Positions 1 through 35,802 of a DNA stretch of 35,802 nt are shown one piece after another. Under the pieces are notes generated by a model that had not been told where the DNA came from, did no database searches, and worked only from the letters and a program-made list of their open reading frames with translations. Numbering within the stretch: the stretch's first letter is position 1; each line of letters opens with the position of its first letter. Made by a program: the position numbers and the translations under genes. Origin of the DNA: Paludibacteraceae bacterium (GTDB taxonomy: Bacteria > Bacteroidota > Bacteroidia > Bacteroidales > Paludibacteraceae); assembly GCA_017517845.1 (NCBI GenBank), contig JAFWXW010000015.1:1-35802 (forward strand), in the 5' to 3' direction.

Positions 1-630
1 ACAACAGTTGTTTCTTGTCATCGTTATAATAGTCATCCATGATTCAAAAACAGGAATATTTAGTCCAAACTCACTTGCTATTTTTTTTCTAATGCTAAAA
101 TCTTTTATATTTTGATATATTCTAGTAAGAACGCCTAATGGGATGATTTCTGCAAATATCCATGATGGTGGATATTGATTTTCGTATGTGTTACGGAAAT
201 GAGTAATAAAATCTTCTTTTGATGAATTATATTCATTTATAATTTTTTGCATTGTAGTCTCGTATTTTGTAGTATCAGCAAAGCATAACTCATCAGTCAA
301 CCAAAAAGGATTATTAGTCTCTTTACTTGTGATATTGATAATAGCACTTCTAACAGCAATTTCAATTTTTTCTATTTGATTAAATATCAATATTCTTAAC
401 TGTCTATCAAATCTATAAATCATTAATGCTTTGTCAAATGTAGAATTTTCCTTAAAGGAATGTAATGATTTGGGATTTTTTAATAAAGGATAGAAGTATG
501 CACTTAAGCGATAATAACCAATTCTTTTAATATAGTTTATTGCTTTAGAATCGTTATAAATAACTAGTCCTCTAGATTTTAGAAGATTGATTAGGTCTGA
601 AGGTGATTTGTATTGTTTTAGATAGAACAT
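1..630 (-). CDS. Abi_2 family (AbiD/AbiF-type) HEPN protein, 3' end outside window
   Basis: An open frame runs from ATG at 630 through 210 codons to the window edge without a stop. The N-terminal part (MFYLKQYKSP, then RIGYYRLSAY, RFDRQLRILIFNQIEKIEIA and VRSA) and the later PPSWIFAEIIPLG segment match the Abi_2 family, which includes the lactococcal AbiD/AbiF abortive-infection proteins. The last visible residues are TRNNCC; in this family they are normally followed by HH, which would complete an R-X4-H HEPN ribonuclease motif just beyond the edge. The product is inferred to be an RNA-cleaving toxin or abortive-infection effector. A promoter and a structured RNA lie immediately upstream (652-740), and the AbiE pair lies behind that on the same strand. 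Family assignment is firm; the catalytic histidine is not visible. Confidence 0.85.
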   Translation of the reverse strand, partial: MFYLKQYKSPSDLINLLKSRGLVIYNDSKAINYIKRIGYYRLSAYFYPLLKNPKSLHSFKENSTFDKALMIYRFDRQLRILIFNQIEKIEIAVRSAIINITSKETNNPFWLTDELCFADTTKYETTMQKIINEYNSSKEDFITHFRNTYENQYPPSWIFAEIIPLGVLTRIYQNIKDFSIRKKIASEFGLNIPVFESWMTIITMTRNNCC

Positions 631-651
631 GATGGAATCATTTTACGTAAG

Positions 652-704
652 AAAAAAAACGACCCGCCGATTTAAGCTTTGTGAAGAGGCTTGGCGGGTT
701 CTCG
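652..704 (-). ncRNA. abiF-like structured RNA upstream of the Abi_2 gene
   Basis: On the minus strand a 7-bp stem (ACCCGCC at 699-693 with GGCGGGT at 668-662) encloses a 24-nt loop. The loop contains a possible 4-bp inner stem (AAGC 692-689 with GCTT 677-674). The stem is followed two bases later by a run of eight T (659-652). A good Bacteroidota promoter lies just upstream, so a transcript of about 50 nt ending at the U-run is expected, 21 nt before the Abi_2 start codon. Position and form agree with the abiF RNA motif known from comparative genomics beside Abi_2 genes. I matched it by position and shape, not by a covariance model. The same hairpin may attenuate the gene. Confidence 0.65.
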
Positions 705-709
705 TGTTG

Positions 710-740
710 CAAAGGTATAAATTTTTTTTGTCTTTACAAA
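710..740 (-). promoter_or_regulatory. Promoter for the abiF-like RNA and Abi_2 gene
   Basis: The minus strand reads TTTG (740-737), 19 nt, then TACCTTTG (717-710). This is an almost ideal Bacteroidota -33/-7 pair. It places the start of transcription near 704, directly before the structured RNA. Confidence 0.75.
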
Positions 741-777
741 ATATCTTTTAAAAAATTCAAGAAGTTTCTATGTTTAT
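741..777. repeat. Intergenic repeat block, second copy at 35126-35163
   Basis: About 37 bp here resemble 35126-35163, with 17 identical bases in a row (GAAGTTTCTATGTTTAT, 761-777 and 35147-35163). In both places a GC-rich ACCCGC...GCGGGT hairpin lies within about 100 bp on the same side. The rest of the 332-bp gap (778-961) holds only a 30-codon TTG-start frame on the minus strand (880-788), which I do not call a gene. Confidence 0.55.
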
Positions 778-961
778 GCGGGGAATCTTACTGATTTAGT
801 CTTCGCTTAAAGGCGATGGCGATGTTTTTTCTGGCAAAATCATTTACAGATACAAAGGTGGTTTTTTGTTTAAGTGCCAAGATTTTCTCCTATATTGCTA
901 AATTTAAATATTGTTTCCATGTTTCATTTGTATATACTTGAGTAGAGTGGGCCTATAACAA

Positions 962-1969
962 TTATTTCCTAAATCTATCTTGTAAAACTTGCATCTTATC
1001 TATAATCTGATTGAAGGTCGGCTTATTAGAACCATATATCATATTCACCAACATTTCTGCATAGTCCTTCTCCCATACGGATATAATATCTTCACGTGGG
1101 ATAAGTACTATTCTTTTGCGTACATCTGGCGTGTAGTCCATATCTTTAACCGAGGTGAATATTTCTCTGTGGTGCCTAATATTTTCCCACAAATCATTAT
1201 CTTTTACAGCCGTTATTGCAAAATCCTTATCCATCATCTGATAGAGGTCGTACAAATGGCGTGATTTTCTATTTGCACTAGCACCATGTCCTGGAACAGA
1301 GAACAATTCATGCAATAAGAAAACTTTTTCTATGAATGTTTTTCCTGCAGCAGCAGTTGAAATATTAGAATCTATAATGCTTGTTTGAATTGTTGGAAAG
1401 TTTTCTTCTACAAGACTCTTAACCTTATTCATTTCGTATGGTTCGGAAAGAGAGCGAGCACCTATTTCCAACATAACAACTGGCTTCAAATAGTTCAACT
1501 CGCCTTGAATAACACTCTTATATGTAATCCATATTTTTCTTGGCTCAGGGTATGTATTGTCACCCTCACCATCTTTTTCTACTTCAATCGTACATAATGC
1601 CATCAAACCATATTGCTTGATGGCATCGGATAAAGTTTTATAAAACTCTTCGCGAACAAAGGTAGATGATTCTTTACGAAGTTTCTTAATCTGTTTCTTG
1701 GTTAGGTCTCCCTCCAATCCAAATTGTGAACGGTCTATAGCAAGGTCTATATCTTCTGAAAATCTGCTAATATGTTTACCAACCTTGCTCAACGATGTTC
1801 CACCTTTGAATATTAGTTTATCAGCAAAAGGGAGAGTGAAAACAATCTGCAATATTGTTGTAACCCACAAGTCCTTTTCAATGGCTTGTGCCGGTAATCC
1901 AATGCGTCCTTCTGCTGCTTGTAATACTTGTCTCTGTTCTTCTATTGTGAGTGAAAAGTAGTTATTCAT
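962..1969 (-). CDS. AbiEii/AbiGii-family nucleotidyltransferase toxin
   Basis: This 335-residue protein has the DNA polymerase beta-like nucleotidyltransferase core of AbiEii (DUF1814). The segment KGGTSLSK followed by RFSEDIDLAI supplies the G-[GS]...D-x-D metal and nucleotide site near residues 55-78. A later LEIGAR and EKVFLLHELF...KSRHLYDLYQM match the family's downstream conserved blocks. AbiEii-type toxins halt growth by modifying RNA acceptors in type IV toxin-antitoxin systems; the target here is unknown. The start overlaps the antitoxin gene by 8 nt, so the two are translationally coupled. The length is typical and no key residue appears to be missing. Confidence 0.9.
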   Translation of the reverse strand: MNNYFSLTIEEQRQVLQAAEGRIGLPAQAIEKDLWVTTILQIVFTLPFADKLIFKGGTSLSKVGKHISRFSEDIDLAIDRSQFGLEGDLTKKQIKKLRKESSTFVREEFYKTLSDAIKQYGLMALCTIEVEKDGEGDNTYPEPRKIWITYKSVIQGELNYLKPVVMLEIGARSLSEPYEMNKVKSLVEENFPTIQTSIIDSNISTAAAGKTFIEKVFLLHELFSVPGHGASANRKSRHLYDLYQMMDKDFAITAVKDNDLWENIRHHREIFTSVKDMDYTPDVRKRIVLIPREDIISVWEKDYAEMLVNMIYGSNKPTFNQIIDKMQVLQDRFRK

Positions 1970-2567
1970 ACGCTTTTTTAATTATGTTTCTAATCCATAC
2001 AGGCATTAACTTTAAGTCTGCCATAACAGACTCTTTGGGTTCGTTCTGTAATAGTTCCCCAATTCGTTTTATCTGCCAATCTTCAACATTTTCTTTCTTT
2101 AATGATTTTAGAGCAAATGTAATCAGCATTGCCAAACGACTCTGAAATGCCAGGTTTTTAGGTGCTGTGTTTTTGAAAGTTATGCCCCTACCATTGGATA
2201 TTTCAACATGTCTTTTTGAACCATCGGTCAGATATACATAGTTCATAGGTACTTGTGTTGAAAGTCCAAGTACATTCAGTGCATAAGCACCTGTAGGGAC
2301 TATTCGAGCATGATCTCGTTTTGCCATTGCCTCCGCTATTTGCTCAAACGACGGACGTAAAATTCCCAAACCCAATTTTTCATTAACTTCGGGATAACAA
2401 TATATACCCTGAGCAACCCTAATTATCAAACCTTCTTTACAGAGCCTTGTTAGAGTTTGCCTAATAGCATCAGATGTTCCCAAGTCAACAAAATCATCGG
2501 AAAAAAAGATACTTCCTTTTTCCAATGACAAAATTTGTTTTTCTATTTTTGACGTTACGCTATCCAT
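1962..2567 (-). CDS. AbiEi-like antitoxin / DUF6088 transcriptional regulator
   Basis: This 201-residue protein begins with a winged-helix-like segment (IEKQILSLEKGSIFFSDDFVDLGTSDAIRQTLTRLCKEGLIIRVAQGIYCYP, roughly residues 8-60). That segment is the pattern of DUF6088 and AbiEi antitoxins. The central part (GAYALNVLGLSTQVP, YLTDGSKRHVEI) also fits the family. It is the first gene of the pair and is overlapped by the toxin gene. AbiEi proteins known elsewhere bind inverted repeats in their own promoter; a perfect 9-bp inverted repeat overlaps the promoter here. Antitoxin and autorepressor roles are inferred from family and context. Confidence 0.87.
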   Translation of the reverse strand: MDSVTSKIEKQILSLEKGSIFFSDDFVDLGTSDAIRQTLTRLCKEGLIIRVAQGIYCYPEVNEKLGLGILRPSFEQIAEAMAKRDHARIVPTGAYALNVLGLSTQVPMNYVYLTDGSKRHVEISNGRGITFKNTAPKNLAFQSRLAMLITFALKSLKKENVEDWQIKRIGELLQNEPKESVMADLKLMPVWIRNIIKKAYE

Positions 2568-2580
2568 AAAATCTATATTC

Positions 2581-2617
2581 TGTCACAAAAATACGGAAAA
2601 TTTGTGACAATAACAAG
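2581..2617 (-). promoter_or_regulatory. AbiE operon promoter with inverted-repeat operator
   Basis: TGTCACAAA (2581-2589) and TTTGTGACA (2601-2609) form a perfect 9-bp inverted repeat with an 11-nt spacer. On the minus strand the -7 element TATTTTTG (2593-2586) overlaps the start-proximal arm, and CTTG (2617-2614) lies 20 nt upstream as the -33 element. A protein bound to both arms would block the promoter, as expected for autoregulation by the AbiEi-like product. Confidence 0.75.
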
Positions 2618-2620
2618 TGT

Positions 2621-2651
2621 TTTGTTTTTTCGCTCGTTTTTATTATCTTTG
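2621..2651 (+). promoter_or_regulatory. mscL promoter
   Basis: TTTG (2621-2624), 19 nt, then TATCTTTG (2644-2651), a consensus Bacteroidota promoter with a leader of about 25 nt to the mscL ATG. It is divergent from and adjacent to the AbiE promoter. Confidence 0.75.
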
Positions 2652-2682
2652 TGCTTTAAATTTATTTAACAATTTATAGATT

Positions 2683-3126
2683 ATGAAAAAGTTTCTTCAA
2701 GATTTTAAAGCCTTCGCTATGAAAGGCAATGTAGTAGATATGGCTGTCGGTGTTATCATCGGTGGTGCATTTGGTAAAATCGTTACTTCTTTAGTAAACG
2801 ATGTTATTATGCCTCTTATTGGCTTGGCTGTTGGTGGTGTAAACTTCAAAGAATTAAAATGGGTGATTCGTGAAGCATACGTAAACGATGCGGGTCAAGA
2901 AATTGCAGCTGCAACTCTTAACTATGGTAACTTCCTACAAGTAACATTCGATTTCCTTATCATAGCTCTTTCTATCTTCGTGATGATTCGTGTTATTGGC
3001 AACCTTTCTCGTAAGAAAGAAGCAGAAAAAGCTGCTGCTCCAGCTCCAGCACCTGCTCCAGAACCAAAACCAACTAAAGAAGAGTTACTTCTTACTGAAA
3101 TCCGTGACCTTCTAAAAAACAAATAA
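2683..3126 (+). CDS. mscL: Large-conductance mechanosensitive channel MscL
   Basis: This 147-residue protein starts with the conserved amphipathic N-terminal helix and first pore-lining membrane helix of MscL ([40 protein letters not shown], residues 8-47). The periplasmic loop and second membrane segment follow ([22 protein letters not shown]). The cytoplasmic tail has a run of alternating Ala-Pro and ends in the usual helix bundle ([17 protein letters not shown]). It forms a homopentameric channel that releases solutes on hypo-osmotic shock. It is a single-gene unit with its own promoter. Confidence 0.97.
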
Positions 3127-3185
3127 TTAAATAGTAGGGACGCTTAAAAATCCCTTCTCTAATTTAATTCTTTAAAACAAAATAT

Positions 3186-3206
3186 GGGTGGTCTTATGGA
3201 CCACCC
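3186..3206. terminator. GC-rich hairpin after mscL
   Basis: GGGTGGTC (3186-3193) and GACCACCC (3199-3206) form a perfect 8-bp stem with a 5-nt loop. No T-run follows on the plus strand, so it is either a weak mscL terminator or a leader hairpin of the RNase H gene, whose ATG is 18 nt downstream. Confidence 0.45.
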
Positions 3207-3223
3207 TATAAATTATATAAACA

Positions 3224-3835
3224 ATGAAATTTTACGTCATTTGGCAAGGTAGAGAAACTGGTATTTTTACTAGTTGGGAAGAATGCAAACCTCTCATAGA
3301 AGACTATAAAGGTGCTCAATACAAGTCTTTTAAGACTCGTGAAGAGGCAGAGCAGGCTTTTATGCATTCCTATTATGCCGCCATAAACAAAGACAAGAAA
3401 ACAGACGTAAAAAAATCTCCAACTCCTCCTTTTATCAAAAACAGCATTGCTGTAGATGCTGCCTGCAGTGGAAATCCTGGCGATATGGAATATCGTGGGG
3501 TCAATGTGTTCAATGGTCAGCAATTGTTTCTTCAAGGAGTATATAAAGAAGCCACAAACAATATTGGCGAGTTTCTTGCCATTGTGCATGGTCTTGCACT
3601 ACTTAAAAAACAAAATTCAGATTGGCCGATTTATTCAGATAGTATCACTGCAATATCTTGGATAAAAGCCAAGAAGTGCAAAACTAAACTAGAACGCACA
3701 GCAAACAATGCTGAGGTGTTTGCTCGCATAGAAGCAGCTGAAAAGTGGCTTGCCACAAACACTTATACTACAAAAATATACAAGTGGGATACCAAAGCAT
3801 GGGGCGAGATTCCTGCAGACTTTGGTAGAAAATAA
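3224..3835 (+). CDS. Ribonuclease H with N-terminal viroplasmin domain
   Basis: Residues 1-48 (MKFYVIWQGRETGIFTSWEE...YKSFKTREEAEQAF) form a viroplasmin-type RNA:DNA-hybrid-binding domain like that of eukaryotic RNase H1. Residues 74-203 are the type I RNase H catalytic fold. The acidic catalytic residues visible are D78 (DAACSGNPG), E116 (NNIGEFLAI), D139 (YSDS) and D199 (IPADFGRK). The enzyme removes the RNA strand of hybrids during replication and repair. This two-domain form is common in Bacteroidota. The gene converges on the metallophosphoesterase gene with only 2 nt between the stop codons. Confidence 0.93.
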   Translation: MKFYVIWQGRETGIFTSWEECKPLIEDYKGAQYKSFKTREEAEQAFMHSYYAAINKDKKTDVKKSPTPPFIKNSIAVDAACSGNPGDMEYRGVNVFNGQQLFLQGVYKEATNNIGEFLAIVHGLALLKKQNSDWPIYSDSITAISWIKAKKCKTKLERTANNAEVFARIEAAEKWLATNTYTTKIYKWDTKAWGEIPADFGRK

Positions 3836-3837
3836 TC

Positions 3838-4662
3838 TTATTCTAGGTCTTCAAATTTAAAATCAACTCCAGAATCCTTAATAAAACAAGTGCCAAACTC
3901 TCCGCTTTTTATTGCACCAGTAGTTACATATCTCACACCCTCTATAGTGACATCATTTTCTCTGTGAGAATGCCCAGAAATAACCATATTTACATTGTTT
4001 TTTGCAAACAAATCGTATAAAACAACAGTTTCTTCTTGTGTAAATACACCATTTTGGAAACCTTGATATGTGATGTTGCTGTGAGTGATAATTATGCAAT
4101 AGCGATATTCATCTCGTTTTGACAAGACTTCTAATAGCCATTCATATTGACCACGTCCAAGTGTACTACTTCCTGTTTCTAGGGCAATATAGAGGTCTTT
4201 GTAGTTTGGTGTGGTAACAGTAAAACTATATGTAGAAGACCCAAATCTATCGTAATATAAGTTCCAACCAAAATATTCGTCGTGATTGCCACAAGTATAA
4301 TAGGCAGGTATTTTAATGCCATTGGTAAGAGCAGAATATGCAAAGTCGGCAAACTCCTCTTTGCTATTGTAGAGGTCTCCATTTAGTGCTACGAAGGTGC
4401 TTTGTGAACTATTAATGTAGTCAAAAAACTTAGGTAAAAACACACTGTCGGTATGTAAATGATAGTCACTTGTGGCAGTGAATGTGTATTCGTCGGTATC
4501 GATACTTAAGTTTTGAGCAGGATGCTCCTCATTGTATCTTCTAGAATCCTCAAAACGTTGGTCAACAGAATAATCTGTCCAGCCAAATCTTATTAAGTTG
4601 TACTCACAAGAAGAGGCTGTAATTAATATGATATAAAATATTATGTATTTTAGATATTCCAT
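3838..4662 (-). CDS. Calcineurin-like metallophosphoesterase, probable lipoprotein
   Basis: This 274-residue protein carries the full metallophosphoesterase motif set in order: TSDYHLH (D-x-H), LNGDLYN (GD), TCGNHDEY (GNHD), ITHSN and SGHSHREN (GHxH). Together these form the two-metal active site. The N-terminus is hydrophobic and ends at a cysteine (ITASSC, near residue 19), compatible with a lipobox but weak at -3. The substrate is unknown. It is the last gene of the dnaA-miaA run, and its start overlaps the end of the upstream barrel gene by 13 nt. Confidence 0.85.
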   Translation of the reverse strand: MEYLKYIIFYIILITASSCEYNLIRFGWTDYSVDQRFEDSRRYNEEHPAQNLSIDTDEYTFTATSDYHLHTDSVFLPKFFDYINSSQSTFVALNGDLYNSKEEFADFAYSALTNGIKIPAYYTCGNHDEYFGWNLYYDRFGSSTYSFTVTTPNYKDLYIALETGSSTLGRGQYEWLLEVLSKRDEYRYCIIITHSNITYQGFQNGVFTQEETVVLYDLFAKNNVNMVISGHSHRENDVTIEGVRYVTTGAIKSGEFGTCFIKDSGVDFKFEDLE

Positions 4663-5324
4663 GTTAAGCCAAGTTTAACTCTCCATTGAAAGTGTTCAAA
4701 ATAAATGTTGCCAACACCACTGCCTCCATAAAGTCCTTCTATAAAGTAAGTTAAGTTTTCTGGATAAGAATAACTTCCACGCAATCTAACGTGAGGATTT
4801 ATGCTTCTTTCTATATACAAATCGTTGTAATTACTTATAGCAAAGTCTATGTTGTATGGATTCACTTTTTTCCATACGTATGCTTGCACGCAGTATATAA
4901 AGTCATTAAATTCAGAATAACGTGTATTTTCTGAAGAATATGTTCTGATTAAATAACCAATGGTCACTTCTACGTGTGGATGAACGTAGGCTGCATCTAA
5001 GTGCCAAACATGCTCACTCAAAGTAGTGTTTGAATGTGGAAGGTATAGATAACCTGTTCTTAATTTTAATGGGAAATAAGGAATTTTAAATAGATATGAT
5101 GCTTGTACTTGAAGAGCATCAAATCTAACGTCATTTTTAGTGAAAAGTAGGCTAGAACCTAGATTGAAACTAAAATTCTCATAATTATATCCACCGATTA
5201 GTTCGATGTTGCCATGAATGTCTTCCAAATAATTGTCTGCCACTGTGCCAGATAAACTCACCCAACCCTGTGCAAAACAGTTTAGTGAAACAGATGTTAA
5301 TATAATTATAAGTAGTTTTTTCAT
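4650..5324 (-). CDS. Hypothetical outer-membrane beta-barrel-like protein
   Basis: I do not recognise a named family. The protein of about 224 residues starts with a clear signal peptide ([20 protein letters not shown]). It continues with alternating aromatic/hydrophobic strands and short turns (for example [34 protein letters not shown]) and ends in an aromatic-rich strand ([11 protein letters not shown]). This is the pattern of a small outer-membrane barrel. I chose the ATG at 5324 because it overlaps the miaA stop as ATGA; an in-frame ATG 15 nt earlier would place charged residues before the signal peptide. Confidence 0.75.
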
Positions 5325-6178
5325 TCTATTCGCATCCACTTAATTTCTGTGTCTCTTTTGAACCAAGTCATTTGGCGTTTTGCATAGTGACGAGAGTTTT
5401 GTTTAATTAATTCTATGGCTCTCTCTCTAGTGATTTCACCGCTAAAATAAGCAAACATTTCTTTAAAACCAACTGTATTCAAAGAATTTAAGTGTCTTAG
5501 ATGATAAACCCTTCTTGCTTCTTCTTCTAGTCCGTCTTCTATCATCATATCCACTCTTTTGTTTATCCTATCATAAAGTTCCTCACGTGGACGCTCAAGA
5601 CCAATTTTTTCTATTTCAAAGTCTCTTTCTTTTTTCTTAAAGGTAAGGAATGAAGAATATGGTTTGCCTGTGAAAATACATACCTCAACGGCATGCATTA
5701 CACGTCTATGGTTTTTTAAATCGACTCTTTCGTACCAAACAGGGTCTAGTTCTTTGAGTTTGTCAGTTAAACCATCAAGACCTTCTTTTTCGTAGATTTC
5801 TTGAGCCTTCTCACGAGCTTCTTTTGATACAGTTGGAATATCATCAATGCCATTGCAAACAGCATCTATATACATCATAGAGCCTCCTGTGAGTAGGAGA
5901 GTGTCGTGAGTTTTAAAAAGTTCGTTGATAAGATTTAAGGCATCTATTTCGTATTGACCAGCACTATATTCTTCTGTAAGTTCTTTTGTGCCTACGAAAT
6001 AGTGTTTTACTAATGCTTGTTCTTTGGCAGTAGGGGCTGCAGTGCCTATTTCTATACCTTTGTAGATTTGTCTAGAGTCCGAAGAAATTATGGGGCAACC
6101 ATAGCGTTGGGCTAGTTCTATGCTTAATGCAGTTTTACCAACGCCAGTAGGTCCCAATAATACAATTAATTTCTTCAT
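5321..6178 (-). CDS. miaA: tRNA dimethylallyltransferase MiaA
   Basis: The protein transfers an isopentenyl group from DMAPP to A37 of tRNAs that read UNN codons. The P-loop GPTGVGKT is at residues 9-16. The conserved blocks [35 protein letters not shown] and [15 protein letters not shown] follow, with the C-terminal [14 protein letters not shown]...[25 protein letters not shown] at 6178 follows the previous stop as TGATG; an alternative TTG one codon earlier is less likely. The length (285) is slightly below the usual ~300. It is cotranscribed with its neighbours. Confidence 0.96.
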
Positions 6179-6753
6179 CAATATGAGTTAATGTCGTCGT
6201 CGAAGTTTAAATCGCTAAAACTTTCATCATCAAATTCGTCTTCGTTGAATCCTTCGTCTCCGTAGAAACTTTCGTCATCAAATTCAGAAGATGCTGCTTT
6301 TTTGCCTTTGGCTTTAGGCTCAAAAATATCTTCTATATCGTCTTCCAATTTGTATTGAATTGGAGCGTCTCCCAAAGATGCAGTGCATTCTGCCGCATCA
6401 ATGTCTTGCCCTGGAAGCATTTCTTTTAGTTCTATAAAGAATGCTCTGTCAGAAAGAAAATCAAATACATATAGAAGTTTTTGGTGTTCATCTGTAACTA
6501 GGTCACTAATAGTAGTGTCACTCATTACGTATGAATCTACATCTGAATCTGTATCCATTTCTATAAGAGTGATTTCTTGCTCTTTTTCCCAATCATCATT
6601 ACAGATAAAGAAAGATGTGATAGCACCGCCATCATAATTTACTGAGTCTAAGATAGCTTCATGTAACTCCAAAAACTTAGCTTCAGAACTAATAGAGATT
6701 TCTCTCATGAAATCTGGTTCTTCATCAGAAACCAAAATGAATTTATATATCAT
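6178..6753 (-). CDS. Plasmid pRiA4b ORF3-like protein with acidic tail
   Basis: This 191-residue protein begins [22 protein letters not shown]...[15 protein letters not shown]. That matches the pRiA4b ORF-3-like domain often found near mobile elements and, in Bacteroidota, as a stable gene next to dnaA/miaA. The domain extends to about residue 135. The tail (about 136-191) is highly acidic with repeated [16 protein letters not shown]-type segments and is probably disordered. It lies 3 nt after dnaA and abuts miaA. The function is unknown; I infer no transposition role here. Confidence 0.75.
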
Positions 6754-6756
6754 AAA

Positions 6757-8121
6757 TTATTTATTAATTTGATTTTCTATTTCTTCTATGGTACGACGGA
6801 ATGATTTGTCGGTTTCTATTAAATCTTGAACAGTTTTACAAGCATGTAGTACTGTGGCGTGATTTCTGTTGCCTATGGCATTACCAATGCTAGTTAAAGA
6901 GTCCTTGGTGTATTTTTTTGCAAAGTACATGGCTATCTGACGAGCTTGTACTATTTCACGTTTTCTAGAATTAGAACTTAGGTTTTCTACAGTGATATTT
7001 AGTGTATTACAAACCAAATCTCTAATAGACTTAACAGATTGTTCTTTTTCTTCTATGTGAACAATATTGCTAACAACTTTATGTGCTAGATTGATATCAA
7101 TAGGTTGTTGATATACGGTAGAGTAAGCAATTAATGAAACTATACTTCCTTCTAGGTTACGAATATTGTCTGTAACAGTTTCTGCAATGTAGTTGATTAC
7201 ATCTTCTGGAAGTTGCAGACCATCTCTTTCTGATTTCATCTTTAGGATAGCCTTGCGAGTTTCTAGATTTGGTGATTCTATTTCTGCAGAAAGTCCCCAT
7301 TTGAAACGGCTTAGAAGTCTATCTTCCATACCTTCTAAATCGGCAGGTTTCTTATCACAAGTAAGGATAAGTTGTTTGCCAGATTGGTGTAAATGGTTAA
7401 AAATATGGAAGAACTGGTTTTGGGTGCTCACCTTTTTACCTTCGCCAAATTCTTGAATATCATCTATGATAAGTACATCTACGGTTTGGTAGAAGTTTAG
7501 GAAGTCATTAACTTGACCGTTTTTGTTTGCTTCTGTATATTGTTGTTGGAATAGATTTGCAGAAACATAAAGAACTTTTTTCTGTGGGTGAAGTTCTTTT
7601 GTCTTTAGACCAATAGCATTAACTAAGTGAGTTTTACCTACACCAGATTTACCATAAATAAACAATGGGTTAAATACAGTTTTACCTGGTTGGCTAGCTA
7701 TATTTATACCAACAGTGCGTGATAGACGGTTACAATCACCTTCTATAAAGTTGTTGTATGTAAGTTCTGGGTTTAGTTGAGAGTCAAAATCTGATGTACT
7801 CTTCTTGCGTAATGCCTTATTTGTTTCTGAACCAGCCAATTGTGCTGTGCCTTTGTGTTCATTATCCTGGTCTATAACAACGCGATAATACAATTGAGCA
7901 GGGGTGGAAAAGACACGCTTGATGGTAGAACATATAAGATCTGAGTATTGTGAGTCTATATATTCATAATAGAATTGGCTAGGAACTTTTATATAAAACT
8001 TATTCTCTTCAAAACTAATGGGTTCTATAGGCTTGAACCATGTTTCGAATTCATTAATGTCCACATTATCGTTAATAATGTTTAGACATTCCTGCCATTT
8101 AATTGTTAAATAATTATTCAT
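6757..8121 (-). CDS. dnaA: Chromosomal replication initiator protein DnaA
   Basis: This 454-residue protein has all four DnaA domains. Domain I is at residues 1-85 and is followed by a polar linker. The AAA+ domain has Walker A GKSGVGKT (157-164) and Walker B DVLIIDD (215-221). The C-terminal helix-turn-helix bears the DnaA signature (IGNRNHATVLHACKTVQDL). It opens the replication origin and is likely the promoter-proximal gene of a five-gene run ending with the metallophosphoesterase. I found no clear DnaA-box cluster upstream, so this need not be oriC; in Bacteroidota dnaA is often away from the origin. Confidence 0.98.
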   Translation of the reverse strand: MNNYLTIKWQECLNIINDNVDINEFETWFKPIEPISFEENKFYIKVPSQFYYEYIDSQYSDLICSTIKRVFSTPAQLYYRVVIDQDNEHKGTAQLAGSETNKALRKKSTSDFDSQLNPELTYNNFIEGDCNRLSRTVGINIASQPGKTVFNPLFIYGKSGVGKTHLVNAIGLKTKELHPQKKVLYVSANLFQQQYTEANKNGQVNDFLNFYQTVDVLIIDDIQEFGEGKKVSTQNQFFHIFNHLHQSGKQLILTCDKKPADLEGMEDRLLSRFKWGLSAEIESPNLETRKAILKMKSERDGLQLPEDVINYIAETVTDNIRNLEGSIVSLIAYSTVYQQPIDINLAHKVVSNIVHIEEKEQSVKSIRDLVCNTLNITVENLSSNSRKREIVQARQIAMYFAKKYTKDSLTSIGNAIGNRNHATVLHACKTVQDLIETDKSFRRTIEEIENQINK

Positions 8122-8372
8122 CTCGCGTTGTGTGATTTTTTTAAGTTTTGATTTTTGATTGACACAAAATTCATTCTTTTTTTTCAGAAAAAAAAATCAC
8201 TTTTTGTTTGGAAATTTGAAAAAAAGTATAATCTTTTGAAAATTAATTAGTTGTATTAATATGTTGATAATCAATAATTTACAATAGTAGTTTAGTTGCG
8301 AATGGTGTAAAAGTGTTGATATTCAAATCATTACATTAATGCAAGCTTTTTAACAAATTAATTTAGAAAAAT
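8122..8372. other. A/T-rich intergenic region upstream of dnaA
   Basis: No gene is visible in the 311 bp between dnaA and the mce stop. It contains long A and T runs (8178-8194, 8219-8225) and two TGTTGATA sequences (near 8262 and 8314) that only loosely resemble DnaA boxes. No consensus TAnnTTTG promoter for dnaA was found; TATACTTT on the minus strand near 8230 is the nearest approach. Confidence 0.4.
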
Positions 8373-8404
8373 AAGGTAAGTACTTATAATCAAGTACTTA
8401 CCTT
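8373..8404 (-). terminator. Intrinsic terminator of the amidase-mce unit
   Basis: AAGGTAAGTACTT (8373-8385) and its exact complement (8392-8404) form a 13-bp stem with a 6-nt loop. On the minus strand it is followed by ATTTTTC (T5 at 8371-8367). It lies 29 nt after the mce stop. Confidence 0.8.
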
Positions 8405-8432
8405 CATATGTTAAATTATGTGAAAAATTGTA

Positions 8433-9344
8433 TTATTTTTTCTCTTCTTCTTTTTTGTCTTCTTTTTTGTCTTTGGAACCAAAAACAGAGAAATGAACGT
8501 ATCTTTTTGGATTTGCTTTTAAATCCATAAGTAATGCGTTTGCACTATTAACTGTAGAGTCTAGGCTAACATATAGTGCTTTGTCGTTTAATAGGGCTCC
8601 TATGCTATTGTCGGTGCTATTAAACTTATCTGTGGTAGTTTTTAGGTTTGTAAGTGTTCCTTCTAGAGATACCATTGTTGAGTCCCAATTTACTTTGTTT
8701 AGAGAATTGGTAACACCAGAAAGGTCGTTGCAGATGTATTGAACAGTGTCTATTACACTATCCAACTTACCAGTGCTATGTTTTAGGTTTGCCATGGTTG
8801 CATCGGCATTTTTAAGAAGACTCTTGATTTCTGGACTTTCAATCACGTTTTTAAGTGCTATTACTGTAGAGTCTATACTAGGAACAATCTCCATTATAGG
8901 AGGTAGGATTTGATCTACAATTCCTGCGATTAAGCCATTTTGTGTAGCAGAACGTAATGTATCACCTGCTACGTGGTATTGAGAACTATTACCCAATTTT
9001 AGTTGAATAGCCTTGTCTCCCATCAAACCAGTATCATAAACTTCTGCTACAGTACCAACAGGAACAAGTAATTTTTTATCTACTGTGATTTCTAGCACGA
9101 TAGGTGCTTCTTTTGAGTAATCAAAAATGATGTCGCTAATATGTCCCACTTGGAAACCATTAACATAGACGTGAGTAGTTTTTACTATACCATCTACTCT
9201 GTCATACTTTGCATAGAAATATGTGTCTGGTTTAAAGATATTTACTCCTTTTAGGTAGTTTAAACCAAAGTAAAGCATACCTATGGCAATAATTACAACA
9301 ATGCCAATTTTTACTTCACGACTAATAAATTTTTTCTTTTCCAT
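8433..9344 (-). CDS. MlaD/Mce-family lipid-transport protein
   Basis: This 303-residue protein has a short cytoplasmic start and one membrane helix (VKIGIVVIIAIGMLYFGLNYL, about residues 11-31). A single MCE domain follows (YFAKYDRVDGIVKTTHVYVNGFQVGHISDI...VPVGTVAEVYDTGLMGDKAIQLKLG, about 42-118). It continues with a long helical region of repeated 'STVxxL / LxNLK' character and a lysine/glutamate-rich tail. Such proteins move phospholipids across the periplasm with an MlaEF-type ABC transporter, which is not in this window. It is one nucleotide behind the amidase gene and probably cotranscribed. Confidence 0.92.
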   Translation of the reverse strand: MEKKKFISREVKIGIVVIIAIGMLYFGLNYLKGVNIFKPDTYFYAKYDRVDGIVKTTHVYVNGFQVGHISDIIFDYSKEAPIVLEITVDKKLLVPVGTVAEVYDTGLMGDKAIQLKLGNSSQYHVAGDTLRSATQNGLIAGIVDQILPPIMEIVPSIDSTVIALKNVIESPEIKSLLKNADATMANLKHSTGKLDSVIDTVQYICNDLSGVTNSLNKVNWDSTMVSLEGTLTNLKTTTDKFNSTDNSIGALLNDKALYVSLDSTVNSANALLMDLKANPKRYVHFSVFGSKDKKEDKKEEEKK

Positions 9345-9345
9345 A

Positions 9346-10056
9346 TTATTTAAGTTTGTCTTTTGCTTCTTGAATAGCTTCTGGTGTAGATACTTTTTGT
9401 CCTTGTTTATATGCTACAATAAAAGCATCTGGGAAGTCTTTGGTTATTTCATTGCGTTTATTAAATACTGTATTTACATCATAAGGACCTATTAAGTATT
9501 TGTATAATTTGTTTTCGTTTAAAATCTTGGTGGGAGTATGTCCTTTGAATACAGCATTATCTGCATTGTAATTATTTTTAGAAACTAAGTACTGAATGAA
9601 AAACTCAATCTCAGTTGAATTAGGAATTAGGAATGAGGAATTAGGAATTATTTCTCCTTTCTCATTTTTCAACTCTCCTTTATCTTCTTTATTTTCTTCC
9701 TTAACTCCTAACTCCTCACTCCTAACTCCTAACTCCTCCTTAACTCCTAGCTCCTCACTATTTGAGTTTCCGCTTTTCTTATCAAGTTCGTGTTTGTATT
9801 CTTTAATACCATTGAAAATGGCAGTAGCTATTTTTACTTGATTTTCATTATTGTTTAAGTATTTTTCTTCTTCTTTGTTAGAAATGAAACCTAATTCTAT
9901 AAGAACAGAAGGCATTGCGGTTGCTCTCAATACTAGGAATCCTGCTTGACGCACACCTCTATCGTTTCTTTTACTTGCATTGATCATTTTCTTTTGGATA
10001 AAATCTGCACAAGTAATACTTCTGTCCATATATTGGTCTTTCATAAATTCAAACAT
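9346..10056 (-). CDS. C-terminal part of split N-acetylmuramoyl-L-alanine amidase
   Basis: This frame continues the amidase that begins at 10520. Reading upstream of its first ATG, the same frame is open back to the A7 tract at 10102-10096 and encodes the expected YEGFDPNS-type sequence. It holds the rest of the Amidase_3 fold including the catalytic glutamate (SVLIELGFISNKEEE). A linker follows, then a C-terminal SPOR-like peptidoglycan-binding segment (IEFFIQYLVSKNN...YKYLIGPYDVNTVFNKRNEI). The linker is almost wholly encoded by heptamer repeats (SEELGVKEELGVRSEELG ... IIPNSSFLIPNS). One added A would join both parts into one protein spanning 9346-10520. It is either a real frameshift, a slippage site or a sequence error. 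Confidence 0.8.
   Translation of the reverse strand: MFEFMKDQYMDRSITCADFIQKKMINASKRNDRGVRQAGFLVLRATAMPSVLIELGFISNKEEEKYLNNNENQVKIATAIFNGIKEYKHELDKKSGNSNSEELGVKEELGVRSEELGVKEENKEDKGELKNEKGEIIPNSSFLIPNSTEIEFFIQYLVSKNNYNADNAVFKGHTPTKILNENKLYKYLIGPYDVNTVFNKRNEITKDFPDAFIVAYKQGQKVSTPEAIQEAKDKLK
9617..9760. repeat. Inverted heptamer arrays inserted in the amidase linker
   Basis: The left arm (9617-9650) is about five copies of GAATTAG-type units. The right arm (9702-9760) is seven or eight copies of TAACTCC-type units, which is the opposite orientation. They enclose a 51-bp pyrimidine-rich core. The whole insertion keeps the reading frame of the amidase. The layout (GGAATTA arm, core, TAACTCC arm) is the same as around the four-helix-bundle gene at 26020-26457 but without a gene inside. 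Confidence 0.8.
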
Positions 10057-10067
10057 TATGTATGAAT

Positions 10068-10520
10068 CTACAGAATTGGGGTCGAAGCCTTCATATTTTT
10101 TTCGTAGTCCTCTTCGAGCATAATTACAGAGTTTTCCAACATAGCAACTTCCATATTCTCTTTGCTACGAGATACCCCCAATGTAAAGGTTTCCATGCCT
10201 TTGGCAGAAGAATTTTTTGAAGAATTGGTATGTATAGATACAAAAAGGTCTGCTTTTTTTCTGTTGGCTATACGTGCACGCTCATTTAAATCTACAAATA
10301 CGTCTTTGTCACGTGTATAAATAACTTTGGCGTCTGGGATATTCTTTTTTATCATATCACCGACCAATAAAGCGTATCTTAGATTTATGTTTTTTTCTTT
10401 TGAGAAACTACCCACAGCACCAGCATCGTGTCCACCGTGACCAGCATCTAAAACAACTGTGAAAGCATAAGAATGGAGTATAAATCCTAAAAAAATGAGA
10501 ATAGTATATAATTTTTTCAT
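10068..10520 (-). CDS. N-terminal part of split N-acetylmuramoyl-L-alanine amidase
   Basis: It starts with a signal peptide (MKKLYTILIFLGFILHSYA) and the first half of an Amidase_3 zinc hydrolase. The zinc ligands are visible in DAGHGGHDAGA (His), SKEKNINLRYA (Glu) and FVSIHTNSS (His). After EEDYEK the frame leaves the family sequence (NMKASTPIL) and stops at 10070-10068. The break coincides with a run of seven A (minus strand, 10102-10096); eight would restore EDYEKKYEGFDPNS and the downstream frame. The enzyme cleaves the lactyl-L-Ala bond of peptidoglycan. A minus-strand -7 element TACTTTTG (10550-10543) lies upstream. Confidence 0.82.
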   Translation of the reverse strand: MKKLYTILIFLGFILHSYAFTVVLDAGHGGHDAGAVGSFSKEKNINLRYALLVGDMIKKNIPDAKVIYTRDKDVFVDLNERARIANRKKADLFVSIHTNSSKNSSAKGMETFTLGVSRSKENMEVAMLENSVIMLEEDYEKNMKASTPIL

Positions 10521-10636
10521 AATAATACATTATTACACGTTGCAAAAGTAGTCATTTTTTACCAAATGAATAAAAATATGTACCTAAAAATATATAAAAA
10601 TCACAATTATCTTTTTTATACTTCGTCTAAAAATAG

Positions 10637-10644
10637 TAAATTTG
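10637..10644 (+). promoter_or_regulatory. Probable lptD promoter (-7 element)
   Basis: TAAATTTG fits the Bacteroidota -7 element; no good -33 TTTG is seen. Transcription would begin near 10651, leaving about 25 nt before the proposed non-ATG start at 10676. Confidence 0.5.
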
Positions 10645-10738
10645 CACCTTAATACACATAATAAAATAAAAAGACCTGTTTAGAAAATACCTACATATAA
10701 TTTTATTACTCCTAGTTAGTACATTCTTTAACGGAATA

Positions 10739-13309
10739 ATGGCTCAGGACACGGTTCCAACGCAAAGAAAAAAATCTTCTAATGCAATAGAGTCTGATAT
10801 AACCTATAGTGCTAAGGATTCCATAATCATGGAAGGAAGTGATGTTGCCATTTTGTATGGTGACGCGGTGGTGAAATATCAGTCTATGGAACTAAAAGCT
10901 GATTATATTAGACTGAGTCTAGATAGCAATATAGTCTATGCTTCTGGGGTAATGGACTCTACAGGTAAATATGTTGGTACTCCTGTTTTTAAAGATGGTT
11001 CTGAGGTAATAGAGTCTCGTTCTATGAGGTATCATATCAAAACTAAAAAAGGTTTTGTATATGGTACAGTTACTCAGCAAGGAGAGGGTTATGTGCAAAG
11101 TGAGAAAACAAAAAAGGTGGGCGAAGATGTATATTGTTTGCAGCATGGTAAATATACCACTTGTGATAATCACGAACACCCTCACTTCTATTTTGCATTG
11201 ACAAAGGCAAAAATGAAACAAGGCAAATATATTGTTTCTGGACCTGCTTATTTAGTTATAGAAGATGTTCCAACTCCATTGGCTCTGCCTTTTGGATATT
11301 TCCCTGTATCTCAAACTTATGCTTCTGGTATTCTTTTTCCGACATTGGGTGAGGAACAGAGTAGGGGGTTCTATGCTAAGGGGTTAGGGTATTATTTCGC
11401 CATAAATGATTATGTAGATATGGCTATTACGTCAGATATATATTCCAAAGGTTCATGGGGTTTGTCTCTGGTTTCTAGTTATAAGTGGAGATATAAATTT
11501 AGTGGTAAATTAAATTTTAGTTTCATTAGTAATGTATCGGGAGAAAAATATACTCCTTCTTACAAGAAGACAAAAGACTTTAGATTTTTATGGTCACATA
11601 CACAAGACCCTAAAAGTAGTCCATATACCACATTCTCTGCTAGTGTAAATTTCTCTACTTCTAGTTATTCTCAGAATGATGTGGATAGTTATTATAACCC
11701 ATCGGTGTTGTCACAAAATACCAAAAGTTCTACAGTGACACTTACTCAGAGATTTCCAGATAGTCCTTTTACTCTCTCTATGAGTATGTATGTGAACCAA
11801 AGAACATCTGACTCTACCATAAACTTACAATTACCATCATTGAGTTTGAGTATGAGTAGGCAATATCCTTTCAAAAGGAAAAAAGCAGTAGGTAAGACTA
11901 AGTGGTATGAAAAAATAGCACTTACATACAATATGAGTGTTACTAATAGTACAACAGCAAAGGAAAGTGAGTTTAAAGATATGGAGTATTTACGTGATTG
12001 GAGAGTAGGTATGAAACACTCATTACCTATTTCTGCTCAGTTTACCCTATTTAAATACTTAAACATGAACATATCGTTTAATAATGATTTAAAATGGTAT
12101 TTCCAGAGGATAGATCAAAAATGGGAAGGTGGAGTAGATGGTGCTGTGGCAAGGGATACAACATACGGATTTTATAATATTTACCAAGGAAATGTCTCTG
12201 TAGGTTTTCAGACTCAATTATTTGGTTTTTATACACTGAAAAGTAAAAGTGGAAAAAGAATGCCTATTTTTAGGCATAAATTGGTTCCTTCTGTAAGTTT
12301 TTCATATAGTCCAGATTATGGTCATGAAAGATGGGGATATTGGGGCTCTTATGATAGACCAGCAAATGATGGAAGTAGTCAGACCATTTATTATGACCGT
12401 TATTCTAATGGTGTTTATGGTGGTTCTCCTGGTAGAGGACGAGCGGCTGCAGTTTCATTTAATATAGCTAACAACTTAGAAATGAAATATTGGGGTGCTA
12501 AGGATACCACTGATTCAGGAAAGAAAGTCACTATCATAGATAATTTTAGTTTTGGAACATCATATAATATAGTGGCAGACTCACTAAATTGGTCAAATGT
12601 CAATGCAAATCTAAGGTTGAAAATATTAGATAAATTTAGTTTAAACTTGGATATGATTTTTGATCCATATACCTATCAACTTAATAGTTTCGGTAATCCT
12701 GTAAAGGTAAATGTATCACAATTTGAGAAAAATAAGGTGTTATTCAGATTAATGAGCACTGGTACATCTTTTGGTTATACATTCTCTAATGCTACATTCA
12801 AAAGAAAGGATAAGAAAGTGGAAAAACCTAAAGCAGAAGAAGTTACATCTGAGTTGGAAAATACAATAGATGGATTAAGTCCGTTTGAAGATAATAAGAT
12901 AGGAAGAACAATAGAAAAAACGGATAAAGAACTTGGTTATCAGGAGTTTAAAGTACCTTGGAGTTTGAGCGTGAATTATAGTATTAGATATGGTTATGCA
13001 GATTTTAATCCAGAAATAATGGAATATGATAGGGAACTTACTCATAATTTAAGCTTTTCTGGTAATATTAAGTTTACACCTACGTGGTCTGCTACATTCT
13101 CCACTTATTATGATATAACAAATAATTCGTGGAACTATATGAATTGTTCTATATCTAAGGATTTACACTGTTGGCAAATGTCTATTAGTTTTGTTCCAAT
13201 AGGTAAATATAAAACCTACGATTTTATGATAGGTATAAAATCTAGTATGCTCAAAGACCTAAAATACGAAAAACAAAGTGACACAAGTAATTTAGTTAAT
13301 TGGTATTGA
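10739..13309 (+). CDS. lptD: LPS-assembly outer-membrane protein LptD-like
   Basis: The protein has an N-terminal OstA/LptA-like jellyroll (ITYSAKDSIIMEGSDVAILYGDAVVKYQSMELKADYIRLSLDSNIVYASG, about residues 20-70). A plug-like linker with a CLQHGKYTTCDNHEHPHFYF segment follows, then a very long beta-barrel of aromatic strands to the C-terminus. It inserts LPS into the outer leaflet. The first ATG (10739) lacks a signal peptide. The frame is open upstream to 10670 and encodes FRKYLHIILLLLLVSTFF then NGIMAQD, a convincing signal peptide. Translation therefore probably begins at a non-ATG codon, CTG at 10676 being the best candidate. Its stop lies at the edge of a repeat. Confidence 0.88.
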   Translation: MAQDTVPTQRKKSSNAIESDITYSAKDSIIMEGSDVAILYGDAVVKYQSMELKADYIRLSLDSNIVYASGVMDSTGKYVGTPVFKDGSEVIESRSMRYHIKTKKGFVYGTVTQQGEGYVQSEKTKKVGEDVYCLQHGKYTTCDNHEHPHFYFALTKAKMKQGKYIVSGPAYLVIEDVPTPLALPFGYFPVSQTYASGILFPTLGEEQSRGFYAKGLGYYFAINDYVDMAITSDIYSKGSWGLSLVSSYKWRYKFSGKLNFSFISNVSGEKYTPSYKKTKDFRFLWSHTQDPKSSPYTTFSASVNFSTSSYSQNDVDSYYNPSVLSQNTKSSTVTLTQRFPDSPFTLSMSMYVNQRTSDSTINLQLPSLSLSMSRQYPFKRKKAVGKTKWYEKIALTYNMSVTNSTTAKESEFKDMEYLRDWRVGMKHSLPISAQFTLFKYLNMNISFNNDLKWYFQRIDQKWEGGVDGAVARDTTYGFYNIYQGNVSVGFQTQLFGFYTLKSKSGKRMPIFRHKLVPSVSFSYSPDYGHERWGYWGSYDRPANDGSSQTIYYDRYSNGVYGGSPGRGRAAAVSFNIANNLEMKYWGAKDTTDSGKKVTIIDNFSFGTSYNIVADSLNWSNVNANLRLKILDKFSLNLDMIFDPYTYQLNSFGNPVKVNVSQFEKNKVLFRLMSTGTSFGYTFSNATFKRKDKKVEKPKAEEVTSELENTIDGLSPFEDNKIGRTIEKTDKELGYQEFKVPWSLSVNYSIRYGYADFNPEIMEYDRELTHNLSFSGNIKFTPTWSATFSTYYDITNNSWNYMNCSISKDLHCWQMSISFVPIGKYKTYDFMIGIKSSMLKDLKYEKQSDTSNLVNWY

Positions 13310-13491
13310 CGAATGAGCGAAAGCAATGATAAGCTTGCTTAATCATTGCTGAGCGAAGAGGAAATTTTTGAGCGAGCGTAAGCGAGGCTCAAAAGCTACT
13401 TTAAACGAATGAGCGAAAGCAATGATCAGCTTGCTTAATCATTGCTGAGCGAAGAGACATTTTTGAGCGAGCATAAGCGAGGCTCAAAAGC
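13309..13491. repeat. Tandem pair of palindromic repeat units after lptD
   Basis: Two copies with period 96 bp start at 13309 and 13405. Each has a first palindrome (AGCAATGAT 13322-13330 with ATCATTGCT 13342-13350, inner AAGC/GCTT) and a second hairpin (TTTTGAGC 13366-13373 with GCTCAAAA 13387-13394). A related palindrome occurs in opposite orientation at 20960-21000. The copies may serve as lptD terminators. They are REP/MITE-like in form; no transposase is seen. Confidence 0.8.
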
Positions 13492-13527
13492 TTTTATATA
13501 TAATAAACAATTTTATTTTATTTAGTT

Positions 13528-14076
13528 ATGAAAAAGATGTATATTGCGGTGACCTATGATTTATATTGTGGTGAACCAGAAGAATTAATGGAACGTGCAA
13601 CAGAAAAACAACCTTTTACATTTTATAGTGGAATAGGTATGGCACTAGACCGTTTTGAAAAAGAAATATTAGCAACAGAACTTAACGGCACATTTGATTT
13701 CACTATTCCAGCAGAAGAAGCGTATGGCGAATATGATGATGAAGCAGTTATCACATTAGAAAAAGAAATCTTCTCTGTAGATGGCAAAATAGATGAAGAA
13801 TTATTTACAGAAGGTAATATTCTTCCACTTTTGGACAGTGAAGGCAATCGTTTCAATGGTTCTGTGGTTAAATCTGATGAAAAAACTGTAACTGTAGATT
13901 TAAATCACCCATTAGCTGGTGAAAATCTTCACTTCGTAGGTAAAGTTATAATTAAACGTGAAGCTAAAGATGATGAAATAGCTAATGCAATGGCTCCTTC
14001 TTGCTCAGGTTGTGGCGGTGGTTGTTCTTCTGAAGGCAACTGTTCATCATGTGGCTGTGACTGCTCTTGTGAGTAA
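13528..14076 (+). CDS. slyD: SlyD-type FKBP peptidyl-prolyl isomerase
   Basis: This 182-residue protein has the SlyD layout. The FKBP half-domain is split by an insert-in-flap chaperone domain ([54 protein letters not shown], then [18 protein letters not shown]). The tail (about 160-182) contains eight cysteines and no histidine ([21 protein letters not shown]), suggesting metal binding like the His-rich tail of E. coli SlyD. It is the first gene of a unit with aroC 11 nt downstream. Confidence 0.93.
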
Positions 14077-14087
14077 AAAATAGAATT

Positions 14088-15089
14088 ATGAATACTTTCG
14101 GTAATATATTTCGTTTAACTTGTTTTGGGGAATCTCATGGAATAGTCCTAGGTGGTGTGATAGATGGTTGCCCCGCAGGTGTTTTGGTAGATGAGGATTT
14201 TGTCCAAAGCGAACTCGATCGTCGCAGACCAGGTCAATCAAATCTTACAACATCTAGAAAAGAAGCAGACCAGGTGGAATTTCTTTCTGGTATATTTGAA
14301 GGGAAAACCACTGGTACGCCTATAGGTTTCGTTATATATAATACAAACCAACATTCTAGTGATTATGACAATGTGAAGGATATTTTCCGTCCTTCTCATG
14401 CAGATTTTACATATACACAGAAATATGGTTTTAGAGATTATAGAGGTGGTGGAAGAAGTTCTGCTAGAGAAACTGCATGTAGGGTGGTGGCAGGAGCTAT
14501 GGCAAAACTCTTATTAAAACAAGCAGGTTTTAATATAAATATCCATGCCGAAATGACAGAAGTGGGTGGTTCTTCTGAAAATATAGAAGAAATCATCCTT
14601 AAAGCAAAAGAAAAAGGTGATACCGTGGGTGGTATCATCACATGTAATATAAGTGGAGTGCCAGTGGGTTGGGGTGAACCAGTATTTGGTAAACTTCAGG
14701 CAAATCTGGCTTCTGCTATGTTATCTATAAATGCTGCAAAGGGATTTGAATATGGAATGGGATTTGAAATGGCAAAAAAGTTTGGGTCTCAAGTAAATGA
14801 CATATTTGAATCAAGAGACGGAGAAATCACCACACGTACCAATAATTCTGGTGGTATTCAGGGTGGAATCTCAAATGGTCAAGATATTTATTTCAGAGTA
14901 GCATTTAAGCCTGTGGCAACACTGCTTACAGAACAACCTACCGTGGATAAAGATGGAAATCCTACTGTGGTTAAAGTGCGTGGCCGTCATGACGCTTGTG
15001 TTCTTCCACGTGCAGTGCCCATAGTAGAATCTATGGCTGCTATAGTTTTGGCAGATGCTTATTTATTAAATAGAACTTCTCGCTTATGA
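14088..15089 (+). CDS. aroC: Chorismate synthase
   Basis: AroC converts EPSP to chorismate with reduced FMN at the end of the shikimate pathway. The signatures present are [18 protein letters not shown] (residues 13-30), [44 protein letters not shown] and the C-terminal [20 protein letters not shown]. At 333 residues it is somewhat shorter than the common ~355 but looks complete. The stop overlaps the next start by 4 nt (ATGA). Confidence 0.97.
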
Positions 15090-16012
15090 TAAAATGGGCT
15101 CTTATAGCTAATAAACATGCAGGAACTCGTTCCTCTAAGAAGTTTTGGGAGAAAATGGATATTATTTTTTCCAATGAGGGACTTGCTGTGGAATACTTCT
15201 TTACAGAAAAAGTAGGTCATGCTAGAGAATTGGCAATGGATATTGTAAAGAAAGGCTATAAGAAAATAGCTGTGATGGGTGGCGATGGCACTTTTAGTGA
15301 AGTGATAGATGGATTGATGAAATCTAATGTAGATATTTCTGAAGTATCAGTGGGATTAATTCCATTTGGAACTGGAAATGATTGGGGACGCTATTGGGGT
15401 TTGGATAGAAATATAGAAAAGTCTGTAAAAATATTGGCAGAAGGGACTCCAACCCTTGTAGATGTGGGCTTGATAAAATATAATGCAGGTGAAAGAAATA
15501 TTACTAGATATTTTATCAATGCTTATGGATTGGGATTTGATGCAAAAGTACTAGAACTTACCAATAGAATGCAACATATATTTAAAGGTGCTTCTTGGAC
15601 TTATACATTGGCTCTATTTATGACAATATTTGTGAATAGGTCACAGATAATGGAATATGATTTTGGAGAAGAAAAATTTAAGGGACTAAGTTACACAGCA
15701 TCTATTGGGAATGGTTGTTTTACTGGTGGGGGAATTAAACAAACTCCAGAAGCTAGGGTAGATGATGGTGTGTTTGATGTTATGATAGTGGAGAATCTAA
15801 ATCTAGTAAAAATCTTAAAGGCAGTGAAACTATTATTTACTGGAAGATTATTAGAACATGATTCTGTGCATCTTTTCAGAACTAATAAAATGACTATAAA
15901 GTCTGAAAAACCTATCCTGTCAGAGGTAGATGGCATCTTCCAAGAAAAAACACAATGTATAGAAGTGGAATTGATTCCCCAAAAGATAAATTTTATAACT
16001 CCTAACTCCTAA
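15086..16012 (+). CDS. Diacylglycerol/lipid kinase family protein
   Basis: This 308-residue protein is of the DagK/YegS/BmrU type. It has [15 protein letters not shown] at the start, the glycine-rich nucleotide site [14 protein letters not shown] (about residues 68-81), and [15 protein letters not shown]. The C-terminal substrate domain includes [18 protein letters not shown]. It probably phosphorylates a lipid or sphingoid alcohol; the substrate is unknown. The final residues ITPNS and the stop are encoded by the heptamer array at 15996-16058, which has replaced or extended the natural 3' end. Confidence 0.9.
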
Positions 16013-16058
16013 TTCCTAACTCCTAACTCCTAACTCCTCACTCCTAACTCCTAACTGT
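15996..16058. repeat. TAACTCC heptamer array between convergent genes
   Basis: Eight consecutive heptamers of TAACTCC type (variants TAATTCC, TCACTCC) end in TAACTGT. The lipid-kinase stop (16010-16012) and the tilS stop (16046-16044) both lie inside it, so the last residues of both proteins come from the repeat. Confidence 0.9.
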
Positions 16059-16973
16059 TACTATGATTTTGCCTTTAATTTTGTGAGCTACGTGTTTGCC
16101 TGTTTTGAAGGTGGTGTTACCTTCTGCTGTGAGCATAGTTTTGATGGTGGCAGGGTGAAAAGAAAAGTCTTTTAGACATTCGTATAGTAGGGTAAATGGT
16201 TCGGAGAATCTATTAATCGCCTTTAAATCTATGATATATGAATCATCTGTTATAGTGATAGCAGATGATTTTTCTTTTTCTATAATAGTTCTATAAATAT
16301 TTTCTGCGGCAGAAAAATTCTCTGCATTGCTAAGCATAATGGAATCTATCTGAGGATTAATTTCTCTGAGAATAGGCATTACTATATTCCTAATCTTATT
16401 TCTAGTATATTCATTTTCTAGATTGGTGGAGTCTGTAATGTATTGAATATTATGCTCTTTTAAATATTTTTCTATTTCTAATCTACTTACACATAGCAGA
16501 GGACGCACAACGTATCCATTCTTGGGTCTAATACCGCAGATACCTTTGAGACCAGTTCCTCTGAGTAGATTAAGGAGTATAGTCTCTATTGAATCATCGC
16601 TATGATGTGCTACAGCAATGGCACTTGCATTAAACTTTTTGCGAACTTCTTCAAACCAATTATATCTGAGCTCACGTGCTGCCATTTCTATGGATTGTTT
16701 GTTCTCCTTGGCATAAGCTGTGGTGTCAAATGATTTTATAGTTAGTTCAATATTTTCCTTTTTACAAAATTCTTTTACAAAATTTTCATCTCTATCAGAT
16801 TCTTCACCTCTAAGATGAAAATTACAATGTGCAGCAATGCAGTCGTACCCTAAATGGCATAATATGTGTAATAAGAAGATGGAGTCAGCTCCACCACTAC
16901 ATGCCACGATTACTTTTTCACCTCTTTTAAGAAGGTTTTCTCTGTTTATAAATGTAACAATTTTGTTTTTCAT
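16044..16973 (-). CDS. tilS: tRNA(Ile)-lysidine synthase, short form
   Basis: TilS adds lysine to C34 of the tRNA-Ile that reads AUA. The PP-loop SGGADS is at residues 26-31, followed by AHCNFHLRGEESDRDE, VAHHSDDSIETILLNLLRGTGLKGI and RPLLCVSRLEIEKYLKEHNI...TDSTNLENEYTRNKIR. At 309 residues it lacks most of the C-terminal domain seen in the common ~430-residue form. The protein ends (VTVRS) inside the heptamer array. It could be a natural short type, as in some bacteria, or truncated by the repeat. Confidence 0.93.
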   Translation of the reverse strand: MKNKIVTFINRENLLKRGEKVIVACSGGADSIFLLHILCHLGYDCIAAHCNFHLRGEESDRDENFVKEFCKKENIELTIKSFDTTAYAKENKQSIEMAARELRYNWFEEVRKKFNASAIAVAHHSDDSIETILLNLLRGTGLKGICGIRPKNGYVVRPLLCVSRLEIEKYLKEHNIQYITDSTNLENEYTRNKIRNIVMPILREINPQIDSIMLSNAENFSAAENIYRTIIEKEKSSAITITDDSYIIDLKAINRFSEPFTLLYECLKDFSFHPATIKTMLTAEGNTTFKTGKHVAHKIKGKIIVTVRS

Positions 16974-17016
16974 AATGCAAAAATAGTATTTTATATTAAA
17001 ATTTTTGCTTAAAAAG

Positions 17017-17073
17017 TTGATTAAAAAGAAATTATATTATATTTTTGCACAAAAGCACTTGTTTGTGCAAAAA
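17017..17073 (+). promoter_or_regulatory. tetR-family promoter with 12-bp inverted-repeat operator
   Basis: TTG (17017-17019), 20 nt, then TATTTTTG (17040-17047) forms the promoter. TTTTTGCACAAA (17042-17053) and TTTGTGCAAAAA (17062-17073) are exact complements with an 8-nt spacer, covering the -7 element and the transcription start. This is the expected site for autorepression by the regulator. It also shows that translation cannot begin upstream of it. Confidence 0.8.
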
Positions 17074-17088
17074 AATACACCACTGAAT

Positions 17089-17655
17089 ATGAAAAAAACT
17101 AGAGACCTTTTAATAGAATCTGCCAGAATAGTCTTTGCTCGCTTAGGTGTGCAACATGCCACTATGAACGATATAGCAGAGGAGTCTAATAAAGGTAGAA
17201 GAACGTTATATACCTACTTTAAATCTAAGGAGGAGGTGTATAATGCGGTGGTTGAAAAGGAATTGGATACACTTGTGTCCAAACTGCAGGGTATTTCAAA
17301 TTCTTCTCTTACTCCAGACCAAAAGATTATAGAGTTTATCTATATTCACTTGGATACCATTCATGATATTGTAAAGAACAATGGAACACTACGTGCCGAC
17401 ATCTTTAGCGATATTAAGGCTATGGAAATAGCTCGTAGAAGCACAGATTTAAAAGAAATAAAGATGCTTCGCGAGATACTAACAGATGGTGTTAAGAAAG
17501 GCTCTTTTTCTATAGAAAGCATAGAAACTGCTACTCTTATGATATTCTATGCCGTAAAAGGTCTAGAAGCTCCATATAATAAACAGCACATTTCTGGTAA
17601 AATGAAAAGCAGACGCGACCATATTGCCAAATTTGTGTTGAAAGGACTTAGATAA
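17089..17655 (+). CDS. TetR/AcrR-family transcriptional regulator
   Basis: From ATG 17089 the protein has 188 residues. Residues 1-47 are the TetR DNA-binding domain (MKKTRDLLIESARIVFARLG, then ATMNDIAEESNKGRRTLYTYFKSKEEV), and the rest is a helical ligand/dimer domain. An in-frame ATG at 17005 lies before the promoter and operator and is rejected as start. Neighbours do not reveal the target beyond its own promoter; tilS diverges from it. The stop is directly adjacent to the stop of the convergent metallopeptidase gene. Confidence 0.9.
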   Translation: MKKTRDLLIESARIVFARLGVQHATMNDIAEESNKGRRTLYTYFKSKEEVYNAVVEKELDTLVSKLQGISNSSLTPDQKIIEFIYIHLDTIHDIVKNNGTLRADIFSDIKAMEIARRSTDLKEIKMLREILTDGVKKGSFSIESIETATLMIFYAVKGLEAPYNKQHISGKMKSRRDHIAKFVLKGLR

Positions 17656-18807
17656 TTATCTTCTTTTTAGGTTGTAAATTTCTACTTCTCTTATTTCTGG
17701 GGTTATTTGTTTTAGATTTCTATTATTAGATTTATCTAAGTATATATTGAAGTCTCTGATATAAACCGTGTTGTCTGCGTATATTATCAAGCCAATATTG
17801 TCTCCACCTTGTCTTAAATCTGCTATGTCGTTGTGATATATAAAGGTGTCATTTAAGAAGTAATAAATGAATTGACCTTGTTTATAGATTTTAATCTTAT
17901 TGTAGTCATTTGGTTTAAATTCTTCTCTGTATAAATCTATAAACGGAATCATGCTAGCATTTTCTCCCAAAAAGATATGTTTTCCTTCATCTATTGTTAT
18001 ATAGTGGAGATTATGATTTTCTTTTTTTGCATCTGCTTGACCAAAGTAAATGCCAGAATTTGCCATGTCTGATTTGTTATTAGAAACTATCTTTAAGTTT
18101 ACTTCAATACAGAAATCATCTAGAGTATTGACAGATGCTGATACATTTGCTGTTACATTAGAAGAATATGAAGTGGCTACGTATTCTCCATTTTCTACTC
18201 TACTATAAAAGTTTTCTTGGTTTACTATTGGGAGTTGAGGTCTAGTTTTGCTCAATGAAAAGATTTTATTTTCAAACATTCCAGAAAAATCTGGAACAAA
18301 TGTACTCCATGAGGGTACTTCGCGGGTCTGAGTGAAAAGTTCTTTTATGTAATAATCTTTTCTCATGCCACGATAATTTATGTTGCTCGCTCTGCCGTTT
18401 GGTAACTCGTCGCCGCACATAATGCTCTTCCAGTCTTTGTTTTTTAGAACATCATTAATGTGGTAACGTTGAAGGAAACCATGTCCCATTTCATGGAAAA
18501 CTAGGTCTTCTTTTGCATCATCTGCTAGATAACTTTCAGAAATAGAAGCCCAATAATCTGGGTCTATCTCTATCTCGATAGGTCTTCTGTTCATGTAACA
18601 GACACCTGCTTTTTCGCCATCTAGTCTTGCAAATGTCATAATAAGACCTTCGTCATCAAAGTTGTGACCATATTTTTTAGCTTCTGTGAAGAATCTTTGT
18701 GCATAAACATCTAGTTCTGCATCAACTCTGTGGGTGTCTGGAAACTCTATGAATATACAACTAGAAAATAATAGTGGTAATAATATAGAAATTAAGTATT
18801 TTTTCAT
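17656..18807 (-). CDS. Putative zinc metallopeptidase lipoprotein
   Basis: This 383-residue protein begins with a lipoprotein signal (MKKYLISILLPLLFSSC, Cys17). The zinc-peptidase helix HEMGHGFLQRYH is at residues 105-116 (HExxH plus a later His), within a domain of about 200 residues. The second half (about 205-360) is beta-rich and resembles a LamG/concanavalin-like module (DDFCIEVNLKI, SGIYFGQADAK, HYITIDEGKHIFLGENA, FIYYFLNDTFIYHND). It is probably anchored on the outer membrane or periplasmic side. Its start overlaps the murA stop by 4 nt. The peptidase family and substrate are unknown. Confidence 0.78.
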   Translation of the reverse strand: MKKYLISILLPLLFSSCIFIEFPDTHRVDAELDVYAQRFFTEAKKYGHNFDDEGLIMTFARLDGEKAGVCYMNRRPIEIEIDPDYWASISESYLADDAKEDLVFHEMGHGFLQRYHINDVLKNKDWKSIMCGDELPNGRASNINYRGMRKDYYIKELFTQTREVPSWSTFVPDFSGMFENKIFSLSKTRPQLPIVNQENFYSRVENGEYVATSYSSNVTANVSASVNTLDDFCIEVNLKIVSNNKSDMANSGIYFGQADAKKENHNLHYITIDEGKHIFLGENASMIPFIDLYREEFKPNDYNKIKIYKQGQFIYYFLNDTFIYHNDIADLRQGGDNIGLIIYADNTVYIRDFNIYLDKSNNRNLKQITPEIREVEIYNLKRR

Positions 18808-20108
18808 TCTCTAATAATCTTAGCTCCTAGTACGTTAAGTCTTTCATCTATTGCTTCATAGCCTCTGTCTATTTGTTCAATATTGTGAATGACACTCACT
18901 CCACTAGCACTCAATGCAGCTATAAGAAGTGAAATTCCTGCACGAATATCTGGAGATGTCATGACTGCAGGACGTAGGTGAAAATCCTCTCCCATACCTA
19001 TAATGGTAGCTCTATGTGGGTCGCAAAGTATAATTTGGGCTCCCATGTCTATAAGTTTATCTACAAAGAAAAGCCTACTTTCAAACATTTTTTGGTGGAT
19101 AAGTACACTTCCCTTTGCTTTTGTGGCTAGTACTAGGATGATACTTAAAAGGTCTGGAGTAAGTCCCGGCCATGGTGCATCAGAAATGCTTAAAATAGAA
19201 CCGTCTATATAAGATTCAACTTTGAAGATGTCTTGCTGTGGGATAATTATATCATCGTTTTCTATAATTAATTTTATACCCAATTTTCTGAAACTATCTG
19301 GTATAATTCCTAGATTTGCTATAGAAACATCTTTTATTCTAAGCTGAGAACCTGTCATAGCGGCTATGCCAATGAAACTTCCCACTTCTATCATATCTGG
19401 CAGAATCTTATGTGAGCAACCTTTAAGCTTTTTTACGCCTGTTATATGAAGTAGGTTGGAACCTATGCCGCCTATTATTGCTCCCATACTAACAAGCATT
19501 TTACATAATTGTTGTAGGTATGGTTCGCATGCTGCATTGTAAATTGTTGTTTTGCCTTCGGCTAATACAGCAGCCATAATAATATTTGCAGTACCAGTTA
19601 CAGAAGCTTCGTCTAGTAGCATATATGTGCCTTTGAGTTCTTCTGCTGTGATTCTATATAGTGAATTTTCTGTATCGTATTTAAATGTTGCTCCAAGTTT
19701 ACTAAATCCTTGGAAGTGTGTGTCTAGGTGTCTTCTTCCTATTTTGTCTCCTCCTGGTTGAGGTAGAATAGCACTTTTGAAACGCGATAAAATAGGACCT
19801 AATAACATTACAGACCCTCTGAGTGAGGTGCAGCGTTTGTTGTAATCTGTACTGCCTATATAATCTAAGTCTATATTTTGGGCTTTGAAACTATATTTGT
19901 TTCGGTTTATTTCTTTTACCTCAACGCCCATTTTTTGCATCAAATCTATAAGTTGGACAATATCTGCAATATGAGGAATATTATCAATAATAACTTCCTC
20001 TTTTGTTAATAAACATGCACAAATCACTTGTAGTGCTTCGTTTTTTGCTCCTTGTGGAGTGATTTCTCCACTAAGTTTATGTCCACCTTCTATTCTAAAT
20101 GATGCCAT
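18804..20108 (-). CDS. murA: UDP-N-acetylglucosamine 1-carboxyvinyltransferase MurA, Asp active-site form
   Basis: MurA transfers enolpyruvate from PEP to UDP-GlcNAc, the first committed step of peptidoglycan synthesis. The 434-residue length and the motifs GAKNEAL (K22, N23), LRGSVMLLGPILSRF and IDRGYEAIDERL are typical. The loop that carries Cys115 in E. coli reads PGGDKIGRRHLDTH, with Asp121 at the cysteine position. Enzymes with Asp here are not alkylated by fosfomycin. The gene lies 1 nt after DUF4290, an arrangement common in Bacteroidota. Confidence 0.96.
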   Translation of the reverse strand: MASFRIEGGHKLSGEITPQGAKNEALQVICACLLTKEEVIIDNIPHIADIVQLIDLMQKMGVEVKEINRNKYSFKAQNIDLDYIGSTDYNKRCTSLRGSVMLLGPILSRFKSAILPQPGGDKIGRRHLDTHFQGFSKLGATFKYDTENSLYRITAEELKGTYMLLDEASVTGTANIIMAAVLAEGKTTIYNAACEPYLQQLCKMLVSMGAIIGGIGSNLLHITGVKKLKGCSHKILPDMIEVGSFIGIAAMTGSQLRIKDVSIANLGIIPDSFRKLGIKLIIENDDIIIPQQDIFKVESYIDGSILSISDAPWPGLTPDLLSIILVLATKAKGSVLIHQKMFESRLFFVDKLIDMGAQIILCDPHRATIIGMGEDFHLRPAVMTSPDIRAGISLLIAALSASGVSVIHNIEQIDRGYEAIDERLNVLGAKIIRE

Positions 20109-20109
20109 G

Positions 20110-20727
20110 TTATTTTTTTGCCTTAGGTTTGTTTTTTAGATTGTTGTTTTTCTTAATATTCATGTTAGAAGGACCAGTGAGTTCTTTTCCGTCTTTAAGT
20201 TTAAGGTTATCACTGCTCAAACTCAATCTGCCATTGGAAAGCTCATATAGGTCGGCAAATATTTTGGAGTCTTCTACAGAAGATTCTTTATTCCATACTA
20301 TAAAACATTTTTTCATGTGATTTGCTAGTACAGGAATAAGTTTTACCTCATTTTCTTCGTCTAGGGTATTAACAGCTTCTATGAAACGTGGTAGGATAGT
20401 ACCATAGTGACGATGAGATATTTTTCTATTAGGATATGGAAGTTTTTCTGGTTTGCTATCTAGTTTTTCTGGTTTGACCAACTCGTATGGATAGTCTATA
20501 TCCAACTGATAGTTGGACATTATAGCCAAGTGGTCCCATAGTTTATGTTTGAAGTCATTTACGTCTCTCAAATGTGGAAAGAGATTACCCATAATGTTTA
20601 TTATGGTGTGTGCACATCTAGTGCGTTCTTCTCTGTCTTCTATGGTCATGGCATATTCCACCATTTGTTGGATATTTCTGCCATACTCGGTTAAAATTAG
20701 TTTGTTTTTATTTGTATAGTACTCCAT
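20110..20727 (-). CDS. DUF4290 family protein
   Basis: This 205-residue cytosolic protein begins MEYYTNKNKLILTEYGRNIQQMVEYAMTIEDREERTRCAHTIINIMGNLFPHLRD. That is the recognisable start of DUF4290, a Bacteroidota family found just before murA. The last 35 residues are lysine/asparagine-rich (NIKKNNNLKNKPKAKK) and probably disordered. No function is known. It forms a unit with murA and the metallopeptidase gene. Confidence 0.88.
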   Translation of the reverse strand: MEYYTNKNKLILTEYGRNIQQMVEYAMTIEDREERTRCAHTIINIMGNLFPHLRDVNDFKHKLWDHLAIMSNYQLDIDYPYELVKPEKLDSKPEKLPYPNRKISHRHYGTILPRFIEAVNTLDEENEVKLIPVLANHMKKCFIVWNKESSVEDSKIFADLYELSNGRLSLSSDNLKLKDGKELTGPSNMNIKKNNNLKNKPKAKK

Positions 20728-20763
20728 AATCTAATTTATTTATTTTCTTTTTATACATTAAAA

Positions 20764-20890
20764 ATTGCGAGTAGAGCTCTTCGCGGGATTTTACTCATTA
20801 TTGACTACAAAAGCAAAACTTACTTCGTTCAAACAGTTGCTTTTGCTTAACGCCAATAATTTCCTAAAATCTTTTTCCGCTCATCGCAAT
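20764..20890. repeat. Long concentric imperfect palindrome
   Basis: Five pairs of complementary arms share a centre near 20828: ATTGCGA/TCGCAAT (20764-20770, 20884-20890), GCGG/CCGC (20783-20786, 20877-20880), GATTTTA/TAAAATC (20787-20793, 20865-20871), ATTATTG/CAATAAT (20797-20803, 20854-20860) and AAAAGCAA/TTGCTTTT (20809-20816, 20837-20844). The 127-bp element could fold as one long bulged hairpin. No reading frame lies in it. It is a MITE-like element or structured RNA 37 bp upstream of the DUF4290 start. Confidence 0.75.
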
Positions 20891-20935
20891 ATCGCATTTT
20901 TAAGTATAAAAATATAAATGTTAAACTCCTAATTA

Positions 20936-21008
20936 CTCGCTTCGCTCGTGATTTTGCTCACGCTCTGCAATGCTTAAGCAAGCTTATCATTGCTCTCGCT
21001 TACTCGCA
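20936..21008. repeat. Palindromic repeat related to the lptD 3' element
   Basis: GCAATG (20967-20972) and CATTGC (20988-20993) flank TTAAGCAAGCTTA. This matches the reverse complement of the palindrome at 13322-13350 almost base for base. CTCGC-rich flanks are shared as well. The tsaB stop (20989-20987) lies inside it. Confidence 0.75.
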
Positions 21009-21709
21009 AAATTCCTAACTCCTAACTGGTTCTTTGGAACCGTAACGTTAGCAGCTTTGAGATAAAATGGTTCAAAGTATGCTAGGTCTGCAAAATCTTT
21101 ATTGTTGTAAGCCTCATTGGCCAATTTTATCATACTTGTGGCTAATGGATAAACATCACTTAAGAAAGCAGCATTCTTGTGTGTGATAAATTGTTTGCAC
21201 TTTTCTGCACCATTACCACAGAAATAAATTTTTCTATCCTTTAATATTTCTGCAAAACTATTTTCATCTATGATTTCTGGCTCTGTGGCAGATACCTCAT
21301 TGAGTCTTGTATCATATATACAACGATAAACTTCCATTCTGCGTGCATCTATCATAGGACATAAAAGTGCATCTTCTTCTAGATTATATTTTTCTAGTGC
21401 ATTTTGTGCTATGATTTTTAGGGTAGGAATGGTAATTAGAGGGATTTCTGAACCATAACATAAACCTTTGGCAAATGAAGTGCCAATCCTAAGTCCTGTA
21501 TATGAACCAGGTCCAATACTTAGTGACACTGCATCTAAATCTTGAGGTTTTAGGTTCGATTCTTGTAACAAATCTCTAACGAATACTCCTATTAATTCAC
21601 TATGATTATTGCCAGTGAAATTTTCTCTAGAATGCTTGCAAATTTCATTTTCAGAAATGCATACAGAGCATACTGTGGTAGATGTTTCTATGTGTAAAAT
21701 TTTGCTCAT
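20987..21709 (-). CDS. tsaB: tRNA threonylcarbamoyladenosine biosynthesis protein TsaB
   Basis: TsaB is the non-catalytic partner of TsaD in making t6A37 of ANN-reading tRNAs. The ASKHA-type blocks are clear: ILHIETSTTVCSVCI at the start, ENFTGNNHSELIG, SIGPGSYTGLRIGTSFAKGLCYG (about residues 64-86) and MIDARRMEVYRCIYD. The normal family end 'FEPFYLK...TVPKN' is present. It is then followed by QLGVRNFASKREQ, which is encoded by two heptamers and the adjacent palindromic repeat. The repeats have therefore rewritten the C-terminus. The minus-strand promoter TATCTTTG (21726-21719) leaves only a few nucleotides of leader. Confidence 0.93.
   Translation of the reverse strand: MSKILHIETSTTVCSVCISENEICKHSRENFTGNNHSELIGVFVRDLLQESNLKPQDLDAVSLSIGPGSYTGLRIGTSFAKGLCYGSEIPLITIPTLKIIAQNALEKYNLEEDALLCPMIDARRMEVYRCIYDTRLNEVSATEPEIIDENSFAEILKDRKIYFCGNGAEKCKQFITHKNAAFLSDVYPLATSMIKLANEAYNNKDFADLAYFEPFYLKAANVTVPKNQLGVRNFASKREQ
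21010..21028. repeat. Short heptamer repeat at the tsaB 3' end
   Basis: AATTCC, TAACTCC and TAACTGG in tandem, the same family as the arrays at 9617-9760, 15996-16058 and 26020-26457. It encodes LGVRN in tsaB. Confidence 0.7.
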
Positions 21710-21718
21710 AATTTTTCA

Positions 21719-21757
21719 CAAAGATAGTCATTTTTATTTATTTTTTCTATAACTTTG
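21719..21757. promoter_or_regulatory. Divergent -7 elements of tsaB and paaK
   Basis: On the minus strand TATCTTTG (21726-21719) serves tsaB. On the plus strand TAACTTTG (21750-21757) serves paaK, about 40 nt before its ATG. Neither has an obvious -33 TTTG. Confidence 0.6.
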
Positions 21758-21796
21758 CAAGAGTTTATATGAAATAATTAACTAAAACTAAATAAA

Positions 21797-23095
21797 ATGA
21801 TTTGGAATCCTTCTGTAGAATGCATGGATAGAGAATCTATGCGAAAACTACAATCTGAGAGACTACGTAAAGTGGTGGAAAGAGTCTACAACAACTGTGA
21901 ACCTTATAGAAAAAGAATGGAAGAAGCAGGTGTTACTCCTGAAGATATAAACTCAATAGACGATATCGTAAAATTACCGTTTACCTCTAAAAAGGATTTG
22001 AGAGATTATTATCCATTTGGCTTATTATCAGCACCTAAAGAAGAAATTATTCGTATTCATGCTTCTTCTGGTACTACAGGTAAACCTATTGTGGTAGGCT
22101 ATACAAAAAACGATATTGCAAACTGGAATGAAGCTGGTGCACGTTGTTTGTCTGCATTCGGATTGGGAAAACAAGATGTGATACAAGTGGCGTATGGTTA
22201 TGGACTTTTCACTGGTGGTCTTGGTGCTCACGGAGCTTGCGAAACTATTGGTGCTATCACAATTCCTATTTCTGCAGGTAACACAGAAAAACAAATGCTT
22301 ATGATGCACGACCTTCAAGCTACAGCGCTTGCATGTACTCCTTCATACGCATTGTATTTGGCAGAATCTTTGGAAAAATCTGGTCTAAAGGATAAAATGA
22401 ACCTTAAAGTAGGTATTTTTGGTGCTGAACCCTGGACAGAACAAATGCGTAAAGAAATAGAAACTAAATTGGGTATTAAAGCATACGATATCTATGGTTT
22501 AACAGAGATAAGTGGTCCTGGTGTGGGTCACGAATGTGAATGCCAATGTGGAACTCACATTTGCGAAGACTTGTTCTTCCCAGAAATTATCGACCCAGAA
22601 ACAGGCGAACGTCTTCCTGATGGTTCTGTTGGTGAACTAGTTTTCACGACTTTAACCAAAGAAGGTATGCCACTTATTCGTTTCCGTACTCGCGACTTAA
22701 CTCGTTTAATCTACGATAAATGTGAGTGTGGACGTACTTCTGTGCGTATGGAAAAAATCATGGGACGTAGTGATGATATGCTTATTATTCGTGGTGTTAA
22801 CGTGTTCCCATCTCAAGTGGAAGCTGTGCTTTGCGAAGTAGAAGAGTTTGAACCTCACTTCTTTATTACTGTTGACCGTGTAAACAACACAGATACATTT
22901 GACATAAAAGTGGAAGTTAAAGAACAATATTACACCGATGAAATTAGTGGTATGGTCAAACTTCAAAAGAAACTTGCTGCTAGACTTCAAAGTGTGATTG
23001 GTCTTCAACCAAATATTATTTTGGCAGAGCCAAGAAGTATGGAACGTAGCCAAGGTAAAGCAAAAAGAGCATTAGACAAACGTAAATTACAATAA
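21797..23095 (+). CDS. paaK: Phenylacetate-CoA ligase family protein
   Basis: This 432-residue AMP-forming acyl-CoA ligase has the phosphate-binding loop SSGTTGKP at 90-97 and the typical YGYGLFTGGLGAHGACETIGA. It also has the adenylate motif YDIYGLTEISGPGVGHEC, a CECQCGTHICED cysteine segment, FRTRDLTRL and the C-terminal MGRSDDMLIIRGVNVFPSQVE. It probably activates an aryl acetate. In anaerobic Bacteroidota it is paired with an ACT-domain gene, here 12 nt downstream, and is thought to act with indolepyruvate-type oxidoreductases; none of those is in the window. Confidence 0.93.
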   Translation: MIWNPSVECMDRESMRKLQSERLRKVVERVYNNCEPYRKRMEEAGVTPEDINSIDDIVKLPFTSKKDLRDYYPFGLLSAPKEEIIRIHASSGTTGKPIVVGYTKNDIANWNEAGARCLSAFGLGKQDVIQVAYGYGLFTGGLGAHGACETIGAITIPISAGNTEKQMLMMHDLQATALACTPSYALYLAESLEKSGLKDKMNLKVGIFGAEPWTEQMRKEIETKLGIKAYDIYGLTEISGPGVGHECECQCGTHICEDLFFPEIIDPETGERLPDGSVGELVFTTLTKEGMPLIRFRTRDLTRLIYDKCECGRTSVRMEKIMGRSDDMLIIRGVNVFPSQVEAVLCEVEEFEPHFFITVDRVNNTDTFDIKVEVKEQYYTDEISGMVKLQKKLAARLQSVIGLQPNIILAEPRSMERSQGKAKRALDKRKLQ

Positions 23096-23107
23096 GGAGG
23101 ATACATT

Positions 23108-23512
23108 ATGACAACATTACAGTTATCAGTTTTCTTGGAAAACAAAACAGGTCGTTTAAACGATGTGGCTAAAGTGTTGGCTGAAGCAGGTATTAATATG
23201 ACTGCGTTCAGTGTGGCAGACAATTCAGATTTCGGTATTTTAAGAGTGTTGGTATCCGACCCTGAAAAGGCAAAACAAGTGCTTAAAGAAAAAGGTTTTG
23301 CTGTGAAATTAACCAATGTTTTAGCTCTTCGTATAGGAAATTCTGCTGGAACTTTATACACTATTTTGGATAAACTAGCAGCAGAAAAAGTATATATTGA
23401 GTATATGTATGCTTTTTCAGAAGGAGAACAAGCTAGTGTGGTTATTCGTCCTAATAATATAGACCAAGCAATAGAAATTTTAAAAGCAAATAAGATAGAA
23501 TTCGTAGGCTAA
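23108..23512 (+). CDS. Tandem ACT-domain protein
   Basis: This 134-residue protein consists of two ACT domains. The first is residues 1-68 (TTLQLSVFLENKTGRLNDVAKVLAEAGINMTAFSVADNSDFGILRVLVSD) and the second about 70-134 (ALRIGNSAGTLYTILDKLAAEKVYIEYMYAF...ASVVIRPNNIDQAIEILK). ACT domains bind amino acids; a sensing role for the paaK product line is inferred from the constant pairing. An AAGGAGG-like ribosome site is seen before its ATG (23094-23100). Its stop overlaps the next start (TAATG). Confidence 0.9.
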   Translation: MTTLQLSVFLENKTGRLNDVAKVLAEAGINMTAFSVADNSDFGILRVLVSDPEKAKQVLKEKGFAVKLTNVLALRIGNSAGTLYTILDKLAAEKVYIEYMYAFSEGEQASVVIRPNNIDQAIEILKANKIEFVG

Positions 23513-24987
23513 TGGATCCATTAACCCTTTCATTATTAGGTGGTTCGGCTTTACTATTATTTAGTGTTGTAGTAAGTAAAACGTCGGTTAAGATGGGTGT
23601 GCCCACGCTTATCATCTTCCTTGGAATAGGTATGTTGGTGGGGAGTGATGGTTTGGGTATAGAGTTTAATGATTATTCTTTGGCTCAAGCATTAGGTACT
23701 ATAGCATTAAACATTATATTGTTTTCTGGTGGTTTGGATACTAATATAGAAAGTGTTAAGCCTGTGGCTGGAAAAGGTTTTTCTCTAGCCACATTGGGGG
23801 TATTCCTTACTGCTTTGTTGGTTGGTGCTTTTGCTTATTGGGTAACGGATTTTACATTTCTAGAATCTTTACTTCTTGGGGCAATAGTTTCTTCTACCGA
23901 TGCGGCTGCAGTGTTTTCCATTTTCCGTACACAAAAGGCTGGTTTAAAAAGAAAACTAAAAGATGTGATAGAGTTGGAGAGTGCTAGTAATGATCCTTTG
24001 GCATATTTCTTAACCATTACTATCATTTCTCTAATATCAGAAGGAGACGCAAATTACTGGTTATTATTACCAAACTTCATTTTACAAATGTTTCTAGGTG
24101 CTGTTTTAGGAGTGGTGTTGGGATATTTATTTGTGAAGTTAATCAATAAAATAAAACTAGACATTAGTGGACTTTATCCTGTGCTTTGCATAGGTATAAA
24201 CCTATTTGTTTATTCATTTACCACTTATCTGGGAGGTAACGGATTCTTGGCTATTTATCTGTGTGCATTGGTACTTGGAAATAGTGTATTGGCACATAAG
24301 AGAACATTGGTTATGTTCTATGACGGCTTTGCATGGCTTATGCAGGTGGTAATGTTCTTGTCTCTAGGTTTACTTATAAATCCTAGTGAAATGTTGCCAT
24401 ATACTGGAATAGGGTTGGCTGTTTCGTTATTCTTAATGATAGTGGCTCGTCCATTGGCAACGTTTATTTCTTTAGTGCCATTTAAAATGCCTTTCAAAGA
24501 CCAAATATTCGTTTCTTGGTGTGGCCTGAGAGGTGCTGTACCTATTGTGTTTGCTACCAATGCGTTGCTTGCAAATATACCTGTAGCAAATGAAATATTT
24601 ATTATAGTCTTTTTCGTAGTATTGACTTCTATGTTAATTCAGGGAACTACTTTCTTTAAGGTAGGTAAAAAACTAGAATTGACTAAGAAAGAAGAAGATG
24701 GAAATAAATTCACCTTTAATGAAGATGGTGATTTTGCTTCTGAATTAAAAGAAATATTACTAGAAAATCCAGAATGTGATGGTAAAGCCATAATGAATTT
24801 AAAACTTCCAGATGGGGCTCTAGTGGTATATGTTAAACGTGGAAAGCAATATATTACTCCAACTGGTTCTACTGTAGTGCAAATAGGCGATAAAATATTG
24901 ATTATGGCCAATGACAAAGCCACTATGGATAGGGTAAAATATTTGTTTTCTAAAGATATTTTAATAGAAGATTTAATAGAAGAATGA
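23512..24987 (+). CDS. Potassium/proton antiporter, CPA1 type with RCK_C domain
   Basis: This 491-residue membrane protein has about 12 hydrophobic segments over residues 5-385. The conserved ion site region includes GAIVSSTDAAAVFSIFR and ELESASNDPLAYFLT, with WCGLRGAVPIVFAT in the late helices, as in NhaP2/CvrA proteins. The cytosolic end (about 410-490) is a TrkA-C/RCK_C domain (ENPECDGKAIMNLKLPDGALVVYVKRG...TVVQIGDKILIMAND). It likely exports K+ or Na+ for H+ under regulation by the C-terminal domain. It overlaps both neighbours by 1-4 nt. Confidence 0.92.
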   Translation: MDPLTLSLLGGSALLLFSVVVSKTSVKMGVPTLIIFLGIGMLVGSDGLGIEFNDYSLAQALGTIALNIILFSGGLDTNIESVKPVAGKGFSLATLGVFLTALLVGAFAYWVTDFTFLESLLLGAIVSSTDAAAVFSIFRTQKAGLKRKLKDVIELESASNDPLAYFLTITIISLISEGDANYWLLLPNFILQMFLGAVLGVVLGYLFVKLINKIKLDISGLYPVLCIGINLFVYSFTTYLGGNGFLAIYLCALVLGNSVLAHKRTLVMFYDGFAWLMQVVMFLSLGLLINPSEMLPYTGIGLAVSLFLMIVARPLATFISLVPFKMPFKDQIFVSWCGLRGAVPIVFATNALLANIPVANEIFIIVFFVVLTSMLIQGTTFFKVGKKLELTKKEEDGNKFTFNEDGDFASELKEILLENPECDGKAIMNLKLPDGALVVYVKRGKQYITPTGSTVVQIGDKILIMANDKATMDRVKYLFSKDILIEDLIEE

Positions 24988-25754
24988 AACCTTTAATTCT
25001 AATTACTAATGATGACGGCATAGAGGCTCGTGGCATTCACTCTCTAGTGGAAGCTGTGCAGCATCTTGGTGATGTGGTGGTAATGGCTCCAGATGGACCT
25101 CGTTCTGCTCAGTCTAGTGCCATTACTATGAATACTCCTTTGCGTATTTGGAAACATTTTGAAAAAGATGGTCTCAAAATGTTTCGTTGCAATGGTACTC
25201 CTACAGACTGTGTAAAAATTGCGGTATATAATATTCTGGAGAGAAAGCCTGATATTATATTGGCTGGTATCAATCATGGTGACAATACTTCTATTTCTGT
25301 GATTTATTCTGGTACTATGGGTGCTGTGCTTGAAGGCTGTATTGAGGGTATTCCTTCTGTTGGTTTCTCACTTTGTACTCATGACCCTAGAGCAGATTTT
25401 TCTGAGGCTATGAAATATGCTTCTATTATCACTGAAAAAGTGTTGCGCGAGGGACTTCCAAAGGATGTTTGCCTTAATGTGAATTTCCCTGTTGGGGTAA
25501 AACTCAAAGGTTTTAAAGTGGTTCGTCAGGCAAATGCACGTTGGCAAGAACGTTATGTGGTGCGCGAAGACCCAAATAACAACACTTATTATTGGCTTAC
25601 TGGTGAGCTTCACAACAATGAACCTGAGGCGGAAGATACAGATGAGTATGTGGTAAGAAATGGTTATGCTTCTGTGGTGCCTTGCCATGTGGATATGACT
25701 CATTATGCTACTGTTCAGCAACTTAAATCTTGGGATTATGAAGAAACTGAATAA
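24984..25754 (+). CDS. surE: 5'/3'-nucleotidase SurE
   Basis: SurE dephosphorylates nucleoside monophosphates. The N-terminal metal site ITNDDGIEARG (residues 6-16) is followed by VVMAPDGPRSAQSSAITMNTPLRI, FRCNGTPTDCVKIA, GINHGDNTSISVIYSGTMGAVLEGCIEGIPSVGFSL and VNFPVG. All conserved blocks are intact, and the 256-residue length is usual. The start overlaps the antiporter stop as ATGA; its own end is overlapped by the small membrane-protein gene. Confidence 0.96.
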   Translation: MKPLILITNDDGIEARGIHSLVEAVQHLGDVVVMAPDGPRSAQSSAITMNTPLRIWKHFEKDGLKMFRCNGTPTDCVKIAVYNILERKPDIILAGINHGDNTSISVIYSGTMGAVLEGCIEGIPSVGFSLCTHDPRADFSEAMKYASIITEKVLREGLPKDVCLNVNFPVGVKLKGFKVVRQANARWQERYVVREDPNNNTYYWLTGELHNNEPEAEDTDEYVVRNGYASVVPCHVDMTHYATVQQLKSWDYEETE

Positions 25755-26016
25755 TTTCTGGATAGGACTAGTTAGTTGCTTTTTTGCTCCGTTGCTACTG
25801 TTTTTGGCTACTTGGACTGCACTTTCTGGTTCTCCTATTTCCGAAATAGGGCATTGGCTTCGCCAACCAGTTTTTATGCAATATCTTATTTTCTGTATGC
25901 TCCCAGATTTAGTTATGATTTTCATAGGGTATAAATCTGATAGTTATAATTATTGTCGTGGCGGGGTGTTGGGAGTTACTCCTTATTTGTGTATGTTGTT
26001 TTATCTATTCACGTAA
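25738..26016 (+). CDS. Small membrane protein between surE and lpxB
   Basis: From ATG 25738 it gives 92 residues with three hydrophobic segments: FWIGLVSCFFAPLLLFLATWTAL, VFMQYLIFCMLPDLVMIFIGY and VLGVTPYLCMLFYLF. I do not recognise a named domain. It overlaps the surE stop by 17 nt, and a similar position before lpxB is usual for this kind of protein in Bacteroidota, so it is probably a real cotranscribed gene. An earlier in-frame ATG at 25705 lies deep in surE and is not preferred. Confidence 0.75.
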   Translation: MKKLNNFWIGLVSCFFAPLLLFLATWTALSGSPISEIGHWLRQPVFMQYLIFCMLPDLVMIFIGYKSDSYNYCRGGVLGVTPYLCMLFYLFT

Positions 26017-26019
26017 TAA

Positions 26020-26457
26020 GTTAGGAGTGAGGAATTAGGAGTTAGGAGTTAGGAGTTAAAAACCATCTTATTAATATTTTTATGGAGAAAAGAAGTATAA
26101 TTAAAAACAAGAGTGAAAATTTTGCTATTAGGATTATTAAACTTTATAAATATCTAAATAGTAAAAGTGAATATGTGTTATCTAAACAAATTTTACGTTC
26201 TGGAACTAGTATAGGAGCAAATGTGAATGAGGCTCTATGTGGTATCAGTAGAAAGGACTTTTTATCAAAAATGTATATAGCTTATAAAGAGGCTGTAGAG
26301 ACTATATATTGGTTAGAACTCTTATATAAGACGGATTATATTAATAATGATGAATATATGTCAATATCAATAGAAGCAAAAGAAATCTATAAAATATTAA
26401 GTAGTATAACAAAAACTACAAAAATAACTCCTAACTCCTAACTCCAAATTCCTAACT
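26020..26457. mobile_element. Heptamer-bounded element carrying a four-helix-bundle gene
   Basis: The left arm (26020-26058) is five GTTAGGA-type heptamers plus GTTA. The right arm (26425-26457) is four TAACTCC-type heptamers plus TAACT, in opposite orientation. They bracket the 119-codon four-helix-bundle gene, whose last codons and stop (KITPNS) are inside the right arm. The unit lies exactly between a conserved gene pair (small membrane protein and lpxB), 3 nt before both ends of intact neighbours. Mobility is inferred from layout and from gene-less relatives at 9617-9760; no transposase is present. Confidence 0.55.
26082..26441 (+). CDS. Four-helix-bundle protein (S23/IVP-like)
   Basis: This 119-residue, nearly all-helical protein has the family hallmark LSKQILRSGTSIGANVNEALCGIS (residues 34-57). 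It continues with FLSKMYIAYKEAVETIYWLELLYKTDYI. The family includes proteins encoded in 23S rRNA intervening sequences and accessory proteins of diversity-generating retroelements; neither an rRNA nor a reverse transcriptase is near. Its C-terminus (ITPNS) is repeat-derived. It interrupts an otherwise conserved surE-lpxB gene order. Confidence 0.9.
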   Translation: MEKRSIIKNKSENFAIRIIKLYKYLNSKSEYVLSKQILRSGTSIGANVNEALCGISRKDFLSKMYIAYKEAVETIYWLELLYKTDYINNDEYMSISIEAKEIYKILSSITKTTKITPNS

Positions 26458-26460
26458 AAT

Positions 26461-27576
26461 ATGAAGTATTATCTTGTTGCGGGAGAGGCATCGGGGGACT
26501 TGCATGGTTCTAAACTGATGCGTGCGTTAAAAATGAAAGACCCTAATGCTGATTTTAGGTATTATGGTGGAGACAAAATGCAGTCTGAGGGCGGCGTTTT
26601 GGTACGTCATTTCCGTGACACTGCTGTGATGGGCTTCATAAATGTGGTACTCAACCTGCGCAAGATACTTTCCAATATTGAATTTTGTAAAAAAGACCTA
26701 AAGGAGTATGCTCCAGATGTGCTTATTCTTATAGATTATCCTGGATTTAACCTTAAAATTGCAAAGTATGCAAAAGAGGAACTTGGTCTGAGGGTGATTT
26801 ATTATATTCCTCCAAAAATTTGGGCTTGGAAGGAGCATAGGGTAGAGCAAATAAAAAAATATGTGGATGAGGTTTACGCAATTTTCCCTTTTGAGGTGGA
26901 TTTTTATGCTAAGCATGGAGTGAAAGCTACTTACGTGGGAAACCCTTGTGTAGAATCTATTCTTGGTAGAGCAATTACTCCCAAAGGTGAATTTCTAAAG
27001 AAAAACTTTCTAGAAGATAAGCCTATTATTGCTTTGTTACCTGGTAGTAGAGCTCAAGAGGTAAAATCTTCGCTTCCTATTTATAGAGCATTGGTTGGAG
27101 AAAAGTTCAAAGACTATCAGTTTGTGCTTGCTGCTACTTCTGCAGTTAATCAAGAACTTTATTCAGAGATAGGTGATCTCAAACTAGTCTTTGACCAAAC
27201 ATACGATCTTCTTACTCACGCATCTGCTGCTGTGGTAAATTCTGGCACTGCAACTTTGGAAACTGCACTTATTGGCACTCCACAAGTGGTTTGTTATCAT
27301 GTTGCTTTTGGCAGACTTGCTTACGCAATTTTCTCTCGTGTGCTTAAAATCTCTCACGTGTCACTAGTAAATATCATTGCCCGAAAAGGTGTGGTAAAGG
27401 AACTTTTGGCACATTTCTTCACTGCTGAAAATACCTCAGCCGAACTTGAAAAACTTCTTTTTGATACTGCCTATCGCAACGAAATCCTCTCTGGCTATGC
27501 CGAAATTTCCCAAACTCTTGGCACTACCATAGCTGCCGTTACCGCAGCAGAGTTGATTACTTGTTCTAAAAAATAA
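26461..27576 (+). CDS. lpxB: Lipid-A-disaccharide synthase
   Basis: LpxB (glycosyltransferase family 19) joins UDP-2,3-diacylglucosamine and lipid X in lipid A synthesis at the inner membrane. The hallmarks are AGEASGDLHGSKLMRALK (residues 7-24), GGDKMQSEGG, VLILIDYPGFNLKIAKYAKE, YYIPPKIWAWKEHRVEQIKKY and LLPGSRAQEV. The later NSGTATLETALIGTPQVVCYH is also present. The 371 residues are complete. The ATG follows the heptamer element by 3 nt, so its ribosome-binding context now comes from the element. Confidence 0.97.
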   Translation: MKYYLVAGEASGDLHGSKLMRALKMKDPNADFRYYGGDKMQSEGGVLVRHFRDTAVMGFINVVLNLRKILSNIEFCKKDLKEYAPDVLILIDYPGFNLKIAKYAKEELGLRVIYYIPPKIWAWKEHRVEQIKKYVDEVYAIFPFEVDFYAKHGVKATYVGNPCVESILGRAITPKGEFLKKNFLEDKPIIALLPGSRAQEVKSSLPIYRALVGEKFKDYQFVLAATSAVNQELYSEIGDLKLVFDQTYDLLTHASAAVVNSGTATLETALIGTPQVVCYHVAFGRLAYAIFSRVLKISHVSLVNIIARKGVVKELLAHFFTAENTSAELEKLLFDTAYRNEILSGYAEISQTLGTTIAAVTAAELITCSKK

Positions 27577-27600
27577 GGGTGCATTACCTCTTTTATATGT

Positions 27601-27664
27601 AAATTGTCTTTTCTATTCGACAAAATAGTATATAAATTGACTTTTTCATTCGACAATTTTGTAT
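27601..27664 (+). promoter_or_regulatory. Two direct repeats upstream of the YhcG promoter
   Basis: Two copies of AAATTG-[TA]CTTTT..ATTCGACAA start at 27601 and 27634 (period 33 bp). They end just before the -33 element and are candidate operator sites. Confidence 0.55.
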
Positions 27665-27676
27665 GTTTTCTTGTTT

Positions 27677-27709
27677 GTTTGCTATTATCTCATAAAATTA
27701 TTATCTTTG
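27677..27709 (+). promoter_or_regulatory. YhcG-nuclease promoter
   Basis: A TTTG-containing -33 region (TTTGC just after 27677) and TATCTTTG (27702-27709) form a standard promoter. The 33-bp segment from GTTTGCTA to the end of the -7 is 27/33 identical, by hand count and without gaps, to the ORF6N promoter ending at 35456. Confidence 0.75.
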
Positions 27710-27739
27710 TACTGAAGCTGAAATTAATTGAAGAAGGAA

Positions 27740-27780
27740 CCCTAAGAAGATGAAGTATGAGAATCTTGTTAGGGATTTTT
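27740..27780 (+). terminator. Terminator-like hairpin in the YhcG leader
   Basis: CCCTAA (27740-27745) with TTAGGG (27769-27774) and, inside, AAGAT (27747-27751) with ATCTT (27763-27767) form an 11-bp stem with one mismatch. It is followed by A and T5 (27776-27780). It lies about 30 nt after the expected transcription start and 75 nt before the start codon, so it may attenuate the gene or end a short leader RNA. Confidence 0.65.
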
Positions 27781-27854
27781 GTGTTTAAATTTAAATAGTT
27801 AATCAATTAATGGAGGCTTGTCTGCGTTAGATGCCCCATTTTAATTTTAATGTT

Positions 27855-28976
27855 ATGAGTAAAAAACTTTCAAAAGAAGGCGAAGTATTGTCGCCTGTTC
27901 AAAAATCGAGTAAAGAAAATGAGAATCTTGGTTTGTTAAATGATAATGAATTTAAGATTTGGGTGTCGCAACTAAAAAAGGATATACGAAGTGCTCAGGT
28001 TAAAGCATCTATACACGTAAATTCTGAAATGCTTCGTCTATATTGGCGTATAGGAGCAGAAATATGTGAGAAACAAAAGAATGTAAAATGGGGTGATGGG
28101 TGGCTTAAAGAATTGAGTCGTGTATTAATGTCTGAATTCCCTAATATGAAGGGTTTCTCATATAGGAATTTAAGGTATATTAGACAATGGTATCTATTTT
28201 ATAATGAACATGTTACATTTTGGCAACAAGTTGTTGCCAAAATTAGTGATGAAGTATTCTTCTCTGTTCCATGGGGTCATCATTTGTATATCTTGACGAA
28301 GTGTAATGATGTTAAAAAGGCTATTTTTTATTTAAGTAAAACTGTTGAGCATGGTTGGAGTCGTTCTGTATTGTTAAACTTTTTGGATACAAAATTATAT
28401 GAAACGGAGGGTAATTCAATAAATAATTTTAGCAAGTTATTACCAAATCCTCAGAGCGATTTAGCTAATCAAATAATAAAAGATCCATATAATTTTCAAT
28501 TCCTTGCATTAGAAAATGATTACAGAGAAAAAGAACTAGAAGATGCTTTAACTGAAAATATTACCAAATTTTTACTAGAATTAGGAGTTGGTTTTGCGTA
28601 TGTTGGTCGTCAAATTCCATTAAATGTTGGTGATGAAACCATTTATCCAGATTTATTATTTTATCATCTAGAGTTGAGGTGTTATGTAGTTGTAGAACTA
28701 AAAGTTTCAAAATTTAAAAGTGAACATTTGGGACAATTGGGTTTATATGTGAGTGCAGTTAATCATATTAAGAAGAAGGATATAGATAACCCTACAATAG
28801 GATTGCTTATTTGTAAAACTAAAAATAACGTAATGGCACAATATGCTTTAGAATCCACAAATCAACCAATAGGTATTTCGGAATATCAATTGTCTAAATT
28901 AATACCTAAGGATATTGAGAGCCAATTACCTACTGTAGAAGATATAGAGGCATGTTTATTTGATAATAATTTTTAA
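27855..28976 (+). CDS. PDDEXK nuclease YhcG / DUF1016 family
   Basis: From ATG 27855 the protein has 373 residues. The DUF1016 N-terminal domain is clear (LYWRIGAEICEKQKNVKWGDGWLKELSRVLMSEFPNMKGFSYRNLRYIRQWY, roughly 60-112; then WGHHLYILTKC). The C-terminal half is a PD-(D/E)xK nuclease with YPDLLFYH (Asp) and VVVELKV (Glu-x-Lys), followed by HLGQLGLYVSAVN. Such proteins are common in mobile and defence regions; the substrate is not established. I chose MSKKLSK rather than the ATG 24 nt upstream because the ORF6N gene with the same promoter also starts MSKKL. Confidence 0.9.
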   Translation: MSKKLSKEGEVLSPVQKSSKENENLGLLNDNEFKIWVSQLKKDIRSAQVKASIHVNSEMLRLYWRIGAEICEKQKNVKWGDGWLKELSRVLMSEFPNMKGFSYRNLRYIRQWYLFYNEHVTFWQQVVAKISDEVFFSVPWGHHLYILTKCNDVKKAIFYLSKTVEHGWSRSVLLNFLDTKLYETEGNSINNFSKLLPNPQSDLANQIIKDPYNFQFLALENDYREKELEDALTENITKFLLELGVGFAYVGRQIPLNVGDETIYPDLLFYHLELRCYVVVELKVSKFKSEHLGQLGLYVSAVNHIKKKDIDNPTIGLLICKTKNNVMAQYALESTNQPIGISEYQLSKLIPKDIESQLPTVEDIEACLFDNNF

Positions 28977-29130
28977 TGTTATAAGTAAATTTTATCTACC
29001 TATTTTTAAATGCTTTGATGCGTTGGTGGAAATTTTGGCGAAGGCCCTACTATTTTATTAAAAAATCTTATTTAAATAGTGAATATTGCAGAGAATGAAG
29101 TATTTTTGTGTAAACTAAAAATTTAAAATT

Positions 29131-29292
29131 ATGAATAGAAAACTTCTTATAGTAACATTTGTGATGTGTATTTTGGCTTTGGCAGCGTCTGTGTATGTGT
29201 GTGTAGTAACTCCAGATACTACTAGTTATGCCTTAGTTGCGTTTTTTCTACTTGCTGTGGTATTCTATTTCTTTCAACTTAGAAAAAAATAG
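29131..29292 (+). CDS. Small two-helix membrane protein
   Basis: This is a 53-residue frame that reads MNRKLLIVTFVMCILALAAS, then VYVCVVTPDTTSYALVAFFLLAVVFYFFQLRKK. Two hydrophobic helices are separated by a short polar turn, with basic ends. A -7 element TATTTTTG (29101-29108) lies 22 nt upstream. It ends 20 nt before the M16 peptidase start, so the two are probably cotranscribed. I do not recognise a family. Confidence 0.7.
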   Translation: MNRKLLIVTFVMCILALAASVYVCVVTPDTTSYALVAFFLLAVVFYFFQLRKK

Positions 29293-29312
29293 CAATATAA
29301 TTTTAGGTGGTT

Positions 29313-32102
29313 ATGAAACGTATATTATTATTTTTAGGTATCTTCATTGCAAGTGCAAGTGCGTTTGCAAATGCAGAAATACCACAAGATACAGCTATCG
29401 TAAAAGGTGTATTGCCCAACGGGCTAACTTATTACATTCGTCACAACGATTATATTCCCAATCGTGCTGCTTTTCATATTGCTCAGAAGGTGGGTTCGAT
29501 TCAAGAAACATCAGAGCAACGTGGTTTGGCACACTTTTTGGAACACATGGCGTTCAATGGTACTAAGCATTTCCCCGACAAGGCACTAATCAACTATCTT
29601 GAAACTATAGGGGTAAAATTTGGGGCAAATCTAAATGCTTATACTTCTGTAGATGAGACAGTTTATATGATTACAGATGTGCCAACCAATCGTACCAGCA
29701 CAGTAGATTCGTGCTTGCTTATTTTGCGTGATTGGTCGGATGGAATTTCCTTGGAAGACAAAACGATAGATGCAGAACGTGGCGTGATTGAGGAAGAGTG
29801 GCGTACTCGAAACAATCCTCTATTGCGTCAGTTAGAAAATAATGCGTCTGTGATTTATGCAGGCGATAAATATGCCGATTGTATGCCAATTGGCAATATG
29901 GAAGTGGTGAGAAATTTCTCGTACGAAACCCTTAGGTCGTATTACAGAACCTGGTATCGTCCAGATTTACAAGGAATTGTGGTGGTGGGCGATATAGATG
30001 TTAAACGCACCGAAGAAAAGATTAAGGAACTTTTTGCCGATGCCAAAGTGCCAGCAGGTGCACCTGAACGTATTTATTACCCCGTTTCTGAATATAAAGA
30101 ACCTTGTATCGTGATTTCTTCCGATGCAGAAACTCCCTATACATTACTTACTTATTCTCAAAAGGTAGATGATATTCCAGATTCAATAAAGCATACAAAA
30201 GAAGGTCAAAGGCAAGTATTTATTCGTGCTATGGCTTCAACGATGCTCTCTGATAGGCTTTCTGATATATTGAAAGAGGCTGAACCTCCTTTTGTGGGAG
30301 CAAATGCTTATTATGGTGAATTTTTGCTTTCTGGCAAACAAAAATGCTTTGAAATTGGAACACAGGTGTCTAATGCAGGTGCCGAGGTGGCGTTTACTCG
30401 TTTGATTGAAGAGGTGGAAAGAATGCGTCGCTATGGTTTTACAAAAGCCGAATTGGAACGAGCAGAAAAGTCATATTTGGCTCTGTTGGAGCAGATTTAT
30501 AATCACAGAAGCCAACATAAAAACGATTATTATGTAAATGCATCTATTCAAAATTTCTTGGAGTCTGAACCGCTTATTTCTGACGAGATTTCTTTTGAAT
30601 TGGGCAAAAAAATAGCTTCACAAGTAACAGTGGCAGATGTGAATGCTTGGGTAAATTCTTGGAATACAAACAACGTATTTATTTGGTTTGCAGGACCTTC
30701 TGTTGAAAGTTTGCCAACAAAAGAATTTGTAAAAAATGAATTGTTAGCATTGCCAAACAAGGAAATAAAGGCATATGAAGATGTTGTGTTACCTGAGTCT
30801 ATCATTCCAGAAAATCAAATTCCAACAAATGGAAAAATACTTAAAAAACGTGCTATTAAAAACGGTGCCATTGAGTATAAACTATCAAACGGAGTGCAAG
30901 TTTATTTTAAACAAACCGACTTCAAAGACGATGAAATTTTGCTTTCTGCCAATAGTTTTGGAGGGGCAATACTACTAGATTCTACCGATTATGTAAACGC
31001 TCGTTTTGCAGATGAACTATATGCTGTGGGTGGCATAGGCACAATGAATAAAGTGCAGTTGGAGAAATTTTTGTCGGACAAACGCACATCGCTTAATGCT
31101 TTTATTGGCACTTATAATGAGGGACTTGACGGATATGCTTCAAAGAAAGATGTTGATTATCTTTTCCAATTGTTGTATACACATTTCACTGCTGTGAGGG
31201 AAGATTCTATTGCTTATCGTTCCTATGTAGAACGTTTTATTGCAAGCAACAAAGACCGTGATAAATATCCAACTACTGCTTTTGTAGATACTGTAGAAAA
31301 TAAATTGTATAATGACAATAAGCTTGTTACAACGATAAAAATAGAAGATTTGTCGGCACTTGATTATGCACGTTCTATAGATATTTATAAGGAACGTTTT
31401 GCCAATGCTGCAGATTTCAAATTTACCATTGTGGGTAGCATAGATGAAACAACATTGGAACCACTTTTGGAAAAATATGTGGCTTCGCTTCCTGCAAACA
31501 AAACTCACGAAAAGGTAAAACGTGCTGAACCATTGGAACTAAAAGGAAAGGATTCTGTACGTTTCAATAAAGAAATGCAAGTGCCTGCTACATTGGTGTT
31601 TATACGCAATTTTACTAAACTTAAATCTTCGGCTAATAAGTTAGCCTACTTTATGCTGAATGATATTCTAGATTTGGTTTACACCGAAAAAGTACGCGAA
31701 GAACAAGGTGGTACATACGGTGTATCAACAAACGTGGAACTATCAAAAGAGCCTACAGAGAATGTGTTATTGACCATTCAGTTCTCAACAGATGCTGCAA
31801 AAGTAGATGCTTTGCTTCCTATTGTGTATGCAGAACTAGAAAATATAGCAGAAAATGGTCCTCGTGAGGCAGATTTGCAAAAGGTGAAAGAGCACAAAAG
31901 AAAGACATTTGCCGATGAACAAAAAAGCAACAAATATTGGTCTGCACGTTTGCAAGCCATTCAAATGTATGGCAAGGACAACGGTGCTACTTACCTAAAA
32001 CGTCTTGAAAAAACATCTGCCAAAGACATACAAAAGGCTGCTAAAGCATTGCTTAACAGCCCAAATCTAAAAGAGATAGTGCAAGTGGGTGTGAGTAAAT
32101 AA
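29313..32102 (+). CDS. M16 family metallopeptidase (pitrilysin-like), exported
   Basis: From ATG 29313 the protein has 929 residues, with signal peptide MKRILLFLGIFIASASAFA. The inverted zinc motif HFLEH is at residues 74-78, with the downstream glutamate in DAERGVIEEEWR. A second, inactive M16 half follows (from about 510: IEYKLSNGVQVYFKQTDFKDDEILLSANSFGG), ending with VREEQGGTYGVSTNVELS and KVKEHKRKTFADEQKSNKYW. It degrades peptides in the periplasm or at the surface. An AGGTGG motif precedes the ATG; the in-frame GTG at 29307 lies within that site and is not used. Confidence 0.94.
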   Translation: MKRILLFLGIFIASASAFANAEIPQDTAIVKGVLPNGLTYYIRHNDYIPNRAAFHIAQKVGSIQETSEQRGLAHFLEHMAFNGTKHFPDKALINYLETIGVKFGANLNAYTSVDETVYMITDVPTNRTSTVDSCLLILRDWSDGISLEDKTIDAERGVIEEEWRTRNNPLLRQLENNASVIYAGDKYADCMPIGNMEVVRNFSYETLRSYYRTWYRPDLQGIVVVGDIDVKRTEEKIKELFADAKVPAGAPERIYYPVSEYKEPCIVISSDAETPYTLLTYSQKVDDIPDSIKHTKEGQRQVFIRAMASTMLSDRLSDILKEAEPPFVGANAYYGEFLLSGKQKCFEIGTQVSNAGAEVAFTRLIEEVERMRRYGFTKAELERAEKSYLALLEQIYNHRSQHKNDYYVNASIQNFLESEPLISDEISFELGKKIASQVTVADVNAWVNSWNTNNVFIWFAGPSVESLPTKEFVKNELLALPNKEIKAYEDVVLPESIIPENQIPTNGKILKKRAIKNGAIEYKLSNGVQVYFKQTDFKDDEILLSANSFGGAILLDSTDYVNARFADELYAVGGIGTMNKVQLEKFLSDKRTSLNAFIGTYNEGLDGYASKKDVDYLFQLLYTHFTAVREDSIAYRSYVERFIASNKDRDKYPTTAFVDTVENKLYNDNKLVTTIKIEDLSALDYARSIDIYKERFANAADFKFTIVGSIDETTLEPLLEKYVASLPANKTHEKVKRAEPLELKGKDSVRFNKEMQVPATLVFIRNFTKLKSSANKLAYFMLNDILDLVYTEKVREEQGGTYGVSTNVELSKEPTENVLLTIQFSTDAAKVDALLPIVYAELENIAENGPREADLQKVKEHKRKTFADEQKSNKYWSARLQAIQMYGKDNGATYLKRLEKTSAKDIQKAAKALLNSPNLKEIVQVGVSK

Positions 32103-32117
32103 ACTTACTGGGTCGTT

Positions 32118-34835
32118 TTACTCAACCACCCATTTAATCACTTGATTTTTGTACTGAATAAAGTATATACCAGCAGTGGTAGGTGCCTCAGTGGCACTAC
32201 CGCTGTTTTTTTGTAAGCATCTGCCTTGTAGGTCGTAGAGTGTCCACTCTTCATCTTCGTTTATATCTTGTATGGTGGCGTTCTCGCCTGTGAGAGTTGG
32301 GTTGGGGTAGATACGGTAGGTAGTTGCTGTATTTTCAGCAATGTCGGTGCTTTTTTGCTTTTCTATCCAAATAATTTCGGTGTCAAAATGTTTGGTCATA
32401 CCAGTAACCAGCAAACCATCGTTCATCAGTTCCTTACCCGATTTGGTACAAGACAGATTGGTTCTATCTTGAAATTCAACCTTATACCAAGCATTTTCTT
32501 CCAAACCTTGCAAGTAAATTCGCTTGCTACTGCCGTCGGTACCACCACCGCTTAGGTGAGAAAACAAGAAAACAGAGCCTTTCTCAGTTGTAGGATTGTA
32601 AAACTGCATGCCGTCCCAATGTTTGCCGTCAGGCATAGGTAAAATATGGTAAACATTACCACCGCGCAGTATGGCACGTTGTTTCTCGTTGTATAGTTTC
32701 CAATGAATTTTAGCCTGATTAAATTCTATCGTACTCATATCTCGTCCCACAGCACAAGCCATCATGGCACCCATCATACTGCTTCTAAGCACGTATTTTG
32801 CCCAACTTTCTGGGTTGCTATTGATGTTTCCAGCATCTTGTGCCGATGTCCAATCGTAGCCCACATCAAATTTTAGTTGCACAGGATTTATCATATAACT
32901 ATTGCTGTAAAACGCCATACGGTGGTTGAGCGGACCGCCTGAGTCTTCCATGGTCATAAATGTCATGCGTCGCAAGGTGGTAAAGTCTTTTAGCGAACCG
33001 CCAGCACTGCAATGTTCGTATCTAAACTGTGGATAGCGAGCAATAAGTGCATCTAAAATGTTTAAAAGTCCTTGGTGCGATGCGTAGGAGTTTGCTTTTT
33101 CTAGGTCGAAATCGCTTCGCCAATAATCTATTTTCCAGTTTTCAATGCGATATGCCAACGCATCAATTTGTGCCTGCTGTGCTTCTTTTTTGGCAATGTC
33201 TTGCCCAAGATAGGTGTCGCACATGTATAGCGAATTTTTAATGGTAGGATATTTGGCTTTGGTAAGTGTGCCAAAATTCATGCCGTTAGGCCATTTGCCT
33301 GCGAAAGGGTTCCATTGTGTTTCTAACACAGGGTCAAAACCACTGTTGGCATCAGCTCCCGTTGTTGGCACAGTCCACCAGTAGTCCATTTTTATTAGTC
33401 CAACGCCCAACTCGGGTAGGTTGTAGCGGTTTAGGTAATAGGTAAAGTCGTTTTCACTAAAAGCGTTGTAATGTATTTCAATAAGCGGTTCGTTGGCGTT
33501 TTCTCTTAGCGAAGCAGGGGCATGATGTTGCCAAAACCATTGTTTAAGTTGGTTGCAACCATCGTCTGTACTGCCTGCGTAAAGTCCAATAAATACGCCG
33601 GGCAAATGCCAATTGGTCTTTTTCTCGCAAGTAATTTCTTCAGTCGATAACCCTAAGTTGGCACGCAGTCTAATGCGTTTGGCATTGCTTTGGGTTTGCA
33701 CTTCCATTAGTCCAAAGTTCCAATCGTACGCAAGGTATAGACCTTCGGTCCCAACACTTTCGGTCCCAACCTCCAACACTACTAAAGGCAACTCGCCCGT
33801 AGATACCAGCCACGAGTTTTCTATTTGTGAGAGTTGATAAAACGACGTGCCAATCGCTTGTTTAAGCACACCTGTGGTAAAATTGCCGTCCAAGCCATTG
33901 TTGAAACGCGAACGATTAAATCGCCAAAGAGTAGTTTTGTTTGGTGCATTCACTTGGAAATCAATGCCTTGCATATCTTGTGCCGAAACAGTAACGTTAC
34001 TATTGCTGTTGTTTACCAACTCTTGCCAAATATGCAATGGACCACTTTCTTGTAACTGTGCATGCCATTTTAGCGTGTAATTCTCAGATGCAAAAGTGGC
34101 AATAAAATGCCCTTCTTCTGCAGTTTGCTCTTGATAAGTCCAACTAATTGTTTGGTTGTTTACTTTAGGCAAAAGTGAGATAGAAGTAGCCCCATTTATC
34201 CAACTTTGGTTGTTGGTTTTGTTTTGCAACTCTGAGATGTAAACCTTATTGTTATCAATGCCTATTTGTACTTTTAAGTCGCTGTTTTCCAGTGTGGTAT
34301 AAATAGCTTTGTTGCTCAAAACTGCATCTGTCTCGCTATAAGCGTCGGCTTGCAAGGGCGAAAATGTGATGTCGTCGAACCAAATATCGCCCGTAACTCC
34401 ACTGCCTGGGTTGATCCAATTTCGTTCCACCACAGCCCTAATTTGCACCGAAGTGTTGTTTCCGCTATTCCAAATACCACTTACGTATTCCCATTTGCCG
34501 TATTCGGTGCTGCGCAGTTGAAGTTCGCCAGCGGCATCGTTCATATCAATGTATGCCCACGAACTATCGTCTGCTCTAAAAATGTATCCGCTGTATTTAT
34601 AGTAGGTATTCTTCTTTACCGAAAGGGTAGAAGTGTAATTTGCCACCAATGTGCAAAAACCACGTCCTTTGCTATGGAGCGATTTGCTCCCGCTGTGTGC
34701 CTTGCTGTTGTCAACGGCATTGCCCCAAGTAGCCCAGTACGCCTCGCCTTGCTCAAACGAGTGGTTGTTTATCATATTATTGGCACTCGCCAAAAAACTC
34801 ATGCCCACACAAATTAGTGTAAAAAGGTATTTCAT
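32118..34835 (-). CDS. GH36-like glycosidase with N-terminal CBM and T9SS sorting domain
   Basis: From ATG 34835 the protein has about 905 residues. The signal peptide is MKYLFTLICVGMSFLASA. A carbohydrate-binding-like jellyroll follows (NNHSFEQGEAYWATWGNA...GDIWFDDITFSP, about 22-160). A catalytic region of alpha-galactosidase (GH36/melibiase) type comes next: WKIDYWRSDFD for the nucleophile strand, and YEHCSAGGSLKDF with MTMEDSGG for the acid/base region. The last ~75 residues (YRIYPNPTLTGENATI...WTLYDLQGRCLQ...AGIYFIQYKNQVIKWVV) form a type A type IX secretion sorting domain, so the enzyme is surface-exposed or secreted. The exact sugar specificity is unknown. Confidence 0.82.
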   Translation of the reverse strand: MKYLFTLICVGMSFLASANNMINNHSFEQGEAYWATWGNAVDNSKAHSGSKSLHSKGRGFCTLVANYTSTLSVKKNTYYKYSGYIFRADDSSWAYIDMNDAAGELQLRSTEYGKWEYVSGIWNSGNNTSVQIRAVVERNWINPGSGVTGDIWFDDITFSPLQADAYSETDAVLSNKAIYTTLENSDLKVQIGIDNNKVYISELQNKTNNQSWINGATSISLLPKVNNQTISWTYQEQTAEEGHFIATFASENYTLKWHAQLQESGPLHIWQELVNNSNSNVTVSAQDMQGIDFQVNAPNKTTLWRFNRSRFNNGLDGNFTTGVLKQAIGTSFYQLSQIENSWLVSTGELPLVVLEVGTESVGTEGLYLAYDWNFGLMEVQTQSNAKRIRLRANLGLSTEEITCEKKTNWHLPGVFIGLYAGSTDDGCNQLKQWFWQHHAPASLRENANEPLIEIHYNAFSENDFTYYLNRYNLPELGVGLIKMDYWWTVPTTGADANSGFDPVLETQWNPFAGKWPNGMNFGTLTKAKYPTIKNSLYMCDTYLGQDIAKKEAQQAQIDALAYRIENWKIDYWRSDFDLEKANSYASHQGLLNILDALIARYPQFRYEHCSAGGSLKDFTTLRRMTFMTMEDSGGPLNHRMAFYSNSYMINPVQLKFDVGYDWTSAQDAGNINSNPESWAKYVLRSSMMGAMMACAVGRDMSTIEFNQAKIHWKLYNEKQRAILRGGNVYHILPMPDGKHWDGMQFYNPTTEKGSVFLFSHLSGGGTDGSSKRIYLQGLEENAWYKVEFQDRTNLSCTKSGKELMNDGLLVTGMTKHFDTEIIWIEKQKSTDIAENTATTYRIYPNPTLTGENATIQDINEDEEWTLYDLQGRCLQKNSGSATEAPTTAGIYFIQYKNQVIKWVVE

Positions 34836-34875
34836 AGTATCGAGAAATTTCAATCTTACAATTATACAAAATTTT

Positions 34876-35046
34876 ATGCAGAAAAGCAAATGCACCGCAT
34901 ATGCTGCAATTAGAAGTTCTACTACCGATGTTGATTTATTTACATACGACGACCTTCCTTTTACGAGAGATATTCATAAAGAAATGCGTGTAGTTGCAGA
35001 AACGGTGGCAAAACTTCAAAAAGAAATAAATGACACAGAAAAATAA
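34876..35046 (+). CDS. Possible small protein, 56 residues
   Basis: The frame reads MQKSKCTAYAAIRSSTTDVDLFTYDDLPF then TRDIHKEMRVVAETVAKLQKEINDTEK. Its second half would be an amphipathic helix. A strong terminator-like hairpin follows 20 nt after the stop on the same strand. No TAnnTTTG promoter is visible upstream, and an opposite-strand frame of similar length exists, so it is a tentative call. No family is recognised. Confidence 0.4.
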   Translation: MQKSKCTAYAAIRSSTTDVDLFTYDDLPFTRDIHKEMRVVAETVAKLQKEINDTEK

Positions 35047-35066
35047 TACAACTATGTGCCCCCTCA

Positions 35067-35110
35067 CACCCGCACCGTCGCAAACCCAATGCCAGTGCGG
35101 GTGAATTTTT
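35067..35110 (+). terminator. GC-rich hairpin with T-run
   Basis: CACCCGCAC (35067-35075) and GTGCGGGTG (35095-35103) form a perfect 9-bp stem with a 19-nt loop. It is followed by AA and T5 (35106-35110). It terminates the small plus-strand frame, if that is expressed. Confidence 0.65.
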
Positions 35111-35125
35111 ATACAAAACCTCAAT

Positions 35126-35389
35126 AAATCTTTTTAAAAATTCCATGAAGTTTCTATGTTTATAGGGTGGAAAATATAAAACCTCTCGATGTGTAGGAAA
35201 TCGTAAAATTTTCTATTGAATCTCCATAATAACCATGGTTTAGCAATGATTCTTAATAATTAATTTCAGAAAATTCTATGTTTTGCGGTTATTAGTCCGC
35301 AAAATCTGCGGTTTATTAGACGCAAATTAGACCAGAACACAAATCTAAAACCCAATAGAAATTCTATGAATGCGTCTTATTAATAATCC
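35126..35389. repeat. Repeat-rich intergenic region before the ORF6N gene
   Basis: 35126-35163 is the second copy of the block at 741-777. TTTTGCGG (35281-35288) and CCGCAAAA (35297-35304) form an 8-bp inverted repeat around TTATTAGT. Related units follow at 35307-35326 (TGCGGTTTATTAGACGCAAA) and 35371-35389 (TGCGTCTTATTAATAATCC). TTCTATG precedes several of these units (35151, 35274 and 35362 areas). No gene is seen between 35047 and 35550. Confidence 0.6.
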
Positions 35390-35424
35390 TAAGAAGGCAA
35401 GTGCAGAGGAAAACTTTTTAGTTG

Positions 35425-35512
35425 TTTGCTAATATCATATAAAAATCTTACCTTTGTGTAGCTCTTGAACTTGGTGCAAGAGTTAGGTCTTGGTTACATT
35501 TTGTGAATGTAA
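35425..35512 (+). promoter_or_regulatory. ORF6N promoter and structured leader
   Basis: TTTG (35425-35428), 20 nt, then TACCTTTG (35449-35456). The leader of about 90 nt holds two hairpins: CTCTTG/CAAGAG (35462-35467, 35477-35482) and TTACATT/AATGTAA (35494-35500, 35506-35512). No U-run follows, unlike the YhcG leader. Confidence 0.65.
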
Positions 35513-35550
35513 ATTGTATAGAATTATTAATGTCTTAATTTTTAGTCTTT

Positions 35551-35802
35551 ATGAGTAAAAAATTAACATCGTCTTGCAACGATGCGTTGCAGGTAAATCA
35601 AAATCCTTTAGAAAATATAGAAAATCTTATCTTTAACATTAGAGGTAAGCAGGTGATGCTTGACCGCGACTTGGCACGCCTATATGGTGTGGAAACAAGG
35701 GTATTGAATCAAGCAGTTAAACGTAATATTAAGCGCTTCCCAGAGGATTTTATGTTTCGGTTAACAAAGAATGAAGTGACAAACTTGAAATCACAATTTG
35801 TG
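35551..35802 (+). CDS. ORF6N-domain DNA-binding protein, partial
   Basis: 84 codons are visible before the window ends. After a polar start (MSKKLTSSCNDALQVNQNP) comes the ORF6N domain: IENLIFNIRGKQVMLDRDLARLYGVETRVLNQAVKRNIKRFPEDFMFRLTKNE (residues 30-80). ORF6N is a KilA-N-related DNA-binding domain of phage and mobile-element proteins, also widespread in Bacteroidota chromosomes. The promoter is nearly the same as that of the YhcG nuclease gene and both proteins begin MSKKL, suggesting shared history or control. Confidence 0.9.
   Translation, partial: MSKKLTSSCNDALQVNQNPLENIENLIFNIRGKQVMLDRDLARLYGVETRVLNQAVKRNIKRFPEDFMFRLTKNEVTNLKSQFV

Follow-up and report, generated by a model that had tools for sequence, protein, structure and literature searches.

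In REP/RAYT systems, one or more genes are bracketed by inverted short repeats that are also dispersed through the genome as singlets and inverted doublets, mostly in intergenic DNA, and the bracketed gene encodes a Y1 HUH transposase. Other elements combine short repeats with a gene of the S23 family. The intervening sequence of Coxiella 23S rRNA, for example, has been described as a unit of about 430 nt with complementary ends that contains an S23 ORF, and its heptamers vary in number between strains (PMC4990558). The same paper states that S23 proteins have no known function, and it describes the Xanthomonas S23 protein as a homopentameric toroid (PMC4990558; also a reference title in PMC10053308). 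Homology to the S23 family (PF05635) has also been suggested for Avd, an accessory protein of diversity-generating retroelements that acts beside a reverse transcriptase and is essential to retrohoming (PMC10053308).

Heptamer repeats have a separate literature, in which TAACTGA (Beggiatoaceae, cyanobacteria, and some Bacteroidetes), GGGAATC (Xanthomonas), and GGGGA(T/C)T (Nostoc) are reported as dispersed and mainly intergenic, with 70 and 75 convergent pairs of arrays in Xanthomonas (PMC4692102). They have been interpreted as products of slippage, as quadruplexes, and as regulatory or translational control sites, and the portions of these descriptions available to us link no S23 gene to them. 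Our literature search, whose scope excluded preprints and most subscription papers, likewise found nothing that links S23 genes to dispersed heptamer arrays, the exception being the Coxiella heptamers upstream of the S23 ORF. Here we describe a locus at which an S23 gene and heptamer arrays form one unit.

A single S23 gene between inverted heptamer arms

The DNA analysed here (the window) is a stretch of 35,802 nucleotides from a Paludibacteraceae bacterium (contig JAFWXW010000015.1). A first-pass annotation had proposed that inverted heptamer arrays bracket a single S23-like gene, that the stop codon of this gene lies inside the right arm, and that no known transposase is encoded. All of this is borne out: the arms, of six boxes on the left and five on the right (the latter with a mismatch in one spacer), enclose a PF05635 gene that is the only gene of the unit, and the position of its stop can be read directly from the sequence (Table 1). 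In profile searches, the protein matched PF05635 (23S_rRNA_IVP; E=2e-27, 95.9 bits against a curated cut-off of 33.8) and TIGR02436 (E=2e-31, 108.4 bits against a curated cut-off of 24); two hypothetical-protein models also matched, both below cut-off, and the searches gave no match to transposase or nuclease families.

Table 1. Positions of the S23 unit and of further heptamer arrays in the window.
Feature	Position	Strand	Remarks
S23 / four-helix-bundle protein gene	26082-26441	+	119 aa; PF05635 and TIGR02436 matches
Left arm	26019-26057	+	six boxes (A[AG]T[TG]) at a 7-nt period; spacer (code) AGG
Right arm	26426-26457	-	32 bp; five boxes in the opposite orientation to those of the left arm; holds the stop codon of the S23 gene
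Left half of gene-free convergent pair	9618-9649	+	five boxes
Right half of gene-free convergent pair	9703-9734	-	five boxes
Unpartnered array	15996-16056	-	nine boxes; overlaps two convergent ORFs at their 3' ends
Short array	21010-21027	-	three boxes; close to the 3' end of ORF 20987-21709 (-)

The unit sits between the ORF at 25705-26016 and a gene at 26461 that we take to be lpxB, a name which, like surE, is carried over from the first-pass annotation by label alone. TAAT flanks the unit on both sides, the relatives being too distant for this to prove a duplication. Modelled as RNA, the unit is predicted to pair its arms into a single stem (-105.2 kcal/mol, a raw value without a shuffled control), and in this predicted fold the S23 ORF is surrounded by complementary, stem-capable ends.

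The unit is reminiscent of REP/RAYT (TnpA_REP) and REPIN systems in its bracketing inverted repeats and in the dispersed solo and inverted-doublet copies of these repeats. It differs in its gene, as a Pfam scan of the sole gene of the unit returned PF05635 only and no Y1 HUH transposase, and in its repeat, which consists of 7-nt boxes in tandem rather than of a palindrome. With the Coxiella intervening sequence, compared here by its published description, the unit shares an S23 ORF, complementary ends, and tandem heptamers upstream of the ORF; however, the Coxiella element lies in rRNA, whereas the window unit is flanked by protein genes and not located in a 23S rRNA gene. Avd resembles the S23 protein through the suggested homology and through its role in nucleic acid transactions, but it partners a reverse transcriptase, and no PF00078 match was found in the host genome (81% complete).

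Inverted arms recur at S23 loci of other genomes

When contigs were scanned with the window S23 protein, a relative turned up at 156 places; the best 80 were retained, and the 76 of them that have 200 bp on each side make up the tested set. Inverted period-7 arms on both sides (reverse complements with at most one mismatch) were found at 54 of the 76 S23 loci, as opposed to 2 of 251 control ORFs from the same loci. Thinning to less than 85% protein identity left inverted arms at 28 of 45 S23 loci, with none detected at the other 17. The period is specific: under a stricter cut, a lag of 7 was found on both sides at 45 of 76 loci, and lags of 5, 6, and 8-11 at none of the 76.

The two arms of a locus also belong together: of 58 pairs, 54 had agreeing left and right units, against 16.1 on average and at most 25 in 2000 shuffles. 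If an S23 gene had landed in an existing direct array, its flanks should share one orientation, an origin that can be rejected since 54 of the 58 loci with both arms have them inverted and 1 has them direct.

Loci with inverted arms (54 in total) were found in Bacteroidota (23/34), Bacillota (14/17), and Cyanobacteriota (11/13), at the one locus each from Planctomycetota, Fidelibacterota, and Lentisphaerota, and at all three loci without a named phylum; Pseudomonadota, Spirochaetota, Campylobacterota, and Fibrobacterota together gave 0 of 6 loci tested. Many of the records are metagenome bins, and single cross-phylum cases may therefore be contamination. S23 units with the AGG code occur in bins labelled Clostridia as well as Bacteroidales (loci L073, L086, and L089), through either horizontal transfer or bin contamination. 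Plasmids and phages can be set aside as carriers, since matches to the window S23 protein were confined to 25 plasmid records (of 72,556) and 2 phage records (of 50,697).

A shared core, a changeable code, and a preference for five boxes

The heptamer varies among loci, with a shared core and a variable 3-nt code. The core A[AG]T[TG] followed by three bases, which we picked by eye from these very data, accounts for 136 of 139 arms. Of 36 distinct heptamers, 33 conform to it; on average 11.7 did so after their letters had been shuffled (at most 21 in 1000 rounds), and 12, 14, and 5 did when the 36 were reversed, reverse-complemented, and complemented. Among published heptamers, TAACTGA conforms to the core, its reverse complement rotating to AGTT-ATC; the fit of GGGAATC from Xanthomonas is inexact, and that of the Coxiella heptamer GACAGAT, described as present in two to four copies, is partial (3 of 4 positions). 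In a tree built from 102 S23 proteins, the eleven most frequent codes require 21 changes compared with 55.6 when shuffled, a value as low being reached in 0 of 200 shuffles; near-copies add to this clustering, and the codes AGT and CGT are unclustered.

Exactly five boxes were counted in 100 of 183 arms of at least three boxes (111 loci, some present twice) and in 39 of 75 arms of the thinned set. A five-box array spans 32 bp, which is the commonest arm length, and some long arms have clearly grown in situ. Five boxes are not universal, given that four units are commonest in the published Xanthomonas arrays (PMC4692102) and that the Coxiella element is described with a degenerate heptamer in addition to two or three others, i.e. 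two to four (PMC4990558).

In 40 other genomes of the phylum, only 2 of 40 high-scoring S23 genes of another subfamily passed the strict period-7 test for inverted arms. When the spacer was left free, the same box word was found in both arms at 27 of 40 of these loci and at 13 of 104 controls, which were drawn from the loci of the contig scan with the window protein (shuffled partners 6.8, maximum 15 in 1000). At both-arm score thresholds of 3.5 and 4, this second subfamily exceeded the controls (21/40 vs 5/104 and 11 vs 5); at high scores it did no better than they did (4.5, 1/40 vs 2/104; 5, 1 vs 0). Four contiguous boxes in 17 and five in 20 of 48 arms were the commonest numbers. The second subfamily keeps a fixed box and lets the spacer vary, the opposite of what is found in the subfamily of the window. 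A truncated second S23 copy in the host genome resembles this second subfamily and has a left arm of five boxes; its code was not dispersed in 539 kb of the host genome.

The only solved chain matched by the window S23 protein was 2rld, an entry with five chains.

Heptamer arrays are scattered through the host genome

Within the window, TAACTCC occurs 22 times against 3.84 expected, a count reached in 0 of 100 shuffles. The first-pass annotation had suggested a wider search for such arrays, and in the host genome (1.68 Mb, 38 contigs, 81% complete) the TAACTCC doublet TAACTCCTAACTCC is present in 169 copies, compared with 0 when reversed; likewise, four A[AG]T[TG] boxes at a 7-nt period have 395 matches, compared with 2 for the reversed pattern.

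A closer view comes from 539 kb of the host genome, in which there are 83 arrays of at least three boxes. By strict count, there were 48 arrays of two boxes, 26 of three, 7 of four, 33 of five, 9 of six, 5 of seven, 2 of eight, and 1 of nine. Most of these arrays are solo, many being without a pairing partner, and neighbours within 500 bp were convergent in 12 cases, including the window unit, and divergent in none; same-orientation neighbours within this distance numbered 12 and 10, many of them fragments of one interrupted array. By a simple ORF rule, 45 of the 83 arrays are intergenic, 27 overlap a gene end, and 11 lie inside an ORF. Relative to tandem genes, arrays lie about equally often on the same strand (30) and on the opposite one (28). 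The host genome therefore holds dispersed singlets, inverted doublets, and a gene bracketed by inverted repeats, as in REP/RAYT systems. The expectation that four-helix-bundle genes would be enriched beside the arrays has to be turned round: S23 genes strongly predict arms, but few arrays in the host genome adjoin an S23 gene, as 2 of the 83 are the arms of the window unit.

A palindrome-like repeat of 70-80 bp (TGTGCAAGCGAGAGCAG... to ...GCGAAGCGAGTAATT) directly adjoins about 11 of the 83 arrays, sometimes with boxes on both sides, and looks as if it inserts into arrays (host contigs C2, C3, C5, and C8, the window near 21010, and loci L064 and L155). Elsewhere in the window, two neighbouring ORFs at 962-2567 (-) resemble an AbiEii/AbiEi-type toxin-antitoxin pair.

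Dispersed arrays tend to carry the codes of resident S23 genes

For twelve genomes reached through the loci, PF05635 matches were listed, their arms were read, and arrays were taken from stretches away from S23 genes. Of these arrays, 56 of 86 were within one mismatch of an S23 arm from the same genome, compared with a mean of 23.3 and a maximum of 52 in 2000 swaps of arm sets between genomes. The cleanest case is a genome (G044) with two PF05635 genes of codes CAG and GAA, both of which dominate its listed arrays, and 20 of 21 arrays in its stretches match a resident arm. Matching was poor in two genomes (G041, 4/15; G050, 4/16), and two of the twelve had no arrays in the stretches sampled.

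At the level of the phylum, S23 genes were present in 116 of 148 sampled genomes, the host genome included. With the latter left out, the median number of box-pattern hits was 31 in the 115 genomes with S23 and 1 in the 32 without (p=8e-9), and hits rose with S23 number (Spearman 0.63), shared ancestry being kept in for both values. The reversed control pattern was likewise commoner with S23 (median 8 vs 0); among the 115 S23 genomes, the pattern exceeded its control in 91 and fell below it in 15, the control being equal or higher in 24. Seven of the 32 genomes without S23 carry at least 10 pattern hits. Four genomes without a PF05635 match (G077, G126, G148, and G158) have 48, 22, 178, and 168 pattern hits with 1, 0, 1, and 79 for the reversed control, and S23 may have been lost there, be more distant, or be replaced by a different partner protein.

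Occupied and empty sites, and the apparent unit of spread

If gene and arms are one mobile unit, as the first-pass annotation had supposed in pointing to the spacing before lpxB, sites without the element should exist in relatives. This is what we observe: in four relatives (loci L035, L040, L043, and L045 of G007, G015, G017, and G012, all on the plus strand), the small ORF runs into lpxB and the element is absent. A crude motif check found no S23 motif upstream of lpxB in 29 other loci, some of whose contigs end early. In addition, two genomes of the same genus (G009 and G013) have S23 genes 83% and 80% identical to that of the window, with the same AGG code, at a different site, between what we take to be a methyltransferase-like gene and a DUF1343-like gene. 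Both of these neighbour genes are present in G007, where the flanking DNA is 81-82% identical and no S23 lies between them. One S23 subfamily thus occupies two sites in one genus, both of them empty in one relative (G007).

The gap before lpxB has further occupants: arrays of other heptamers without S23 lie there in G006 (L048) and G010 (L038) and also at L052, so that landing in this gap may have happened repeatedly. Close to lpxB, period-7 arrays are also found at L042 and L046.

What spreads appears to be the arm rather than a deleted element. At L065 (3385-4100), four mini-copies, each about 179 bp long and retaining both arms and both gene ends, stand in tandem behind a full S23 unit; L068, a close relative of L065, has a single unit. 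A search for the mini-copy in the L065 genome and two relatives, in which 40 of 46, 40 of 54, and 11 of 11 candidates were scored, gave 29 matches: 11 fell in three S23 units, and the other 18 were of 26-34 bp, i.e. arm length. Dispersal of internally deleted elements is therefore rejected for the candidates scored. The gene-free pattern that had been noted at 9617-9760 is real and convergent, but its reading as a non-autonomous derivative gives way to that of a convergent arm pair, based on the L065 case, the one tested, in which only arm-length matches occur elsewhere. This pair lies wholly within ORF 9346-10056 (-), which together with 10068-10520 (-) is presumably an amidase-like gene. The division of that gene into two ORFs perhaps arose by frameshift, and its downstream ORF carries the five-box pair in frame.

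Traces of insertion were sought in two ways. Target-site duplications of 4, 5, 6, and 7 bp were counted 3, 2, 2, and 1 times at 34 arrays, compared with 3.8, 1.3, 0.7, and 0.2 when shuffled, and hence show no clear excess there. No clean new array was found in 23 aligned syntenic pairs of S23 loci, in which period-7 gaps reflect copy-number change inside existing arms or poorly aligned stretches.

Proposed mechanism and alternative explanations

The gene-plus-repeat design, together with matching scattered repeats in several phyla, suggests a minimal mobile system without a recognised transposase. Judging from sequence comparison, we consider it probable, though by no means assured, that the window unit is a minimal selfish element or its domesticated descendant, similar to REP/RAYT, in which the gene of a pentameric S23 protein lies between inverted, typically five-box arms. 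The window S23 protein would form the pentamer of its family, with each subunit contacting one box, and the 3-nt spacer, or in the second subfamily the box itself, would confer specificity. The pentameric ring may read five boxes at each end and bring the ends together, and S23 could also act in trans on arms elsewhere. Arms of about 32 bp would then spread singly or in convergent pairs, mainly between genes, in much the way that REP/REPIN sequences do around a RAYT gene. As for cutting and joining, we would guess that S23-bound DNA is acted on by the replication or repair enzymes of the host.

The main rival places the system at the RNA level, where arms might pair in the transcript and be cut by RNase III, or the ring might wrap single-stranded boxes as TRAP does; S23 and the arrays would then be an RNA-binding regulon and their spread incidental. 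The predicted single-stem fold of the window unit, itself without a shuffled control, is in keeping with this, as is the freedom of A/G and T/G within the core, which would suit a reader of single strands. A parallel exists in the Coxiella intervening sequence, which has an S23 ORF with tandem heptamers upstream and a terminal stem of 28 bp, and which RNase III cuts (PMC4990558). Boxes of the two arms also agree slightly more when aligned (228/280, permuted mean 215.4), which would favour pairing, although the 28 loci behind this count are in part redundant and the agreement may stem from position preferences common to both arms. Against an action in the transcript stand the absence of a strand preference and the many arrays without a pairing partner. 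We regard the RNA-level explanation as unlikely, if still deserving of attention.

A greater stretch is required to make S23 itself the transposase or nuclease, as a new catalytic four-helix-bundle recombinase. The unit has no other gene, and many polar residues are invariant in 48 aligned S23 proteins (e.g. E30, Q36, N47, E50, K63, K69, E70, E73, and Y76). Yet no nuclease or transposase family was matched, no target duplication excess was seen, and the homologue Avd is described as an accessory protein alongside a reverse transcriptase (PMC10053308); catalysis by the four-helix bundle is at most putative, and such an enzyme seems to us improbable. Spread driven by a reverse transcriptase was also discarded, albeit weakly, as PF00078 has no match in a host genome that is 81% complete. 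The least credible explanation by far is that these are ordinary simple-sequence repeats expanded by slippage, which S23 genes adjoin by chance. Slippage is one published reading of the bacterial heptamer excess (PMC4692102), and some arms are plainly expanded in place. Slippage alone is nonetheless contradicted by inverted arms with a covarying code and a five-box mode and by the matching of array codes to those of resident S23 genes, and empty sites likewise speak against it.

Implications for the S23 family

Heptamer repeats and S23 proteins were each already known; as far as we have searched, no described system couples dispersed arrays to a cognate ring protein of the S23 family. Whether the whole PF05635 family consists of ring-and-five-box mobile systems, with one box per subunit, a changeable code, spreading 32-bp arrays, and no known transposase, and whether it is the common source of the unexplained bacterial heptamer repeats and of S23-coding 23S rRNA intervening sequences, is a generalisation that we judge evenly balanced between true and false. 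The pairing gives S23 proteins, which are widespread in the sampled phylum, and heptamer repeats a testable partner in each other. It also suggests a recognition rule of one subunit per box, whose natural specificity code might be deciphered from sequences. Furthermore, the link points to a possible source of S23-type 23S rRNA intervening sequences and may explain the heptamer repeats of other bacteria.
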